NCBI GenBank assembly: GCA_947178575.1
Contig: CAMWYX010000009.1
Location: forward strand, 1-64,000
Reading direction: 5' to 3'
Length of the DNA stretch: 64,000 nucleotides
Source: an uncultured Ruminococcus sp.
Lineage (GTDB): Bacteria; Bacillota; Clostridia; Oscillospirales; Ruminococcaceae
Every line of letters begins with the position of its first letter. The first letter of the stretch is position 1. The translations under genes were made by a program, and so were the position numbers. The notes beneath the pieces are model-generated. The model was not told where the DNA came from. It saw only the letters and a list, made by a program, of their open reading frames with translations, and searched no databases. This document shows, one piece after another, positions 1 through 64,000 of this stretch.

Positions 1-2
1 AC

Positions 3-362
3 CACGATGAATGCTGTCATCACGAACATGAACATCACCACGATGAATGCTGTCATCACGAACATCACCATCATCACCATGCTGACGAAGTATTTGCAAG
101 CTGGGGCAAGGAGACTTCCCGTCCGTATACCGTTGAAGCTATCAAATCCGCTCTTGATGCTCTTGCAGATTCCGAAACATACGGAATTGTACTCCGTGCA
201 AAGGGTATTGTTGCAGGTGAGGACGGAAAATGGATTCATTTTGACTATATCCCCGGAACTCCTGATGTTCGTTTCGGAAGTGCGGAAACTACAGGCAGAC
301 TTTGCGTTATAGGCTCGAACCTCAACGAATCCGCTGTTGCAAAGCTCTTCTGCGTGGAATAA
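3..362 (+). CDS. CobW/P47K-family GTPase, C-terminal part (5' truncated by window edge)
   Basis: The frame is open from the first bases to a TAA at 360-362, so only the last ~119 residues are present. It begins inside a His/Asp/Glu/Cys-rich stretch with two HHDECC units, ending in a run of His (about residues 1-25 of the fragment). A compact domain follows that resembles the CobW C-terminal domain (AKGIV..., a tryptophan-containing strand, GRLCVIG near the end). CobW proteins are GTP-driven metal chaperones, often for zinc, and His-rich insertions before the C-terminal domain are typical. The Walker A half lies outside the window. The next gene starts 12 bases downstream and is also CobW-like, so the two are probably co-transcribed. 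The family call is fairly secure; the metal is inferred. Confidence 0.8.
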   Translation, partial: HDECCHHEHEHHHDECCHHEHHHHHHADEVFASWGKETSRPYTVEAIKSALDALADSETYGIVLRAKGIVAGEDGKWIHFDYIPGTPDVRFGSAETTGRLCVIGSNLNESAVAKLFCVE

Positions 363-374
363 GAGGTGCTGAAT

Positions 375-1340
375 ATGCCGGATTTCAGACAAGAACCTAT
401 ACCCGTTTTTCTGTTTCTCGGTTTTCTTGAGGCAGGAAAAACACGCTTTTTGCAGGAAACTCTTGAAGACAAGCGATTCAATTCCGGAGAACGGACACTT
501 CTCCTTTCTTTTGAGGAGGGAGAGGAGGAACTCGATTTCACTAAGTTCCCGAGCAAGGGCAGAAATATAACAATGCACACAATTGACGACAAAGAGGAAA
601 TGAATGTCCCGAATCTTGCACGCCTTGCTTACAATTCGAGAGCAGAAAAAATTATCATTGAATACAATGGTATGTGGCAGGTCAGCGAACTTTTATCAAA
701 TATGCCCGATAACTGGGGATTGTATCAGGTGATGTTCTTTGCCGATGCGTCAACGTTCCTGAGCTATAATGCCAATATGCGAAGTCTTGTTGTGGATAAG
801 CTCAATATGTGCGAACTCGCCGTATTCAACCGGTTTGAAAAATCAATGGACGTGAATGAGTTCCACAAAATCGTGCGGGGAATCAGCAGACGCAGTGAGA
901 TATGCTATGAATATACAGACGGTAACGTTGCATATGACGATATTGAAGACCCTCTGCCATTTGATGTTGAAGCAGAACACATCATCATTGATGACAGAGA
1001 TTATGCCCTTTGGTACAGAGATATTATGGACGAGCCCGAAAAATATGACGGAAAAACCATAACATTCAAAGGACTTGTCGCAAAGAATAAAAAATTTCCG
1101 GAAAATACTTTTGCTTTCGGAAGACACATCATGACTTGCTGTGTCGATGATATACAGTATTGCTGGGCTGTCGCTGTATGGGACAGAAATGTAGTTCCCG
1201 AACCGAAAAAGTGGCAGAAAATAACGGCAAAGATTTCTGTGCAGAAACATAAGCTGTATCGTGGAGCCGGTCCTGTTCTGTATGTTTCCGCACTTGAACC
1301 GGCGGAAGCTCCGGTGCAGGAAGTCGCAACATTCTATTGA
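375..1340 (+). CDS. CobW-like P-loop protein apparently fused to a YcgQ/DUF1980-like C-terminal domain
   Basis: 321 residues from ATG 375, chosen over GTG 366 because AGAGGTG sits six bases before it. Residues 16-23 (GFLEAGKT) form a Walker A motif, so nucleotide binding is likely. The usual CobW CxCC metal motif is not visible, and the NKxD-like site reads NRFE, so this is a divergent member. From about residue 205 the sequence changes character: GKTITFKGLV, then FGRHIMTCCVDD and a later KWQKI segment. These resemble the C-terminal domain of the YcgQ/TIGR03943 (DUF1980) proteins, which pair with YcgR-type permeases. The gene lies directly behind another CobW gene, suggesting a metal or permease-linked module that continues to the left of the window. 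Both domain calls rest on motif memory; the fusion is the less certain one. Confidence 0.65.
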   Translation: MPDFRQEPIPVFLFLGFLEAGKTRFLQETLEDKRFNSGERTLLLSFEEGEEELDFTKFPSKGRNITMHTIDDKEEMNVPNLARLAYNSRAEKIIIEYNGMWQVSELLSNMPDNWGLYQVMFFADASTFLSYNANMRSLVVDKLNMCELAVFNRFEKSMDVNEFHKIVRGISRRSEICYEYTDGNVAYDDIEDPLPFDVEAEHIIIDDRDYALWYRDIMDEPEKYDGKTITFKGLVAKNKKFPENTFAFGRHIMTCCVDDIQYCWAVAVWDRNVVPEPKKWQKITAKISVQKHKLYRGAGPVLYVSALEPAEAPVQEVATFY

Positions 1341-1354
1341 TTGGGAGTTTTTTT

Positions 1355-2161
1355 ATGAACAGAATAAATATAGGATTTATCGGGGCAGGCAATATGGGAA
1401 GCGCAATTATGCGTGGTATCGCCTCCAGCGAAGCAGGCAGGAATATCAGTCTTTTTGCTTTTGACCCCGACAGCGAAAAAGTTAAGGCACTTTCTGACAT
1501 TGGCGTAACGATGTGTAATTCCGAGACCGAACTTACAGAAAAATGTACGTATATTTTTCTTGCGGTCAAACCGCAGATAATCGAAAAAGTTATCGAATCC
1601 GCCGCTCCGGCTGTTACTCCGGAAAAAGTCATAATCTCGATTGCAGCCGGAATTTCAGATGAATTTATTGCCTCAAAAACAATTCCGGAAGCTAAAGTAA
1701 TACTCGTAATGCCGAATACGCCTCTCCTCGTGGGAGAGGGTGCGTCGGCACTTTCAAGAAATTCCAATGTCACCGATGAGGAATTTAATGTTATACTCGG
1801 CGTATTCCGTTCGTGCGGAACTGCTGTTGTTATTTCCAAGGATAAAATGAAGGAAATAATCGCAGTCAACGGAAGCAGTCCGGCATTTATCTATCTCTAT
1901 GCAAAGGGATTTATCGATTATGCCGAATCCGTGGGAATTGACCGGAACTCGGCAGCCGAACTTTTCAGCAGAAGCCTTATCGGTTCTGCAAGAATGATAA
2001 CGGATTCCGGATATACTATCGACGAACTTATAAAAATGGTATCGTCTCCGGGCGGAACTACGCTCGCCGGTCTGGAACGTCTTTATGAAGGCAATCTCGG
2101 ACAGACTGTCAGAAACTGCTGTGAGAGCTGTACGAAAAGGGCGTATGAACTTTCAAAATAA
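1355..2161 (+). CDS. proC: Pyrroline-5-carboxylate reductase
   Basis: 268 residues, normal for ProC. It catalyses the last step of proline synthesis, NAD(P)H-dependent reduction of pyrroline-5-carboxylate, in the cytosol. The N-terminal IGFIGAGNMGSAI is the Rossmann glycine motif. The C-terminal part carries MVSSPGGTTLAGL, the family signature with the conserved PGGTT. ATG 1355 is chosen because GGGAG lies seven bases upstream; an in-frame TTG at 1337 has no comparable site. It starts 14 bases after the CobW-like gene and may share its transcript. Confidence 0.95.
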   Translation: MNRINIGFIGAGNMGSAIMRGIASSEAGRNISLFAFDPDSEKVKALSDIGVTMCNSETELTEKCTYIFLAVKPQIIEKVIESAAPAVTPEKVIISIAAGISDEFIASKTIPEAKVILVMPNTPLLVGEGASALSRNSNVTDEEFNVILGVFRSCGTAVVISKDKMKEIIAVNGSSPAFIYLYAKGFIDYAESVGIDRNSAAELFSRSLIGSARMITDSGYTIDELIKMVSSPGGTTLAGLERLYEGNLGQTVRNCCESCTKRAYELSK

Positions 2162-2163
2162 TC

Positions 2164-2188
2164 AGAGCCTGTCCTGAAAACAGGTTCT
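2164..2188 (+). terminator. Hairpin after proC (9-bp arms), weak or factor-dependent terminator
   Basis: AGAGCCTGT (2164-2172) pairs with ACAGGTTCT (2180-2188) with one G-U pair across a 7-nt loop. It is followed by AAAACTTG rather than a T run, so intrinsic termination is doubtful. The same two arms occur around a longer structure at 48073-48137. Confidence 0.45.
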
Positions 2189-2259
2189 AAAACTTGTCCA
2201 TATCGCATAACATTTCTAAAAAAGATTTTTAAAAAATTTTAAAGGAATGGTGATGCGTA

Positions 2260-2808
2260 GTGAATCATAAAGAATACATATCATATGAAAAACGTGGAAA
2301 GGGCATAATATTTCTGCTTATTGCAGAATTTGCCGGAACAGTTGCGGGTTCTTTCTGTTCTGTGTTTAAGGAAAAATCCGGATTTCTTTTTTCGGTAAAC
2401 AGTGGCGGAACAGTATTTGAAGTATTCAGTGATACAATTCTTATGATGGCTTTGTTTTTAGCTGCTGCGTTTTTCTGCGGACTTTTTGCGTTCGGACAGC
2501 CTTTGGGAATTGCACTCCTGATAGCTGTCGGAGCGGAAAACGGTGCATACGGCACTGAACTTTACGCCTCGTCGGGACTATCAGCTGTACCTCTTTTTCT
2601 TCTGAGAACTGCATTTTTTTCTGCGATAGCAATTCTTGCAGTCCGTGAACTTCTGAAGGCATCAACGGCTATATTTCTGAATATCACCGGAAATTCAGCG
2701 GAATTTCCACAGCTTGGACTTTATTGTATTAAATTTATTGTTTTATCAGGGTTTGCTCTTGTTGCATCAATAGCCGACTCGATTTTAAAATCTGTATTCA
2801 TAGGATAG
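2260..2808 (+). CDS. Small integral membrane protein, SpoIIM-like
   Basis: 182 residues from a GTG; the sequence before it (AAAGGAATGGTGATG) supplies a ribosome-binding site. The protein is strongly hydrophobic with about five predicted membrane segments (near residues 15-32, 58-85, 85-100, 105-128 and 155-178). Size and topology are similar to the stage II sporulation protein M (DUF95) family, whose B. subtilis member works with SpoIID and SpoIIP in engulfment. I see no decisive motif, so this is a weak family guess. It sits between proC and another membrane protein on the same strand. Confidence 0.45.
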   Translation: MNHKEYISYEKRGKGIIFLLIAEFAGTVAGSFCSVFKEKSGFLFSVNSGGTVFEVFSDTILMMALFLAAAFFCGLFAFGQPLGIALLIAVGAENGAYGTELYASSGLSAVPLFLLRTAFFSAIAILAVRELLKASTAIFLNITGNSAEFPQLGLYCIKFIVLSGFALVASIADSILKSVFIG

Positions 2809-2862
2809 CGTGTTTCCTCCTGTGAAAACGGATTCATGAATCTTTTTTGTTAGGAGGACTTA

Positions 2863-3783
2863 ATGGGTCTTTTCGGTAACTATGGTAATTCCGGTGCGGG
2901 CATTCCGAAGTACGCACCCAAAAAAACAGGACTCGCTCTTTTTTTTGATTTGTTTTTCAGGAAAATCGATAAGATAACAGGTCTTAACCTGCTTATGTCG
3001 ATATTTCTTCTGCCCTTTCCGATAGCGTTTGCGCTTATACGCTATGTTGATAATATAAATATTCTGCTTGCACTTCTGATTGTATTATTTCTTGCATTTG
3101 CGGTGAATATCGGACCTGCAACCGCCGGAATGACAAAGGTCATGAGAGCATTCCTGATTGAAAAGCATACCTTTGTTATCCGTGATTTTTTCAGGGGATA
3201 CCGTGAAAATTTCGGGAAAGCCTGTATTATCGGCGTAGTTGATGTGATTGCCGGATTATCGGCATATGCGTGCTGTAAGTTTTATCCGTACTGTGCGGAG
3301 ATTTATAATTCAAAACTTTTTTATATTCCTCTGGTAATATCGCTTAGTGTTCTGCTTATAGTATTCATGATGAATTATTATATATTCCTCATGCTGACAG
3401 CAACTGACTTATCAATGAAGAATCTTATAAAAAATTCGTTTGCACTTGCATTTGTATCGCTCAAATCCAATCTTATTACAACGCTTATGATAATATTTTT
3501 TATAATTCTTATGGGATTGATTTTCCTGTTTGCGACGGGGTTTGCGATTATTATACTTCCGTTTTTTCCGCTTGCACTGACATGGTTTATTGTATGTTTC
3601 AACAGTTATCCGGTAATTCAGAAGTTTGTAATAAATCCGTATTATGACAGTATCGGGGAGATAAATCCGGAACTCGCCGATGCCGGTTCTGACATTGACG
3701 AAGAACCTATTTTCGAGGATATGGGCGGAAAAGAAAAGCCAATCGAAATACGTAAAAAAGGAAAAGGAAAGCGTATATCTTAA
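2863..3783 (+). CDS. YesL-like (DUF624) membrane protein
   Basis: 306 residues behind a strong site (AGGAGG at 2852). The N-terminus is polar, then FFDLFFRKIDKITGLNLL leads into several hydrophobic segments (about 42-62, 68-90, 120-140, 155-180 and 205-250). The tail of ~50 residues is charged, rich in Glu and Lys, and cytoplasmic-looking. The pattern of a short N-terminal motif, GPATAGMTKVMR and a repeated transmembrane layout matches the YesL/DUF624 family, which often lies near sugar transport genes and has no established biochemical role. A good terminator follows at 3791. Confidence 0.7.
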   Translation: MGLFGNYGNSGAGIPKYAPKKTGLALFFDLFFRKIDKITGLNLLMSIFLLPFPIAFALIRYVDNINILLALLIVLFLAFAVNIGPATAGMTKVMRAFLIEKHTFVIRDFFRGYRENFGKACIIGVVDVIAGLSAYACCKFYPYCAEIYNSKLFYIPLVISLSVLLIVFMMNYYIFLMLTATDLSMKNLIKNSFALAFVSLKSNLITTLMIIFFIILMGLIFLFATGFAIIILPFFPLALTWFIVCFNSYPVIQKFVINPYYDSIGEINPELADAGSDIDEEPIFEDMGGKEKPIEIRKKGKGKRIS

Positions 3784-3790
3784 AAAATAA

Positions 3791-3821
3791 TAACCTGTCT
3801 GCGGACAGGTTATATTTTTTT
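3791..3821 (+). terminator. Intrinsic terminator after the YesL-like gene
   Basis: TAACCTGTC (3791-3799) pairs perfectly with GACAGGTTA (3804-3812) over a TGCG loop and is followed by a T-rich tract. Confidence 0.9.
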
Positions 3822-3822
3822 C

Positions 3823-3851
3823 TTGACATTCGGGAATTAATATATTATAAT
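3823..3851 (+). promoter_or_regulatory. Sigma-A promoter for the acyltransferase/UDPGP operon
   Basis: TTGACA at 3823-3828 and TATAAT at 3846-3851 with a 17-bp spacer, both perfect consensus. The leader to the first ATG (3922) is about 65 nt. Confidence 0.9.
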
Positions 3852-3921
3852 GTAGTATATAATATATGCTGAAACAGGATTTTAAAAATCAAAAAATCTG
3901 AAATTCAAGGAGAAAAGAAAA

Positions 3922-4587
3922 ATGGAAAATATCAAAATTACAAATCTCTATGACCTCTCTCATACGATAGCGTGTGATTATCTCAGCGGTTTTACGTATC
4001 CGTGGGAGGCTCTCAAAGGTATCAGCGATATGATAATAAGTATCGGAAATACCCTCGACCCTGATGAATATATCAGTCCGTCCGAAAATGTATGGATTCA
4101 TAAGACTGCTGTTGTTGCTCCGTCTGCGTATATCGGTTCGCCGTGTATAATCGGAGCAAATACCGAAATCCGCCACTGTGCATTCATAAGAGGAAGTGCA
4201 CTCGTGGGCGAAAACTGCGTTGTCGGTAATTCCGTTGAACTCAAAAACGTGATTATTTTTGATAACGTTCAGACTCCGCACTATAATTACGTCGGAGACA
4301 GCATTTTGGGCTATAAATCGCATATGGGAGCAGGTTCTATCACATCGAACGTAAAATCCGACAAAACAAATGTAACGATAAAATCCGGAAACGTACACAT
4401 AGAAACCGGAATCAAAAAAATCGGTGCAATGCTCGGGGATTTTGTCGAGGTGGGCTGTAACAGCGTTCTCAATCCGGGAACTATCGTCGGCAGAAATTCA
4501 AATATATATCCCACAAGCTGTGTGCGTGGAGTAGTTCCGGAAAAAAGTATCTGGAAAACAGGCGGTGTTATCGCTGAAAAGAAATAA
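3922..4587 (+). CDS. Left-handed beta-helix acyltransferase, GlmU C-terminal-like
   Basis: 221 residues with an AAGGAG site before the ATG. From about residue 50 the sequence is a hexapeptide-repeat helix (VVAPSAYIGSPCIIGANTEI..., later NSVLNPGTIVGRNSNIYP), and NYVGDSILGYKSHMGAGSITSN resembles the acetyl-CoA-binding part of GlmU. GlmU's N-terminal uridylyltransferase domain is missing; instead the next gene, 51 bases on, encodes a UDPGP-family enzyme. A likely role is N-acetylation of glucosamine-1-phosphate or a related sugar phosphate, with the second step done by the neighbour. Substrate is inferred from context, not from residues. Confidence 0.75.
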   Translation: MENIKITNLYDLSHTIACDYLSGFTYPWEALKGISDMIISIGNTLDPDEYISPSENVWIHKTAVVAPSAYIGSPCIIGANTEIRHCAFIRGSALVGENCVVGNSVELKNVIIFDNVQTPHYNYVGDSILGYKSHMGAGSITSNVKSDKTNVTIKSGNVHIETGIKKIGAMLGDFVEVGCNSVLNPGTIVGRNSNIYPTSCVRGVVPEKSIWKTGGVIAEKK

Positions 4588-4638
4588 GACAGAAAAAATA
4601 AGATAAAAAAATAATATGAGTGGGAAAGGATAGAATAT

Positions 4639-5868
4639 ATGAATTACGAAAATACACAAAAACTCCTCGCTGAATACGGTCAGGAACATCTTCTTGAATA
4701 TTACAATGAGCTTGATTCACACGAACAGGAAAATCTGCTTGCACAGATAGAAAAAATTGATTTTTCACTTCTTGAATCTCTCAATAAAGATGTAAATTCC
4801 ACGGCTGAAAGCGGTACTATCGAACCGATAAAGGCAGTCACATCAGCTGATATTGCCGAACACGGAGAAGAATACTTCAAAGCCGGAATTGATGCTCTGA
4901 AAAGCGGAAAGGTCGCCGCTGTACTTCTTGCCGGCGGACAAGGTACTCGTCTCGGATTTGACAAACCGAAAGGTATGTTCAATATCGGCGTAACACATGA
5001 ACTTTATATTTTTGAATGCCTTATAAATAACATCATGGACGTGGTAAAGCAGACAGGGGAATGGATTCCGCTGTGTATAATGACAAGCGAAAAAAATAAT
5101 AATGACACTGTAAATTTCTTTGCCGATAAAAATTATTTCGGATATAACAGTAAATATATCAGGTTTTTTGTTCAGGATATGGCACCGTCTGTTGATTTCA
5201 GCGGAAAAATACTTCTCGAAACAAAATCAAGAGTTTCGTCATCTCCCAACGGAAACGGAGGCTGGTTCTCGTCGCTGGTGCGTTCCGGACTTCTTGCGGA
5301 ACTCGAAAATCAGGGCGTTGAGTGGCTGAATGTATTCGCCGTCGATAATGTTTTACAGAGAATCGCCGACCCGATGTTTATTGGTGCAGTCATAGAATCA
5401 GGCTGTCAGTCCGGAAGTAAAGTCGTTGCAAAGACCAATCCATATGAGCGTGTCGGAGCAATGTGCCTCAAAAACGGTAAACCCTCAATTGTTGAATATT
5501 ATGAGCTTACAGACGAAATGGCAGTTCAGCGTATGGACGACGGCGAACTGGCATATAAATTCGGAGTTACTCTGAACTATCTTTTCAATACCAAACAGCT
5601 TGATTTGATAAACAGGACAAAAATGCCTGTTCATATCGTGGAAAAGAAAATCCCGTATGTAGATGAAAACGGCAGGGAAATCACTCCGGATAAGCCGAAC
5701 GGTTACAAGTTCGAGACTCTTATTCTCGATATGATAAACATGAATGACAGCTGTCTTCCTTACGAAGTTGTACGAAACCGTGAATTTGCACCGGTAAAAA
5801 ATGCAACCGGAGTTGATTCTGTAGATACAGCCCGTGAACTTCTTGAGGAAAACGGCGTGCAAATCTGA
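4639..5868 (+). CDS. UDPGP-family sugar-1-phosphate uridylyltransferase (eukaryote-like UDP-GlcNAc pyrophosphorylase type)
   Basis: 409 residues. LLAGGQGTRLGFDKPKGMF at about residues 94-112 is the nucleotide-binding loop of the UDPGP type 1 family, which includes eukaryotic UAP1 and UDP-glucose pyrophosphorylases. NGNGG near residue 200 and the later NVFAVDN stretch are also typical. The enzyme should join UTP to a hexose- or hexosamine-1-phosphate. Together with the upstream beta-helix protein it may do the two GlmU steps on separate chains. GlcNAc-1-P versus glucose-1-P cannot be settled by eye. Confidence 0.85.
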   Translation: MNYENTQKLLAEYGQEHLLEYYNELDSHEQENLLAQIEKIDFSLLESLNKDVNSTAESGTIEPIKAVTSADIAEHGEEYFKAGIDALKSGKVAAVLLAGGQGTRLGFDKPKGMFNIGVTHELYIFECLINNIMDVVKQTGEWIPLCIMTSEKNNNDTVNFFADKNYFGYNSKYIRFFVQDMAPSVDFSGKILLETKSRVSSSPNGNGGWFSSLVRSGLLAELENQGVEWLNVFAVDNVLQRIADPMFIGAVIESGCQSGSKVVAKTNPYERVGAMCLKNGKPSIVEYYELTDEMAVQRMDDGELAYKFGVTLNYLFNTKQLDLINRTKMPVHIVEKKIPYVDENGREITPDKPNGYKFETLILDMINMNDSCLPYEVVRNREFAPVKNATGVDSVDTARELLEENGVQI

Positions 5869-5874
5869 TATTTT

Positions 5875-5903
5875 ATCGGCGGACGTTCAGTCCGCTGATT
5901 TTA
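5875..5903 (+). terminator. Hairpin terminator before the ABC exporter genes
   Basis: ATCGGCGGAC (5875-5884) pairs with GTCCGCTGAT (5890-5899) over GTTCA, followed by a short TTTTA. The T run is short, so partial read-through into the ABC genes is possible. Confidence 0.6.
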
Positions 5904-5917
5904 TGTGGTGATGAATT

Positions 5918-7648
5918 ATGAAAAAACTGTTAAAATATCTGAAAAATTACAAAAAAGAACTTATATTAGGCCCTTTCTTCAAGCTCCTTGAAGCAATATT
6001 TGAACTCATCGTTCCCGTTGTAATGGCTGATATAATCGATAAGGGAATAGCAAGCGGTGACAGTTCGTATATTCTGAAAAAGAGCGGTCTTATTGTGATA
6101 CTCGGAATATGCGGACTTGGATTTGCTCTGACGTGCCAGTTTCTGGCGGCTAAATGTGCGTACGGATTCGGAACGGAACTCCGTGAGGCCCTGTATAAGC
6201 ATATAAATACGCTCTCGCATACCAGTGTTGACAGAATCGGAACGGCATCATTGGTTAACCGTCTCACGAATGATACAAATACTGTTCAGAACGGCGTGAA
6301 TATGTTTATCCGTCTTGCGGTGCGGGCTCCTTTTCTTGTTATCGGGGCGGCGGTTATGGCGTTTGCTATAGATTCCGGATTGTCGCTGATATTCTTTATA
6401 GCTGCTCCGCTTATATCGGCGATAATATTTTTTATCATGAGCAAAACTATCCCGATGTACAGGAAAACTCAGCAGAATCTTGACCGTGCCACGCTTCTTA
6501 CAAGGGAAAATATCGAGGGTACACGTGTTATAAGAGCATTTTCACGTGAGCATGAGGAAATCGAGGAGTTCCGGAAAGCCGTTGACGATATATCCGACAG
6601 TTCGATAGCTGTTGGAAAAATATCGGCAATTCTTAATCCGGCTGCTTTTATGATAATGAATCTCGGAATAGTGGCGATTGTATGGTTCGGCGGAATCCGG
6701 ATTGACACAGGAATACTTACACAGGGCGAACTCACGGCATTCACGAACTATATGACACAGATTCTGCTTGCACTTATTGTTCTTGCAAATCTTATTGTAA
6801 CGTTCACGAAAGCTTTCGCATCTGCAAACCGTGTGAGCGAGGTTTTTGACCTTGAATCCGAAGAAAACGGCTCTGAACTTCCCGACAGCACAAGCGAAAA
6901 TATTATTGAGTTCAGAGATGTTTCGTTCATGTACGAAGGAGCAGGAGAAAATTCTGTGAATCATCTGTCATTCACGCTGAAAAGAGGGGAGAATCTCGGA
7001 ATAATCGGCGGTACGGGAAGCGGAAAATCAACCGCAGCATCGCTTATACCGGCGTTCTACCGTGCAACGGAGGGCGATGTTATCACAGCCGGAAAGAATG
7101 TCAAATCGTGTGATATGGATTCACTCCGCAGTATTATAGGATATGTTCCGCAGAAAGCTGTTCTGTTTTCTGGCACTGTGCGTGATAATATGAAATGGCG
7201 GAATGAAAACGCCTCCGATGAGGAAATAATATCTGCTCTTAAGACGGCTCAGGCGTGGGAATTTATAGAAAAAATGCCGGACGGTCTTGATACGCATATA
7301 TCGCAGGGCGGACGGAATCTGTCAGGCGGTCAGAAACAGCGTATTTCAATCGCACGTGCGATTGTGGGAAATCCGCAGATTCTTATACTCGATGACTCGA
7401 CAAGTGCACTCGACTATGCCACAGACCTTAATCTCCGCAGAGCTTTGAAAAACAATATGCAGGGAACTTCCGTAATAATGATTTCACAGCGGACTACTTC
7501 CATAAAAGATGCAGATAAAATAATCGTTATGGAGGACGGCGAAGCCGCAGGAATCGGCAGACATGAGGAACTCCTTGAAAACTGTCCGGTATACAGGGAA
7601 ATATACAGTTCGCAGATGAACGAAAAGGAGGGGAACGACAATGTTTAA
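5918..7648 (+). CDS. ABC exporter half-transporter, subunit A (degenerate ATP site)
   Basis: 576 residues: six membrane segments in the first ~300, then an ATPase domain. Walker A is GGTGSGKST (about residue 365) and the signature is LSGGQKQR. The Walker B end reads LILDDSTSALD, with Asp in place of the catalytic Glu, and the switch residue is Gln (ISQRTT) instead of His. These changes mark the subunit that contributes the non-hydrolysing site in heterodimeric exporters such as TM287/288 or BmrC/D. The gene overlaps the next by eight bases, fitting a fixed heterodimer. Substrate is unknown; multidrug or peptide export would be usual. Confidence 0.9.
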   Translation: MKKLLKYLKNYKKELILGPFFKLLEAIFELIVPVVMADIIDKGIASGDSSYILKKSGLIVILGICGLGFALTCQFLAAKCAYGFGTELREALYKHINTLSHTSVDRIGTASLVNRLTNDTNTVQNGVNMFIRLAVRAPFLVIGAAVMAFAIDSGLSLIFFIAAPLISAIIFFIMSKTIPMYRKTQQNLDRATLLTRENIEGTRVIRAFSREHEEIEEFRKAVDDISDSSIAVGKISAILNPAAFMIMNLGIVAIVWFGGIRIDTGILTQGELTAFTNYMTQILLALIVLANLIVTFTKAFASANRVSEVFDLESEENGSELPDSTSENIIEFRDVSFMYEGAGENSVNHLSFTLKRGENLGIIGGTGSGKSTAASLIPAFYRATEGDVITAGKNVKSCDMDSLRSIIGYVPQKAVLFSGTVRDNMKWRNENASDEEIISALKTAQAWEFIEKMPDGLDTHISQGGRNLSGGQKQRISIARAIVGNPQILILDDSTSALDYATDLNLRRALKNNMQGTSVIMISQRTTSIKDADKIIVMEDGEAAGIGRHEELLENCPVYREIYSSQMNEKEGNDNV

Positions 7649-9380
7649 GACATTGAAAAGAATTTTTTCGTATGCAAGACCGTATATAGCGTATTTTGTG
7701 ATGACGCTGATATTCGCTGCGGCAGGAGTTTCGCTGTCCCTGACCGTTCCGGTATTTATCGGAAAAGCCGTTGACTGCTGTGCAGGCGTGGGAGATGTTG
7801 ATTTTGTCAGACTTGCGGAAATCGCCGTTATACTCGGGATTATGGTTGTTGCAAGCGGTATTTTCCAGTGGCTTATGAGTCTTTCAACGAACAAACTGGC
7901 ATTTCTTACGGTGCGTGATATGAGAAGCGATGTTTTCGCAAAACTCGAACGTGTTCCGCTTAAATATATCGACGGTTCGACAAAGGGCGAACTCACAAGC
8001 CGTGTAATAAACGATATTGAAATAATTTCGGACGGACTGTTGCAGGGATTCACGCAGTTTTTCAGCGGAGTTATAACCATAATCGGAACTCTGATATTCA
8101 TGATGTTCATTAATTTCAAGATTGCGATAGTTGTTGTACTGCTTACTCCGCTTTCGTTTTTAGCGGCTTCAAAGATAACGAAAGCAACTCATAATTCTTA
8201 TATGAAACAGTCTGAAATGCGTGGAAATATGGTAAGTTTTTCCGAAGAAATGGCAGGAAATCAGAAAATCGTCAGAGCGTTTGTATATGATAAACGTGCC
8301 GAAGAAAAATTCTCGCAGATAAATAACGAATACGGAAAAATCGGAGCAAAAGCGACTTTTTTCAGTTCCATGACAAATCCCGTGACCCGTTTCGTGAACG
8401 GTCTTATATATGCGGCTGTGGGGCTTCTCGGAGCTTTGGGAGCTGTCGGACATTCGGCATTTATCGGCGTTATGTCGGTGGGAAAACTTTCAAGTTTTCT
8501 GGCGTATTCAAATCAGTACACAAAACCTTTTAACGAAATATCCGGCGTTTTTGCCGAACTCCAGAACGCTGTCGCATCTGCCGAACGGGTTTTCAATGTA
8601 CTTGATGAAAAAGAAGTTGATGACGATTCCGACAAGGCAAATCTTACCGATATAAGCGGAAACATCAGCTTCAGAAACGTATGTTTTTCGTATAATTCCG
8701 AAGTAAGCCTGATTCAGAATTTCAGCCTTGATGTTAAATCAGGACAGCGTGTTGCAATAGTAGGCCCTACCGGCTGCGGAAAATCAACAATTATAAATCT
8801 TCTGCTGAGATTTTATGATATTGACAGCGGAGAAATAAAAATTTCCGGCAGAAACATCATGGATATTACACGCACAAGCCTGAGAAACGGTTTCGGAATG
8901 GTTCTTCAGGAAACGTGGGTGTTCACCGGTACTGTCGCCGAAAATATCAGTTACGGCATGGATAATGCAAGCCGTGAGGATATAATTTCAGCTGCCAAAG
9001 CTGTACACGCACACGGATTTATAAAGAGGCTTCCGGACGGATATGATACGGTTATATCTGAAAACAGCGGACTTTCACAAGGTCAGAAACAGCTGATATG
9101 TATCGCCCGTATAATGCTTATGAATCCGCCGATGCTTATTCTTGACGAGGCTACAAGTTCTATTGATTTGCGTACGGAACACCGTATACAGCGAGCTTTC
9201 AATAAGCTCATGCAGGGAAAAACCAGCTTTATAATCGCTCACAGACTTTCAACCATAAAAAATTCGGATATTATCCTCGTTATGAACAACGGAAATATAA
9301 TCGAACAGGGAAATCATGCCGGACTTATGCAAAATAACGGGTTCTATGCACGTCTTTATAACAGCCAGTTCGTAAACTGA
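7641..9380 (+). CDS. ABC exporter half-transporter, subunit B (canonical ATP site)
   Basis: 579 residues with an AAGGAGGGG site inside the end of the previous gene. The N-terminal half has the six-helix exporter fold. The ATPase domain has GPTGCGKST, the altered signature LSQGQKQL, a full Walker B LILDEATSSID and the H-loop Asp-type IIAHRLST. The combination of an intact Glu/His here with a degenerate partner, and the SQGQ signature, is the usual division of labour in BmrCD/TM287-288-type heterodimers. It is presumably an efflux pump in the cytoplasmic membrane. Confidence 0.9.
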   Translation: MFKTLKRIFSYARPYIAYFVMTLIFAAAGVSLSLTVPVFIGKAVDCCAGVGDVDFVRLAEIAVILGIMVVASGIFQWLMSLSTNKLAFLTVRDMRSDVFAKLERVPLKYIDGSTKGELTSRVINDIEIISDGLLQGFTQFFSGVITIIGTLIFMMFINFKIAIVVVLLTPLSFLAASKITKATHNSYMKQSEMRGNMVSFSEEMAGNQKIVRAFVYDKRAEEKFSQINNEYGKIGAKATFFSSMTNPVTRFVNGLIYAAVGLLGALGAVGHSAFIGVMSVGKLSSFLAYSNQYTKPFNEISGVFAELQNAVASAERVFNVLDEKEVDDDSDKANLTDISGNISFRNVCFSYNSEVSLIQNFSLDVKSGQRVAIVGPTGCGKSTIINLLLRFYDIDSGEIKISGRNIMDITRTSLRNGFGMVLQETWVFTGTVAENISYGMDNASREDIISAAKAVHAHGFIKRLPDGYDTVISENSGLSQGQKQLICIARIMLMNPPMLILDEATSSIDLRTEHRIQRAFNKLMQGKTSFIIAHRLSTIKNSDIILVMNNGNIIEQGNHAGLMQNNGFYARLYNSQFVN

Positions 9381-9488
9381 ATTTCAATGTTTATTTAAAT
9401 TATTAAATTTTGTGTTGTGCAGAATGCACAAATAAGATATGTGGAAAATATTGAACTAAACAATTTTATATTATTCATAAAAAAAACT

Positions 9489-9517
9489 TTGACAAAAGGG
9501 ATTTTTTGTGGTACAAT
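9489..9517 (+). promoter_or_regulatory. Sigma-A promoter for the minD-like gene
   Basis: TTGACA (9489-9494), 17-bp spacer ending in TGG (extended -10), TACAAT (9512-9517). Predicted start near 9524. The leader carries a small hairpin GCTCTG/CAGAGC just before the ribosome-binding site. Confidence 0.85.
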
Positions 9518-9575
9518 ATACATTGAGATGAATTTAATTTGTGCTCTGTACCCGCAGAGCCTGAAAGGAGTTATT

Positions 9576-10313
9576 ATGTCTAAAATTATCGCTGTTACAT
9601 CAGGAAAGGGCGGTACAGGCAAATCTACCATTTGTGCCGGTCTGGGCTATACTCTCGCTAAACAGGGTCACAGAACACTCATTATTGAGCTTGATTTCGG
9701 TCTGAGATGCCTCGATATTATGTTCGGTGTCGAAAATGATATAAAATTCGACCTCGGCGACGTGCTTAACGGCAGAAAAAATGCCCTCGATGCAGTTGCC
9801 TCTGTTCCGATGGCTTCAAATCTTAATCTGCTTTGTGCCCCCAAAACACTCACGGCTGTTACAGCTGAGCAGATTGTTGATATATGCCGTTCGGTAAAAA
9901 AATATTTCGAGTACATTATCATCGATACCGGAGCAGGTATAAGCTCACACGTTTTCAATATCGTCGAACAGGCTAATCTTATCCTTGTTATATCTACTCC
10001 CGACCCTGTGTGCATACGTGACGCAAGTCTTATGTCTGATGAGTTCTATAACAGAGGAAACAAAAGCCAGCGTCTTATCATCAACAAAATAAGCAAAAAA
10101 GTTATCGGCGAATCTCTTGTCAATAATCTTGATGAAATTATTGATAAAATCGGAGTTCAGCTAATCGGAGTTATTCCGGAGGATTTCAAGATGACTGTCG
10201 CTACAGGCAAGGGAAATCCTATTCCGACCGACAGCTCGGCTCTCAGGGCATTTGACGCTATTTCAAAGCGTCTCGGCGGAGAATTTGTTCCGCTTACTGT
10301 TAAAACATCTTAA
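9576..10313 (+). CDS. minD: MinD/ParA-type ATPase (septum-site protein MinD-like)
   Basis: 245 residues from ATG 9576, preceded by AAAGGAG. A reading from 9417 is open but would begin upstream of the promoter found at 9489. KGGTGKST near residue 11 is the deviant Walker A with its signature Lys, and YIIIDTGAGI is the A' region. MinD positions the division inhibitor MinC. Two oddities: the chain ends in VPLTVKTS with no visible amphipathic membrane-targeting helix, and no minC or minE lies nearby. It may be a MinD relative with another job, for example FlhG- or ParA-like. The next gene is mgsA, 41 bases downstream. Confidence 0.75.
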   Translation: MSKIIAVTSGKGGTGKSTICAGLGYTLAKQGHRTLIIELDFGLRCLDIMFGVENDIKFDLGDVLNGRKNALDAVASVPMASNLNLLCAPKTLTAVTAEQIVDICRSVKKYFEYIIIDTGAGISSHVFNIVEQANLILVISTPDPVCIRDASLMSDEFYNRGNKSQRLIINKISKKVIGESLVNNLDEIIDKIGVQLIGVIPEDFKMTVATGKGNPIPTDSSALRAFDAISKRLGGEFVPLTVKTS

Positions 10314-10354
10314 TAATAAAGCCATTTTTATGGAGAGAGGAAAGGGAAAGAAAA

Positions 10355-10756
10355 ATGACGATTGCAATTATTGCTCATGATTCAAAAAAAGAGCTTATGG
10401 TACAATTCTGCAGTGCATACTGCGGAATACTTTCAAAACATAGACTTATCGCCACAAATACTACAGGAAAACAGGTCAGCGAGGCAACCGGTCTGGAAAT
10501 CAGACGCTATCTTAGCGGACGAGGCGGTGCAGAGCAGATACTTGCACTTCTTTCCTGCAGTGAAGTAGATGTTCTCCTGTTTTTCAGAGACCCCATAAAT
10601 CCAAAGCTCACAGATGCAAATGATATGGATTTACTCCGCCTCTGCGATGTGCATAATGTTCCGGTTGCCACAAATATCGCAACCGCTGAGGCTCTTATAC
10701 TTGCTCTCGAACGAGGTGACCTCGACTGGAGAGAAAACGGGAATCTTGCAATATAA
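10355..10756 (+). CDS. mgsA: Methylglyoxal synthase
   Basis: 133 residues. It converts dihydroxyacetone phosphate to methylglyoxal and phosphate, a glycolytic overflow bypass in the cytosol. IALIAHD-like N-terminus (IAIIAHDSKK), the phosphate-binding TNTTG segment, LSGRGGAEQI and FFRDP (with the catalytic-region Asp) match the MgsA family, and the length is typical. A purine-rich site (GAGAGGAAAGG) precedes the ATG. It lies directly behind the MinD-like gene and probably shares its promoter. Confidence 0.93.
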   Translation: MTIAIIAHDSKKELMVQFCSAYCGILSKHRLIATNTTGKQVSEATGLEIRRYLSGRGGAEQILALLSCSEVDVLLFFRDPINPKLTDANDMDLLRLCDVHNVPVATNIATAEALILALERGDLDWRENGNLAI

Positions 10757-10781
10757 CCGGAAATATATTTTGTACTGAACT

Positions 10782-10805
10782 TTGTCCCTTTGCGGGGACA
10801 ATTTT
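10782..10805 (+). terminator. Short hairpin between mgsA and hisS
   Basis: TTGTCCC (10782-10788) pairs with GGGACAA (10795-10801), followed by TTTT. The T tract is short. With hisS only 25 bases away it may act as a leaky terminator. Confidence 0.5.
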
Positions 10806-10826
10806 CGTGTAGGAAAGGATTGTTTT

Positions 10827-12167
10827 ATGGCATTGAATATAAAAAGACCAAACGGCATGGAAGATGTTGTTCCGAAAAATGTGCATAAATGGCACACCGT
10901 TGAAAAAATAGCACGTGATACCGCCGAAAGCTTCGGGTTCGGCGAAATACGTATTCCGACTTTTGAAAGTACGGATTTGTTTCTCCGCTCTGTCGGCGAA
11001 ACCACCGACGTTGTACAGAAAGAAATGTATACCGTTATGGCAAAAGAATCAAAGTTTACACTTCGTCCGGAGGGTACGGCAGGTTCAATCCGTGCAATGC
11101 TCCAGAACGGACTGCTCAATGAGGCTCTTCCGCAGAGAGTTTATTATATTCTCTCGTGTTTCCGCCATGAACGTCCGCAGGCAGGCAGACTCCGTGAATT
11201 TCACCAGTTCGGACTCGAAATGGCAGGAAGTTCGTCTCCGGCCGCCGATGCGGAAGTTATTTCCCTCGCCGATACGCTTTTAAAAAGACTCGGACTTAAA
11301 AATATCGAGCTTTATATAAATTCAATCGGCTGTCCGTCATGCCGTGCGAAATATCACGAGGCTCTGCACAGTTACTTTGAAAACCGTAAGGACGAACTCT
11401 GCGATACCTGTCTTGACCGTCTTGAAAAAAATCCCATGCGTATACTCGACTGTAAAAGTCCGGTATGTCAGGAAATCGGCAAAGATGCTCCGCTTATCCT
11501 TGACTATCTCTGCGAGGAGTGTTCCAATCACTTTGAAAGCCTTAAAAAATATCTTACCAGACTTGGTATAGAATATAAGGTAAATCCCAGAATCGTGAGA
11601 GGTCTTGATTACTATACAAAGACCGTATTTGAATTTGTAACAACCGAAATCGGCGCACAGGGTACTGTATGCGGAGGCGGTCGTTATGACGGTCTGATTG
11701 AACAGCTTGGCGGTCAGTCTGTTCCGGCTCTCGGATTCGCTATGGGAATCGAACGTCTGCTTCTTGTTATGGACAAGCAGGGCTGTGACTATCTCGCTCC
11801 GAAAAAATGTGACATATATTTCGCCACTATGGGAGAAAATGCTCTCGAAAAAGCTATGGAGCTTTCAAAATCGCTCCGTGGATTCGGTTACTTTGCCGAA
11901 TACGATATGATGGGCAGAGGTCTTAAAGCTCAGATGAAATATGCCAATAAAATCGGTGCGATGTTTACAGTGGTTCTGGGAGACAATGAACTCAGCGACG
12001 GAAAAGTCAGACTTAAAGAAATGGAAAAAGGTACGGAAACAGTTATCGCTCTTGACGATAAATTCGCTTCGTCATTCGAGGAAATATATTTCAATAAGAT
12101 AATGGACGTTATGGAAGAAGAAACCGGAAACGATAATCTGCTTTCATTCATGGGAGGTAACAAATAA
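10827..12167 (+). CDS. hisS: Histidyl-tRNA synthetase
   Basis: 446 residues from ATG 10827, with AGGAAAGG upstream; an in-frame start at 10782 falls inside the hairpin and lacks support. Class II core: RPNGMEDV at the N-terminus, FTLRPEGT (motif 2 region), YYILSCFRHERPQAGRLREFHQ, the histidine-specific RGLDYYT and motif 3 ALGFAMGIERLL. A C-terminal anticodon-binding domain follows. It charges tRNA-His in the cytosol. The aspS gene begins one base after its stop, a common pairing in Bacillota. A separate HisZ paralogue in this window lacks the aminoacylation role. Confidence 0.96.
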   Translation: MALNIKRPNGMEDVVPKNVHKWHTVEKIARDTAESFGFGEIRIPTFESTDLFLRSVGETTDVVQKEMYTVMAKESKFTLRPEGTAGSIRAMLQNGLLNEALPQRVYYILSCFRHERPQAGRLREFHQFGLEMAGSSSPAADAEVISLADTLLKRLGLKNIELYINSIGCPSCRAKYHEALHSYFENRKDELCDTCLDRLEKNPMRILDCKSPVCQEIGKDAPLILDYLCEECSNHFESLKKYLTRLGIEYKVNPRIVRGLDYYTKTVFEFVTTEIGAQGTVCGGGRYDGLIEQLGGQSVPALGFAMGIERLLLVMDKQGCDYLAPKKCDIYFATMGENALEKAMELSKSLRGFGYFAEYDMMGRGLKAQMKYANKIGAMFTVVLGDNELSDGKVRLKEMEKGTETVIALDDKFASSFEEIYFNKIMDVMEEETGNDNLLSFMGGNK

Positions 12168-12168
12168 T

Positions 12169-13941
12169 ATGGCTGATACTATGAAAGGACTAAAAAGAAC
12201 TCATTACTGCGGTGAAGTCACCGAAACCGGTCAGGAAGTCGTTGTCGGCGGTTTTGTTGAACGTATAAGAAACAAGGGCGGTCTGATTTTTATTGTTCTC
12301 CGTGACAGAACCGGAGTTGTTCAGCTTGCATTTAGCGACAAGTCAGACCCTGCCGTATTTGAAAAGGCTTCGGGCTGTAAAAGCGAATATGTTCTCATGG
12401 CAAAGGGTAATGTTATCGAGCGTGAAAGCAAAAACGACAAGCTTAAAACAGGTCATGTCGAAATATTCGTAACAGATTTGCGTATACTTTCAAAAGCGGA
12501 AACTACGCCTTTTGAAATAACTTCCGAAACAAAAGTAAATGAGGAGCTCCGGCTTAAATACCGTTATCTCGACCTCCGCCGAGCTCCTTTACAGCAGAAT
12601 ATAATAAAGCGTCACGAAATTGCAAGGGTTACACGTGAATACTTCTATGAAAACGGTTTTCTTGAAATCGAAACACCGATGATGATGAAATCAACTCCGG
12701 AGGGAGCACGTGACTATCTTATTCCGTCACGTGTTCATCAGGGAAGTTTCTACGCCCTGCCCCAGTCTCCGCAGATTTACAAACAGCTTCTCATGATTTC
12801 CGGATATGACAGATATATTCAGCTTGCAAGATGTTTCCGTGACGAGGATTTGCGTGCGGACCGTCAGCCTGAATTTACACAGATTGACCTCGAAATGTCA
12901 TTTGTTGATGCCGAGGATATTCAGGAATGCGTTGAGGGATTCATTCAGCGTGTATTTAAAGAGGTTATGGGAATTGATATTCCTGTTCCGCTCCAGAGAA
13001 TCACTTTCGCCGATGCTATGAACCGTTTCGGCTCTGATAAGCCTGATACACGTTTCGGATTTGAAATTCAGGATATTACAGATACAGTTAAAGATGTAGA
13101 TTTCCCTGTGTTCAGAAATGCAATCGTAGACGGCGGTACTGTGCGTGCAATCAATGTCAGGGGCGGTGCGGATACGTATACCAGAAAAGAAATTGATAAA
13201 CTGATTGAACACGCTAAAGGAATCGGTGCGAAAGGTCTGGCTTATATCCGCTGGGCTGGAGAGCCGAACTGCAGTTTCAAGAAATTCCTGAAAGACGGCG
13301 AACTTGAAGCTATATGCAATGCAGTCGGAGCAGGCAGCGGCGATTTGATTCTGATATGTGCAGACAAAACAAAAACGGTTCTTTCGACTCTCGGAGCTGT
13401 CCGCCTGATTTGCGGAAAACGTCTCGGAGTTATTGACGAGAACAAATATAATTTCCTGTGGATAACAGAAATGCCGTTCTTTGAATACGACGAGGATAAT
13501 AATACATGGGTTGCGGCACATCACCCGTTCACAATGCCTATGGAAGAATGTATAGAATATCTCGACAGCGACCCTGCAAATGTTCGGGCTAAAGCGTGGG
13601 ATTTGGTTCTTAACGGAACTGAGCTTTCAAGCGGTTCTATGCGTATCACGGATTTTGAACTTCAGCAGAGAATGTTTGAGGCTCTCGGCATGACAGACGA
13701 GGAAATACAGGCTAAATTCGGATTTCTGGTTGATGCTTACCGCTATGCCGCTCCTCCGCACGGGGGTATGGGAATAGGTCTCGACCGTCTCGCTATGATT
13801 ATGTGCAAAGCCGATAATCTCCGTGATGTAACCGCTTTTCCGAAAGTTCAGAACGCCAGCGAGCTTATGTCTGAATGTCCGTCGCCGGTTGATAAGGAAA
13901 GCCTTGATGTTCTCGGAATCATGCTTTCGGAAAAAGAATAA
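12169..13941 (+). CDS. aspS: Aspartyl-tRNA synthetase
   Basis: 590 residues, the bacterial AspRS size with the GAD insertion domain. The N-terminal OB fold (VVGGFVERIRNKGGLIFIVLRDRTG) recognises the anticodon. The catalytic domain has motif 2 ARCFRDEDLRADRQPEFTQID, the QSPQ loop and motif 3 GIGLDRLAMI. The GAD-like insertion spans roughly residues 300-415. It follows hisS by one base, with GGGAGG in the end of hisS as its ribosome-binding site. Confidence 0.97.
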   Translation: MADTMKGLKRTHYCGEVTETGQEVVVGGFVERIRNKGGLIFIVLRDRTGVVQLAFSDKSDPAVFEKASGCKSEYVLMAKGNVIERESKNDKLKTGHVEIFVTDLRILSKAETTPFEITSETKVNEELRLKYRYLDLRRAPLQQNIIKRHEIARVTREYFYENGFLEIETPMMMKSTPEGARDYLIPSRVHQGSFYALPQSPQIYKQLLMISGYDRYIQLARCFRDEDLRADRQPEFTQIDLEMSFVDAEDIQECVEGFIQRVFKEVMGIDIPVPLQRITFADAMNRFGSDKPDTRFGFEIQDITDTVKDVDFPVFRNAIVDGGTVRAINVRGGADTYTRKEIDKLIEHAKGIGAKGLAYIRWAGEPNCSFKKFLKDGELEAICNAVGAGSGDLILICADKTKTVLSTLGAVRLICGKRLGVIDENKYNFLWITEMPFFEYDEDNNTWVAAHHPFTMPMEECIEYLDSDPANVRAKAWDLVLNGTELSSGSMRITDFELQQRMFEALGMTDEEIQAKFGFLVDAYRYAAPPHGGMGIGLDRLAMIMCKADNLRDVTAFPKVQNASELMSECPSPVDKESLDVLGIMLSEKE

Positions 13942-13947
13942 CACATA

Positions 13948-14886
13948 ATGTTTGAATATACCCTTGACAATAAAAGGTATCATACTTTAAATTATTATTT
14001 CAAATCGAAATTCGGCAGGAAACTTTATAAAGCCGTTATAGACTGCGGTTTTACCTGCCCGAATATCGACGGCTCGAAAGGATTCGGGGGGTGTATATTC
14101 TGCGACGGCGGAAGCGGATATTTCACCAAAAAAAATCTTTCCGTGACAGAACAGCTTGAACTCGAATCGGAAAGAATATTCCGGAAATACGGAAAAGTTC
14201 CGCTGATTGCCTATTTTCAGGCGAACACAAACACTTATGCTCCGGTTGAAACTCTCAGGAAAATATATTCTGAAGCTCTTGAATTTCCCGACGTTGCCGG
14301 AATATCCGTCGGAACTCGTGCGGATTGTCTTTCCGATGAAGTTCTTGATTTGCTTGAAGATTTAAGCAGACATACAAATCTTACTGTTGAGCTTGGTATG
14401 CAGACTGTTCATGAAAATACTGTCGGATTAATTAACCGATGCTGTTCTCACGCCGAATTTCTCGACGGATTTCATAGGCTTAAATCACGTGGAATAAGGG
14501 TATGTCTGCATATAATCAACGGACTGCCGGAAGAATCTGCCGGTATGATGATAGAGACTGCGGTTCAGACTGCACTTCTCCGCCCCGATGCCGTCAAAAT
14601 CCAGATGCTTCATGTCATAGACGGAACAGAACTCGCCGGTATGTACAGAAACGGAAATGTCAGACTTCTCAGCCGTGAGGAGTATATTGATATTGTGGTG
14701 CGTCAGCTCGAACTTCTTCCGCCGGAAACAGTCATAGAACGCATAACCGGAGACGGCGATAAATCAAAACTTATCGCTCCCGAATGGAGCAGAAATAAAA
14801 TAGCCGTACTCGGCGGAATAGACAAAGAGCTTGCAAGACGGAATACTTATCAGTCTGCACGGTTTGTAAGGAGTGAAAATTCGTGA
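13948..14886 (+). CDS. TIGR01212/YhcC-type radical SAM protein
   Basis: 312 residues. The Fe-S cluster motif lies in CGFTCPNIDGSKGFGGCIFC (about residues 32-51), the spaced cysteines typical of the YhcC/YtqA family rather than the plain CxxxCxxC. AYFQANTNTYAP and ELGMQTVHENT are further family hallmarks. Biochemical function in this family is poorly known; a tRNA-modification role has been discussed. The gene sits six bases after aspS and overlaps ligA by four bases, so it belongs to the hisS-aspS-ligA transcript. Confidence 0.85.
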   Translation: MFEYTLDNKRYHTLNYYFKSKFGRKLYKAVIDCGFTCPNIDGSKGFGGCIFCDGGSGYFTKKNLSVTEQLELESERIFRKYGKVPLIAYFQANTNTYAPVETLRKIYSEALEFPDVAGISVGTRADCLSDEVLDLLEDLSRHTNLTVELGMQTVHENTVGLINRCCSHAEFLDGFHRLKSRGIRVCLHIINGLPEESAGMMIETAVQTALLRPDAVKIQMLHVIDGTELAGMYRNGNVRLLSREEYIDIVVRQLELLPPETVIERITGDGDKSKLIAPEWSRNKIAVLGGIDKELARRNTYQSARFVRSENS

Positions 14887-16832
14887 ACAAAACAGAACGC
14901 ATGAAAGAACTTAACCATATTCTTGCAAAAGCCTCCGAGGCGTATTACAATACCGGCGTGGAAATAATGTCCGACCATGAATACGACAGGCTTTATGATG
15001 AACTCGAATCACTTGAAAAAGAAACAGGAATTATCCTCAGCGGAAGCCGGACGCAGACGGTCGGATATGAAGTTGCATCATCACTTAAAAAAATCAGGCA
15101 TACTTCAAAAATGCTTTCTCTCGATAAAACAAAGGATATTGATGTTCTGTGCGAATGGCTCGGCGAAAACAAGGGATTTCTCAGCTGGAAACTCGACGGA
15201 CTTACTATTGTTCTGACTTATGAAAATAATGTACTGGTTCAGGCGGTAACACGTGGAAACGGCGAAACAGGCGAAGATATAACCGCAAATGCACGTCATA
15301 TTATCGGGATACCTGCACGCATTCCGTTCGGAGGAAGGCTTATCGTCCGTGGTGAAGCTGTTATGAAATTCTCTGATTTTGAAAAAGTAAACAGTACAAT
15401 CAGCGAGACTGCAAAATATAAAAATCCCCGTAATCTCTGTGTCGGAACTGTTCGTAACCTTGATTCAAAAATAACAGCCGAACGGAATATTAATTTCTTT
15501 GCTTTTAATCTGGTCAGTGCTGACGGGATAGACATAAACAGTTTCGGTGCAAGAATATCACAGCTTTCAGAATGGGGATTCCAATGCGTTGACGGAGTGA
15601 CTGTCGATAATAACAGCCTTGAAAATCAGGTGAGGGATTTTGAAAGAAAAATCGCCGGAAATGAGTTTCCCACAGACGGTCTCGTTCTTATGCTCGATGA
15701 TATTGCATACGGAATAAGTCTCGGTGCGACTTCTCATGCCCCACGCAACGGAATGGCTTTCAAATGGCGTGATGAAACCGCCGATACACAGCTTATCAGA
15801 ATTGAATGGTCGGCAAGCCGTACAGGTCTTCTTAATCCTGTTGCTGTTTTTGAGCCGGTAGAACTCGAGGGTACTACGGTATCAAGAGCGTTGGTTCACA
15901 ATGTAAGCATAGTCAAATCCCTTGAACTTGGTACGGGCGATATTGTTTCCGTTTACAAGGCGAATATGATAATTCCGCAGATACTCGAAAACAAAACACG
16001 TTCCGGAAATCCGGAAATACCGGATAAATGCCCTGTATGCGGAGGAAAAACAGAAATCAGAACTTCCGGCGATGATGTGGAAACTCTTTTCTGTAATAAT
16101 CCCGAATGTCCGGCAAAACATATCGGCAGATTTGAACATTTCGTTCAGCGTGATGCAATGAATATCGTCGGACTTTCAACGGCGACTATAGAAACATTCG
16201 TAAATGAGGGATTTATCAGCAGATTCCGTGACTTCTATCATCTTGACGAGTACAGGGAACAAATTTCGTCTTTAGAGGGTTTCGGCGAGCGGTCGTATCA
16301 GAAACTTCTCGAAGCGGTTGAAAAATCACGTCATACAGAGTTAAGCCGTGTTATTTATGCCCTCGGAATACCAAATATCGGGCGTGCTTCATCAAGACTA
16401 ATATGTTCGGTATATCCCGACCCCGAAAAACTGGAAAAACTCACCGTCGATGAACTCATTGAAATAGATACCGTCGGCGAAGTGCTTGCTTCCGATTTTA
16501 CACATTTTTTTGCAGATTCGGAAAATTTAAGGGAATATCACGAACTTCTCGCAGAACTTGAAATCATTAGACCCGAAAAGACTGATTCCGATTCTGCGGT
16601 TTCGGGAAAAATTTTTGTGATAACGGGTTCTGTCCATATCTGGAAAAACAGAAACGAACTGAAAGCGTTTATCGAATCAAAAGGCGGAAAAGTATCATCA
16701 GCTGTATCTTCCAGAACAGATTATCTTATAAATAATGATTCCATGTCAAATTCCTCAAAGAATAAAACCGCAAAGTCTCTTGGAGTTCCGATAATTACAG
16801 AAGATGAATTTCGTGAACTTGCCGGAAAATAA
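14883..16832 (+). CDS. ligA: NAD-dependent DNA ligase
   Basis: 649 residues from a GTG that overlaps the previous stop (GTGA). The N-terminal Ia domain binds NAD, the adenylated Lys is K103 in WKLDG, and TRGNGETGEDIT is the nucleotidyltransferase core. The OB fold, a four-cysteine zinc site (CPVCGG ... CNNPEC, around residues 385-410), helix-hairpin-helix repeats and a C-terminal BRCT domain (GKIFVITGSV) are all present. It seals nicks in replication and repair. Several core motifs are slightly off consensus, for example KLDG for KIDG and RGEAVM for RGE-V-M, so it could be a second, divergent LigA; no other copy is in view. Confidence 0.92.
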   Translation: MNKTERMKELNHILAKASEAYYNTGVEIMSDHEYDRLYDELESLEKETGIILSGSRTQTVGYEVASSLKKIRHTSKMLSLDKTKDIDVLCEWLGENKGFLSWKLDGLTIVLTYENNVLVQAVTRGNGETGEDITANARHIIGIPARIPFGGRLIVRGEAVMKFSDFEKVNSTISETAKYKNPRNLCVGTVRNLDSKITAERNINFFAFNLVSADGIDINSFGARISQLSEWGFQCVDGVTVDNNSLENQVRDFERKIAGNEFPTDGLVLMLDDIAYGISLGATSHAPRNGMAFKWRDETADTQLIRIEWSASRTGLLNPVAVFEPVELEGTTVSRALVHNVSIVKSLELGTGDIVSVYKANMIIPQILENKTRSGNPEIPDKCPVCGGKTEIRTSGDDVETLFCNNPECPAKHIGRFEHFVQRDAMNIVGLSTATIETFVNEGFISRFRDFYHLDEYREQISSLEGFGERSYQKLLEAVEKSRHTELSRVIYALGIPNIGRASSRLICSVYPDPEKLEKLTVDELIEIDTVGEVLASDFTHFFADSENLREYHELLAELEIIRPEKTDSDSAVSGKIFVITGSVHIWKNRNELKAFIESKGGKVSSAVSSRTDYLINNDSMSNSSKNKTAKSLGVPIITEDEFRELAGK

Positions 16833-16845
16833 TAAATCAAATTTC

Positions 16846-16890
16846 AAACTTTATGTACTGTTAGTGAGTACATAAAGTTTTTTCTTTTTA
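16846..16890 (+). terminator. Strong intrinsic terminator after ligA
   Basis: Perfect 14-bp arms, 16846-16859 with 16867-16880, a 7-nt loop, then TTTCTTTTT. Confidence 0.95.
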
Positions 16891-16906
16891 ATATATCGTT
16901 TACCTC

Positions 16907-16935
16907 TTGACAAATGAGAAAAAGTATGATATTAT
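16907..16935 (+). promoter_or_regulatory. Sigma-A promoter for the P1B ATPase
   Basis: TTGACA (16907-16912), 17-bp spacer ending TGA (extended -10), TATTAT (16930-16935). The predicted start near 16942 rules out the upstream in-frame ATG at 16942 as the practical start. Confidence 0.8.
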
Positions 16936-16989
16936 AAACACATGAACAAATATTCATATGTTCTGATAAAATCAACAGGAGTGATATAC

Positions 16990-19290
16990 ATGGAAAAAAC
17001 TTACGAAATAAAAAATCTGGGCTGTGCTCACTGCGGTGGAAAAATCGAGGAAGCTATAAAAAATCTTGACGGAATCGATGACGCTGTACTTAATTTCCCG
17101 ATGCGTAAAATACGTATAAAGGGAAATGTCACTGGTTCCATGCTTGAGGAAATAAATCGTATAGCAAATAAAATCGAAGCCGGAGTAATTATAACTCTTC
17201 CTGATAACAAAAAAAATAAACATAATCCCGAACATAAACACGAACACGAACATCATCACGGCGACTGTTGCTGTGGTCACGAACATGGTCATGAACACGA
17301 ACATCATCACGATGAATGTTGCTGTGGTCACGAACATGGTCACGGACATGAACATCATCACGATGAATGTTGCTGTGGTCACGAACATGGTCACGAACAC
17401 AGTCATGAACAAGAACATAATCATGGACAGGAAAAAAATATCGTCAGACAGATAATTCCGCTTGCTGTTGGTATTGTTTTGTTCATTACGGCTATTGCTG
17501 TGAGTCGTTTTTCTGATATAAAACTCGTTTCACTGATTCTTTTTGCAGTATCATATCTTGTTCTCGGATATAATGTTATAATAAATACGTTTAAGAATAT
17601 CCGTTCCGGAAATTTCTTTGATGAAAATTTCCTTATGACCGTTGCCACTTTAGGAGCTTTTGCACTCGGAGAATATACCGAAGCCGTCGGAGTTGTTCTG
17701 TTTTTCAAAATAGGCGAGATGTTCGAGGATATTGCAGTCGCAAGAAGCAGAAAAGCTATAACCGCCGTCGCTGACCTTAAAGTCGATGAGGCAGAAGTCC
17801 TCAGAAACGGCGAATTTGTCCGCATAGATGCTGACGAGATAGAAGTCGGCGATATACTGCGTATAAAAACCGGCGAACGCATTGCCGCCGACGGTATCGT
17901 TGAATCCGGAAATTCACGCATTGATACATCGGCAGTAAACGGCGAACCTGTTCCGGTTGCTGTTCATGCGGGGGATTCAGTTTTATCCGGCTGTATAAAT
18001 CTTTCGGATACATTCACGCTCAGGGCAACTGCTCCGGCATCTGAATCCATGATTTCCAGAATAGCACAGGCTGTTGAAAATGCATCATCTGAAAAACCGA
18101 AGATTGACAGATTTATCACACGTTTTTCCAAAATATATACACCGTTTGTTATTGTGGCGGCGGTGCTTACAGCTGTTCTCGGCTCATTAATCACAGGAGA
18201 TATTCAAAAATGGATATATTCGGCTCTTACATTTCTTGTAATAAGCTGTCCGTGTGCCCTTGTACTTAGTGTTCCGCTTGCATATTTTTCGGGAATCGGT
18301 GCAGCTTCCAAAATGGGAATACTTTTCAAGGGCGGAGAATCTATAGAAGCTCTCGGAAAAGTAAAGGCTGTTGTATTCGATAAAACAGGAACTCTCACAA
18401 ACGGGAGCTTTACAGTCACAAATATCAGAACTTCCGGAAATATGTCCGAAAACGAACTCATGAGAATATGCGGAAGCTGTGAACAGGTTTCTTCCCACCC
18501 AGTTGCCGGAAGTATAACCGCCGAATGTTCAAGACGTGGAATATCGCTTACAGTTCCGGAACAATCCGGCGAACTCGCAGGAAGAGGAATTTATGCGGTT
18601 CTTGACGGAAAAAATGTTCTGTGCGGAAATGAAAAACTCATGAAAGAAAAAAATATAATTCTCCCCGATATGCCGGAAGCAGGTATCGGAAGCGTTGTTT
18701 ATGTTGCAGTCAACGGCAGTATCGCAGGAAGAATAATCGTTTCCGATTCTGTAAAGAAAACCTCGGCGGAAGCGGTTTCCAAGCTGAAAAATATGGGTCT
18801 TTATACATCAATGCTTACCGGAGATAAGCCCGAAAATGCAGAAGCTACAGGAAAAACAATCGGAATAGATTACTCCGCCGGCGGTCTTATGCCGGAAGAT
18901 AAACTGAATGAACTAAACAGAATCCGCAGAGAAAAAGGTGCAGTTATGTTCGTGGGAGACGGTATAAATGATGCTCCGGTTCTTGCAGGTGCTGATATAG
19001 GCGGTGCTATGCAGACCGGCTCAGACCTCGCCCTCGAAGCCGCCGATGCAGTATTCATGAGCAGTGAACCCGAATCTGTTGTATCAGCAAAGAAAATCGC
19101 CGACAAAACGCTGAGAATTTCATATCAGAATATCATATTCGCTCTTGCGGTAAAAGCACTTGTTCTTGTACTCGGAGTTCTGGGTCACCCGAATATGTGG
19201 CTCGCTGTTTTTGCCGATTCCGGAACGGCTATGCTTCTTATACTCAATTCTATAAGAGTTCTGAACACCAAAAAATACAGAAATATCTGA
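16990..19290 (+). CDS. P1B-type heavy-metal ATPase (Zn/Cd/Pb exporter, ZntA/CadA type)
   Basis: 766 residues. An N-terminal HMA domain has GCAHC (Cys12 and Cys15). Residues ~76-150 are a His/Cys-rich tract made of three near-identical units ending DECCCG. Six to eight membrane segments follow, with the ion-site motif C420-P421-C422 and the phosphorylated Asp464 in DKTGT. A GDGIND hinge and a last-helix Asp in FADSGTAM are present. CPC with the DSG motif is the P1B-2 pattern for Zn2+/Cd2+/Pb2+, so it should expel these ions across the cytoplasmic membrane at the cost of ATP. It stands alone between a strong terminator and the next gene. No ArsR/SmtB regulator is adjacent. Confidence 0.93.
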   Translation: MEKTYEIKNLGCAHCGGKIEEAIKNLDGIDDAVLNFPMRKIRIKGNVTGSMLEEINRIANKIEAGVIITLPDNKKNKHNPEHKHEHEHHHGDCCCGHEHGHEHEHHHDECCCGHEHGHGHEHHHDECCCGHEHGHEHSHEQEHNHGQEKNIVRQIIPLAVGIVLFITAIAVSRFSDIKLVSLILFAVSYLVLGYNVIINTFKNIRSGNFFDENFLMTVATLGAFALGEYTEAVGVVLFFKIGEMFEDIAVARSRKAITAVADLKVDEAEVLRNGEFVRIDADEIEVGDILRIKTGERIAADGIVESGNSRIDTSAVNGEPVPVAVHAGDSVLSGCINLSDTFTLRATAPASESMISRIAQAVENASSEKPKIDRFITRFSKIYTPFVIVAAVLTAVLGSLITGDIQKWIYSALTFLVISCPCALVLSVPLAYFSGIGAASKMGILFKGGESIEALGKVKAVVFDKTGTLTNGSFTVTNIRTSGNMSENELMRICGSCEQVSSHPVAGSITAECSRRGISLTVPEQSGELAGRGIYAVLDGKNVLCGNEKLMKEKNIILPDMPEAGIGSVVYVAVNGSIAGRIIVSDSVKKTSAEAVSKLKNMGLYTSMLTGDKPENAEATGKTIGIDYSAGGLMPEDKLNELNRIRREKGAVMFVGDGINDAPVLAGADIGGAMQTGSDLALEAADAVFMSSEPESVVSAKKIADKTLRISYQNIIFALAVKALVLVLGVLGHPNMWLAVFADSGTAMLLILNSIRVLNTKKYRNI
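17220..17430 (+). repeat. In-frame tandem repeat encoding His/Cys metal-binding units
   Basis: About three near-identical 51-54-base units, each encoding a run like HEHHHDECCCGHEHGH, inside the P1B ATPase gene. Near identity of the DNA suggests recent expansion by slippage or recombination. The same HHDECC core occurs in the CobW fragment at 3-75. Confidence 0.9.
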
Positions 19291-19344
19291 AATGAAATAT
19301 TATTGTTTATCGGGTATTGATTTTTTATGCGATATATGATATAA

Positions 19345-19359
19345 GCGGCGAACCGCCGC
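19345..19359 (+). other. GC-rich hairpin after the P1B ATPase
   Basis: GCGGCG (19345-19350) and CGCCGC (19354-19359) can pair over AAC. No T run follows, so it is not a convincing intrinsic terminator. Confidence 0.35.
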
Positions 19360-19409
19360 AGGCAGATTCACAGCCAGAAATTACAGAATAGAATTTATTC
19401 CTGCGACTA

Positions 19410-19438
19410 TTGCAATTTTTCGGAAAATATGATATAAT
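19410..19438 (+). promoter_or_regulatory. Sigma-A promoter for the dCMP deaminase gene
   Basis: TTGCAA (19410-19415), 17-bp spacer ending TGA, TATAAT (19433-19438). Confidence 0.7.
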
Positions 19439-19521
19439 TAATACAGCGTGTTCATATCGGAATACATTGCGTATTTCTGTGAACATACTGTATTTTTTTA
19501 TTTACAGGAGGTCGGATTTTT

Positions 19522-20004
19522 TTGAAACGTCAGAATTATATAAGCTGGGACGAATATTTTATGGGAATCGCTATGCTCTCCGCTCAGCGAAGCAAGGATA
19601 ACAATACACAGGTTGGTGCGTGTATTGTGAACAATGAGAAAAAAATCGTCGCCGTAGGATATAACGGTATGCCGTCCGGCTGTGACGATGACGAAATGCC
19701 CTGGGAACGTGAAGGTAAAACTTCTCTTGATACAAAATATCCTTTTGTATGTCATGCCGAACTCAATGCAATTCTTAACAGTAATTCGGCATCGCTTTCC
19801 GGCTGTACTCTCTATGTCACGCTGTTTCCGTGCAATGAATGTGCAAAAGCTATCATACAGTCTGGAATAAAGAAAGTTGTTTATCATTCAAATAAGTATG
19901 CATATTCGGAAAGCACTTTGGCATCATCGTTTCTTTTCAGAAAATGCGGAGTTGAATGCGTTGAATATTCTCCGTGCGGAAATACCCTCAGTTTTGACCT
20001 GTAA
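19522..20004 (+). CDS. dCMP deaminase / ComEB-like cytidine deaminase-fold protein
   Basis: 160 residues from a TTG, accepted because AGGAGGT (19506-19512) lies at the right distance and no ATG does. HAELNAIL supplies the zinc His and catalytic Glu, and PCNEC the two zinc Cys. The N-terminal [26 protein letters not shown] is the dCMP deaminase signature. It should deaminate dCMP to dUMP for thymidylate synthesis; the B. subtilis homologue ComEB is named from a competence locus. It is a single-gene unit followed by a terminator. Confidence 0.88.
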
Positions 20005-20022
20005 AAAAATTATGATTTGCAG

Positions 20023-20069
20023 AAATCCTGCTCAGACTGCTTAATATCAGCCTGAACAGGATTTTTTTA
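20023..20069 (+). terminator. Intrinsic terminator after the dCMP deaminase
   Basis: AAATCCTG-C-TCAG pairs with CTGA-A-CAGGATTT (one mismatch), then a T run ending at 20069. Confidence 0.85.
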
Positions 20070-20090
20070 CACTTTGGAATCAAAAAATAC

Positions 20091-20119
20091 TTGACAAATC
20101 TGCCATAATGTGTTATAGT
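20091..20119 (+). promoter_or_regulatory. Sigma-A promoter for the ACT protein/hom operon
   Basis: TTGACA (20091-20096), 17-bp spacer ending TGT, TATAGT (20114-20119). The leader carries alternating GCGTAC/GTACGC/GCGTAC segments (20130-20156) that can form either of two hairpins. Confidence 0.85.
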
Positions 20120-20170
20120 TATTATACAGCGTACAGATGTACGCCCAGTGCGTACAGGTCAGGAGGAAAT

Positions 20171-20614
20171 ATGGAGCAGAAATCACAGTTTATAGTTGTT
20201 GATACATCTATTCTGCCAGATGTCTTTACAAAGGTTCTTGAGGTCAAAAAGCTCATGGCTCAGAAAGGCGAGAAAAGTTTCGCATCTGCCTGTAAACGCA
20301 TAGGAATTTCACGGAGTGCGTATTATAAATATAAAGACAGTGTTTTCTCATATGACGAGCTGTTTGACAGAAAAATAGTTAATCTGTATCTGCTTTTGTC
20401 GGACAGTCCCGGAGTGCTTTCAAGTGTTCTCGTATTTCTGCATAATATTCACGCAAATATTATGACCGTCAACCAAAGTATTCCTGTTGACGGTGCTGCT
20501 CAGGTCAATATATCAATCAGGCTTACCTCAGAATCAGAAAAGGAACTTGATTCGATAAATTCAATTAAAGAACTCAACGGCGTACTTGAAATAAAAATTA
20601 TTTCTGCCGAATAA
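20171..20614 (+). CDS. ACT-domain regulatory protein (PheB/UPF0735-like)
   Basis: 147 residues from ATG 20171 behind AGGAGGAAAT. An N-terminal part contains a helix-turn-helix-like stretch (FASACKRIGISRSAYYKYKD, about residues 38-57). The C-terminal half is a complete ACT domain (LYLLLSDSPGVLSSVL...). ACT domains bind amino acids. The homologous PheB proteins lie next to homoserine dehydrogenase or prephenate enzymes in many Bacillota. Here hom follows 19 bases later, so a role in sensing an aspartate-family amino acid is likely. Whether it binds DNA or the enzyme is unknown. Confidence 0.8.
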   Translation: MEQKSQFIVVDTSILPDVFTKVLEVKKLMAQKGEKSFASACKRIGISRSAYYKYKDSVFSYDELFDRKIVNLYLLLSDSPGVLSSVLVFLHNIHANIMTVNQSIPVDGAAQVNISIRLTSESEKELDSINSIKELNGVLEIKIISAE

Positions 20615-20633
20615 TATACGGAGGTTTTATGTT

Positions 20634-21827
20634 ATGATTAAATTTGCGGTTTTAGGTTATGGTGTCGTCGGTTCGGGTGTTGTGGAACTTTTTTACAAAA
20701 ATAAAAAAAGTATCGAAAAACACGCCGGCTGTGAAATGGATATAAAATATATCGTTGATATACGTGATTTCCCTGATTCACCGTATAAGGACAAGTTTAC
20801 AAAAGATTTCAGCGATGTTCTCAATGACCCCGAAATATCTGTGGTAGCCGAATGTATGGGCGGAACAGAACCAGCATTCACATTTGTTAAATCTGCTCTT
20901 GACAGCGGAAAAAGCGTTGCTACATCAAACAAGGAACTCGTTGCCGCAAAGGGCGATATTCTCCTTGAATCCGCAAGAAAACAGAACTGCAATTTCTTCT
21001 TTGAAGCAAGCGTCGGCGGAGCTATTCCGATAATCCGTCCTCTGCACAGATGCCTTGCCGCAAATGATATAAATGCCGTTGCCGGTATTCTCAACGGTAC
21101 AACGAATTTTATTCTCACAAAAATGTACACCGAGGGAATGGCATTCAGCGAGGCTCTTGAACTTGCCCAGAATCTCGGCTATGCCGAAAAAGACCCTACC
21201 GCCGATGTCGAGGGTCACGATGCGTGCCGTAAGATATGTATTATTTCTTCGCTTGTTTTTGGAAAACACGTATATCCCGAAAACGTATATACAAAGGGAA
21301 TCTCGGAAATCGAACTCTGTGACGTTGCCTCCGCCGATGTTTTAGGTCATTCGGTTAAGCTGGTGGCTTCCGTGAAACGTATCGGCGATGGACGTATTCT
21401 GCCGGTTGTAATGCCTATGCTCGTCCCTCATGAAAATATCATGTCGGGCGTGAGCGATGTATTCAATGCGGTTCTCGTATACGGCGACGGAATAGATAAA
21501 ACTATGTTCTACGGACGTGGAGCAGGAAAACTCCCGACTGCCAGTGCGGTTCTCGGCGATGTAATTGAGGCTTCAAAACATAATGTTACGGTATTCTCAC
21601 AGACGTGGACAAGTTCTGAGGACAGGAGCTTTATCGCTCCGGTTGATGAGCTTTCCGCAAAGTGGTATTTCCGTATTCCGGCTGACAGTGCGTGTGATGT
21701 GGAAGATTCCTACTGCGACGAAAACGGAAGAAGTTTCATAACAAAGGAAAATCTTACGTTTGCACAGGCAAAGAAAACGGCTGAGGAACTTAATGCTTCT
21801 GCGTTCATGCCGGTTCTCGGAGAATAA
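20634..21827 (+). CDS. hom: Homoserine dehydrogenase
   Basis: 397 residues; GGAGG lies nine bases before the ATG. It reduces aspartate semialdehyde to homoserine on the way to threonine and methionine. FAVLGYGVVGSGV is the NAD(P) motif, TSNKELVA the active-site region and GILNGTTNFILTKM the family signature. The usual C-terminal ACT domain (full proteins are about 430 residues) seems incomplete: only an opening strand KWYFRIP and a divergent tail are present. The adjacent stand-alone ACT protein could supply the missing control. The same substrate, aspartate semialdehyde, feeds carboxynorspermidine synthase at 31874. Confidence 0.95.
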   Translation: MIKFAVLGYGVVGSGVVELFYKNKKSIEKHAGCEMDIKYIVDIRDFPDSPYKDKFTKDFSDVLNDPEISVVAECMGGTEPAFTFVKSALDSGKSVATSNKELVAAKGDILLESARKQNCNFFFEASVGGAIPIIRPLHRCLAANDINAVAGILNGTTNFILTKMYTEGMAFSEALELAQNLGYAEKDPTADVEGHDACRKICIISSLVFGKHVYPENVYTKGISEIELCDVASADVLGHSVKLVASVKRIGDGRILPVVMPMLVPHENIMSGVSDVFNAVLVYGDGIDKTMFYGRGAGKLPTASAVLGDVIEASKHNVTVFSQTWTSSEDRSFIAPVDELSAKWYFRIPADSACDVEDSYCDENGRSFITKENLTFAQAKKTAEELNASAFMPVLGE

Positions 21828-21849
21828 ATCACAAATAAATAAACTATAT

Positions 21850-21877
21850 ATCTCCGGAGTATTCCGGAGATTTTTTG
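21850..21877 (+). terminator. Intrinsic terminator after hom
   Basis: ATCTCCGGA (21850-21858) and TCCGGAGAT (21863-21871) with a GTAT loop, then T6. Confidence 0.95.
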
Positions 21878-21960
21878 TTACCGGCAATTACAGAGTATTT
21901 ACAGCATAGCCTGCAATATTACAATATGTTTGCTTATTGTTTAATATATCCTGTATTCTG

Positions 21961-21989
21961 TTGACTTATCAGGAATTATATGGTAGTAT
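21961..21989 (+). promoter_or_regulatory. Sigma-A promoter for the VWA lipoprotein
   Basis: TTGACT (21961-21966), 17-bp spacer ending TGG, TAGTAT (21984-21989). Confidence 0.7.
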
Positions 21990-22025
21990 GAGAACATGAT
22001 AAAAAATCTTAATGGAGATGATTTT

Positions 22026-23345
22026 ATGAGAATAAAAAGAAATATCATGGTTCTTGTGTGTGCCGGTATGGCGACGGCTTTTATGGGCTGCGGAAACGGT
22101 CTTGAAAGGGATATGTCAAGTTCCGGAGGCAGTGCGGTTGTAAATGAATACGCTCCGGCGGAATACGGAGAAGCCGATAAAAGCATGGCGGAAGAAGCCG
22201 ACGGCGGAGACGATGCCGAAACGGCTGACGAAGATGCTCCGGCATTCGATTTGTCCGCCGATACCCCTGAAGCCGACGACGAAATTGTGCCCGATGAATC
22301 GACTGAAAAAATTCCGGAAAAACGTGCCGGAGTTCTTACCGCCGGAGAATGGAACGATAATGATAACTGGGGATTTTTCCAGAATCTTCTTTCAACCGGA
22401 AATATAAGCATTCCGGAATATTGTCTGAACGTTGCCAATCGTATAAAAATTGATATTACCGATAAATCCGGCGAACCGCTCGCAAATGCAAAGGCTGAAC
22501 TCCGTGACGATGACGGTAATATAATCTGGACGGCAATAAGCGGAAAAGACGGAACGGCATATCTTTTCTATCCGGATACTCCGGCTGAATCCCTTGCGGA
22601 AGTCGGAATTTCCCTCGGTGATGTCACGGAAACAGTACCGCTTGAATTATCCGGAAACGAAAGCGGACAGGGCGGAAATTCCGGAAACGATGATGTTTTC
22701 AGTGCGGTTCTTGATACGTCGGCGGATTTGAAGGAAAAAATGCAGGTGATGTTTATTCTCGATACAACGGGTTCTATGGGCGATGAAATGCTTTTTCTGC
22801 AAAGCGAATTTGGTGCTATTGCGGAAGCTGTCGGTTCGGAAAATATCGAATATTCGGTTAATTTCTACCGTGACCACGGAGACGATTATGTTACAAAATG
22901 CAACGGATTCACCAGTGATACAGGTGAAATAATAAATCTTCTGAACGGGGAAAATGCATCGGGAGGCGGAGATACTCCGGAAGCAGTGGCGGAAATACTC
23001 ACAGAAACAATGACGGATTCACAGTGGAATGACGATTCCGTTAAAGTAGCTTTTCTGATTTTCGACGCTCCTCCGCATTCTGACAAAAAGCAGGAACTCG
23101 ACCTCGCCATATCCTCCGCAAGTGAGCAGGGAATAAGAATAGTTCCGGTTGTGTCGTCAAATTCCGAACGTGATACAGAAATATTCGCACGCACCCTGAG
23201 CATAGCAACCAACGGAACTTATGTTTTTCTGACCGACGATTCCGGAGTGGGCGGAAGTCATCTTGAACCAATAATCGGCGACTATCAGGTCGAACTTCTT
23301 CAGGATATAATAACACGTATAATCAACGACTACAAACAAAATTAA
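22026..23345 (+). CDS. Secreted lipoprotein with a von Willebrand factor A domain
   Basis: 439 residues from ATG 22026 (GGAGATG upstream). The signal peptide ends in FMGC, a lipobox, so the protein should be lipid-anchored outside the membrane. An acidic Ala/Glu/Asp-rich linker spans residues ~25-105. A small beta-rich domain with KIDITDKSGEPLANAKAEL (carboxypeptidase-regulatory-like) spans about 135-205. The VWA domain starts near residue 235 with the MIDAS motif DTTGSMGDE. Such proteins bind partners or surfaces through a metal ion. It is a single transcription unit, and no partner is visible nearby. Confidence 0.75.
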   Translation: MRIKRNIMVLVCAGMATAFMGCGNGLERDMSSSGGSAVVNEYAPAEYGEADKSMAEEADGGDDAETADEDAPAFDLSADTPEADDEIVPDESTEKIPEKRAGVLTAGEWNDNDNWGFFQNLLSTGNISIPEYCLNVANRIKIDITDKSGEPLANAKAELRDDDGNIIWTAISGKDGTAYLFYPDTPAESLAEVGISLGDVTETVPLELSGNESGQGGNSGNDDVFSAVLDTSADLKEKMQVMFILDTTGSMGDEMLFLQSEFGAIAEAVGSENIEYSVNFYRDHGDDYVTKCNGFTSDTGEIINLLNGENASGGGDTPEAVAEILTETMTDSQWNDDSVKVAFLIFDAPPHSDKKQELDLAISSASEQGIRIVPVVSSNSERDTEIFARTLSIATNGTYVFLTDDSGVGGSHLEPIIGDYQVELLQDIITRIINDYKQN

Positions 23346-23353
23346 TGAAAATT

Positions 23354-23383
23354 ATACCGCAGTTCTGATTGCGGTATTTTTTT
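23354..23383 (+). terminator. Intrinsic terminator after the VWA lipoprotein
   Basis: ATACCGCA (23354-23361) and TGCGGTAT (23370-23377), then T7. Confidence 0.93.
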
Positions 23384-23407
23384 AATTTTTTATTTTTTCG
23401 GATTCTA

Positions 23408-23436
23408 TTGACAATTTAATCGTTTTTTGGTATAAT
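23408..23436 (+). promoter_or_regulatory. Sigma-A promoter for the coiled-coil membrane protein
   Basis: TTGACA (23408-23413), 17-bp spacer ending TGG, TATAAT (23431-23436), full consensus. The leader is about 115 nt. Confidence 0.9.
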
Positions 23437-23555
23437 TATTGTTGTGATTGCGAGAATTTCGGGGAAAAATGTAACTTTCTGTTTGTTGGCGTTTATTTAT
23501 ATGATTGGATTCTGACATCTGAATCTGCATATATTACGTGTAAAGGAGAAAAAAT

Positions 23556-24620
23556 ATGGGTATCAAGGAATTTATTCTGATTTTAGTGGCAGTTCTCGTC
23601 GCTGTCGGTGTTGGATTTTATATAAATATGAGATATTTTATCAGTAAATCAGAATACGCAAAAATCAGGAACGAACTTAAAGATATAAAAAAACGTTCCG
23701 AAAATATGGAATCCGATACAAAAGACGGAGTTTCGGGTGCGGAACTCGAAAAGCTCGTCAAAGATGTGGAAGTCAACAGAAGAAAAGTTCAGGCTGTTGT
23801 CCTTAAACTCGAGGAATTTATCGAAACCACCACCACCGAAATAACAGATGTTGAAATCAAGCAGGAACTCAAAGATTTGCGTTCCGATACAGACGAAATA
23901 CAGCAGAAAATCACTTCGCTCGAAAAACTCGCTGACAGTTACGGCGGTTATCAGAAACTCGAACAGGCAATACGAATGCTCACCGATGCCACACAGATAC
24001 ACAAAAATAAAATCGAGGAACAGCAGAACGGAATAACTTCTCTGCGTATTGAAAATCAGAATCTTCGTGAAGAAATCGGAAAACTTGCTCCGAAAGTCGA
24101 AAAAATCGAAGATGATAATATTGATATTCCGGATATTCAAGTGGCTGAGCCAGAAATTGAGGGAATTAAAATCAATGAGGAATATATCGATAATCTTGCA
24201 GAATCAATCGGAGATATAAAAGATGTCATTTCGTCATACGATTACAATCAGTTTAAAAAAATTATCAAAAATATTATAGATGATGATGATTATGACGATT
24301 CCGGCAGTATCATGCGCAGTGTAAACAGTGCAATACAAAAATATATATACAATATAAATAAAGTATCGGCAGATGATTTCGGGCGGATAAAGGCATTTGT
24401 CGAAAAGGCAGGATATTCCCGTTCAGAAATAGCGGAGGGGGATTCCATAATGCATAATTCAAGATATTTTGAGTATATGGGCGGAAATACAAAGTACAGC
24501 GACCCTTCCCTTAAAGGTACTATATGCAGAATAGATGTAGAGCCTTATGTCCTTGTTTATTCCGATAACGGTACAAATGAAGAAGCTGTATTAAAAGGTG
24601 AATGTATCTGTTATAAGTAA
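23556..24620 (+). CDS. Membrane-anchored coiled-coil protein, unknown function
   Basis: 354 residues behind AAAGGAG. One membrane segment at about 5-25 (FILILVAVLVAVGVGFYINM) is followed by a long, heptad-like Lys/Glu-rich region, residues ~30-190, with leucines at coiled-coil spacing. An acidic section (~190-250) and a small C-terminal region with aromatic residues, ending CICYK, complete it. I recognise no enzyme motif and no family. The layout suggests a scaffold or signalling partner facing the cytoplasm or the wall. It is a single-gene unit with its own promoter. Confidence 0.7.
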   Translation: MGIKEFILILVAVLVAVGVGFYINMRYFISKSEYAKIRNELKDIKKRSENMESDTKDGVSGAELEKLVKDVEVNRRKVQAVVLKLEEFIETTTTEITDVEIKQELKDLRSDTDEIQQKITSLEKLADSYGGYQKLEQAIRMLTDATQIHKNKIEEQQNGITSLRIENQNLREEIGKLAPKVEKIEDDNIDIPDIQVAEPEIEGIKINEEYIDNLAESIGDIKDVISSYDYNQFKKIIKNIIDDDDYDDSGSIMRSVNSAIQKYIYNINKVSADDFGRIKAFVEKAGYSRSEIAEGDSIMHNSRYFEYMGGNTKYSDPSLKGTICRIDVEPYVLVYSDNGTNEEAVLKGECICYK

Positions 24621-24627
24621 AAAAATA

Positions 24628-24658
24628 AACTCCGGACTGATTGCGGTTCGGAGTTTTG
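24628..24658 (+). terminator. Weak hairpin terminator after the coiled-coil gene
   Basis: AACTCCG (24628-24634) pairs with CGGAGTT (24649-24655), followed by TTG only. Confidence 0.6.
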
Positions 24659-24721
24659 CTTATATAGCATAATGCACTATATTCTGCGAAATTTTTTTGA
24701 AACATTTGTGACGTATCACGA

Positions 24722-24750
24722 TTGACAAAAAAATGAAAAAGTGATATAAT
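24722..24750 (+). promoter_or_regulatory. Sigma-A promoter for tRNA-Ala
   Basis: TTGACA (24722-24727), 17-bp spacer ending TGA, TATAAT (24745-24750). The predicted start is only a few bases before the mature 5' end at 24760. Confidence 0.92.
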
Positions 24751-24759
24751 ATTGTTGAT

Positions 24760-24835
24760 GGGGCATTAGCGCAGTTGGGAGCGCATCACACTGGCAGTGT
24801 GGGGGTCAGGGGTTCGAATCCCCTATGCTCCACCA
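24760..24835 (+). tRNA. tRNA-Ala (anticodon GGC)
   Basis: 76 nt including an encoded CCA. The acceptor stem GGGGCAT/ATGCTCC has the G3-U70 pair that marks alanine tRNAs. The D arm is GCGC/GCGC, the anticodon loop CTGGCAG gives GGC (codon GCC), and the T arm GGGG-TTCGAAT-CCCC is canonical. It forms a single-gene unit. Confidence 0.97.
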
Positions 24836-24837
24836 TC

Positions 24838-24861
24838 GTCCCGTATATCGGGACTTTTTTT
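24838..24861 (+). terminator. Intrinsic terminator of tRNA-Ala
   Basis: GTCCCG (24838-24843) and CGGGAC (24849-24854) over TATAT, then T7, three bases after the CCA. Confidence 0.95.
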
Positions 24862-25007
24862 GTTATATATGCAATTACTCGGGAGCTTATTATTAACAGA
24901 GAAAAAATAAAATTTCACAGAATATTGTAACAAAGCAAGATTTATTTTTCTGCATAATCTTGAAAGAAACGGCATTGTAAGAATTGACGGAAATTGATAA
25001 AAAATAC
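24862..25007. other. Non-coding spacer with nothing recognised
   Basis: AT-rich, between the tRNA terminator and the speD promoter. No ORF with a ribosome-binding site, no clear repeat or hairpin was seen. Confidence 0.5.
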
Positions 25008-25036
25008 TTGACAAAAACAGATTTTCATGTTAAAAT
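25008..25036 (+). promoter_or_regulatory. Sigma-A promoter of the polyamine operon
   Basis: TTGACA (25008-25013), 17-bp spacer ending TGT, TAAAAT (25031-25036). The start near 25043 gives a leader of about 305 nt before speD. Confidence 0.82.
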
Positions 25037-25042
25037 AGGGTG

Positions 25043-25347
25043 TATTGCAAAGAATATTTCTGAGCATTATTTTGACCACTCTTTTTCAGATTCGGATTTT
25101 ATCCGGTTCTGCGGAGTTAGTGCCATACGGACAGCCGGTCAAATGCCGATTTCCGATACGTCGGACGGCAACTTCTGTTGCCTTATTGAAATTTTTTTAT
25201 AAGTTCAGTTCAGCTTGTGAAAGGTCAATAAGAGTAGTATAAAGAGGTATTTTGCTCATGATATAACTCTGATACCGGTGAAATACTGCATGATATGCAC
25301 ACGTACAGGCTGATTAAGTCTGTACGTTTTTTGTTTTGAGGTGTATT
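25043..25347 (+). promoter_or_regulatory. Structured 5' leader of the polyamine operon, candidate attenuator or riboswitch
   Basis: About 305 nt without a usable long ORF between a good promoter and speD. From 25090 it has a series of GC-rich pairings: CGGAT/ATCCG, CCGG...CTG with CAG...CCGG, TGCCG...CGGCA enclosing CCGA/TCGG, and GGCAAC/GTTGCC (25168-25183), which shares bases with the previous one so the two exclude each other. A second section (25244-25300) has competing GGTAT/ATACC and GTATTT/AAATAC pairings. It ends in an intrinsic terminator whose T run touches the speD ribosome-binding site. This layout is characteristic of ligand-controlled termination. I could not match it to a known SAM or other riboswitch class. 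Confidence 0.6.
25301..25332 (+). terminator. Intrinsic terminator inside the speD leader
   Basis: ACGTACAGGCT (25301-25311) pairs with AGTCTGTACGT (25317-25327), one G-U, loop GATTA, then T6. It lies 15 bases before the speD ATG, so it can only serve as a conditional terminator of the operon. Confidence 0.9.
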
Positions 25348-26130
25348 ATGGAAAATAAACTTAAACTTTATGGTTTTAACAATCTTACTAAATCCCTGAG
25401 TTTCAATATATATGATGTCTGCTATGCCAGAACCCCGAAAGCTCAGATTGATTATATTGCATATGTTGATGAGGTTTATAATTCTGAAAGAATAACGGCT
25501 ATCATGACACATCTTACCGAAATGATAGGCGCACAGGTTCTCAGTGTTTCACGTCAGGATTATGACCCGCAGGGAGCGTCGGCAACTTTTCTTATTGCCG
25601 ATGATACCATGATACCGGCAGGCGGAAGCGAAACTGTTGCTCATCTTGATAAAAGCCATGTCACGGTTCATACATATCCGGAATATCACCCCGATACAAA
25701 TATCGCTACTTTTCGGGTTGATATTGATGTTGCAACCTGCGGAAAGATTACTCCGCTTACTGCTCTCGATTTTCTTATCGGAAGTTTCGACAGCGATATT
25801 ATAACTATGGATTACCGTGTGCGAGGATTTACACGGAATCTCAGCGGTGAAAAAATCTTCATCGACCATAATATAACATCAATTCAGGATTATATCGATT
25901 CTGCCACACTTGATAAATATGATGCTCTTGATATAAATGTATATCAGGCGAATATGTTCCATACAAAAATGCTTATCAAGGAAATTGAACTTCAGAATTA
26001 TCTTTTTAATACAGATGTTCACGAGCTTTCACCAAGAAGCCGGCTCGATATAAGCAGTGCGCTGAGGCGTGAAATGATTGAAATTTTCAGCGGAAGGAAT
26101 GTTTACGGAAATGGCTCTATCACAGGTTAA
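25348..26130 (+). CDS. speD: S-adenosylmethionine decarboxylase, E. coli type
   Basis: 260 residues from ATG 25348 with GAGGTG upstream; an in-frame TTG at 25336 lies in the terminator tail. The proenzyme cleaves itself to make a pyruvoyl group; the site is [11 protein letters not shown] with Ser103 becoming the pyruvoyl residue. The length matches the long proteobacterial class (about 264) rather than the short Bacillus/Thermotoga class. The product, decarboxylated AdoMet, is the aminopropyl donor for SpeE three genes on. It overlaps speA by 20 bases, suggesting coupled translation. Confidence 0.95.
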
Positions 26131-27556
26131 TGCCCCGATTTACGAGGCTTTAAGAAAATTCAGGCGTATGCGTGTAGTCCCTTTCGATGTTCCGGGACAT
26201 AAGAGGGGACGGGGAAATATGGAACTTACAGAATTTCTCGGCGAAGACTGCATGAATGTCGATGTTAATTCAATGAAACCTCTGGACAACCTTTGTCACC
26301 CTGTTTCGGTGATAAAATCTGCAGAAATGCTCGCAGCAGAAGCATTCGGAGCAGAAAATGCGTTTTTTATGGTAGGCGGTACAACTTCCGCCGTTCAGAG
26401 CATGATTATGTACGCCTGCAAAAGCGGAGACAGAATAATAATGCCCCGAAATGTCCATAGAAGTGCAATAAATGCTCTTATTCTCACCGGAGCTGTTCCG
26501 GTGTACGTCAATCCCGATGTCAACAGTCAGCTCGGAATTGCTCTCGGTATGTCCGTGGAACAGGTAGAACAGGCGATTCGTGAAAATCCGCAGGCTAAAG
26601 CCGTGATGGTGAATAATCCGACATATTATGGCATATGTTCAGACCTTAAAAAAATTGTTGAGATTGCTCATGCTTATAATATGCTTGTTCTTGTTGATGA
26701 GGCTCACGGAACGCATTTTTATTTCGGCGAGGATTTCCCCATAACCGCAATGGAGGCAGGTGCTGATATTTCTTCCGTAAGTATGCACAAATCCGGCGGA
26801 AGTCTCACACAGAGTTCATTTCTGCTTATGGGTAAAAATATCAACAGTGATTATATGCGTCAGGTTGTTAATCTTACGCAGACCACAAGTGCGTCATATC
26901 TGCTGTTGTCAAGTCTTGACATATCACGGAAAAGGCTTGCCCTCAGCGGTCGGGAGATATTCGCACATACTGTTGAAATGGCTGAATATGCCCGCTCGGA
27001 AATAAATTCAATCGGCGGTTACTATGCGTATTCAAAGGAATTAATCAACGGCGACAGTATCTACGATTTTGATGTGTCAAAACTCAGTGTCTACACTCTT
27101 CCGATAGGTCTTGCCGGAATAGAAGTGTATGACCTGCTCCGTGATGAATATGATATTCAGATTGAATTCGGGGATTTGGGAAATATTCTGGCGTATCTTT
27201 CGGTCGGCGACAGAAAGCGTGATATTGAACGCTTAATCAGTGCAATGGCTGAAATAAAACGAAGATTCGGAAAATCCGGTGCGGATATGCTTACACAGGA
27301 ATATATTTCCCCGATAGTCGCAGAAACTCCTCGGCGTGCCTTTTATGCGGATAAAATTTCACTTCCGCTTGATGAATCGGTCGGCAGAGTATGCACGGAA
27401 TTTGTTATGTGCTATCCGCCAGGGATTCCGATTCTTGCCCCTGGTGAACTGATTACGCAGGATATAGTCAGCTATATCAGGTACGCCAAGGAAAAGGGCT
27501 GTCAGATGACCGGCACGGAGGATATTAATATAGAACGTCTGAATGTTCTGATATGA
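26111..27556 (+). CDS. speA: Arginine (or Lys/Orn) decarboxylase, PLP fold type I, short form
   Basis: 481 residues from ATG 26111; two upstream in-frame ATGs sit too close to their purine tracts. [11 protein letters not shown] near the start is the family signature, VDEAHGTHF supplies the PLP-pairing Asp, and the Schiff-base Lys is in [13 protein letters not shown]. The size fits the Bacillus SpeA/YaaO group, not the large inducible decarboxylases. Arginine is the likely substrate because an agmatinase-family gene lies in the same operon, giving agmatine. Lysine or ornithine cannot be excluded by eye. Confidence 0.9.
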
Positions 27557-27570
27557 AAGGATATGATACA

Positions 27571-28353
27571 ATGCGACAGTATATTATAGATGCTTTTACC
27601 GATAAAATTTTTTCAGGAAATCCGGCTGCTGTATGTATAACAGAAAATTTTCCGTCAGATGATTTAATGGTAAATATTGCAAAAGAAAATAATTTATCCG
27701 AAACCGCATTTGTTCAGAAAACAGAACACGGCTATAATCTCCGGTGGTTCACACCGGCAGGAGAAATAAATTTCTGTGGTCATGCTACTCTTGCCTCGGC
27801 TTTTGCGGTATCTGAATTTATTGACAAGGGTATCAATGAAATCCTGTTTCATACACAATCGGGCGATTTTCCCGTTAAAATTAAACATAAGGAAATTGAA
27901 ATGAATCTTCCGGCATATTCTTTCAGTGAAATTCCTGTTACTGATGAAATGCAGGAAGCTATAGGTGTTAAACCTGTTCAGGCTTTTATAAAGAGGGATA
28001 TGATGCTTGTACTGGAAAATGAAGAACAGGTCAGAAATCTTAATCCCGATTCTGATAAAATAAAATTACTTGACGGATTATGCCTGTGTGTTACTGCTCA
28101 GGGGAAAAATTATGATTGTGTTTCAAGAGTTTTTGCCCCTAAAATAAGTATAAACGAAGACCCCGTAACCGGTTCGTCACACTGCATGATTATTCCTTAC
28201 TGGGCTGAAAAGCTGGGGAAAAACAATATAAATGCTTATCAGGCTTCGGAACGTGGCGGTGAAATATACGGTTGTTTACAAGGCGACAGAGTAATTATTT
28301 CGGGTAAGGCTGTACTTTTCGGAACGGCTGATATTATGGTTGATATGATATAG
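27571..28353 (+). CDS. PhzF-family isomerase/epimerase-like protein
   Basis: 260 residues from ATG 27571, preceded by AAAGGA; ATG 27553 overlaps speA but lacks a site. IIDAFTDKIFSGNPAAVC at the N-terminus, NLSETAFV with the catalytic-type Glu, FTPAGEINFCGHATLA and NEDPVTGSSH are PhzF hallmarks. Known members isomerise small metabolites; this one's substrate is unknown. Its codon choice looks more AT-rich (more TTA leucine) than the surrounding spe genes, so it may have joined the operon later. Confidence 0.85.
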   Translation: MRQYIIDAFTDKIFSGNPAAVCITENFPSDDLMVNIAKENNLSETAFVQKTEHGYNLRWFTPAGEINFCGHATLASAFAVSEFIDKGINEILFHTQSGDFPVKIKHKEIEMNLPAYSFSEIPVTDEMQEAIGVKPVQAFIKRDMMLVLENEEQVRNLNPDSDKIKLLDGLCLCVTAQGKNYDCVSRVFAPKISINEDPVTGSSHCMIIPYWAEKLGKNNINAYQASERGGEIYGCLQGDRVIISGKAVLFGTADIMVDMI

Positions 28354-28363
28354 GGGGATTTTT

Positions 28364-29224
28364 ATGGAATTGTGGTTTACAGAACGTCATACACCGAACG
28401 TTAAATTTTCCATAAAGGTTGACCGTCAGCTTTACACGGGAAAGAGCGAATTTCAGCGGATTGATGTTTTTGAATCAAAGGAGTTCGGCAGGTTTCTGAC
28501 GCTTGACGGATATATGATGCTTACCGAAAAGGACGAATTTATTTATCATGAGATGATAACACACGTTCCGATGGCGGTTCACCCGAATCCGAAAAATATC
28601 CTTGTGATAGGAGCAGGGGACGGCGGTGTTGTCCGTGAACTTACAAAATATTCTGATATTGAGAGTATCGACCTTGTGGAAATAGATGAGCTTGTCGTCG
28701 AGGTCAGCAGAAAGTTTCTTCCGTCAACAGCGTGCCGTCTTGATGATAAGCGTGTGCACATATATTATGAAGACGGCGTGAAATTTATACGCCGGTGCGA
28801 AGATAAATATGATGTGATTATTGTGGATTCAACAGACCCTTTCGGACCGGGGGAAGGCTTGTTCACAAAAGAATTTTACGGAAGTTGCAACAAGGCTCTG
28901 CACGATGACGGAATCATGGTTAATCAACATGAAAGCCCGTTCTATTCCGAAGATGCGGCGGCTATGCAGAGGTCGCACAAGCGGATTTTTGAGAGTTTCC
29001 CGATAAGCCGTGTATATCAGGCACATATTCCGACATATCCGTCGGGACACTGGCTTTTCGGGTTCGCTTCAAAAAAATATCACCCCGTCCGTGACCTTGA
29101 CTCTGTAAAATGGAATATGCACGGAATAAAAACAGGATATTATAATACAAAACTTCACGCCGGAGCTTTCGCACTTCCGTCCTATGTTGAGGAAATGCTC
29201 CGTGAAGTGGAAAAAAGGAGCTGA
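28364..29224 (+). CDS. speE: Spermidine synthase / aminopropyltransferase
   Basis: 286 residues, AGGGGG upstream. LVIGAGDGGVVREL is the nucleotide-binding loop and IIVDSTDPFGPGEGLF holds the catalytic Asp; YHEMITHVPM and the substrate-side YPSGHW are conserved. It transfers the aminopropyl group from decarboxylated AdoMet to putrescine. Because it lies between the arginine decarboxylase and an agmatinase-family gene, it might instead act on agmatine, with the next enzyme releasing spermidine, as in Thermus. That choice is open. Confidence 0.93.
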   Translation: MELWFTERHTPNVKFSIKVDRQLYTGKSEFQRIDVFESKEFGRFLTLDGYMMLTEKDEFIYHEMITHVPMAVHPNPKNILVIGAGDGGVVRELTKYSDIESIDLVEIDELVVEVSRKFLPSTACRLDDKRVHIYYEDGVKFIRRCEDKYDVIIVDSTDPFGPGEGLFTKEFYGSCNKALHDDGIMVNQHESPFYSEDAAAMQRSHKRIFESFPISRVYQAHIPTYPSGHWLFGFASKKYHPVRDLDSVKWNMHGIKTGYYNTKLHAGAFALPSYVEEMLREVEKRS

Positions 29225-29231
29225 CAGTTAT

Positions 29232-30083
29232 ATGCTTGAAAAAAATATTCAGACTTTTATTGCCTGTGATTCGGAATACGATGAATCAAAAATTGTACTT
29301 TTCGGAGCAGGATTCGACAGCACAACGAGTTTCCGACCCGGAACAAGGTTCGCTCCGTCAGCAATCCGTTCCGAAAGTTTCGGAATCGAGACCTACAGCC
29401 CTTATCAGGATAAGGATATGACGGATTACAGCTATTTTGACAGCGGAGACCTTGAACTTCCCTTCGGAAGTGTCAGACGTGCTTTGTCGGATATTGCAAT
29501 GCGTTCAGATATAATTCTGAAAGACGGAAAAATTCCGTTTATGATAGGAGGAGAACATCTTGTTACTTTCGGCTCGGTCATGGCGGTGAACGATATGTAT
29601 AAGGATTTGCATATTATTCATTTTGATGCTCATGCCGATTTGCGTGAAGAGTATCTGGGTCAGCCGTTGTCCCATGCGTGCGTAATCAGAAGATGTCACG
29701 AAATTATCGGCAATGGTCGTATATTCCAGTTCGGTATCAGAAGCGGAGAACGTGAGGAATTTCGGTTCGCCGGACATCATACGGAACTGCATAAGTTCGG
29801 ATTCGGCGGACTTGCGGAAACAGTCGAAAAACTCAGAGGAAAGAATGTTTATTTCACCCTTGATTTGGACGTTCTTGACCCGTCGGTGTTCTGCGGTACT
29901 GGAACACCGGAGGCGGAGGGCGTGAGCTTTAAGGAGCTCCGTGAAGCTGTTACGCTTGTTTGCAGTGAACTGAATATAGTCGGCTGTGATGTCAACGAAT
30001 TAAGTCCGCATTACGACCCGTCAGGAGCGTCAACCGCTGTGGCGTGCAAGATTATCAGGGAAATGCTCCTTGCTTTATCATGA
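29232..30083 (+). CDS. speB: Agmatinase (ureohydrolase family)
   Basis: 283 residues from ATG 29232, with AGGAG in the end of speE. GGEHLVTFG, HFDAHADLR and TLDLDVLDPS are the three manganese-binding motifs of arginase/agmatinase enzymes, and VGCDVNELSPHYD is typical of agmatinases. It hydrolyses agmatine (or aminopropylagmatine) to putrescine (or spermidine) plus urea. Same operon as speA and speE. Confidence 0.92.
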   Translation: MLEKNIQTFIACDSEYDESKIVLFGAGFDSTTSFRPGTRFAPSAIRSESFGIETYSPYQDKDMTDYSYFDSGDLELPFGSVRRALSDIAMRSDIILKDGKIPFMIGGEHLVTFGSVMAVNDMYKDLHIIHFDAHADLREEYLGQPLSHACVIRRCHEIIGNGRIFQFGIRSGEREEFRFAGHHTELHKFGFGGLAETVEKLRGKNVYFTLDLDVLDPSVFCGTGTPEAEGVSFKELREAVTLVCSELNIVGCDVNELSPHYDPSGASTAVACKIIREMLLALS

Positions 30084-30115
30084 CAGTATTTATAATTTTT
30101 AAGGAGGATTCTTAA

Positions 30116-30847
30116 ATGGATTTATACAAAGACGGCGAAATAAAGCCGTGTATCAGGATTGATTTCACCGAAGAAAAGCCAATGATTTATGAAAGCAAAA
30201 TCGGCGGAATGGGATATATTCCGCATGACGGGGATTTTCCTGCTGACAGCAAAGGAAGTCAGCTCCGGCTTCTTGCACAGATAGAGTGCGAAAAAATTCA
30301 TCTTGATGATTTTCCGGAAAAGGGACTGCTTCAGTTCTGGATTCTCAATGATGATATATCAGGCATTGACTGGGATAATCAGACGAATCAGGACGGTTTC
30401 AGAGTGATTTATTATCCTGAAATCGACAAGACCGTTACGGAAGAAGAAGTCAAGAGCAAATTTGTTGAAAATGAATATGACAGTGAAGATATGATGCCTG
30501 TTTTCGGAGAATACGGATTGATTTTCTCTGAAAGCACAAGTAAATACTATGATTTCGCCGATGAAAAATATGAGGATTTAGATGACGTTCCGGAAGATGC
30601 GTGCGGAAGTATAATCGGCGGAATACCGTACTTCACTCAGACCGACCCCCGTGAATATAGTGAAGAACTTCAAAAATATGACTATCTGCTTTTCCAGCTT
30701 GATTCGTTCTGTATGGAAGATGATGACGGTACTTGTGATGATGCTGTTATGTGGGGAGATTCTGGAGTAGGAAATTTTTTTATCAATACCGAAAAACTTA
30801 AAAATCTTGATTTCAGCGACGTTCTCTATAACTGGGACTGCTATTGA
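30116..30847 (+). CDS. YwqG-family (DUF1963) protein
   Basis: 243 residues behind a strong AAGGAGG. KIGGMGYIPHDGDFP, LRLLAQIECEKI and the later LLFQLDSF with WGDSGVGNFFI are the recurring motifs of YwqG/DUF1963, small acidic cytosolic proteins of unknown role. It follows speB by 32 bases in the polyamine operon; a functional link is not evident. Confidence 0.85.
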   Translation: MDLYKDGEIKPCIRIDFTEEKPMIYESKIGGMGYIPHDGDFPADSKGSQLRLLAQIECEKIHLDDFPEKGLLQFWILNDDISGIDWDNQTNQDGFRVIYYPEIDKTVTEEEVKSKFVENEYDSEDMMPVFGEYGLIFSESTSKYYDFADEKYEDLDDVPEDACGSIIGGIPYFTQTDPREYSEELQKYDYLLFQLDSFCMEDDDGTCDDAVMWGDSGVGNFFINTEKLKNLDFSDVLYNWDCY

Positions 30848-30884
30848 TAAATCGGGAATATATCTGAAACGGAGTTTAAAATAT

Positions 30885-31361
30885 ATGAAAATTCAAGTTT
30901 ACGGTTCAAAACAGAATTCTAAGATTATTCCTGTTTTTTTCATAATATTTGCCCTTATCTTTATGTCTGTCGGAATCGGCATGCTTTTTTATCCGAAGAT
31001 AAAAGAAAAAAAATGCACTGAAAGTGTAAAGGCGGAAGTTATCAGCAATTCTGCGGAATCTTCTTCTTCCGGAGGAAGCAGGCATCATCATCACCATAAT
31101 TCAACAGTTTACAGACCGACATTCAGCTTCATGTATGAGGGAAAAGAATACATCGTTGAAAGTAAAACGGCATCAAATCCGCCTGCTTTTAACGTGGGCG
31201 ATATAGTTGAGCTCAGAATAAATCCCGATAATCCGGCGGATTTTTATGCCCCGTCCGATAAGACTTCAAGATTTATCGCTTTAATTTTTACCGGATTCGG
31301 AGTAATTTTCATGATTATCGGAATCGTGATGTGTGTTGCTTTCGCCGGAAATAAAAATTAA
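30885..31361 (+). CDS. DUF3592-type membrane protein 1
   Basis: 158 residues from ATG 30885. A membrane segment at ~15-37 and another at ~128-152 flank an extracytoplasmic-looking domain with FMYEGKEYIVES and VGDIVELRINPDNPADFY, the DUF3592 pattern. A five-His run (GGSRHHHHH, near residue 68) lies in the loop. Function unknown. The following gene is a relative. Confidence 0.8.
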   Translation: MKIQVYGSKQNSKIIPVFFIIFALIFMSVGIGMLFYPKIKEKKCTESVKAEVISNSAESSSSGGSRHHHHHNSTVYRPTFSFMYEGKEYIVESKTASNPPAFNVGDIVELRINPDNPADFYAPSDKTSRFIALIFTGFGVIFMIIGIVMCVAFAGNKN

Positions 31362-31370
31362 AGGACATTT

Positions 31371-31847
31371 ATGAAAATGAAGAAAAAGAATTTAATATCC
31401 GGAATTATGCTGATATTGTTTTCTGTGGCTTTCATGGGCGTTGGCGTATGGTTTTCCGGTGACCATGAGCATAAATTAATTAACTGCACCGAACAGGTAA
31501 CAGCTACGGTCATAGAGAATATAGAAGATACACAGAACGAACTTATATATGATTACAGGCAGGGACATAGAGATGAACATTACAGCGATGTAAAGTATTA
31601 TACGCCTCTTTTTGAATATGAATATGACGGAAACAATTATAAATCCAGAGGTCAGAAATCAAGATATTCACCGCTCTACAAAGTCGGCGAGGAAACAGAA
31701 ATTAAAATAAATCCGTCAAATCCCAATGAGTTCTATGAGGTGAAAAGCAATTCCTATAACATCAAATCAAAAGTTATTATGATGCTGTCCGGTTTTTTTA
31801 TGATTTTAGGGATTTTCATGCTGATTAAATCCGGACGTAAAACGTAA
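31371..31847 (+). CDS. DUF3592-type membrane protein 2
   Basis: 158 residues, paralogous to the preceding gene: two membrane segments at ~10-28 and ~135-152, and FEYEYDGNNYKS with VGEETEIKINPSNPNEFYE between them. The pair may form a hetero-oligomer. It sits nine bases after its relative and 26 bases before carboxynorspermidine synthase. Confidence 0.8.
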   Translation: MKMKKKNLISGIMLILFSVAFMGVGVWFSGDHEHKLINCTEQVTATVIENIEDTQNELIYDYRQGHRDEHYSDVKYYTPLFEYEYDGNNYKSRGQKSRYSPLYKVGEETEIKINPSNPNEFYEVKSNSYNIKSKVIMMLSGFFMILGIFMLIKSGRKT

Positions 31848-31873
31848 AATATTGAAAAGGAGTATTTTAAAAA

Positions 31874-33076
31874 ATGGGAAAATGTATGATTATCGGCTGT
31901 GGAGGAGTTGCCTCCGTGGCTATTCACAAATGCTGTCAGAACAGCGATGTATTTGAAGGAATTATGATTGCAAGCCGTACAAAATCAAAGTGCGATGCTC
32001 TCAGGGAAAAATTACAGCCCACAACTAAAACCATAATCGAAACAGCTCAGGTCAATGCGGACAATGTTGACGAACTGATTTCTTTAATCAACAGCTATAA
32101 GCCCGATGTTGTCCTTAATCTTGCACTTCCGTATCAGGATTTGACAATCATGGACGCTTGTCTTGCAACTAAAACGCACTATGTCGATACCGCCAATTAT
32201 GAGCCTCTTGATACTGCAAAGTTTGAATATAAATGGCAGTGGGCTTACCGTGAAAAATTCGAGCAGGCAGGAATCACCGCACTTCTCGGAAGCGGATTTG
32301 ACCCCGGCGTAACAGGCGTATTTTCGGCGTATGCCATGAAGCACGAATTTGATGAAATCAATTATATTGATATTCTCGACTGCAACGGCGGAGACCACGG
32401 CTATCCGTTTGCAACAAATTTCAATCCGGAAATAAATATCCGTGAAGTTTCCGCAAAGGGAAGCTATATCGAAGACGGAAAATGGATTGAAACAGAACCG
32501 ATGGAAATAAAGCGTGTGTATAATTTCAAGGGTGTGGGCGAAAAAGATATGTATCTTCTTCATCACGAGGAACTGGAATCGCTTGCACTCAATATCAAGG
32601 GAATAAAGCGTATCAGATTTTTTATGACTTTCGGACAGAGCTATCTCACACATCTTAAATGCCTTGAAAATGTGGGAATGACTTCAATCGAGCCGATTGT
32701 TTATGAGGGAAAGGAAATTGTTCCGCTCCAGTTCCTGAGGGCTGTACTTCCCGACCCTGCTTCACTTGGTGCGAGAACCGTCGGCAAGACGAATATCGGC
32801 TGTATTTTCCGTGGCAAAAAGGACGGAAAAGACAAAACTTATTATCTGTATAACATATGCGACCATCAGGAATGCTATAAAGAAGTAGGTTCGCAGGCGG
32901 TTTCATATACAACGGGAGTTCCGGCGATGATTGGTGCAATGATGATTATGACCGGAAAGTGGAACAAAGCTGGCGTTTATAATATTGAGGAGTTCGACCC
33001 CGACCCGTTCATGGAAGCCCTCAACAAGTGGGGACTTCCTTGGGAAGAAGATTTCAGTCCGGTTCTTGTTGACTGA
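31874..33076 (+). CDS. Carboxynorspermidine/carboxyspermidine synthase (saccharopine dehydrogenase-like)
   Basis: 400 residues, AAAAGGAG upstream. The N-terminal MIIGCGGVASVAIHKC is the NADPH-binding fold; HYVDTANYEP, GFDPGVTGVFSAY and CNGGDHGYPFATNFNPEINIREV are characteristic of the CASDH group. It condenses an aspartate semialdehyde-diamine imine and reduces it to carboxyspermidine (from putrescine) or carboxynorspermidine (from diaminopropane). The decarboxylase partner lies two genes on. No diaminopropane-forming enzyme is visible here, so putrescine is the likelier substrate. Confidence 0.93.
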   Translation: MGKCMIIGCGGVASVAIHKCCQNSDVFEGIMIASRTKSKCDALREKLQPTTKTIIETAQVNADNVDELISLINSYKPDVVLNLALPYQDLTIMDACLATKTHYVDTANYEPLDTAKFEYKWQWAYREKFEQAGITALLGSGFDPGVTGVFSAYAMKHEFDEINYIDILDCNGGDHGYPFATNFNPEINIREVSAKGSYIEDGKWIETEPMEIKRVYNFKGVGEKDMYLLHHEELESLALNIKGIKRIRFFMTFGQSYLTHLKCLENVGMTSIEPIVYEGKEIVPLQFLRAVLPDPASLGARTVGKTNIGCIFRGKKDGKDKTYYLYNICDHQECYKEVGSQAVSYTTGVPAMIGAMMIMTGKWNKAGVYNIEEFDPDPFMEALNKWGLPWEEDFSPVLVD

Positions 33077-33114
33077 CCATACAGAAATAAATCATATGCA
33101 GAGGAGAAAAAAAT

Positions 33115-33696
33115 ATGCAGATTAAATTCAATAAAATCGTGAGACCTGTAGCGGTAAAGCCGGAGGATTCAAGACCGGCAAGACAGGAAACTGTAAATCA
33201 GGAAACCGAAATTCCGGCACAAAATCCGGAGCAGGAAATTAAATCGTCACCAGCGGAACAGATTGAATCAATTGAATCATTCCTTGCGGAGTTTACAAAG
33301 CAGACCGATACTATGCCGGAGGTTGAAATCCCGAAAACCGAAACAGAAGATTTTAAACCCGCCGTACAGCCGGAAGATACTGTTATTCCGGAAACGGTTT
33401 CATCAAATCCGCCGGTTAATGCCGTGACTGTGTCGTCGGGTGTTCCGGCTATCGAGGAAACGCTGAAAAAATTTATCGGCAAGAGTATCCGTGTATATAC
33501 CGCCGACCATGAAAACGTTATCGGACGGCTTGAATCTATCAAGGACGGCTGGATAAAGATTTGTAATGCACGCTCGGCAGGAGGCGGATATTACTGCGAC
33601 GAGGATATAATAAATATCAGAAATATCGTCAGATTCCGTTTTATAAGAAACATCACAAAGAGCGATTATGTGGAGTTCACAAATGCCGAAAACTGA
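33115..33696 (+). CDS. Unrecognised protein with a Pro/Glu-rich linker and a small C-terminal beta domain
   Basis: 193 residues behind GAGGAG. Residues ~18-115 are low-complexity, rich in Pro, Glu, Thr and Ser, and probably disordered. Residues ~118-185 look like a compact beta-barrel (GKSIRVYTADHENVIGRL, then GWIKI and a strand near IRNIVRFRFI), somewhat like Sm/SH3-type folds. It lies between the two carboxynorspermidine genes and overlaps the second by 14 bases, so its translation is likely coupled to the decarboxylase. No function is claimed. Confidence 0.7.
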   Translation: MQIKFNKIVRPVAVKPEDSRPARQETVNQETEIPAQNPEQEIKSSPAEQIESIESFLAEFTKQTDTMPEVEIPKTETEDFKPAVQPEDTVIPETVSSNPPVNAVTVSSGVPAIEETLKKFIGKSIRVYTADHENVIGRLESIKDGWIKICNARSAGGGYYCDEDIINIRNIVRFRFIRNITKSDYVEFTNAEN

Positions 33697-34816
33697 TTTG
33701 AATAACGTTCCTACACCGTGCTATATAATCGACGAGGGAAGACTTATACAAAATCTTGAAATACTCCACGGAGTTGAGGAACGCACCGGAGCTAAAATAC
33801 TTCTTGCTCAGAAAGCTTTTTCATGTTTTCACTTGTATCCGCTGATACGCCGTTATATTTCGGGAACTGCTTCGAGCGGACTTTATGAGGCACGTCTCGG
33901 ATTTGAGCAGATGGGCGGTGAAAATCACGTATTTTCTGCGGCATACCGTGAAAGCGAATTTGATGAAATTCTTTCGTACAGCAATCATATTATATTTAAT
34001 TCGTTTGGTCAGCTTGAGAAATATCGGGAAAAAACGCTTTCGGCAGGCAGAAAAATCGGTCTGCGGATAAATCCGGAATACTCTACTCAGTCGGGGCATG
34101 AAATATATGACCCTTGCTCTCCGGAATCACGCCTCGGAATAACAGACAGGAATTTCCGGCGTGATTGTCTCTCCGGCGTTACCGGAATACATTTTCATAC
34201 GCTTTGCGAGCAGAACTCCGACGACCTCGAAAGAACTCTGATTGCCGTTGAAGAAAAATTCGGCGATGTTCTTGAAAAAATGGAATGGATAAACTTCGGA
34301 GGCGGTCATCACATAACACGCAGTGATTACGATATACCTCGCCTTGAACGCTGTATAAAGCGTGTTCAGGATAAATATAATCTTGAAGTTTTCCTCGAAC
34401 CAGGAGAAGCTGTGGCACTCAATGCCGGATTTCTTGTTTCGGAGGTTCTGGACATAACGGAAAACGATATGCCGATTGCCATTCTCGATACATCAGCGTC
34501 ATGCCATATGCCCGATGTTCTGGAAATGCCGTACCGTCCGCCGGTTTCCGGAGCAGGTGAAAGGGGAGAGAAGCCGTATTCATACAGGCTCGGCTCGCAG
34601 ACCTGTCTCGCCGGAGACGTTATCGGGGAATATTCATTCGATTCACCGCTTTCAGCCGGAGATAAGCTGATTTTTGAGGATATGGCTATTTATTCCATGG
34701 TGAAGAACAATACGTTTAACGGTATGCCTCTTCCGGATATACTTCTTAAAAAAACAACCGGAGAACTTGAAGTTCTCCGGAAGTTCGGGTACAGCGATTT
34801 TAAATCAAGATTATGA
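33683..34816 (+). CDS. nspC: Carboxynorspermidine/carboxyspermidine decarboxylase
   Basis: 377 residues from ATG 33683, with GTGGAG seven bases upstream inside the previous gene. It is a PLP enzyme of the alanine racemase-like fold III: LLAQKAFSCF carries the PLP Lys, GIHFHTLCEQ and NFGGGHHITR bind cofactor phosphate, EPGEAVALNAG is conserved, and CHMPDVLEMPYRP lies near the active site. It removes CO2 from carboxyspermidine to give spermidine. It closes the polyamine operon; no strong terminator is seen before the next promoter. Confidence 0.94.
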   Translation: MPKTDLNNVPTPCYIIDEGRLIQNLEILHGVEERTGAKILLAQKAFSCFHLYPLIRRYISGTASSGLYEARLGFEQMGGENHVFSAAYRESEFDEILSYSNHIIFNSFGQLEKYREKTLSAGRKIGLRINPEYSTQSGHEIYDPCSPESRLGITDRNFRRDCLSGVTGIHFHTLCEQNSDDLERTLIAVEEKFGDVLEKMEWINFGGGHHITRSDYDIPRLERCIKRVQDKYNLEVFLEPGEAVALNAGFLVSEVLDITENDMPIAILDTSASCHMPDVLEMPYRPPVSGAGERGEKPYSYRLGSQTCLAGDVIGEYSFDSPLSAGDKLIFEDMAIYSMVKNNTFNGMPLPDILLKKTTGELEVLRKFGYSDFKSRL

Positions 34817-34832
34817 AAAATTTGTGAAATAT

Positions 34833-34861
34833 TTGACAATCCATAAAAAGTGTGTTATAAT
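34833..34861 (+). promoter_or_regulatory. Sigma-A promoter for the amidohydrolase
   Basis: TTGACA (34833-34838), 17-bp spacer ending TGT, TATAAT (34856-34861), perfect consensus. Confidence 0.92.
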
Positions 34862-34899
34862 TAATACAGAATTTTAAGTTAAAAAGAAGGTTGTATTTT

Positions 34900-35691
34900 A
34901 TGGATTATAAAATCATTGACGCACACGCACATATTTTTCCGGAAAAAATAGCCGAAAAAGCTACCGTTAATGTCGGAGCTTTCTACGACCTCCCCATGGA
35001 CAGCTGTGGAATGAGCAAAAAACTGATTGAGGGCGGAAACACTATCGGAGTATCAAAATATCTGGTATGCTCAACGGCGACAGTTCCGCATCAGGTAAAT
35101 TCAATCAATCGTTTTATTGCAGATGAATGCAGAAAAAATCCGCAGTTTTTCGGGTTCGGAACTGCACACCCGCAATCTGCGGATATTGAGGGAGATATAA
35201 AACAGATAAAAGACCTCGGACTTCACGGCGTTAAACTTCACCCCGATTTTCAGGAATTTGATGCCGATTCTCCCGAAGCGTTCCGCATATATGAAATGAT
35301 AGAGGGGGAACTTCCGCTTCTTATTCACTGCGGTGACCCGAGATATAACTGGTCAGAACCGGCAAAGATACGGAGAATAGCAGAAAATTTCCCGAAGCTT
35401 AAAATTCAGGCGGCACATTTAGGCGGTTATCAGCGTTGGGACGAGGCGGAAGAACTTCTCACAGGATTTGAAAATCTCAAAGTTGATATATCCAGTTCGC
35501 TGGCGTTTATGAGTCCGGAAAAGGCTGTTGAAAGAATACGGAAATTCGGTATCGAAAACTGTTTTTTCGGCAGTGATTTCCCGATGTGGAATCATTCCGA
35601 GGAATTTGACAGATTTATTTCTCTTGGATTTGACGAAAAAGAAAACACCATGATACTTGCAGAAAATTTCAGGAATTTCTATAATATCTGA
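34900..35691 (+). CDS. Amidohydrolase-family metal-dependent hydrolase (TIM-barrel, amidohydro_2 type)
   Basis: 263 residues from ATG 34900 with AAGAAGG upstream. DAHAHIFPEK gives the HxH metal pair, GVKLHPDFQ and LIHCGDP hold further metal His residues, and FGSDFPMWNH the late Asp. The layout matches the amidohydrolase 2 (ACMSD/TIM-barrel decarboxylase-hydrolase) group; the substrate is unknown. It has its own promoter and a terminator shared with the convergent GH105 gene. Confidence 0.85.
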   Translation: MDYKIIDAHAHIFPEKIAEKATVNVGAFYDLPMDSCGMSKKLIEGGNTIGVSKYLVCSTATVPHQVNSINRFIADECRKNPQFFGFGTAHPQSADIEGDIKQIKDLGLHGVKLHPDFQEFDADSPEAFRIYEMIEGELPLLIHCGDPRYNWSEPAKIRRIAENFPKLKIQAAHLGGYQRWDEAEELLTGFENLKVDISSSLAFMSPEKAVERIRKFGIENCFFGSDFPMWNHSEEFDRFISLGFDEKENTMILAENFRNFYNI

Positions 35692-35711
35692 ATCTGATAA
35701 GCGATAACAGA

Positions 35712-35745
35712 AAATCCTCGCCGTTAATCCGGAGAGGATTTTTTT
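35712..35745. terminator. Bidirectional terminator between convergent genes
   Basis: AAATCCTC (35712-35719) pairs with GAGGATTT (35734-35741) and is followed by T6 on the + strand. On the - strand the opposite flank also gives a T-rich run, and the GH105 stop codon lies within the tract. Confidence 0.85.
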
Positions 35746-36862
35746 ATGGTTTTGATTTCATTGATTCATAAACCGCCATAAGATATGGAGCTATTCCTTT
35801 GGCTTCGTTTTCCACTATACGCTCGCTGAGATAATACTCTGCTGAACCGTCACGGCGTTGTTCTCCGCCGAGTCCGCCCATAAGACAGATATTTTTAAGA
35901 ATCGGTATTCCGTTTTTGTGGACGATATATTTATCCGTCACAGCTGACAGTGCTGAAAATCCGCATTCTGCCGATGATTTTTCTGAAACTCCGAGACGGA
36001 ATCCTTTCATAGCTCCATACGCAAATAAAAGTGTTCCGCTTGTTTCGGGGTAATTACCTTTCATATCCGGACGTAACGGAAGCTGTAAAAGCATATTTTC
36101 AGATGTAAGACAACTGCACAGTGCGTGAATAAGTTCACGGAGCATTTCGCCGATTCGGTCGTCTGCGGTTATTTCATATAAATCTGCAAGACCGGCACAG
36201 AGCCAGCCGTCGGAACGAAGCCATATTTCCGGCGAAAGACCTGTTTTTTTATCAGACCAGAACATTTCCCGTGATTCGTTGTAGCCGTGATAATACAATC
36301 CGCTTTTTTTATCAAGCATGAACCGCCTTATATTAAGCATCTGAGAAACTGCATCTTCCACGATACTGTCATTTCCGTTTATTTTACCGTACAAGGCAAG
36401 AAACGGAAGTGCCATATATGCACCGTCGAGCCACAGTTGTTGCGGATATATTGCCTTATGCCAGAAATTTCCGCATTTCAGGCGTGGCTGATTTGCAAGC
36501 TGTTCATTATATATTTTTTCATATGCCAGTTTGTAATGTCTGATTCCGGAAATCCGGTAAAGCTGTATGAGATTCATTCCTCCGCATACATTATCGAGAT
36601 TATAGTCAGAGGCACGCATAGTTGCTATAACTCCGCTGCTGTCTATGTAGCTGTCCATAAAATCGATGGCGTATCTGGTATATTCCGGCTTATCGAACAT
36701 CAGGAGTGCACGTACCATACAGTTATCAATATAATTCCATTTCGGCTTTTTTCCGAATATATAATTTTCGCAGTTCCACCTTGGATTAAGTGGTTCTGAG
36801 GTCAGAACAAACTTTTTGATATATTCATGAGCTGTCTGCTCTATCACGCCTATATCCGTCAT
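35744..36862 (-). CDS. Glycoside hydrolase family 105-like unsaturated rhamnogalacturonyl/glucuronyl hydrolase
   Basis: 372 residues from the ATG at 36862, chosen because AGGAGGT lies eight bases upstream; a longer reading to 36970 runs into the permease gene. The chain has the alpha/alpha-barrel pattern of GH88/GH105, including WNYIDNCMVRALL, PQQLWLDGAYMALPFLA and RSDGWLCAGLADLYE. Such enzymes remove the unsaturated uronic acid from oligosaccharides made by pectate or rhamnogalacturonan lyases. No signal peptide is seen, so it should act in the cytoplasm on imported sugars. Its start overlaps the permease stop by four bases (ATGA). Confidence 0.88.
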   Translation of the reverse strand: MTDIGVIEQTAHEYIKKFVLTSEPLNPRWNCENYIFGKKPKWNYIDNCMVRALLMFDKPEYTRYAIDFMDSYIDSSGVIATMRASDYNLDNVCGGMNLIQLYRISGIRHYKLAYEKIYNEQLANQPRLKCGNFWHKAIYPQQLWLDGAYMALPFLALYGKINGNDSIVEDAVSQMLNIRRFMLDKKSGLYYHGYNESREMFWSDKKTGLSPEIWLRSDGWLCAGLADLYEITADDRIGEMLRELIHALCSCLTSENMLLQLPLRPDMKGNYPETSGTLLFAYGAMKGFRLGVSEKSSAECGFSALSAVTDKYIVHKNGIPILKNICLMGGLGGEQRRDGSAEYYLSERIVENEAKGIAPYLMAVYESMKSKP

Positions 36863-37698
36863 GATGACAGACCTCCTGCGGTTATTCCGCCTATAAATTT
36901 TTTCTGTGCTGTTGCAAATACTGCGATTGATGGTATAAGTCCTATAACCGACATTGCAATTATCTTGCACTGTTCGTATCCGTTTCCCGTGCTGTCCGAA
37001 GAAAGCCGGAGTATAAGCGACAGCGGATATTTTTCCACGGAACTTATCATTATCAGAGGCGTGAGAAAATCATTCATTGTCCACAAAAAAGTAAATACCG
37101 ATATCGAAACAATAACGGGACGTATACACGGAGCAAGAATATATATCAGTATCTGTACAGCATTACAGCCGTCTATACGGGCGGATTCATCAAATTCTTT
37201 CGGAACTCCTCTGAAAAACTGAATAAGCATGAATACAAAGCTTCCCTCCGTGGCAAAAAGAGCAGGAACTGTCAGCGGAATATATGTATCAAGAAATCCG
37301 AGCTTGTTCCAGAGTGTATACAACGGCATAACAGTAACAATTGCCGGCATGAACATAGTACCCATAAAAAGTCCGTAAAACAGCTTCCGGAACGGAAAAT
37401 CAAATCGTGCAAATCCATATGCCGTCAGAACCGAAGAAACTACTGTAAAAACAGTCTTGGGAATTATTATTTTGAATGTATTTATAAAATAATATCCCAT
37501 GGTATGTTCTGTCACTGTCCGCCATGCACGGGAATAGACTGAAAAATCATAGTTTTCCGGCAGAAACCATGCCGAAGAAAATATTTCCTCGTTTGATTTA
37601 AAACTCGCACCGATAAGCCATAACAGCGGATAAATCATTACAATTGCTTCTGCTGTAAGGAAAAAGTACATCAGAATTTTTAATTTATTATGTTTCAT
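36859..37698 (-). CDS. Carbohydrate ABC transporter permease, MalG-like
   Basis: 279 residues, six membrane segments. The EAA loop appears as GVPKEFDESARIDGCNAVQILIYILAPCIRPVI (only its key residues E-x-A-x-IDG matter), typical of sugar permeases that dock on a shared ATPase. It pairs with the MalF-like permease 12 bases upstream. The Shine-Dalgarno site is weak, suggesting coupling to the upstream gene. Confidence 0.9.
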   Translation of the reverse strand: MKHNKLKILMYFFLTAEAIVMIYPLLWLIGASFKSNEEIFSSAWFLPENYDFSVYSRAWRTVTEHTMGYYFINTFKIIIPKTVFTVVSSVLTAYGFARFDFPFRKLFYGLFMGTMFMPAIVTVMPLYTLWNKLGFLDTYIPLTVPALFATEGSFVFMLIQFFRGVPKEFDESARIDGCNAVQILIYILAPCIRPVIVSISVFTFLWTMNDFLTPLIMISSVEKYPLSLILRLSSDSTGNGYEQCKIIAMSVIGLIPSIAVFATAQKKFIGGITAGGLSS

Positions 37699-37710
37699 AT
37701 TAAATTTGTT

Positions 37711-38592
37711 TCAATCCGTCTGACTGCGTGTAATCTTTGATGTTACAGCAGTTATTATTGTAATTATCAGGAACATCATCCACGACAAGGCATTGGCATA
37801 TCCTATATTGTGATACCTGAACATTTCATCATATATCAGCATTCCCAGAGTGTATGTACTTCTGAGAGGTCCTCCGCCTGTTATCATATACGGAGCGTTA
37901 AATTCCTGAACAGCGGAAATTATCTGCAAAATAAGATTCAGGAATATTACATTTTTTAGCAAGGGAAGTGTTATCGCAAAAAAACTGCGTATATTTCCGC
38001 ATCCGTCCACTTTTGCGGCATCGTAATATTCTCTCGGAATATCACGGATTGCGTTAAGAAATATTATCATTGCCGAACCAAATTCCCACAATCTCAGAAG
38101 TACGATTATCCCCATAGCATGGGCGGAATCGCCGTACCAGCCTGTCGGTTCAAGCCCGATAAGTTCTGCAAGCTGATTTGCCAATCCGTCCGAAGTAAAA
38201 AGAAACTGCCACATTATCACGACCGCAAGATTCGAGCCAAGTATTGACGGTATGTAGAAAATTGTTCGGTATATGCCTATTCCACGTATCTCGATGTTTA
38301 ATATAATTGCCGTAAACAGCGAGAATATAAGTTTGAGAGGAACAAGAACAGCTGTATATTTAAGTGTCACGGCAACGGCAGAAATAAAATTCCTGTCCGA
38401 AAACATACGCAGATAATTGTTTAATCCGATAAATTCCGGCTGTCGTATGCCGTCATAGTCGGTCATTCCGGTTATAAATGATGACAAAAACGGATAAAGC
38501 GTAAACAGAACAAATCCGGCTATAAACGGAAATATCAGCAGTAATCCGGTATATTTCCCCACGCCTACGGGGTTATTGTATTTTTTTTTCAT
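37711..38592 (-). CDS. Carbohydrate ABC transporter permease, MalF-like
   Basis: 293 residues, six membrane segments starting near residue 12 (GLLLIFPFIAGFVLFTLYPF). The EAA loop has IPREYYDAAKVDGCG and the upstream LYPFLSSFITGMTDYDG region is characteristic of MalF-type subunits. It forms the membrane channel with the downstream permease. Confidence 0.9.
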   Translation of the reverse strand: MKKKYNNPVGVGKYTGLLLIFPFIAGFVLFTLYPFLSSFITGMTDYDGIRQPEFIGLNNYLRMFSDRNFISAVAVTLKYTAVLVPLKLIFSLFTAIILNIEIRGIGIYRTIFYIPSILGSNLAVVIMWQFLFTSDGLANQLAELIGLEPTGWYGDSAHAMGIIVLLRLWEFGSAMIIFLNAIRDIPREYYDAAKVDGCGNIRSFFAITLPLLKNVIFLNLILQIISAVQEFNAPYMITGGGPLRSTYTLGMLIYDEMFRYHNIGYANALSWMMFLIITIITAVTSKITRSQTD

Positions 38593-38620
38593 ATTTTTAT
38601 GATTTGTTTTATTGTTGATT

Positions 38621-39931
38621 TTATTTTCTTATTTTTCCGAGATATTCCGTGATTGAGGCATACAATTCCGCAGCGGCTTCGGAAGTATCAGCCTTTTCAT
38701 ACGAAATTTTTTCGATTGCGGTATTATAGTATTCTTTCATCTGTGCAAGTTCCATGTAAGGACTTATAGTAACAGTATCTATTTTTTCGAGCATTTCATC
38801 GTTTTCCTGTGCAAGACCTGTAAGTCTGCCTTTTTTTTCAAGTGCGGATTCTGCGGAATGTGATGACGGAACTCCACGGGTTGTCCCGAGTATTTCTGCC
38901 GCTTCTTCGTCGTTCAGCATGAAATTCATAAACGCTGCCGCTTCGTCAGGATATTTTGTATTGCGTGACAGTGCATACAGAAGTGACGGTTTAATCAGCC
39001 AGCCTCCGCTGTTTCCGTTGTCGTCCGTGAGCATAGGTCCAGCTTCGAGAACTCCCTCGGGCAGTGACATTTCATATTTTCCGACAGAACTTCCCCATTC
39101 CAGAACTCCGGCGATACGTCCGTCAATAAATTCCGGCGACTGATAAAGCGATGCTGTTCCGTCCTTATCGGTACGCATATCAATAGTACGTATGACATGA
39201 TTTTCTTCAAGTTCCTTATAAAAATCGAGAGCGGTTTTTATATCGTCCTCGGTAAATCCGAGTTGTCCGTCAAGTGTCATGAACTGTCTGCCGGTTGTCT
39301 GCTGAACGTAAACCACCGCAAGATACCACGCCGTTCCGCCTGATTGAATATCCAAATCAAGAGGAAACAATCCCTCACTGCTGAATTTGTTTCCAAGTGA
39401 CATAAGTTCATTCCATGTGCGGGGATATTCAGCCCCGAGCCTTTTGTATGTTTCGGAATTATAGAAAAGTCCCCGACCGCTGACAGATACGGTAACAGCG
39501 TTAAGTATTCCGTTTACTTTTCCGAAAGAGAGAATTTCGCTGTCATATTGTGATAAATCGAGATATTCCGAAAGCTGTCCGAGGTCATAGAATCCTTTTC
39601 CGTCGGGTGAAAAAGATATAAGCCAGTCGTAATTTATCTGCATGATGTCGGGTTCAGTTCCTCCGCTCAGCTGTGTACCTGCTTTTTCGCTCCAGCCGTC
39701 CCAGCCTCCGTACTCGGGAACTATTTTGATTTCGGGATATTTTGTATTCCAGAGTTCAATTGCCTCAAGAGTAGCCTGATGACGGTCATCACCGCCCCAC
39801 CATGAAAATCTCAGTGTGCATTTATCGAGCTTTCCGTCCGGCGGAGTAATATCGTTACCGGAATTTTTTCCGCAGGCTGAAAGAGAGACAAGACAGCCGA
39901 GCAATGCCGTTGATATTAATTTTTTCTTCAT
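38621..39931 (-). CDS. Extracellular sugar-binding lipoprotein of an ABC importer
   Basis: 436 residues. The signal peptide ends with LSAC, so the mature protein is lipid-anchored from Cys20. The fold is that of family 1 solute-binding proteins: LRFSWWGGDDRH near the N-terminus, PEYGGWDGW, EPDIMQINYDWL. With the two permeases and the GH105 hydrolase it suggests import of unsaturated pectin-derived oligosaccharides. No ATPase gene is in the cluster, so a multi-use MsmX/MsiK-like ATPase elsewhere is expected. Confidence 0.92.
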   Translation of the reverse strand: MKKKLISTALLGCLVSLSACGKNSGNDITPPDGKLDKCTLRFSWWGGDDRHQATLEAIELWNTKYPEIKIVPEYGGWDGWSEKAGTQLSGGTEPDIMQINYDWLISFSPDGKGFYDLGQLSEYLDLSQYDSEILSFGKVNGILNAVTVSVSGRGLFYNSETYKRLGAEYPRTWNELMSLGNKFSSEGLFPLDLDIQSGGTAWYLAVVYVQQTTGRQFMTLDGQLGFTEDDIKTALDFYKELEENHVIRTIDMRTDKDGTASLYQSPEFIDGRIAGVLEWGSSVGKYEMSLPEGVLEAGPMLTDDNGNSGGWLIKPSLLYALSRNTKYPDEAAAFMNFMLNDEEAAEILGTTRGVPSSHSAESALEKKGRLTGLAQENDEMLEKIDTVTISPYMELAQMKEYYNTAIEKISYEKADTSEAAAELYASITEYLGKIRK

Positions 39932-39959
39932 TCTCCTGTCCTTAAATATAATGATACAA

Positions 39960-39983
39960 TCGGCAGGACAAATATCCTGCCGA
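39960..39983. promoter_or_regulatory. Perfect inverted repeat upstream of the sugar importer operon
   Basis: TCGGCAGGA (39960-39968) and TCCTGCCGA (39975-39983), six bases apart, 29 bases before the binding-protein ATG on the - strand. No T run follows it in either direction, so it may be an operator or a leader hairpin. Confidence 0.5.
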
Positions 39984-40018
39984 AATTCCGAATTTAAAAA
40001 AATCTATTCAATCTGCCG

Positions 40019-42532
40019 TTATTCAGGCAAAAACGAATTGGGTTCTGAAAACAGATAGCCCTGTGAGAACTGTATACCGTTTTTATGGATAATATCCTGT
40101 ATATCCTGATTTTCGATATATTCCGCTACAATCTGTTTGCCGTGCCTTACAGACCATTCGGCAATCATTTCGAGGAACTCACGGGCATATATATCATTTT
40201 TTATATTTCTGACGATTTCTCCGTCAATCTTTATGAAATCCGACTGCACCTTGAATATATTGACAATATTTGAAAATCCGCTTCCGAAGTCATCGATTGC
40301 GATTCTGCTTCCGAGCTGATGTATCTGTTCTACAAATTCGGCTATTATCTGATAATCCCGTATTTCTTCGGTTTCGGTAAGCTCGAACACATAATTTTCA
40401 GGGTGCGGGGCATTTTTCAGATATTTAGCTATAAAATGCACTATCTTATAATTATTTATGTCGCTTATATTGAGATTTATGGTTACTGTTTCGTTTCTGT
40501 CACGGAAAAGTTTCATGACTTTTATTATCATGAGATAAGATATATCGGAATAAAATCCGTAATCTTTAGCCGTTTCCATAAACTGAGCCGGATTATATAT
40601 ATTTCCGTCCTCATCGGCAATACGCATAAGTGACTCGTACATATTTATATTTCCGCTGTTGTTGTCACGTATTCCCTGAAAATACGGAATTACTCTGTCA
40701 TTTGCGACAGCGTCGTTGAGGACTTTCAGCATTTTCAGTTTACGTGCGTTTATCTGTTCGAGACCGAGGTCGGAAGTATAATGCAGGAAAAACTCCTTTT
40801 TCTGACGCATATTAAGAAGTGTGAGTTCGGCTTTGTTTATCATATCCTCCTCGTGCATGACTATGGAAAACTCGCTGACCGGAACATATTCCCCGAACTT
40901 ATAATCCGAAACGAAATTCTGTACGGCGTGCATCATATCGACAAATTCACCATCGCACACGGAGGGGTCGCACGTGATTATCAGATATGTTTTTTTATAG
41001 ACATAACAGCTTAGCAGACTGTTTCCGATAAATTCAATTATCGACCTGTAGAACCGTCTCAGGCTTGCATTGAATTTTGATTTGCTCATAAATGCGTTGA
41101 GAAGATTTTCATTGCGGAAACTGAGCATACAAATCTTGTCAAATCTTCCCATACTGAAATCATAAGAATATTTGGTAATATTTCCGATACCTGTTTCACC
41201 GTCCCTGAAAAGAGTTTCCTCTATTTCCTGCTGACGCTGTGACAGACTGTTGTTTTCCTCGGACTGTTTATTCATATTTACGAGATAGCGGACAATATGT
41301 TCCTGTTTGTTTATGAGTTCTCCGGATTTCCGGCGGAGTATATCGGTGTCTATTTTTATACAGCGTGTGCTTTCGGACAATGCGGAAATAGCAAACGAAT
41401 AATTACAGTATTGGTTTCTGGTATTCATGTTACCGATTTCGCCGACGACAAGACAGCCGCTGAGATTGGTATTCTCAAACGGCATAAGTTCCCATTTAGC
41501 ACAGTTCATAAACAATGTCTGACGGGAAACACAGCTGTAACCGAAAAGAACTTCTGCCGCATGGGAACTGATATTATTGCATACATTTTCACACACTTCA
41601 ATAGTTTTCTGAGTGCTTGAATAGGATATTTTTACAATTTCTCCGGCTTTTGCTTCGCTTGGAACAAACATCACCGGTTCAGGCTCGTCATCAAACACAT
41701 GAAATTCCTCTGTCTGCGGAGAATACGACAAAGCCCACGGAACTTCGCCGTGTTCCACACGAACCAAAGGAAAAAGTGCGGTCATATTGTAATCTGTTTC
41801 GTCAAGACTGTTTATTCCGAGCTGTTTCATATACCAGCTTACGGCATTTTCGCCGTCAATTGCACGGATTATCATTCCGTCAGCGTCTGTTATTGTATGG
41901 CATACGCCGACCGGTTCTGTGACATAGACTATATCGCTGTAGACCGAGATTTTTTTTGAATTTATAACAGCCACGGCAACGCAGTTGTCGGAAACACTGT
42001 TGTTATCAAAGACAAACGCATCACGTTTTATATTAAGAGTAGGATTTTGTGGAGTGTTTGCAATTCCGCCAATAAGCTGAACATTTCCGGAACGTTCGTT
42101 AAAATGTTCAACAAATCTGCCGACTTTTATAAACGGACGTGCGAACAGTGCGAGCATGAATTTTGAATCATTATTCACCACAGAATCTATAATATTATCT
42201 GCAAGAACCGAACCACGCATATCCGAACCGCCCTCTTTTGAAAGCGGGTACATACAGGTATCGACTTCGGAAAAATCAAATTCTGCAATCGAAATCATAC
42301 AGCAGTCGGTATGAATACCGCCATTATAGATAACGCCGGACGTTGAGCTTCCGATTATTTTGGCATTCGGGAAATGTCTGAGAATCATCTCAACAAACGG
42401 TCGGATATTTTTTTTTGTGTGAATGCAGGTATGGATTCTGATAAAATAATTGCCGGATATATTCAGTTTTTCGTGAATTATGAAATCTTCAAATTTCTGT
42501 TCGGTAGAATAGATGAGGTTCATGCTTTTCAT
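40019..42532 (-). CDS. FIST-domain sensor with degenerate GGDEF and EAL (c-di-GMP phosphodiesterase) domains
   Basis: 837 residues. The N-terminal ~390 residues resemble FIST_N plus FIST_C sensor domains (AKIIGSSTSGVIYNGG early, VLFGYSCVSRQTL and NTNLSGCLVVGEIG late), thought to bind small ligands. A coiled helix and a GGDEF-like domain without a GGDEF motif follow (about 400-585). The EAL domain (~590-837) keeps the catalytic set: ESLMR for EALLR, NLNISDIN, ELTETEE, IDDFGSGFSN, KIDGEIV and QGYLFSEP. It probably cleaves c-di-GMP in response to a ligand. It is soluble, with its own promoter. Confidence 0.85.
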   Translation of the reverse strand: MKSMNLIYSTEQKFEDFIIHEKLNISGNYFIRIHTCIHTKKNIRPFVEMILRHFPNAKIIGSSTSGVIYNGGIHTDCCMISIAEFDFSEVDTCMYPLSKEGGSDMRGSVLADNIIDSVVNNDSKFMLALFARPFIKVGRFVEHFNERSGNVQLIGGIANTPQNPTLNIKRDAFVFDNNSVSDNCVAVAVINSKKISVYSDIVYVTEPVGVCHTITDADGMIIRAIDGENAVSWYMKQLGINSLDETDYNMTALFPLVRVEHGEVPWALSYSPQTEEFHVFDDEPEPVMFVPSEAKAGEIVKISYSSTQKTIEVCENVCNNISSHAAEVLFGYSCVSRQTLFMNCAKWELMPFENTNLSGCLVVGEIGNMNTRNQYCNYSFAISALSESTRCIKIDTDILRRKSGELINKQEHIVRYLVNMNKQSEENNSLSQRQQEIEETLFRDGETGIGNITKYSYDFSMGRFDKICMLSFRNENLLNAFMSKSKFNASLRRFYRSIIEFIGNSLLSCYVYKKTYLIITCDPSVCDGEFVDMMHAVQNFVSDYKFGEYVPVSEFSIVMHEEDMINKAELTLLNMRQKKEFFLHYTSDLGLEQINARKLKMLKVLNDAVANDRVIPYFQGIRDNNSGNINMYESLMRIADEDGNIYNPAQFMETAKDYGFYSDISYLMIIKVMKLFRDRNETVTINLNISDINNYKIVHFIAKYLKNAPHPENYVFELTETEEIRDYQIIAEFVEQIHQLGSRIAIDDFGSGFSNIVNIFKVQSDFIKIDGEIVRNIKNDIYAREFLEMIAEWSVRHGKQIVAEYIENQDIQDIIHKNGIQFSQGYLFSEPNSFLPE

Positions 42533-42573
42533 AATCGTTCACTTCCATAATCAGAATAAAAAAGTTCTATATC

Positions 42574-42602
42574 ATTATAGCATATTTTTCTAATTATTTC
42601 AA
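42574..42602 (-). promoter_or_regulatory. Sigma-A promoter for the FIST-EAL gene
   Basis: On the - strand TTGAAA (42602-42597), 17-bp spacer ending TGC, TATAAT (42579-42574). Upstream of it lie five TACAA/TTGTA repeats at 42609-42671. Confidence 0.8.
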
Positions 42603-42709
42603 GTGTTTTACAAAATTTTTAATACAAATGTTACAGTGTACAATTGTGAAATTTATACAATTGATATACAATCAGTATATCACACATATAAAAAATATAT
42701 AATGTAATT

Positions 42710-43354
42710 TCAGAGACGGCTCATAAAATACACGGCTTTTCCGAGAATACGGACGGAATCAAGTTCCTCGCCAATGTATATAAATGGTTCATATGCCGGA
42801 TTTTCGGGATATAATACAAGTTTGCTGTTCTGCGGATAATAGTATACTTTTTTCAGCGTTGCCTCATCGTTGATAATAACGGCTGCAATATCGCCGTTTT
42901 CGACCATAGGCATTTCACGGATAAACACAATATCGCCGTCATAGATACGTGCGTTTATCATGCTGTCGCCCTTTGCTTTAAGGCAGAAATCGGCATCTAT
43001 TCCCATATCCGCCATGATGTATCTTTCTTTGTCTTCGCTGGCAAAAATCGGTCTGCCACAGGCGATTTCCCCGAGAAGCGGAAAGCTTTTCAGCTGAACC
43101 GGAAATATATTGGAATATTTTTCGATAAGCGATTCAACGTTTTCAGTCTTTACTGATTCGTCGATAAACAGGGACGGAGAAATATCAAGAGCCTTTGCAA
43201 AGGCTGTAATTTTGGAACGTGGCAAATCGTTTCCGCCCTTTTCAATTTTGTTGATAGATGAACGGGACTTATATCCGATTTTCTCGGCAAGTTCGTCCTG
43301 AGTCATTCCAAGTTCCTCACGTCTTGTTCTGATTAAAGTACCAATATCGGACAT
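42710..43354 (-). CDS. XRE-family repressor with S24/LexA-type autopeptidase domain
   Basis: 214 residues from ATG 43354 with AGGAGTG upstream. The N-terminal helix-turn-helix is LGMTQDELAEKIGYKSRSSINKIEKG. The C-terminal S24 peptidase domain has the catalytic Ser in GDSM (near residue 127) and the Lys in ATLKK (near 165), so it may self-cleave in response to RecA filaments. The cleavage bond is likely in LLGEIACGRP (Ala-Cys-Gly). LexA proper has a winged helix; this is the phage-like/HdiR-like architecture. No prophage genes are nearby. It is a single-gene unit and possibly autoregulated. Confidence 0.9.
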   Translation of the reverse strand: MSDIGTLIRTRREELGMTQDELAEKIGYKSRSSINKIEKGGNDLPRSKITAFAKALDISPSLFIDESVKTENVESLIEKYSNIFPVQLKSFPLLGEIACGRPIFASEDKERYIMADMGIDADFCLKAKGDSMINARIYDGDIVFIREMPMVENGDIAAVIINDEATLKKVYYYPQNSKLVLYPENPAYEPFIYIGEELDSVRILGKAVYFMSRL

Positions 43355-43380
43355 ATAAAACACTCCTTTGATTTATTACA

Positions 43381-43395
43381 GTGATATTATATCAC
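43381..43395. promoter_or_regulatory. Palindrome over the -10 of the XRE/S24 gene, possible autoregulatory operator
   Basis: GTGATAT-T-ATATCAC, perfect 7-bp arms, covering the -10 hexamer. Part of it is the extended -10 shared with other promoters here, so the operator role is tentative. Confidence 0.4.
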
Positions 43396-43414
43396 AATGT
43401 TTCCGATTTGTCAA
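43386..43414 (-). promoter_or_regulatory. Sigma-A promoter for the XRE/S24 repressor
   Basis: TTGACA (43414-43409), 17-bp spacer ending TGA, TATAAT (43391-43386) on the - strand. Confidence 0.9.
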
Positions 43415-43430
43415 CAACGCCGTGGAATCT

Positions 43431-44678
43431 TCAAAGTGTATCCGGATTTTCTTTTATTTCAATCTGAATTTTTTTGACTTTGTTTTCCTCAACATCTGTG
43501 GCTGTTATTCTGAAAATATCTGTTTCGGCGGATTCACCGGCATCGGGAATATGTTCCATTATATCGGTAATCCAACCGCCGGCTGTGGTATAGTCGGTAT
43601 TGATTGCATTTTCATCGAGTTCCAGAAATTCAAGGAGTTCATCGATTCCGGTATCTCCGGCGACCTCATAGCATTTTTCAGATATTTTAACTATATTTGT
43701 TATTATTTCGTCGTCCTCGTCATATATTTCGCCGACGAGTTCCTCAATAATATCTTCAAGAGTAACGATTCCCTTAGTTCCGCCGTACTGGTCGGTGACC
43801 ACAGCAAGATGAACCTTTGCTTTCTGCATGAACTTCATGGTTTCGCTTATCAGGCTTGTATCGGCGATATGCGGAACTTCTTGAATTATGCCCCGTATAT
43901 CGTTTTTTTCTTCAGCGAGCATTTTGAAAAAAGCCTTGTTTGTTATGATTCCGATTATATTATCAAGACTTTTTTCATATACTGGCATACGGGAATACAT
44001 TTCACGCCCGAAAGTTTCTTTTATTTCGCTTATTGAATCCTCTATATCGACACCTATAACTTTCACTCTCGGAATAAGTATTTCATTTACCGTGATTTCG
44101 TCGAAATCGAGTGCACTTTTAACGAGTTCGCTTTCCTGTTCCTCGATAACTCCTTCTTCTTCGATTTCGTCAATCATGTATTTGAGTTCGTCCTCGGTAA
44201 CGGTAGGAGCTTCTTCGCCCTTGAATATCGACGACATACTGTTTAGAATCCAGACGAAAGGTTTAAGAACCGTTACAAGCACAGACAATCCGCCGGCAAA
44301 TAAAAGGGCGAGTTTTTCGGCGTTTCTTTTAGCGTATGATTTCGGCAGAACTTCGCAGAAAATCAGCACAAGAACCGTAATAACAGCCGTTGATATGCCT
44401 GCTCCGCTGCTTCCGAAAAAGCTGACAAAAATCAGCGTACTCACAGAAGATGTTGCGATATTTACTATATTGTTTCCGATAAGGACAGCTGTCAGAACAT
44501 CATCAAAACGATTGGCAAGATTCAATGCTGTTTCTGCTTTTTTGTTTCCCTGAGCCGCATAATTTTTCAGCCGGAGTTTGTTTACGCTTGAATATGCCGT
44601 CTCGGTGCTTGAAAACAAAGCCGAAAACAACATCATCACAACAACAAGAACTATCTTTCCGATTATCGCACTGTCCAT
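43431..44678 (-). CDS. CNNM/CorC-HlyC family membrane protein (DUF21-CBS-CorC_HlyC)
   Basis: 415 residues. The DUF21 membrane domain (about 1-150) starts with ALFSSTETAYSSVNKLRL and has four helices. The acidic EDELKYMIDEIEEEGVIEEQE linker leads to two CBS motifs (SRMPVYEKSLDNIIGII; AVVTDQYGGTKGIVTLEDIIEELVGEI) and a C-terminal CorC_HlyC domain. Family members are implicated in Mg2+ or other divalent cation transport; the hemolysin name is historical. Single gene, same strand as the downstream repressor. Confidence 0.92.
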   Translation of the reverse strand: MDSAIIGKIVLVVVMMLFSALFSSTETAYSSVNKLRLKNYAAQGNKKAETALNLANRFDDVLTAVLIGNNIVNIATSSVSTLIFVSFFGSSGAGISTAVITVLVLIFCEVLPKSYAKRNAEKLALLFAGGLSVLVTVLKPFVWILNSMSSIFKGEEAPTVTEDELKYMIDEIEEEGVIEEQESELVKSALDFDEITVNEILIPRVKVIGVDIEDSISEIKETFGREMYSRMPVYEKSLDNIIGIITNKAFFKMLAEEKNDIRGIIQEVPHIADTSLISETMKFMQKAKVHLAVVTDQYGGTKGIVTLEDIIEELVGEIYDEDDEIITNIVKISEKCYEVAGDTGIDELLEFLELDENAINTDYTTAGGWITDIMEHIPDAGESAETDIFRITATDVEENKVKKIQIEIKENPDTL

Positions 44679-44743
44679 ATGTATTTTTTATCCTTTCTTA
44701 TCTGTCCGCACGCCGAAAACATTACTTTAAAAATCATGATTTA

Positions 44744-44772
44744 ATACAAAAACCGCATGAAAAATCATGCGG
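44744..44772 (-). terminator. Intrinsic terminator of tRNA-Ser
   Basis: CCGCATGA/TCATGCGG arms (44753-44760 and 44765-44772) over AAAA, then TTTTT on the - strand, just after the tRNA. Confidence 0.93.
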
Positions 44773-44779
44773 CTTGTTC

Positions 44780-44868
44780 TGGCGGAGTTGGTGGGATTTG
44801 AACCCACGTGCCCTTGCAGGCAACTTGATTTCGAGTCAAGCTCGTTATGACCACTTCGATACAACTCC
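44780..44868 (-). tRNA. tRNA-Ser (anticodon CGA)
   Basis: 89 nt with encoded CCA. The acceptor stem is GGAGTTG/CAACTCC, the anticodon arm CTTGA-CTCGAAA-TCAAG gives CGA (codon UCG), and a long variable arm (TGCC...GGGCA) marks a class II serine tRNA. The T arm is GTGGG-TTCAAAT-CCCAC. Confidence 0.96.
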
Positions 44869-44924
44869 GTTTTAAAAATCAGACGGCAGGAAACATCAGC
44901 CGTTCACTCCCGACTACATGAACC

Positions 44925-44953
44925 ATTATATCACATATTACAAAAAAAATCAA
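44925..44953 (-). promoter_or_regulatory. Sigma-A promoter for tRNA-Ser
   Basis: TTGATT (44953-44948), 17-bp spacer ending TGA, TATAAT (44930-44925) on the - strand. The predicted 5' leader is about 50 nt. Confidence 0.8.
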
Positions 44954-44992
44954 GTGTTTTTATAAAAATAAATATTATAACAATATTCCTGC

Positions 44993-45021
44993 TTGACATA
45001 GAAAGTTTTATGCGTTATAAT
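44993..45021 (+). promoter_or_regulatory. Sigma-A promoter for smpB
   Basis: TTGACA (44993-44998), 17-bp spacer, TATAAT (45016-45021); no TGn here. Confidence 0.92.
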
Positions 45022-45074
45022 TAAATAAATCAGAATTTTAAAATATAAAAATTTCTTTCCGAAAGGGGATTTAT

Positions 45075-45545
45075 ATGCGTTCAAAAGGTACAAAAACAAT
45101 ATCCGAAAACCGTCAGGCACGTCATGAATATTTCGTCCTCGAAACATACGAAGCCGGTATGGAACTTGTCGGCACGGAAGTTAAATCTATACGTCAGGGC
45201 TCGGTTAATCTTAAAGATTCGTGGTGCTCGATTGACAACGGAGAAATCTTCGTAAGAGGTATGCACATCTCACCATACGAAAAAGGAAATATATTTAACC
45301 GTGACCCTATGCGTATCCGCAAACTGCTTATGCATAAACGTGAAATAAACAAGCTTTTCGGAATAGTAAAACAGGACGGTCTTTCACTTATTCCACTCAG
45401 CATATATTTCAAGGATTCAAAAGTAAAAATGCTCGTCGGTCTGTGCAAAGGTAAAAAATTATACGATAAACGTGCCGATGCCGCCAAACGAGACGCAAAA
45501 CGTGAAATCGACAGAGGTCTTAAATCCCGCAACAATATGGGGTGA
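45075..45545 (+). CDS. smpB: SsrA-binding protein SmpB
   Basis: 156 residues, GAAAGGGG upstream. It binds tmRNA and places it in stalled ribosomes (trans-translation). [34 protein letters not shown] is the conserved OB-fold start (key residues N-R-A-H-Y), and the basic C-terminal tail [10 protein letters not shown] is needed on the ribosome. No ssrA gene is seen in the window. The downstream lipoprotein starts five bases after its stop. Confidence 0.97.
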
Positions 45546-45550
45546 AAAAT

Positions 45551-46534
45551 ATGCTGAAAAAACTTTTTGCCTGTGCCGTATCGGTTTTTATTCTTTGCGG
45601 AGTTACCGGCTGTTCGCTCGTTAAGCAGGATATGATTGAAGTCGTTCACGAAACGGAAGTTCCGCCTGATATGGTATTTCTCGGCGATTCCATAGCTGCC
45701 GGATACGGTCTTGACGGCTACACGTCAACCGATAATTACAGTTGTTCCGATTCATACGCAAACATTCTGAAATCCCGATATACAACGGAACTCAACGGGC
45801 TGTACGTTCATAATATGCAGAATTTCGCCGTATCGGGTGCAACATCATCAGACCTGCTTGAACTCCTCAACAGTGGTACAATAGATTCCGCTCTTGCCGG
45901 TGCTGATGCGGTTGTTGTATCCATAGGCGGAAACGACCTGCTCCACATAATGTTCGATATGCTGAAAAATCTCGGAGTTACCGCCGAAAACCGCACAATC
46001 AACATATCGGAATTTGATTTGTTCGGCATGGCTTCTTCTCTTCTGAGCATGGACTCGGATATTGATGAGGCACTTTCAGGATTTGAAATAAATCTTCAGA
46101 AAATATCGGAAGTTCTTAACGAAAAAACAGACGGCAGAATATATGTTCAGACATTATATAATCCGCTTGAAACTTTTTCCGATGTTCAGGCAATTGTGGA
46201 TTTTTCAGACCAGAAAATCGACCGGTTCAACGAAATAATCGAAACCGGTTCGGCTGAATATTCAGTGATTGATGTCGCTTCCGGCTTCAAGGGAAGATGT
46301 GCCGAACTCACACGGATTTCTGAAATCGACATTCACCCGAATGAAAAAGGTCACGCAGAAATTGCAGGAATTATTGATTCCGCATTCCGTGCGGACGGAT
46401 TTTCATGCACCGTGCAGGAATACGGCGAACCATATCTGCCGTTATCAACAATATTCCTGATTCTGGGCGGATTCTGTGCAATGCTTGTTGTTGTGATTCT
46501 TATTATTCCCAAGCTCTTTAAAAAATACGAATAG
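45551..46534 (+). CDS. SGNH/GDSL-type esterase lipoprotein
   Basis: 327 residues from ATG 45551 (GGGGTGA upstream; a GTG at 45542 overlaps smpB). The signal peptide ends GVTGC, a lipobox, so it is anchored outside. Block I is FLGDSIAAGYG (catalytic Ser), block III GGNDLL and block V DIHPNEKGH (Asp/His), all in order. One membrane segment lies at the C-terminus (about 300-322), so the protein may be held by both ends. Substrate could be an acyl or acetyl group on cell-envelope sugar or lipid. Confidence 0.88.
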   Translation: MLKKLFACAVSVFILCGVTGCSLVKQDMIEVVHETEVPPDMVFLGDSIAAGYGLDGYTSTDNYSCSDSYANILKSRYTTELNGLYVHNMQNFAVSGATSSDLLELLNSGTIDSALAGADAVVVSIGGNDLLHIMFDMLKNLGVTAENRTINISEFDLFGMASSLLSMDSDIDEALSGFEINLQKISEVLNEKTDGRIYVQTLYNPLETFSDVQAIVDFSDQKIDRFNEIIETGSAEYSVIDVASGFKGRCAELTRISEIDIHPNEKGHAEIAGIIDSAFRADGFSCTVQEYGEPYLPLSTIFLILGGFCAMLVVVILIIPKLFKKYE

Positions 46535-46542
46535 ATAAAAAT

Positions 46543-46580
46543 ACAGACAAGAGATGAAAAAATCCCCTGTCTGTTTTTTT
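46543..46580. terminator. Bidirectional terminator between the SGNH lipoprotein and hisE
   Basis: ACAGACA (46543-46549) and TGTCTGT (46568-46574) with further pairing inside, then T7 on the + strand; on the - strand the other flank gives TATTTTTA. Confidence 0.88.
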
Positions 46581-46584
46581 GTTG

Positions 46585-46923
46585 TCATGTATTCTTGTCA
46601 ACTTCGTGGAATTTCTTGAGATTGCCGATTTTTTCGTTTCTCTCGTCAAGAACCTTTTCAATCTCAGACCATTCAAGCCCCTGATTCACGCAAAGAACCA
46701 TGACGTGATAAAGCAAATCGTTTATTTCGTTTTTGAGTTCGTCATTGTCGCCGTTTTTTGCGGCGATTACTGTTTCTGTGGCTTCCTCGCCGACTTTCTT
46801 GCAGATTTTGTCAACTCCCTTGTCGAAAAGATAGCACGTATACGAATTTTCGGCGGCTGTACCTGATTCGTACTGCTTTTTTCTTTCCTTGATAACTTCA
46901 AAGATTTCCTCGTAAAGTGTCAT
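46585..46923 (-). CDS. hisE: Phosphoribosyl-ATP pyrophosphohydrolase
   Basis: 112 residues from ATG 46923 behind CGGAGGAAT. It hydrolyses PR-ATP to PR-AMP, step 2 of histidine synthesis. YTCYLFDKGVDKICKKVGEEATETVIAAKN and NEINDLLYHVMVL carry the acidic metal-binding helices. It is the last gene of the his operon; HisE and HisI are separate here, not fused. Confidence 0.95.
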   Translation of the reverse strand: MTLYEEIFEVIKERKKQYESGTAAENSYTCYLFDKGVDKICKKVGEEATETVIAAKNGDNDELKNEINDLLYHVMVLCVNQGLEWSEIEKVLDERNEKIGNLKKFHEVDKNT

Positions 46924-46927
46924 AAAA

Positions 46928-47272
46928 TTATTCCTCCGTATTATATATTTCATTGAAAAAACAGCTGTAACTTCCGGTATGACACGCATTTCCGGTCTGC
47001 TCGACATTGACTAAAAGCGTATCGTTATCGCAGTCGCCGTAGATTGATACGACTTTCTGAACGTGTCCGGAAGTAGCCCCTTTGTTCCAGTATTCCTGAC
47101 GTGACCTGCTCCAGAACCACGTGTAACCCGTTTCAAGAGTTTTTTTCAGGCTCTCCTTGTTCATGTACGCAAGCATGAGAACTGTTTTTGTATTGACTTC
47201 ATAGCAGATTGCCGGAATCAATTCGCCTTTGACAAAAAATTTATCAAGGTCATTCAAATCAACTTTTATCAT
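46928..47272 (-). CDS. hisI: Phosphoribosyl-AMP cyclohydrolase
   Basis: 114 residues. Step 3 of histidine synthesis. [35 protein letters not shown] and the zinc Cys/Asp motifs DCDNDTLL and GNACHTG are all present. Four bases separate it from hisE. Confidence 0.95.
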
Positions 47273-47294
47273 AAATATATCCTTTCTGATAATA

Positions 47295-48050
47295 TTATCT
47301 CATGATGATATTCCTGTTTCTGCAATAGGATTTTACTTCCTGAACTGTAAGTTCCTTAAAGTGGAAAAGAGATGCCGCAAGTGCAGCTGTTGCACCTGTT
47401 TTCTCGAATACTTCTGCAAAGTCGTTGATTTTTCCTGCTCCACCGCTTGCGATTACCGGAATACTGCAATTATCGCATACGGCTTTCAGCATATTGATAT
47501 CAAAACCGTTCTTTGTGCCGTCGGCATCAATCGAATTAAGGCAGATTTCACCTGCTCCGAGCTGTTCAATCTGATGAACCCAGTCAATCAAATCGATACC
47601 CATATCGACACGACCGCCATTGATATATACCGTCCATTTATTTTCTGCGATTTTTTTCGCATCGATACCGACACATATGCACTGACTTCCGAAAATATCC
47701 GCACCGTCATGTATCAACTGCGGATTCTTTACCGCCTGAGAGTTTACGGAAACTTTATCCGCACCGGCTCTGAGAGTTTCACGAATATCATCAACTGTCT
47801 TTATTCCTCCGCCGACCGTCAGCGGAACAAATACTTTTTTTGCGGTTTCACGCACAACATCGAGGAATACGCCTCTGCCCTCAAATGATGCGGTAATATC
47901 ATAGAATACTATTTCGTCCGCACCCTGCCTGTTGTATTCCTCGGCACATTCAACAGGGTCTCCGACATCACGCACGCCCTCGAAATTCACTCCCTTTACT
48001 ACCTTGCCGTTGCGGACATCAAGGCACGGGATTATTCTTTTTGCAAGCAT
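47295..48050 (-). CDS. hisF: Imidazole glycerol-phosphate synthase, cyclase subunit
   Basis: 251 residues, AAAGGAGG upstream. TIM barrel with [18 protein letters not shown] (Asp11), [13 protein letters not shown] and [13 protein letters not shown] (Asp near 130). With HisH it makes IGP and AICAR. It is separated from the other his genes by an insert of four ORFs, unlike the usual compact order. Confidence 0.97.
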
Positions 48051-48065
48051 TTTTCAGCCTCCTTT
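48048..48065 (-). repeat. 18-nt initiation-region repeat, copy 1 (hisF)
   Basis: On the - strand AAAGGAGGCTGAAAAATG, identical to 48762-48779 ahead of the small ORF. Confidence 0.85.
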
Positions 48066-48072
48066 GTTTTTC

Positions 48073-48137
48073 AGAACCTGTTCAGTATATCTCCATGTAC
48101 AGATTTTCTGAGTACAGACATATACCGGACAGGCTCT
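48073..48137 (-). other. Long nested inverted repeat between the DUF6483 gene and hisF
   Basis: Three stacked pairings: AGAACCTGT/ACAGGCTCT (48073-48081 with 48129-48137, one G-U), GTATAT/ATATAC (48085-48090 with 48120-48125) and TGTAC/GTACA (48096-48100 with 48112-48116). The outer 9-base arms are the same as those of the hairpin at 2164-2188. It may be an RNA processing or control element, or a small mobile-repeat relic. Confidence 0.65.
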
Positions 48138-48146
48138 CTGAATCAA

Positions 48147-48524
48147 TTAATAGAAAAATATATCTGCCATAGTCTCCAATCCGTATTCTGAAAGTAAATG
48201 CTTTATACCGTTTTCAACTTCGTCACGGCTGAAGCCATTAATTTCAAGATAATCATCATCTTTTTCATTAAGATATGAATAAAAAATAAGTCCGGCTAAA
48301 AGACTGTCCATAGTTCTGTTTTCTATCAATTCACACAACTTATTTTCAGCTTCATTGATATTTCCGGCGTCTATATTTCTTAACATATCATCTGCCGATT
48401 CTTTTGTTTCTGTATCTTTTATTAAATCTACAGACAGATATTGATTTTCAACATTAAATAATATTTTAACCAATACCTCTATAATCTGATGTATTTGTCT
48501 CATGATATAGTCCTGCTCATACAT
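48147..48524 (-). CDS. DUF6483-like protein
   Basis: 125 residues from ATG 48524 (AGGAGG eight bases upstream). YEQDYIMRQIHQIIEVLVKILFN at the start and an all-helical, acidic remainder resemble the DUF6483 family of Bacillota, of unknown function. It lies in the his operon insert. A 14-bp inverted repeat precedes it and partly covers its ribosome-binding region. Confidence 0.75.
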   Translation of the reverse strand: MYEQDYIMRQIHQIIEVLVKILFNVENQYLSVDLIKDTETKESADDMLRNIDAGNINEAENKLCELIENRTMDSLLAGLIFYSYLNEKDDDYLEINGFSRDEVENGIKHLLSEYGLETMADIFFY

Positions 48525-48535
48525 CACATATTCCT

Positions 48536-48564
48536 CCTTTCTGCAAAAATTTTTTGCAGAAAGG
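48536..48564 (-). repeat. Perfect 14-bp inverted repeat before the DUF6483 gene
   Basis: CCTTTCTGCAAAAA (48536-48549) and TTTTTGCAGAAAGG (48551-48564) with a single central base. In the - strand RNA the 3' arm includes the AAAGG part of AAAGGAGG, so folding could hide the ribosome-binding site. Confidence 0.75.
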
Positions 48565-48566
48565 GT

Positions 48567-48764
48567 TTAATTATTCATTCGCACTTTAAAATCTACAATT
48601 GTATTTCTTTTCTTATCTGATTCGTGATAATTTTCATAAAAGTAAAATACATCACAAAAAGGAGTACAGAAAATCAGTCCTGAAATTTCAACAGTTATTA
48701 AGTGCAGACACAGAATAACAGGCAAAAGCAGCCATCTTAATAATGTAACTTTTCTGAACACCAT
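48567..48764 (-). CDS. Small hydrophobic protein, possible membrane peptide
   Basis: 65 residues with a strong AAAGGAGG 13 bases before the ATG. Residues ~8-35 are hydrophobic (LLRWLLLPVILCLHLITVEISGL is the core), followed by a polar basic tail. No known family. The initiation region is an 18-nt copy of that of hisF, which supports translation but could also be a duplication by-product. Coding status is likely but not certain. Confidence 0.5.
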   Translation of the reverse strand: MVFRKVTLLRWLLLPVILCLHLITVEISGLIFCTPFCDVFYFYENYHESDKKRNTIVDFKVRMNN

Positions 48765-48779
48765 TTTTCAGCCTCCTTT
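48762..48779 (-). repeat. 18-nt initiation-region repeat, copy 2 (small ORF)
   Basis: Identical on the - strand to 48048-48065 (AAAGGAGGCTGAAAAATG); the sequences diverge on both sides. Confidence 0.85.
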
Positions 48780-48797
48780 ATTTTTATCATAAATCAT

Positions 48798-49277
48798 CTA
48801 ATCTTTAATAAACCGCCATTTTATTCCTTCAGCAATTACAAATGTACAGCTTTCATTCAGCAAATCAATATTTTCACGATGATTTTTCGGGTCAAACCAG
48901 GAGCTGTCCGCCCATACAATAACTTTGCTGTCACGTGTTTTCCCCCATAAGTCAGTATGAAATTTAAGATAATAATCATATATTTCATTGCCGAAAATAT
49001 GCTCATTGAATCCCTGCAATGAAAATTTTCTTACTTTTCGGAAAAACACTTCTATCCTACCGCACCAGCAACTTGTAAAAGTAATTATCATATTATGAGT
49101 TGCTTCAACCCTCATTGTATTTTTATTAAGTGCTCTCGTTCCGCTTTCATACACTACAGATTCAATATAAACATCATGAAAAACGTATTTTTTAAGAAAT
49201 TCTGCTATATCTTCATCATTTTCTATTTCTGTCCATGAAGAAGCATCGTATTCATATTCAGTTAAATCATAATACAT
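48798..49277 (-). CDS. Unknown protein, paralogue 1 of the his-operon insert
   Basis: 159 residues. It shares with the neighbour at 49321 the pattern W-EI--DEDI near the start, IE--F--V--F---G-N in the middle, TDLWGKTRDSKVIVWAD, and KWRFIKD at the C-terminus. Mixed alpha/beta, acidic, no signal peptide or membrane segment. Small paralogous cytosolic proteins in tandem recall immunity or YxiG-like families, but I cannot assign one. The ribosome-binding site is weak. Confidence 0.7.
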   Translation of the reverse strand: MYYDLTEYEYDASSWTEIENDEDIAEFLKKYVFHDVYIESVVYESGTRALNKNTMRVEATHNMIITFTSCWCGRIEVFFRKVRKFSLQGFNEHIFGNEIYDYYLKFHTDLWGKTRDSKVIVWADSSWFDPKNHRENIDLLNESCTFVIAEGIKWRFIKD

Positions 49278-49320
49278 ATTCTTTGTGTCTCCATTTCAAG
49301 CTGTCAGCAATAATATAAAG

Positions 49321-49746
49321 CTAATCTTCAATAAACCGCCATTTCATTTTTCTTGCAATAATAATGCTGTTATCCTTTTCAAAATCAAAATAACCGTTAT
49401 GATGCTGAACTTTACAGTTATCCGTCCACACAATCAGTTTGTCATCACGTGTTTTTCCGAGAAGGTCTGTACGTATTTCCAAAGAAAAGCCTCTTATTGT
49501 ATCAATGGAACTGTCGTTTATTCCCGAAAATCTGAAATGACATACCCCCTCAAAAAGCATTTCTATTTTATCAGAATAAAAATTCTTATCCAGAGTAAAC
49601 AGCAGATTATTTCCATAATCGTTACGATTATAACTTACTGATAATACGACAGCTGAAAAATCGTCGGATACGTGTAAATCTTCAATTAATTTTTTTATAT
49701 CTTCATCTGAATTTATTTCATGCCATTCTGATTTATTTTTCTGCAT
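49321..49746 (-). CDS. Unknown protein, paralogue 2 of the his-operon insert
   Basis: 141 residues from ATG 49746, which overlaps the end of hisA by 14 bases with GAGG upstream; a TTG at 49752 is less likely. It shares W-EI--DEDI, TDLLGKTRDDKLIVWTD and KWRFIED with the gene at 48798. The tight overlap with hisA means it is made from the his mRNA. Function unknown. Confidence 0.72.
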   Translation of the reverse strand: MQKNKSEWHEINSDEDIKKLIEDLHVSDDFSAVVLSVSYNRNDYGNNLLFTLDKNFYSDKIEMLFEGVCHFRFSGINDSSIDTIRGFSLEIRTDLLGKTRDDKLIVWTDNCKVQHHNGYFDFEKDNSIIIARKMKWRFIED

Positions 49747-50458
49747 ACTCAACAGCCTCTTTCAGATTCAGAGTGCCTTTATAAATGGATTTACCGCAGA
49801 TTGTGCCGTACAGATTCATTTCCTTGCAGGCGACAATATCAGCCATTGTGTGAACTCCACCGCTTGCAACAATATCCGCACGCCCCTTTGTTGCATCTGA
49901 AAGTGCTTTGAGTTGTTCGACGTTCACGCCCGAAAGAGTGCCGTCCTTTGAAATATCAGTAAAGATAAAATATTTAACTCCGACGGAAATCATCTTGTCT
50001 GCGAGTTCGATATAATTGACATCTGATGATTCCAGCCAGCCCTCAGTCGCCACCATTCCGTTGACCGCATCAATTCCGACAACGATTTTTTCACTGCCGA
50101 ATTTTTCAACCGCATCACTTACAAGTTTCGGATTTTTAAGTGCCACAGAGCCGAGAATCACCCTTGTAATTCCCATGTTAAGATACTCCTGAATGGTTTC
50201 AAGATTCCGGATTCCTCCGCCGATTTCAACTTTAAGATTTGTTTTTTCGGCAACATCTGTGTAGATTTTAGTGTTTACCGGTCTGCCCTCTTTTGCGCCG
50301 TCCAAATCCACCATGTGAATCCATGATGCACCCGCTTTTTCAAATCCCTTTGCGGTTTCAAGATAATCGGAAGCGACTTTCTCGACCGTTGAAAAATCTC
50401 CTTTGAAAAGACGTACACAATTGCCGTCCTTAATATCAATAGCAGGTAAAATAATCAT
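49733..50458 (-). CDS. hisA: Phosphoribosylformimino-5-aminoimidazole carboxamide ribotide isomerase
   Basis: 241 residues. TIM barrel related to HisF, with ILPAIDIKDGNCVRLFKGDF, VEIGGGIRN and FTDISKDGTLSG carrying the two catalytic Asp. Step 4 of histidine synthesis. Its start overlaps hisH by four bases. Confidence 0.97.
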   Translation of the reverse strand: MIILPAIDIKDGNCVRLFKGDFSTVEKVASDYLETAKGFEKAGASWIHMVDLDGAKEGRPVNTKIYTDVAEKTNLKVEIGGGIRNLETIQEYLNMGITRVILGSVALKNPKLVSDAVEKFGSEKIVVGIDAVNGMVATEGWLESSDVNYIELADKMISVGVKYFIFTDISKDGTLSGVNVEQLKALSDATKGRADIVASGGVHTMADIVACKEMNLYGTICGKSIYKGTLNLKEAVEYAEK

Positions 50459-51054
50459 ATCAGACCTCCGAAATTTTTCAGTATTTTCAGACCTGTTTCA
50501 CCGCTTTTTTCGGGGTGGAACTGTGCTCCGTAGACAAATTTTCCGTCGTGAACAAGTGCCGGAACACGTCCATCATATTCGCAGTATGCAGAAATATTTC
50601 TATCATCGCAGTACGCCTTGTAGGAATGAACAAAATAGACGTACTCGTCATCGCCGATATTTTCAAGAATCGGACAGTCATTGAGTTTTTCAAGCTTGTT
50701 CCAGCCCATATGCGGTATGATTAAATCCGTTTCCATTTTTCTGACAGAACCGCTGATAAGTCCGAGACCGTCGCATTCCTCAAATTCATAGCCTTTGCTG
50801 AAAATCAACTGCATTCCGAGACAGATTCCAAGAAACGGCTTTTTTGCGGATTCCTCCTTGATTGTATCAACAAGTCCGCTTTTTCCGAGCATATTCATTG
50901 CTGACGGAAATGCTCCGACTCCTGGGAGTATTACGGCATCGGCGGATTTTATGCTTTCCTTATCAGAAACAAGTTCACTTTTTAGCCCGAGATAATCAAG
51001 GGCATTTTTAACGCTGAATATATTTCCTGCACCATAATCAACTATTGCAATCAT
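50455..51054 (-). CDS. hisH: Imidazole glycerol-phosphate synthase, glutamine amidotransferase subunit
   Basis: 199 residues from ATG 51054, with AAAGGGGT upstream; GTG 51057 is the alternative. Class I amidotransferase: catalytic Cys in PFLGICLGMQLIF, and His/Glu in AQFHPEKSGETG. Supplies ammonia to HisF. It overlaps hisB by one base. Confidence 0.96.
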   Translation of the reverse strand: MIAIVDYGAGNIFSVKNALDYLGLKSELVSDKESIKSADAVILPGVGAFPSAMNMLGKSGLVDTIKEESAKKPFLGICLGMQLIFSKGYEFEECDGLGLISGSVRKMETDLIIPHMGWNKLEKLNDCPILENIGDDEYVYFVHSYKAYCDDRNISAYCEYDGRVPALVHDGKFVYGAQFHPEKSGETGLKILKNFGGLI

Positions 51055-51647
51055 CACAATACCCCTTTCGTGGAAAGCGTCGAGCCGTCGGAATTATATG
51101 AGCAGGCTTTTTTCAATGCGTGTGCGACTGCTTTGTATACGGCTTCCGCCTTATGGTGGTCATTTGTTCCGTACATCAGATTTATGTGCATTGTGATTCC
51201 GGCATTGAACGCAAACGCACGGAAAAACTCCTCGGTCATGCACAGGTCATATCCTCCGCATGACTGATTTGTAAATTCACAGTTGAACACAAGAAAAGGT
51301 CTGTTGCTTATATCAAGACTGCACATTGCAAGCGATTCGTCCATAGGTATATAAGCCGTTCCGTAACGGACGATTCCGGATTTTGAGCCGAGTGCCTGAT
51401 TTATTGCCTGTCCGAGTGCTATTCCGGTATCTTCAACAGTGTGATGACAGTCAACGTGCAAATCTCCCTTTACTTTTACGGTCATGCTGATTCCGCTATG
51501 TTTTGAAAGAGCGGTGAGCATATGGTCAAAGAATCCTATTCCGGTATCGATTTCGGAAATCCCTTTGCCGTCGATTTCCGCACGGATATAAATATCTGTT
51601 TCAAGAGTTTTTCTGATTACTTCACCTGTACGCATAGTATTATCCAT
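51054..51647 (-). CDS. hisB: Imidazoleglycerol-phosphate dehydratase
   Basis: 197 residues, single-function IGPD (no phosphatase domain). GFFDHMLTALSKHSG, DCHHTVEDTGIALG and MYGTNDHHKAEAVYKA carry the manganese-binding His residues. A separate histidinol-phosphate phosphatase must exist elsewhere, as none is in the operon. Confidence 0.96.
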   Translation of the reverse strand: MDNTMRTGEVIRKTLETDIYIRAEIDGKGISEIDTGIGFFDHMLTALSKHSGISMTVKVKGDLHVDCHHTVEDTGIALGQAINQALGSKSGIVRYGTAYIPMDESLAMCSLDISNRPFLVFNCEFTNQSCGGYDLCMTEEFFRAFAFNAGITMHINLMYGTNDHHKAEAVYKAVAHALKKACSYNSDGSTLSTKGVL

Positions 51648-52710
51648 TCAGAATTTCCTCCAGTGCCTTGAAAAGTTTTTCCATTTCCTCGTCAGTGCCT
51701 ATGGATATTCTGAGATAATCCCGAATTACAGGCTTATTCCAGTAGCGGACATAGATACCACGTTTTTTGAGTTCATTGAAAACATATTCCGCAGATTTTC
51801 CCGACGGACTGGCAAAGAGGAAATTGCTCCGTGAATCCGTAAGTGTGAAACCGAGTTCCGAAAGACATTTTTTTGCATTTTCACGGGTTGAAATAATTCT
51901 GTTTACTGTTTCCGTGAAATATTTTTCATCTTTCATAGATTCCGCACCGCAGAGCTGTGTAACCGTATTCATAGTATACGAATTTACAGAGAATTTCACA
52001 TCGTTCATATATTTAATCAGCTTTTCGCTTCCCATTGCGAAACCTATACGCATTCCCGCCATTGAACGTGATTTTGAATACGTCTGAACAACAAGCAGAT
52101 TTTCATATTTATCAATCAGAGGCAGACAGCTTTTTTCTGCACCTGCAAAATCGATATAAGCCTCATCAATGATAACAACCGAATCCGGATTTGATTTTAC
52201 TATATCTTCAATCATTTCCACGGATTCAAGCACACCTGTAGGGGCGTTTGGATTCGGGAATATAATTCCGCCGTTTTCCTGTTTGTAGTCGTCTGGATTT
52301 ATTCTGAAATCTCTGTCAAGCGGACACGTCTTATATGATATGTGGTAGACATCAGCCCATACGTCATAGAAAGAATACGTAATATCAGGGAAAAGCACCG
52401 GTTTATCGGAATTAAAGAAAGTCATGAACGCCATTGATATTACATCATCAGAACCCACTCCGACAAAAATCTGCGAGGGCTTCAATCCGTATCTTCCGGC
52501 AATTGCATTTACAAGAACTTCCGAATCCGGAGCAGGATATAAACGCATATCAGATATATCGAAATTATCGATAATTCCACGCACTGACGGAGCAGGCGGA
52601 TAAGGATTTTCATTTGTATTCAGCTTCACAACGTCGGTATTTTTCGGCTGTTCGCCGGGGACATACGGAACAACCCGACGAACGCAGGATTCCCATTTAT
52701 TTTCTGTCAT
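51640..52710 (-). CDS. hisC: Histidinol-phosphate aminotransferase
   Basis: 356 residues from ATG 52710 (AAGGAG nine bases upstream). PLP fold I aminotransferase: LNTNENPYPPAP at the N-terminus, FPNPNAPTG, IDEAYIDFAG and the Lys in YSKSRSMAGMRIGFAMG. Overlaps hisB by eight bases. Confidence 0.95.
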   Translation of the reverse strand: MTENKWESCVRRVVPYVPGEQPKNTDVVKLNTNENPYPPAPSVRGIIDNFDISDMRLYPAPDSEVLVNAIAGRYGLKPSQIFVGVGSDDVISMAFMTFFNSDKPVLFPDITYSFYDVWADVYHISYKTCPLDRDFRINPDDYKQENGGIIFPNPNAPTGVLESVEMIEDIVKSNPDSVVIIDEAYIDFAGAEKSCLPLIDKYENLLVVQTYSKSRSMAGMRIGFAMGSEKLIKYMNDVKFSVNSYTMNTVTQLCGAESMKDEKYFTETVNRIISTRENAKKCLSELGFTLTDSRSNFLFASPSGKSAEYVFNELKKRGIYVRYWNKPVIRDYLRISIGTDEEMEKLFKALEEILNG

Positions 52711-52723
52711 GCAGATTAACTCC

Positions 52724-54007
52724 TTATTCAAATCTTACTTTGATAGCGTTTGCGTGTGCCGTGAGTCCCTCTTTTTCGGCGATGAGAACTATATCGTCCT
52801 TTGCTTCTTCAAGGGCTTCACGGGTGTAATAGGTATAGCTTGTCCGCTTTGTGAAACTTGCAACGCCGAGAGGGGAGAAGAAACGTGCTGTTCCGCTCGT
52901 CGGAAGTACATGATTCGGACCTGCATAATAATCGCCGAGCGGTTCTGATGCGTAGTGTCCGAGGAATATAGAACCGGCATTGTCAAGACTTCCCAGAAGT
53001 TCCATCGGGTTTTCCATGAGGACTTCAAGGTGTTCCGGAGCGATTTTATTTGCGAGTTCGACGCATTTTTCACGGCTTCCGGCGATTATTACCGCACCGT
53101 AATCGTTAAGTGATTTTTCAATAATATCTTTTCTCGACAGATATTCTTTCTGACGGTTTATTTCGGCGATTGTCTCGTCGGCGAGTTTTTCGCTTGTTGT
53201 TACCATTATGGCTGAGGCAAGAACATCGTGTTCCGCCTGTGACATCAAATCTGCAGCTGCGAATTTCGGATTTGCTGTTTCGTCTGCAATAACAAGAATT
53301 TCGCTCGGACCAGCAATCATATCAATATCAACAACGCCGTAAAGGAGTTTCTTTGCCGTGGCAACGTAGATATTTCCCGGACCTACTATCTTGTCACACT
53401 TCGGAATTTCTTCTGTTCCGTATGCCAGAGCTGCGATAGCCTGAGCGCCTCCGGACATGAAAATCCTGTCAACTCCGCATATTGCAGCAGCTACAAGAAT
53501 ATCCTTGTTCGGCGTGCCGTCTTTAAGCGGAGGAGTTACCATTACTATTTCTTTTACTCCTGCAATTTTTGCCGGAATCGCATTCATCAGAACACTTGAC
53601 GGATATGCCGCCGTACCGCCCGGAACATACAGACCCACTCTTGTAAGTCCCCGGACTCTCTGACCGAGGATAACGCCGTTTTCTTTCGGATTTATGAATC
53701 CCTGTTCTTTCTGTCTGTTGTGAAAATCGGCGATATTTTCCTGAGCGTTAAGGAGTGCAGAGACAAATTCGGGGTCTGCTTCTGTGAGTGCATCGTTTAT
53801 AACATCACGTGGGATTTCATAGTATTCCGGAAGATTTCCGTCAAATTTCAGCGTATAATTCTTTACGGCACTGTCGCCGTTCAGGCGGACATCTTCAATT
53901 ATTGCGGAAACTGTTTCCGTAACTTTTTTATTTGTTTCTCCGGCACGTTTGCCGAGTTCTTCAAGAAATGCTGTATCATCTGTACCGTTTGCAAAAATTT
54001 TTCTCAT
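52724..54007 (-). CDS. hisD: Histidinol dehydrogenase
   Basis: 427 residues. The last two oxidations to histidine. Zinc- and NAD-binding motifs include YVPGGTAAYPSSVLMNAIPA, GPGNIYVATAKK, MIAGPSEILVIAD and QAEHDVLASAI; AGPNHVLPTSGTARFFSPL lies near the C-terminus. Starts four bases inside hisG. Confidence 0.97.
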   Translation of the reverse strand: MRKIFANGTDDTAFLEELGKRAGETNKKVTETVSAIIEDVRLNGDSAVKNYTLKFDGNLPEYYEIPRDVINDALTEADPEFVSALLNAQENIADFHNRQKEQGFINPKENGVILGQRVRGLTRVGLYVPGGTAAYPSSVLMNAIPAKIAGVKEIVMVTPPLKDGTPNKDILVAAAICGVDRIFMSGGAQAIAALAYGTEEIPKCDKIVGPGNIYVATAKKLLYGVVDIDMIAGPSEILVIADETANPKFAAADLMSQAEHDVLASAIMVTTSEKLADETIAEINRQKEYLSRKDIIEKSLNDYGAVIIAGSREKCVELANKIAPEHLEVLMENPMELLGSLDNAGSIFLGHYASEPLGDYYAGPNHVLPTSGTARFFSPLGVASFTKRTSYTYYTREALEEAKDDIVLIAEKEGLTAHANAIKVRFE

Positions 54008-54636
54008 TTCAGTTTCTCCTCTATAAGTCTGGTAAGTTTTTCGATTTCGGCTTGTCTCATTTTAAGGCTTACAGTATTGACTATAAGACGTGCGGAAATA
54101 GGGGCAACGTCCTCGATGACTTCCAGCCCGTTTTCCCTGAGCGTAGTACCTGTTTCCACAATATCGACAATACCGTCTGCAAGCCCGAGAATCGGAGCAA
54201 GTTCAACAGAACCCTCTATCTTTATAATATCGGTATCCATTCCCTTTTTCTCGAAAAAGCTTCTTGCAACATTCGGATATTTTGTTGCAATTGTCTTTAT
54301 TCCGTAACCGCTGTAGAAATCAGAGCCCTTTTTTGTTGCAAGAGCAAATCTGCACCGTCCGAATCCGAGGTCAATGAGTTCAAAGAACTTTCCTTTCATT
54401 TCCATTATAGTATCTTTTCCGACAACGCCCATATCACACACGCCGTGTTCAACATACGTAATGACATCGTTTGCCTTTGCCAGAACAACTTCAAGTTCCG
54501 CATCGGGAACGGGAAGTATAAGTTTTCTGCCTTTTTCACGTACTGCCGTGCAGTCAAATCCCATGCTTTCCAGCAGTCTGACCGTATCTTTTTCAAGTCT
54601 GCCCTTTGTGAGAGCTATTCTTATAGGTCTGCTCAT
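54004..54636 (-). CDS. hisG: ATP phosphoribosyltransferase, short (HisZ-dependent) form
   Basis: 210 residues, i.e. the short HisG lacking the C-terminal regulatory domain. IALTKGRLEKDTVRLLES, GVCDMGVVGKDTIME and DIVETGTTLRENGL (PRPP site) are present. It needs HisZ, encoded immediately upstream, for activity and histidine feedback. Confidence 0.96.
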   Translation of the reverse strand: MSRPIRIALTKGRLEKDTVRLLESMGFDCTAVREKGRKLILPVPDAELEVVLAKANDVITYVEHGVCDMGVVGKDTIMEMKGKFFELIDLGFGRCRFALATKKGSDFYSGYGIKTIATKYPNVARSFFEKKGMDTDIIKIEGSVELAPILGLADGIVDIVETGTTLRENGLEVIEDVAPISARLIVNTVSLKMRQAEIEKLTRLIEEKLK

Positions 54637-54639
54637 TTT

Positions 54640-55827
54640 TTATTCCTCCCCGTTATATTCAACAACGACTACTTTTGAGATTTTCTTTTCCTTAGCGTAT
54701 TCACGGACGGATTCAATATCGCTGAAAAGAGCATTTTCGACAATCAATCCCTTTTCTCTGAGTTCACGTGCCTGTCTGAGAGCCTTAACCTCACAGCCTT
54801 CCTCCGCAAATACTATGACATCAGCCGGCGGAACAGACATAAGAATACCGTTTCTTTCCATTACTTTTGAAATAGCATTGACATTAACAGCGAATCCGAC
54901 AGCCGGAATATCGTACCCGAAATCAGAAATCAGCTTGTCATATCTTCCGCCGGAAATCACTTCTTCGCCATGACCTTTGAGATAGCCTTTTATAATAAGT
55001 CCGGTATAATAGTCTGTCTTGTTCACAAGACCCAAATCGACGGTAATATTTCCGCTGTTTCCGCAGAGTTCAACGGCATCACGATATATTCCACGGAGTT
55101 CCTCGAGAGCATATTTCACGTTCTCGTCGGGAAGAAGTTCCAAAGCCTTTTCAAAAACTTCCTCACCTCCGAAAAGTGCCGGAAGTTTTTTGAGAGCCGA
55201 GGTAACAGGTGTATTCCCGAACGTATCAAGAAAATCATTAAGAGCCGGAAAATTCTTGTTTTCGATAAGCTGGCGGATACGTTCTTTGTCGCCGTCGTCG
55301 ACATCAAGACGGTCTGCAAGAGCCTTGAAAACGCCGATATTTCCGAGTTCTATTGAATACTCCAGACCGAATGCACTTAAAGAATCAACAGCTGCGGCGA
55401 TTACTTCGAGGTCAGCCATTTTCATATCAGAGCCGATAAGCTCGATACCTGCCTGAACGGTTTCATCGCTTCTGCCTTTAAGAGCCGATTCGTTGCGGTA
55501 AACCGTCTGATTATAGCAGAGTTTAAGCGGAAGAACCGCATCACGCAGACGTGTTGCAACGACACGGGCAATCGGCATTGTGGAATCGGGACGCACTACA
55601 AGCAGTCTGCCCTTGCTGTCGGTCATTTTATACAGTGTTTCCTGCGGAAAATAGCGTGATTTCATATTAAACACGTCGAAAAATTCAAGTCCGGAAGTTA
55701 TCATTTCGCAATAACCACGGCTTCTGAAAATCTTCATCAATGTTTCCTCGATGTTTCTTCTTGTGATACATTCGCCGAAAAGCAGGTCTTTAGTACCCTC
55801 CGGCGTGATTAAATCATAATTTTTCAT
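54640..55827 (-). CDS. hisZ: ATP phosphoribosyltransferase regulatory subunit HisZ
   Basis: 395 residues from ATG 55827 behind AAGGAG. A HisRS-like class II core (TPEGTKDLLF, RPDSTMPIARVVATRL, QTVYRNESALKGRSDETVQAGIELIG) without full aminoacylation motifs; ISGGRYDKLI and AVGFAVNVNAI match motif 3. It forms a hetero-octamer with short HisG. It opens the his operon; the true synthetase is hisS at 10827. Confidence 0.93.
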   Translation of the reverse strand: MKNYDLITPEGTKDLLFGECITRRNIEETLMKIFRSRGYCEMITSGLEFFDVFNMKSRYFPQETLYKMTDSKGRLLVVRPDSTMPIARVVATRLRDAVLPLKLCYNQTVYRNESALKGRSDETVQAGIELIGSDMKMADLEVIAAAVDSLSAFGLEYSIELGNIGVFKALADRLDVDDGDKERIRQLIENKNFPALNDFLDTFGNTPVTSALKKLPALFGGEEVFEKALELLPDENVKYALEELRGIYRDAVELCGNSGNITVDLGLVNKTDYYTGLIIKGYLKGHGEEVISGGRYDKLISDFGYDIPAVGFAVNVNAISKVMERNGILMSVPPADVIVFAEEGCEVKALRQARELREKGLIVENALFSDIESVREYAKEKKISKVVVVEYNGEE

Positions 55828-55850
55828 AGAGATACTCCTTATTTTGGTTA

Positions 55851-55908
55851 CACACTTTAGTGTGGTAATACGATAATGTACTAACACACTATCATGGTAA
55901 TATGATAG
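55851..55908. promoter_or_regulatory. Two inverted repeats in the hisZ promoter region, probable operator
   Basis: CACACT-TT-AGTGTG (55851-55864) and CTATCAT-N6-ATGATAG (55889-55908), plus direct repeats TGGTAATACGATA / TGGTAATATGATA between and over them. The second overlaps the -10. A histidine-responsive repressor of the TrpR-like HisR/YerC type would be a natural candidate; that is inference. Confidence 0.5.
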
Positions 55909-55930
55909 CATATTATTACAATAAAGTCAA
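55902..55930 (-). promoter_or_regulatory. Sigma-A promoter of the his operon
   Basis: On the - strand TTGACT (55930-55925), 17-bp spacer ending TGC, TATCAT (55907-55902). It starts directly after the polC stop codon; no terminator separates polC from it. Confidence 0.75.
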
Positions 55931-55931
55931 G

Positions 55932-58900
55932 CTAAAAGAACGACATCTGCGTAGATTCAGGCAAATCGCCGAAAGCACCTATATTTTTCAACACTTCAAT
56001 TGTGGTTTTTGATACACCGCTCTGTTCCTGAAATTCTTCAATTGAAATAAATCCGCCTTGCTGAACTGCATCATATATACTTTTTGCGGCACTTTCTCCG
56101 ACTCCGGACATTGCCGCAAACGGAATGCGGAGTTTTCCGTCCTCCACAAGATAATCCACAGAATGAGATTTGAAAAGATTTATGGGAAGAAATTCATATC
56201 CACGTGACAGCATTTCATTTATTATCAGAAGTATATCATACACATCGTTTTCTTTTTTTGATTTTTCATTTCCCATTTCTTTTAATTGTAAAATTTTTTT
56301 ACGGACAGTTTCTTTTCCTTTGACTGCAAGTTCGGCATCGAAATCTTCTCCACGAACCGAAAAATATGTTGAATAATATTCAAGAGGTCTGTACATTTTG
56401 AACCAGCCGAGTTTCATGGCGGCGATGACATATGCTGCTGCGTGGGCTTTCGGGAACATATATTTTATTTTCAGACAGCTTTCAATATACCAGTCCGGAA
56501 CGTCATGAGCTTTCAGCATTTCTATGATTTCCGGCGTGAACTGTTTTGATGCTTTTCCCTTACGTGTCCACTCCATTATCTGGAATGCCATTTTTGGCTC
56601 TACGTTTTTATAAAGCAGATATGTCATGATACTGTCACGTGTTCCGATAACATCAGAAATTGTACATATTTTCTTTTCAATCAGTTCCTTTGCATTTCCG
56701 AGCCATACATCTGTACCATGCGAAAGTCCGGAAATCTGCAAAAAGTCGCTGAATCTCGCCGGTTTCGCATCAAGAAGCATACCTATTGTGAAATTTGTAC
56801 CCATTTCCGGAATACCGAGACTTCCCGTCTTGCAGAAGATTTCATCTTCCGTCACTCCCAGAGCCGTGCAGTCCGTACACATCTTTATAACTTTGGGGTC
56901 ATATGCCGGAATATCCTTGATTTTCAATCCTGTCAAATCCTCGAGATGTTTATATAAAGTAGGAACAACATGACCGAGTTCATCAAGTTTCAATATAGTA
57001 TCATGAAGTGAGTTGAAGTCAAAATGAGTTGTTATCACTTCGGAATCAGCTGAATCAGCAGGGTGCTGAACCGGTGTGAAATCGTATACTTCGTAATCCG
57101 ACGGAACAACGACCATTCCGCCGGGGTGCTGTCCGGTGGTTCTTTTTATTCCGGTACAGCCGGCGGAAAGCCTGCTCATTTCCGCATTATTTAGCTTTAT
57201 TCCGTTTTCCTCGCAGTATTTTTTAACGTATCCGAACGCTGTCTTTTCGGCGACCGCCGAAATAGTACCGGCTTTGAAAACATTTGATTTTCCGAAAAGC
57301 TTTTCCGTGTATCTATGTGCGTGGAACTGATATTCGCCGGAAAAATTCAGGTCTATATCCGGAGCTTTGTCGCCGTCGAATCCGAGAAATGTTTCAAAAG
57401 GTATATCATGACCGTCACGCAGCATATCCGTACCGCATTCCGGACAATTTTTCTGAGGCATATCGAATCCCGAACCATACTGACCGTCAAGAATAAATTC
57501 ACTGTGCCGGCATTCCGGATTAGGGCATACATAATGTGGCGGAAGCGGATTTACTTCGGATATTCCTGCCATTGACGCAACGAAAGACGAGCCTACAGAG
57601 CCTCGTGAACCCACAAGATAGCCGTTTTCCACGGAGTTCCACACAAGTTTCTGTGCGATGATATAAAGAACCGAAAATCCGTGTTTTATAATTGACGAAA
57701 GCTCACGGTCAAGTCGTTTTTCGACCAGTTCCGGAAGCGGATTCCCATATATTTCATAGGCTTTTTCGTGGGTGATGCGTATTAAATCATCTTCCGCACC
57801 GTCAATTGTAGGGGTAAATGTTCCTTTTGGGATAGGTCTGACGATTTCAACCATATCCGCAATGGCATTTGTATTTGTAACTACAACTTCCTTTGCCTTT
57901 TCCTCTCCGAGATATGCAAATTCCGCAAGCATTTCGTCAGTCGTGCGGAAGTAGAGCATTGCCTGATTTTCAGAATCCTTGAAACCCATTCCGGCAAGGA
58001 TTATTTTGCGGTATATGGCATCTTTCGGGTCAAGGAAATGCACGTCACAGGTCGCACATACCGGAATATTCAGCTTTTCGCCGAGTTCAACTATACGCCG
58101 GTTGTATTCTGTCAGTTCATTTTCTCCCGAAGCCGTTCCATCACGAATCATAAATTCATTGTTGCCGATTGGCTGTATTTCGAGATAATCATAAAATCTT
58201 GCGAGTTCCTCGATTTTCCGCTCCGGTTTTCTGGAAAGCATAGCCTGAAAAAGTTCACCTGCCTCGCAGGCACTTCCGAATATAAGTCCTTCACGGTATT
58301 CCATGAGAACAGATTTCGGAATCAACGGCTTTTTATAGAAATAATCGATATTGCTGAAAGATACAAGGCGATACAGATTTTTCAGTCCTGCCTGATTGCG
58401 GACAAGAATTATCTGATGATAAGATTTCAGCTTTTTTATATCTATTTCGCCGACGAGTTCATTCAGCTGATTGATGTGAGTGAAATTTTTCTGTGATTTA
58501 ACACGGTTTATGAGTTCGATAAAAATTTTTGACAGAATCATTGCATCTTCGTCGGCACGATGATGTTCAAATGCTCCGAGTTTAAGATTTCTCGCAACGT
58601 AATTCAGTTTATACCGTCCCATTTCCGGAAGCATAGCCTGACACAGTATAAGTGTATCGAGCCAGCTGTATTCAAATTTTATATTGTGCCGTGTGCAGAC
58701 TTCGTTAAGCATTGTAGTGTCGAATGTTGCATTATGAGCCACCAGAACCGGAGAATTTCCGCAGAATTCCATAAACTGCCTCAGTGCCTCGTTTTCTTTC
58801 GGAGCATCTTTTACTGTTTCATCGCTTATCCCGGTGAGTTGAGTTATTTTCTCCGGAATATGGCGTTCCGGATTGACATAAATCATAAAACTGTCAACAG

Positions 58901-60263
58901 ACTGCAGATTCTTTACTTTTACCGCTGCGATACTTGTCAGCCGGTCGTCCGAATAGTTAAGACCTGTGGTTTCTACATCGAATACAATAAATTCGCCGTT
59001 AAAATCTCTGCTGTCCGGTTTTTTAAGTATCAGTTCACGGTCGAGGTCGTTGACGACATATGCTTCCATGCCATATATAACTTTGAAATTTTTGGGCATA
59101 TTGTACATACAGTCCGGAAATGCCTGTACACAGCCGTGGTCGGTTATTGCCATAGCCTGATGACCCCATTCCGCTGCACGTCTGATAAGGCTTACCGGAT
59201 TTGTTACAGCGTCCATTGCGGACATATTTGAATGGCAATGAAGCTCCACACGTTTTTCGGGAGCGGTATCGACTTTCGGAATACGTTTAACTTTTATAAC
59301 CGAATTTGGATTTATACATATATCGTGAGCGAAGTCGTCATAATCTATTTTTCCGCTGACAACTAACATCATTCCGTTTTTGAATCCGGAGAGCTTTTCA
59401 AGTTCGTCACTGTCTTTTTTTACGAATATTTTTATCAGTATTGAACCGCTGTAATCGGTTATTCCGTATGTGATGACGGTATTTCCGTTGCGGAGTTCTT
59501 TTATTTCACTGGAAAATATATCACCGGCAATTACTGTATTATTTCCGAGATTATTTACAGCTTCTGCAATAAGAACAGGGGATTCACGGATAGCCCGTCC
59601 TTTGATTATTTCAGCGGATTCGGGGTCAAAAGCATTATCGGCGGAGCTGAGGTCAGCGACTTTGTTCGGAACTGCTTCTGCCACCTCTTTATTATGGATT
59701 TCAGCCGGAGTCTTTTCCGGAACAAACTGTTCACGATAATCCGGAAGTTCCGCTGCCGCCTTTTCGATTATTTCCTGATATTCGTCATTGCTTACTGTTG
59801 TTTCGCCGTCAAGCCGGACATCAATTTTTCTGCCGAACTGATTGTATATCAGCTGTGAAAGCTTATTGCAGAACCCCGCATTTATTAGTATATCCCGTCC
59901 GCCGTGCTTCAGTCCGAAACACAATATTCTGCCGTCAAATGAAATTTCCGCACCGTCAAGAAATCCGTTTACCACAGATACATCACGTTTAAGAATCTGA
60001 ATAACATCTTCCACGCAGTTTGTGCTGAATATTTCCGCCGGATAACGGGGATTAAGGCATACGATTTCTATTTCAAGTGCAGAGGCGACAGCGGATTCAA
60101 ACGCAACAATATCATGATACGGCACGATTTTTGGAAACTCCGCAAAAAAAACGAAACGTCTGAGATTTTTTGTATATGTAATTTTGAATACTCTGCCGTT
60201 TTTCACAGAATCCGGAATATCACTGCAATATTCTTTAAGAAACTCCGATAAATTAATATTCAT
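55932..60263 (-). CDS. polC: DNA polymerase III, PolC-type
   Basis: 1443 residues, normal for PolC. Order of parts: N-terminal region (~1-230), OB-fold (~240-330), PHP domain starting at HCHSNMSAMD (~343), DnaQ-like proofreading exonuclease (FDVETTGL ~429 to HRADED ~568), the rest of PHP, then the polymerase core with GSRGSVGSSF, a four-Cys zinc site (CPNPEC ... CPEC) and the catalytic Asp pair in APDIDLNFSG. The C-terminus ends STQMSFF, which may be a beta-clamp binding peptide (QMSFF). It is the main leading-strand replicase of low-GC Bacillota. It overlaps ispG by one base. Confidence 0.97.
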   Translation of the reverse strand: MNINLSEFLKEYCSDIPDSVKNGRVFKITYTKNLRRFVFFAEFPKIVPYHDIVAFESAVASALEIEIVCLNPRYPAEIFSTNCVEDVIQILKRDVSVVNGFLDGAEISFDGRILCFGLKHGGRDILINAGFCNKLSQLIYNQFGRKIDVRLDGETTVSNDEYQEIIEKAAAELPDYREQFVPEKTPAEIHNKEVAEAVPNKVADLSSADNAFDPESAEIIKGRAIRESPVLIAEAVNNLGNNTVIAGDIFSSEIKELRNGNTVITYGITDYSGSILIKIFVKKDSDELEKLSGFKNGMMLVVSGKIDYDDFAHDICINPNSVIKVKRIPKVDTAPEKRVELHCHSNMSAMDAVTNPVSLIRRAAEWGHQAMAITDHGCVQAFPDCMYNMPKNFKVIYGMEAYVVNDLDRELILKKPDSRDFNGEFIVFDVETTGLNYSDDRLTSIAAVKVKNLQSVDSFMIYVNPERHIPEKITQLTGISDETVKDAPKENEALRQFMEFCGNSPVLVAHNATFDTTMLNEVCTRHNIKFEYSWLDTLILCQAMLPEMGRYKLNYVARNLKLGAFEHHRADEDAMILSKIFIELINRVKSQKNFTHINQLNELVGEIDIKKLKSYHQIILVRNQAGLKNLYRLVSFSNIDYFYKKPLIPKSVLMEYREGLIFGSACEAGELFQAMLSRKPERKIEELARFYDYLEIQPIGNNEFMIRDGTASGENELTEYNRRIVELGEKLNIPVCATCDVHFLDPKDAIYRKIILAGMGFKDSENQAMLYFRTTDEMLAEFAYLGEEKAKEVVVTNTNAIADMVEIVRPIPKGTFTPTIDGAEDDLIRITHEKAYEIYGNPLPELVEKRLDRELSSIIKHGFSVLYIIAQKLVWNSVENGYLVGSRGSVGSSFVASMAGISEVNPLPPHYVCPNPECRHSEFILDGQYGSGFDMPQKNCPECGTDMLRDGHDIPFETFLGFDGDKAPDIDLNFSGEYQFHAHRYTEKLFGKSNVFKAGTISAVAEKTAFGYVKKYCEENGIKLNNAEMSRLSAGCTGIKRTTGQHPGGMVVVPSDYEVYDFTPVQHPADSADSEVITTHFDFNSLHDTILKLDELGHVVPTLYKHLEDLTGLKIKDIPAYDPKVIKMCTDCTALGVTEDEIFCKTGSLGIPEMGTNFTIGMLLDAKPARFSDFLQISGLSHGTDVWLGNAKELIEKKICTISDVIGTRDSIMTYLLYKNVEPKMAFQIMEWTRKGKASKQFTPEIIEMLKAHDVPDWYIESCLKIKYMFPKAHAAAYVIAAMKLGWFKMYRPLEYYSTYFSVRGEDFDAELAVKGKETVRKKILQLKEMGNEKSKKENDVYDILLIINEMLSRGYEFLPINLFKSHSVDYLVEDGKLRIPFAAMSGVGESAAKSIYDAVQQGGFISIEEFQEQSGVSKTTIEVLKNIGAFGDLPESTQMSFF

Positions 60264-61300
60264 TAAAATTTTTCAACCTCCGCAAGAAGTTCGGAAACTA
60301 TATCTTCTTCCCGTATCTTACGCTGAGTGCCGTCTTTCCGGAATATTACGGCACAGCCGTCGCCTCCGGCGATTCCGACATCGGCTTCACGGGCTTCACC
60401 TGGGCCGTTCACCACACAGCCCATGACGGCGACGGTTATATTTTTTTCAATACCGGAAACAGCTTCCTCGACTTTTTTTGCCGTTCCTATAAGGTCGATA
60501 CGTGTACGTCCGCAGGTCGGACATGAAACGAGTTTCACACCGCCACGCAGTCCTATACTTTTCAGAATATCCTTAGCCGCCGAAATTTCCTTAACCGGTT
60601 CGTCGGTAAGCGATACACGAATAGTTTCGCCTATGCCGTCACACAGAAGTGAACCTATTCCGACGGAAGATTTTATAAGACCCATTCGTTCTGTTCCTGC
60701 TTCCGTTACACCGAGATGCAGGGGATAACGGCATTTTTCAGAGGCAAGACGATAACTCGCAATCATACGTCTTACATCTGATGATTTTATCGAAATGACA
60801 ATATCGTCAAAATCGAACCGCTCCAGAAGTGAAGCGTGATTCAGTGCGCTTTCCACAAGAGCTTCCGGAGTAGGCGAACCGTATTTCGCAAGAAGTTCCT
60901 TTTCAAGCGAGCCGGAATTTACGCCGATTCTTATAGGAATACCACGTTTACGGCATTCATCGGCGACGGCTTTCACCCTGTCAAGACTTCCGATATTTCC
61001 GGGATTTATACGTATTTTGTCAACTCCGGCGGCGGCGGATTCCAGTGCAAGCCGGTAATCAAAATGTATATCAGCAACAAGCGGAATGCTTACGGCTTTT
61101 TTTATAGCCGGTATGAGTTTTACAGCGTCCATATCCGGAATAGCGGCACGTATTATTTCACAGCCGGCTTTTTCGAGTTCCACAGCCTGCCTGACGCTTT
61201 CCTCAATATCGTATGACGGAGCATTCAGCATTGACTGTATATAGATATGATTTCCGTCAAGAATACAGTTTCCGACTTTTACGGGTTTAACATTTCTCAT
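60263..61300 (-). CDS. ispG: 4-hydroxy-3-methylbut-2-en-1-yl diphosphate synthase
   Basis: 345 residues from the ATG at 61300, the one best spaced from AAAGGA (two further ATGs lie just upstream). TIM barrel plus a C-terminal Fe-S domain: cluster Cys in CPTCGRTRID and GCVVNGPGEA. It forms HMBPP in the MEP isoprenoid pathway. Lies 15 bases after rseP; dxr of the same pathway is two genes upstream. Confidence 0.96.
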   Translation of the reverse strand: MRNVKPVKVGNCILDGNHIYIQSMLNAPSYDIEESVRQAVELEKAGCEIIRAAIPDMDAVKLIPAIKKAVSIPLVADIHFDYRLALESAAAGVDKIRINPGNIGSLDRVKAVADECRKRGIPIRIGVNSGSLEKELLAKYGSPTPEALVESALNHASLLERFDFDDIVISIKSSDVRRMIASYRLASEKCRYPLHLGVTEAGTERMGLIKSSVGIGSLLCDGIGETIRVSLTDEPVKEISAAKDILKSIGLRGGVKLVSCPTCGRTRIDLIGTAKKVEEAVSGIEKNITVAVMGCVVNGPGEAREADVGIAGGDGCAVIFRKDGTQRKIREEDIVSELLAEVEKF

Positions 61301-61315
61301 AATCATCATTCCTTT

Positions 61316-62386
61316 TTAATTGGTGGCGGTGAACCGTTCTATCAGGTTCATTATATCGTTGAATGTTGCAAAAATCATCACTCCGAAAAGAAGAACCATA
61401 CCGGCAAGATGGACGTATCCTTCATGTTCGGGCTTAACCGGTTTCCGGCGGATAAGTTCTATAAGACAGAAGAGAAGTCTTCCGCCGTCAAGTCCGGGAA
61501 TCGGCAAAAGGTTGAATATTCCCAGATTTATTGTGATGAGAGCCGTCATATACGCCAGACTGAATACTGCATCTCCGGTGCTTTCGGCTTCTTTTGTGGT
61601 GTCGCTGATAGCCGAAACAACGCCGACAGGTCCGGACACTTCTTCGCTGTCGATTTTTCCGGTGACAAGCTGTTTCAGCGAAAGAGTCACCATATGTCCC
61701 ATTGAAAGAAAAGTCTTTCCGGAACACTCCAGCACAGTAAGCGGATTTTTTTCCTTATAAACGAGACCGAAATCTATAGTACCGCCGTTTTTATCGTCGT
61801 GAAATTTTACATCTTCGAGCTTAACACGTTTTCCGTTACGCTTTACCACGAGGTCATGAGTTTCATCTGCCGATACGGAGAACATATAATTAAGGTCAAG
61901 AGTGCTGTATATTGATGTTCCGTCAATCTTAAGAATAATATCATCGTGCTGAAGTCCTGTTTTATAGCTTTGGGCATAATATGTCTTTGTGCCGTCGTCG
62001 TTGACTTCTCCGCTGAATCCCCGAATCTGCGTGGTGGGAATGCTGAACATCATACAAACCATGACTATAACCATTATCATACCAAGAATAAAATTCATGA
62101 ATGCGCCTGCTGCAAGAACAATCATACGCTTCCAGAGCTTTGCATTCCGGAAACTGTGCGGATTATCTTCCGAACTGTCCTCGCCCTCCATGGCGCAGTA
62201 ACCGCCTACAGGGAGCAGGCGGAGAGAATACATAGTTCCTTTATATTCTTTCTGGATAAGTTTCGGACCCATTCCGACGGAAAATTCAAGAACGGTTATT
62301 CCGCTTAATTTGGCACATATGAAATGACCAAATTCATGAACTGTTACAATTATACCGAAAATAATCAACGCTATAACGATACCCAT
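61316..62386 (-). CDS. rseP: Site-2 metalloprotease RseP
   Basis: 356 residues. HEFGH at 17-21 gives zinc His/Glu within the first membrane helix, and the second zinc motif NLLPIPGLDGGRL lies near residue 300. A single PDZ-like domain (~115-210) lies between membrane segments. It cuts transmembrane anti-sigma factors and leftover signal peptides within the membrane. Standard position between dxr and ispG. Confidence 0.95.
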   Translation of the reverse strand: MGIVIALIIFGIIVTVHEFGHFICAKLSGITVLEFSVGMGPKLIQKEYKGTMYSLRLLPVGGYCAMEGEDSSEDNPHSFRNAKLWKRMIVLAAGAFMNFILGMIMVIVMVCMMFSIPTTQIRGFSGEVNDDGTKTYYAQSYKTGLQHDDIILKIDGTSIYSTLDLNYMFSVSADETHDLVVKRNGKRVKLEDVKFHDDKNGGTIDFGLVYKEKNPLTVLECSGKTFLSMGHMVTLSLKQLVTGKIDSEEVSGPVGVVSAISDTTKEAESTGDAVFSLAYMTALITINLGIFNLLPIPGLDGGRLLFCLIELIRRKPVKPEHEGYVHLAGMVLLFGVMIFATFNDIMNLIERFTATN

Positions 62387-62399
62387 AGTAAATCCTTTC

Positions 62400-63542
62400 T
62401 CAGCCGATAAGGCTTCTTACATATTCACGTGCTTCGCTGTCAGCTCTCATAACGTCATTGTATCCCGATACGGCGGAAAATCTGAATTTCTCAAGAACAG
62501 AGGAAACAATTTCGCCGATTTGTATGAATTTTATTTCATCATTCAGAAATGCTTTCACAGCTTCTTCATTTGCGGAATTGATAAGACACGGATATGCTCC
62601 GCCGAGTTTGATTGCTTTGATTGCCGAATCAAGACATCTGAATGTATTATAATCAGGTTCTGCAAATGTCAGCGTTCCGTAATCCGTAAGAGAAAGCGGT
62701 CTTGTAGGACATTCAAGGCGTTCTGGATAGAGAAGTGCATATTGTATCGGAATTTTCATATCCGGAACGCCAAGCTGTGCGATAACCGCATAATCTTTAT
62801 ATTCGACAGCCGAATGTATCACGCTTTCACGGTGAACGACAATTTCAATCTGTTCCGGATTCAAATCAAAGAGCCATTTAGCCTCGATAAATTCAAGCCC
62901 CTTATTCATAAGCGTTGCGGAATCGATAGTAATTTTATTTCCCATGCTCCAGTTGGGGTGATGAAGTGCATCAGCTTTTGTGACGTTTTTCAGCTGTTCG
63001 TATGAATATCCGTAAAAAGGACCTCCGGAAGCAGTCAGAATAATTTTATTCAGCTGTTCACGCCTGTTTCCCTGCAAGCACTGAAATATAGCAGAATGTT
63101 CGCTGTCGACGGGATAAATCTTCACATTTTTTTTCCTTGCAAGGGACATAATAAGTTCACCGCCGGCGACGAGAGTTTCTTTATTTGCAAGTGCAATATC
63201 TTTTCCGGCGTTGATAGCTGTCAGCGTGGGAAGAAGTCCGACCATTCCGACGACCGAATTAAGAACTATATCATTTTCATCGAGGGAAGCGATTTCGCAA
63301 AGTCCGTCCATTCCGCAGAGAATTTTTATATCGGTATCGGCGAGACGGTTTTTCATGTCGGAATATAAATTTTCGTTGAATATTCCGACATATTGCGGTC
63401 TGAATTTACGTGCCTGAACTTCAAGCATATCAACACTGCTGTGTGCGGTGAGTGCGACAACATCAAAACCGTGTTTTTCGCAGACTTCGAGGGACTGCGT
63501 ACCTATTGAACCGGTCGAACCTAAAATTGAAACCTTTTTCAT
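62400..63542 (-). CDS. dxr: 1-deoxy-D-xylulose 5-phosphate reductoisomerase
   Basis: 380 residues, AAGGAG upstream. NADPH motif ILGSTGSIGTQSLEV, metal-binding PVDSEHSAIFQCL and ASGGPF, and KITIDSATLMNKGLE. First committed step of the MEP pathway. A terminator lies between it and cdsA, so it may have its own promoter. Confidence 0.97.
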   Translation of the reverse strand: MKKVSILGSTGSIGTQSLEVCEKHGFDVVALTAHSSVDMLEVQARKFRPQYVGIFNENLYSDMKNRLADTDIKILCGMDGLCEIASLDENDIVLNSVVGMVGLLPTLTAINAGKDIALANKETLVAGGELIMSLARKKNVKIYPVDSEHSAIFQCLQGNRREQLNKIILTASGGPFYGYSYEQLKNVTKADALHHPNWSMGNKITIDSATLMNKGLEFIEAKWLFDLNPEQIEIVVHRESVIHSAVEYKDYAVIAQLGVPDMKIPIQYALLYPERLECPTRPLSLTDYGTLTFAEPDYNTFRCLDSAIKAIKLGGAYPCLINSANEEAVKAFLNDEIKFIQIGEIVSSVLEKFRFSAVSGYNDVMRADSEAREYVRSLIG

Positions 63543-63624
63543 AATATTATATCTCCTTGTAAGGATAATTATGTATTTAAAAATTTTTATGAAATATTCA
63601 GAAGCAAAAATATTAAAAAAATAT

Positions 63625-63659
63625 TCAAAAACAGAAAGGCAACGTTATTGTCGCCTTTC
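63625..63659 (-). terminator. Intrinsic terminator between cdsA and dxr
   Basis: GAAAGGCAAC (63634-63643) pairs with GTCGCCTTTC (63650-63659), one G-U. In the - strand RNA it is followed by TGTTTTTG and a T-rich stretch. Confidence 0.8.
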
Positions 63660-63682
63660 ATAATTAAAAATCAGATTTTTAC

Positions 63683-64000
63683 TTACATTTTAACATTGTG
63701 GATTAATCCTGTTATAGAAATAAAAGCATAGAATGTCGGCAGTACAAAAAGTACACTGTCGAATCTGTCCATAAATCCGCCGTGACCCGGCATAATTTTT
63801 CCGTAGTCCTTGAATCCTATCTGACGTTTTACCATAGATGCCGACAAATCGCCTATTGTACCGATTACTGCACATACCATTCCGATTACGGCAATTATAC
63901 TGTATCCCCATGCGCCAAGATACATATGTGCAGAATTAAAATGATTTGCGATTACTGTTTCATTCACATAAAATGCAATAACAAAGAATATACCTGTTGA
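63683..64000 (-). CDS. cdsA: Phosphatidate cytidylyltransferase, C-terminal part (5' end beyond window)
   Basis: The frame is open to the window edge, giving the last ~105 residues. The family signature is SASMVKRQIGFKDYGKIMPGHGGFMDRFDS (key residues S-x-x-KR-x-x-x-KD-x-x-x-x-PGHGG-x-xDR-D), followed by a final membrane segment. The enzyme makes CDP-diacylglycerol from phosphatidic acid and CTP. The internal GTG at 63967 is not a start. Confidence 0.95.
   Translation of the reverse strand, partial: STGIFFVIAFYVNETVIANHFNSAHMYLGAWGYSIIAVIGMVCAVIGTIGDLSASMVKRQIGFKDYGKIMPGHGGFMDRFDSVLFVLPTFYAFISITGLIHNVKM

Follow-up and report, generated by a model that had tools for sequence, protein, structure and literature searches.

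Why would an intrinsic terminator stand immediately in front of the first gene of a polyamine operon? This question is raised by the 64,000-nt stretch of DNA from an uncultured Ruminococcus sp. analyzed here, which we refer to as the window. A preliminary description had placed a conditional terminator in the leader of this operon. We propose that the leader is a cis-acting OFF switch of operon transcription, most likely a spermidine riboswitch, and we put the probability of this reading at roughly 0.62.

The first gene of the operon, speD (25348-26130, + strand), encodes AdoMet decarboxylase and was identified by a match to TIGR03331 (386.8 bits, cut-off 255.8). It is followed on the same strand, according to Pfam matches, by genes for an Orn/Lys/Arg decarboxylase, a PhzF-like protein, a spermidine synthase and a member of the arginase/agmatinase family (26078-30083). 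A carboxynorspermidine synthase family protein is encoded at 31874-33076 (406 bits, under the curated cut-off of 800) and NspC at 33668-34816 (491 bits, cut-off 409), so that genes of both spermidine routes are present between 25348 and 34816. SpeD, carboxynorspermidine synthase and NspC make spermidine, the decarboxylase and agmatinase feed the pathway, and PotABCD imports spermidine. The PhzF-like gene lies within the operon, and genes for DUF1963 and DUF3592 proteins are found between the two spermidine-route groups.

The consensus promoter reported at 25008 was recovered as a sigma-70 type sequence, TTGACA-17-TAAAAT, at 25008-25036 on the + strand, which matches 11 of 12 consensus positions and sets the leader start at about 25043. 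The terminator just before speD was likewise found where it had been described. This intrinsic terminator (25301-25333, + strand) consists of a stem of 11 pairs, five of them G-C, at 25301-25327, followed by a T run (the U run of the RNA), with about 15 nt left to the ATG at 25348. The leader as a whole (25043-25347) is predicted to fold with -91.8 kcal/mol, against -66.4 ± 5.0 kcal/mol for shuffled sequences (z -5.1; none of 200 shuffles as good). The earlier statement that it contains no long ORF is roughly correct, although two frames that begin with TTG, 72 and 65 codons long, run across it on the + strand. Directly upstream of the leader, at 24722-24854, a tRNA-Ala(ggc) gene (24760-24835) is accompanied by a 12/12 promoter of its own and by a terminator.

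The preliminary description recognized no known RNA class in the leader. No Rfam riboswitch class matches it, but the part at 25073-25149 (+ strand) matches RF02440 (SpF59_sRNA, ldcC RNA) with 49.3 bits, above the cut-off of 37.2. RF02440 is a 54-position Rfam model for a Streptococcus small RNA without stated function, typed 'Gene; sRNA'. At curated cut-offs, the Rfam search returned only RF02440 and tRNAs from the whole window, and only RF02440, tRNAs and one unrelated TPP switch from 13 relatives; on the leader at E values up to 5, the additional matches were DdR17 and SSRC38 only, both far under cut-off. SAM riboswitch families gave no match in the window, in the leader (E up to 5) or in the 13 relatives, nor was there a covariance match in window, leader or these relatives to the T-box leader, whose model we take to be included in Rfam.

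Using RF02440 as a query, we obtained matches in 45 of 99 related genomes. The 30 loci listed from this search comprise 29 with SpeD or a decarboxylase and one (L019) with a PotA-like start. Across them, conservation extends about 150 nt beyond the part matched by RF02440, through the helices P4, P5 and P7 described below and a block TGTGAAAcGGTCAATAAGAGTAGTAAAAG...TTGCTATATAGACTCTGA, after which the terminator follows. Judged by the relatives' sequences, the conserved RNA is thus about 200 nt long, and RF02440 is confined to its 5' part. A pattern scan of contigs (among the matches listed) and a 398-genome phylum sample, with RF02440 in 18 genomes, added the loci L031-L164, and both blocks, the core and the 3' block, occur in 136 of the 164 loci among the matches listed. 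Named sources of the listed loci include Paenibacillus, Alkalihalobacillus, Bacillus, Acetobacterium, Phascolarctobacterium, Blautia and Flavonifractor; others are many MAGs of Oscillospiraceae and a single Spirochaetes MAG (L103, 60.3 bits with the model R1 described below). The 28 loci without a joint match of core and 3' block were discarded as chance pattern matches, and the gene tally of the 136 loci given below excludes all of them. R1 recovers 11 of these 28 at E < 1e-6; the other 17, all from the pattern scan, are not recovered.

From the 136 two-block loci, nine without clear borders or otherwise set aside were removed, leaving 127, of which 71 remained under 82% mutual identity. Omission of 15 of these, mostly for large insertions, gave the 56 copies of alignment A1, which was made with MAFFT and is not structure-fitted. 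A 200-position covariance model, R1, was built from A2, a set of 37 of the 56 copies that includes the window. Searched blind to genes in three genome samples, R1 found matches in 40 of 398 genomes (the class around genome G430), 52 of 197 (the window's order) and 24 of 388 (the phylum), 116 places in all. The distinct ones number 108, and the window is one of them. The 79 strongest places are the loci L165-L243, and the other 29 were retrieved separately. Among the 79, 47 have no identical 100-nt stretch in earlier loci, eight repeat another locus and one is the window itself. The window copy (25072-25269) scores 99.6 bits with an E value of 4.8e-22, as one of the training rows; it is a diverged copy, the best score being 212.6 bits.

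The gene context of these RNAs is nearly uniform. The first gene downstream in the 136 two-block loci encodes SpeD in 59, an Orn/Lys/Arg decarboxylase in 30, PotA in 23 and carboxynorspermidine synthase in 18, with NspC often the next gene in the last group. The remaining loci are four without a callable ORF, one (L126) where a P-II gene precedes PotA, and one (L049) with a spurious block pairing, where R1 locates the RNA on the opposite strand. Among the R1 places, 105 of 108 have one of these four gene types shortly downstream on the same strand, namely all 79 of L165-L243 and, within about 700 nt, 26 of the remaining 29. Conserved structure ahead of orthologous genes, looked for in relatives, was therefore found before speD and before other polyamine genes, and, with three exceptions, the genes whose 5' leaders contain the RNA all belong to one pathway. 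In L244 (genome G845) an IS200-like transposase comes after an intact-looking RNA, and the 14.5 kb read contain none of the gene set, only weak PotA-like matches; in L266 (G889) a peptidase M28 gene stands behind the RNA, and again the set is missing from the 15 kb read, apart from one weak PotA-like match; and in L271 three other frames follow, with SpeD 2.1 kb away. L266 and L244 may each be read as a new target or, alternatively, as an orphaned leader. Of 103 non-redundant relatives, 78 have a promoter of at least 10/12 ahead of the RNA, against 5.6 expected from simple shuffles.

Some details of the import-type loci are worth recording. The P-II nitrogen regulator gene of L126 (1554-1952 of that locus) is situated between the RNA and potA. 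Three potA-type loci (L114, L124 and L130) have a protein of the same cluster after potA, and genes of the permease cluster come next in L124 and L130. The protein after potA in L124 (311 aa) has no Pfam or NCBIfam match.

We compared 53 proposed base pairs in 12 helices across the 56 copies of A1. They are formed in 90.9% of cases, against 30-43% when one partner is slid along the alignment, a control that leans towards the tested structure because the structure was read off the same alignment. Two-sided changes occur at 27 of the 53 pairs (shuffled mean 16.2), and the covariation score is 0.180 (shuffled 0.101); none of 500 shuffles reached either value. RNAalifold alone found P1, P2, P3, P5 and P10, and did not find P4, P6, P7, P8 or P9. 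Together with the R1 match, the A1 alignment and the pair counts point to a conserved structured RNA at 25071-25269 (+ strand), a candidate aptamer domain whose predicted fold is aptamer-like and bears two-sided changes. Helices P1-P11 are distinguished overall, and P6, P8 and P9 are missing from the window copy. Long inserts within the RNA occur in L008, L083 and L124, the one in L008 measuring about 150 nt between P6 and P7.

All helices of the window copy are on the + strand. P1 (25071-25077 with 25137-25143) varies between U-A, G-C and C-G at columns 23/92, and its two outermost pairs are broken in many relatives. P2 (25078-25081 with 25114-25117), which has a long extra tip in the window copy, shows two-sided changes at all four pairs among relatives. 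In the small hairpin P3 (25122-25123 with 25134-25135), columns 71/86 show four two-sided changes. The loop letters CGG (25128-25130) complement CCG at 25146-25148, so that P3 with this possible pseudoknot spans 25122-25148; since these letters are unvarying in 56 of 56 copies, we put the pseudoknot forward only as a proposal. P3 is inverted, GCC..GGC instead of GGC..GCC, in L193 and L194, which come from two genomes of genus g248. These two are diverged copies that stand before a decarboxylase gene and differ in the P10 region. An optional hairpin (25152-25156 with 25161-25165) has five of five pairs complementary, and close relatives and potA-type copies have a hairpin at the same place. P4 (25167-25172 with 25177-25182) shows two-sided changes at all six pairs.

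In the 3' half of the RNA, P5, P7 and P10 are near-invariant in sequence. P5 pairs UUAUUGA (25183-25189) with UCAAUAA (25225-25231) and is paired in 98.2% of cells over the 56 copies. P7 pairs UAUAAG (25198-25203) with CUUGUG (25214-25219) in 96.7% of cells, and it is its 3' strand that would switch partners. P10 pairs GAGU (25232-25235) with ACUC (25266-25269) in 98.2% of cells, with a U-A pair replaced by C-G in two copies. By eye, two-sided changes in P5 and P10 are seen in L148 and L239. When 14 diverged R1 loci were compared with the RF02440 cut-off, seven reached it and seven fell short. A recognizable 5' core (at most three mismatches) is missing in 12 of the 79 R1 loci; five of these 12 reach RF02440, and the other seven (L236, L237 and L239-L243) have no RF02440 match while retaining the 3' block before speD or a decarboxylase gene. 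These seven suggest that the 3' part may be the true core of the RNA. In L241 and L242 a promoter-like sequence, noted by eye, stands immediately ahead of the 3' block.

Could such a leader act through translation of a short peptide? A TTG-started frame of at least eight codons, closed within the RNA, begins at the same column in 45 of 56 copies. This frame follows from the conserved letters of P5/P6, and by eye no Shine-Dalgarno sequence precedes it; the best ATG column is shared by only 23 of 56 copies, and the two-sided helix changes indicate RNA structure. With no start-codon frame convincingly conserved in the relatives, we rejected attenuation by a leader peptide, which we consider very improbable.

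The structure itself could equally be read by a protein. PyrR and TRAP are proteins that control leader terminators, large conserved leader RNAs can be protein targets, and conservation alone would fit a polyamine-sensing regulatory protein that binds the leader and controls the terminator as well as it fits a ligand-binding RNA. Against this, the genes clustered downstream of the RNA in the loci read include no recurrent regulator, and the 32 invariant columns in the 56 copies of A1 would suit a binding pocket, so that we regard a protein regulator as improbable. We also considered a non-specific effect, in which polyamines or Mg2+, serving simply as counter-ions, would affect any large structured leader alike. 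Polyamines do have a general affinity for RNA, as one study states (PMC10853860), but such an effect would hardly need 200 conserved nucleotides with many invariant columns, and it is extremely unlikely to account for this leader.

We then asked which part of the RNA could communicate with the terminator. The preliminary description had named GC-rich, mutually exclusive arms, and the letters are indeed present in the window (TGCCG at 25144-25148 and CGGCA at 25166-25170; GGCAAC at 25167-25172 and GTTGCC at 25177-25182), but comparison supports other arms. We rejected the proposed switch between TGCCG/CGGCA and GGCAAC/GTTGCC, as UGCC/GGCA is not kept in every relative when A1 is inspected by eye. 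The relatives instead support a choice between the 3' strand of P7 and the 5' arm of the terminator.

The terminators were assessed in 162 of 224 loci, those that fit the motif rule and have a gene within 600 nt, a terminator being defined as a hairpin of -8 kcal/mol or better with a U run, located between RNA and gene. By this definition 160 of the 162 loci have one, against 29 of 162 shuffled regions, and the proportion is high before every gene type (SpeD 73 of 75, decarboxylase 22 of 22, carboxynorspermidine synthase 45 of 45, PotA 20 of 20). For 103 non-redundant loci of the 160, the 5' arm of the terminator was matched along the locus's own leader. Mean complementarity shows a single peak, with z -1.9 at the P9-3'/P7-3' strand and values of at least -0.5 elsewhere. 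The best 28-nt stretch for the arm is located at the 3' strand of P7 in 69 of the 103 loci and lies elsewhere in 34.

Pairing was stronger with a locus's own arm than with arms swapped between loci (-12.1 versus -10.8 kcal/mol; 0 of 5000 permutations as good, 103 loci). The own partner was the best of all in only three of the 103 loci and in the top tenth in 24; swapped arms also pair with the P7 strand because CUUGUG is universal. At the variable positions beside CUUGUG, the own arm makes 970 pairs; swapped arms make 798 ± 20, and at most 855 in 200 swaps. Within CUUGUG, each of the first four letters is paired with the own arm in 94-97 of the 103 loci (about 80-82 when swapped); pairing drops to 81 loci at the fifth letter and to 50 at the sixth.

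For the window, these comparisons lead to a proposed antiterminator of 10 bp between UCAGCUUGUG (25210-25219) and UACAGGCUGA (25304-25313), spanning 25210-25313 on the + strand. The strongest complement of the window's terminator arm within the leader is a 14-pair duplex that includes these 10 pairs, at -15.6 kcal/mol, the next best reaching -11.8 kcal/mol. The arm cut at the loop gives -8.9 kcal/mol, and its extension into the loop yields the 10 bp. P7 and the antiterminator would be mutually exclusive, as both need CUUGUG, the 3' strand of P7, and the predicted expression platform is in this sense exclusive with the conserved fold. Comparison among sequences, from which the conserved structure, the gene set, the terminator and the alternative pairing are established as predicted features, thus lends good support, through pairing, terminators and antiterminator, to a conditional terminator in a structured, conserved leader of the polyamine operon.

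Given these features, we hold it almost certain that the leader works in cis, through its structure, to switch transcription of the polyamine regulon, and very probable that it is a riboswitch in the strict sense. In the mechanism that we propose, the conserved RNA of about 200 nt, lacking P6, P8 and P9 in the window copy, would form first. When polyamine is plentiful, its binding would stabilize the fold containing P5 and P7, leaving the 5' arm of the terminator free to form its hairpin, which would end transcription ahead of speD. When polyamine is scarce, the 3' strand of P7 within UCAGCUUGUG would pair with UACAGGCUGA of the terminator arm and polymerase would read on. Equilibrium folding of the window leader, with the pseudoknot ignored, gives -89.5 kcal/mol for the terminated fold and -78.3 to -82.9 kcal/mol for the alternatives. 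As the terminated fold is already favored at equilibrium, the antiterminator would have to win during transcription. We infer direct binding, spermidine as the ligand and the direction of switching from this arrangement and from the genes controlled, and repression by an end product fits an OFF switch.

The identity of the ligand is constrained by genomes that lack parts of the pathway. The earlier proposal had named a polyamine, AdoMet, decarboxylated AdoMet or arginine; a polyamine remains well placed, with spermidine the simplest candidate, while AdoMet and decarboxylated AdoMet have become unlikely. In four potA-type genomes (G070, G986, G1010 and G1025, two of them 60% and 85% complete), searches for SpeD, spermidine synthase and carboxynorspermidine synthase gave no match, which would leave import as the only source of spermidine in them. 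In genus g248, two genomes encode carboxynorspermidine synthase and show no match to AdoMet decarboxylase. The lack of an AdoMet decarboxylase match in both groups makes decarboxylated AdoMet very unlikely as the common signal.

A cis-acting terminator riboswitch of the same kind could respond instead to putrescine, agmatine, cadaverine, arginine, AdoMet or decarboxylated AdoMet, an alternative that we consider unlikely but the most serious of those weighed here. The operon itself contains genes of the decarboxylase, arginase/agmatinase and AdoMet decarboxylase families, and all four potA-type genomes retain genes of the Orn/Lys/Arg decarboxylase family, which keeps diamines such as putrescine and cadaverine among the candidates. 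On the other side, the RNA stands before potA in genomes without matches to the spermidine-synthesis genes, and its position before carboxynorspermidine synthase, often with NspC next, fits an end product better than AdoMet, decarboxylated AdoMet or arginine. Spermidine, on which the controlled genes converge, is therefore the simplest common signal, with putrescine or another diamine as the alternative.

We compared the RNA with known or proposed regulators of polyamine genes. No description of it was found in the open-access papers searched, and the main texts of two RNA-motif screens make no mention of polyamine, spermidine or ldcC (PMC2864571, PMC6429828). The only polyamine riboswitch found in these papers is a SAM-I variant that precedes polyamine genes of Gram-positive bacteria; it has 13 examples, and spermidine leads to transcription termination. 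The same 2023 paper calls the evidence for earlier claimed polyamine riboswitches unconvincing (PMC10853860). The window RNA shares with this variant its place before polyamine genes of Gram-positives, but the variant has the four-stem SAM-I architecture as described there, whereas the window RNA has a different, larger fold and no SAM family match. A terminator-like structure also precedes the polyamine import genes potABCD of Haemophilus somnus and Pasteurella multocida, which are Gram-negative (PMC8744998). Other RNA elements ahead of polyamine-related genes are the potE motif, from Veillonella and environmental samples and poorly supported by covariation, and the odc1 motif of alpha-proteobacteria, an element with a uORF (both PMC8632094). 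The speF RNA motif is likewise a putative cis element before a polyamine gene for which a ligand was not found; it belongs to alpha-proteobacteria, with a doubtful report from C. difficile (PMC11477304), whereas the window reaches only the RF02440 and tRNA cut-offs.

On balance, we somewhat favor the view that the RNA represents a second polyamine riboswitch class, structurally unrelated to the SAM-I variant and far more widespread. Such a class would be about 200 nt long with ten or more helices and a possible loop pseudoknot, and would control speD, decarboxylase, carboxynorspermidine and potABCD operons across Bacillota and in one Spirochaetes MAG, with P5, P7 and P10 as the ligand-binding core and RF02440 as a variable 5' domain missing from some copies. 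The candidate is far commoner than the variant with its 13 examples, and it combines strong covariation, a very clean set of polyamine genes and a clear switch design. If the proposal is correct, many gut Clostridia, Paenibacillus and streptococci would rely chiefly on this RNA to sense polyamines. Polyamine sensing in Gram-positives would become directly testable, with many independent RNAs available for ligand screens.

The proposal also bears on the pneumococcal RNA F59, behind which, as the Rfam name suggests, an ldcC-type decarboxylase gene probably lies. In Rfam, RF02440 is a 54-nt 'sRNA'; the window RNA has its 5' part above the family cut-off with the same conserved letters, but here that part is the 5' domain of a cis leader of about 200 nt with terminator and antiterminator. 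A trans-acting small RNA is what the Rfam type implies, and F59/srn235 was listed as an sRNA in 2012 (PMC3395615) and again in 2025, at 869478-869804 (PMC12323649). This reading is highly unlikely for the RNA studied here, given that 105 of 108 R1 places lie upstream of a same-strand polyamine gene and that the terminator arm matches its own RNA. F59 itself is placed at 869510-869591 of TIGR4, on the + strand between SP0915 and SP0916 in the 2012 paper, as a terminated leader would be (PMC3395615). Read from its listed position, F59/srn235 is probably a terminated leader of this RNA class, and the pneumococcal 'virulence sRNA' would be recast accordingly if the proposed class is real. Insertion mutants of srn235/SN20 had a lung Tn-seq fitness of 0.05 and were strongly unfit, according to the same text, which suggests that this 'sRNA' acts in cis on the gene that follows it (PMC3395615).
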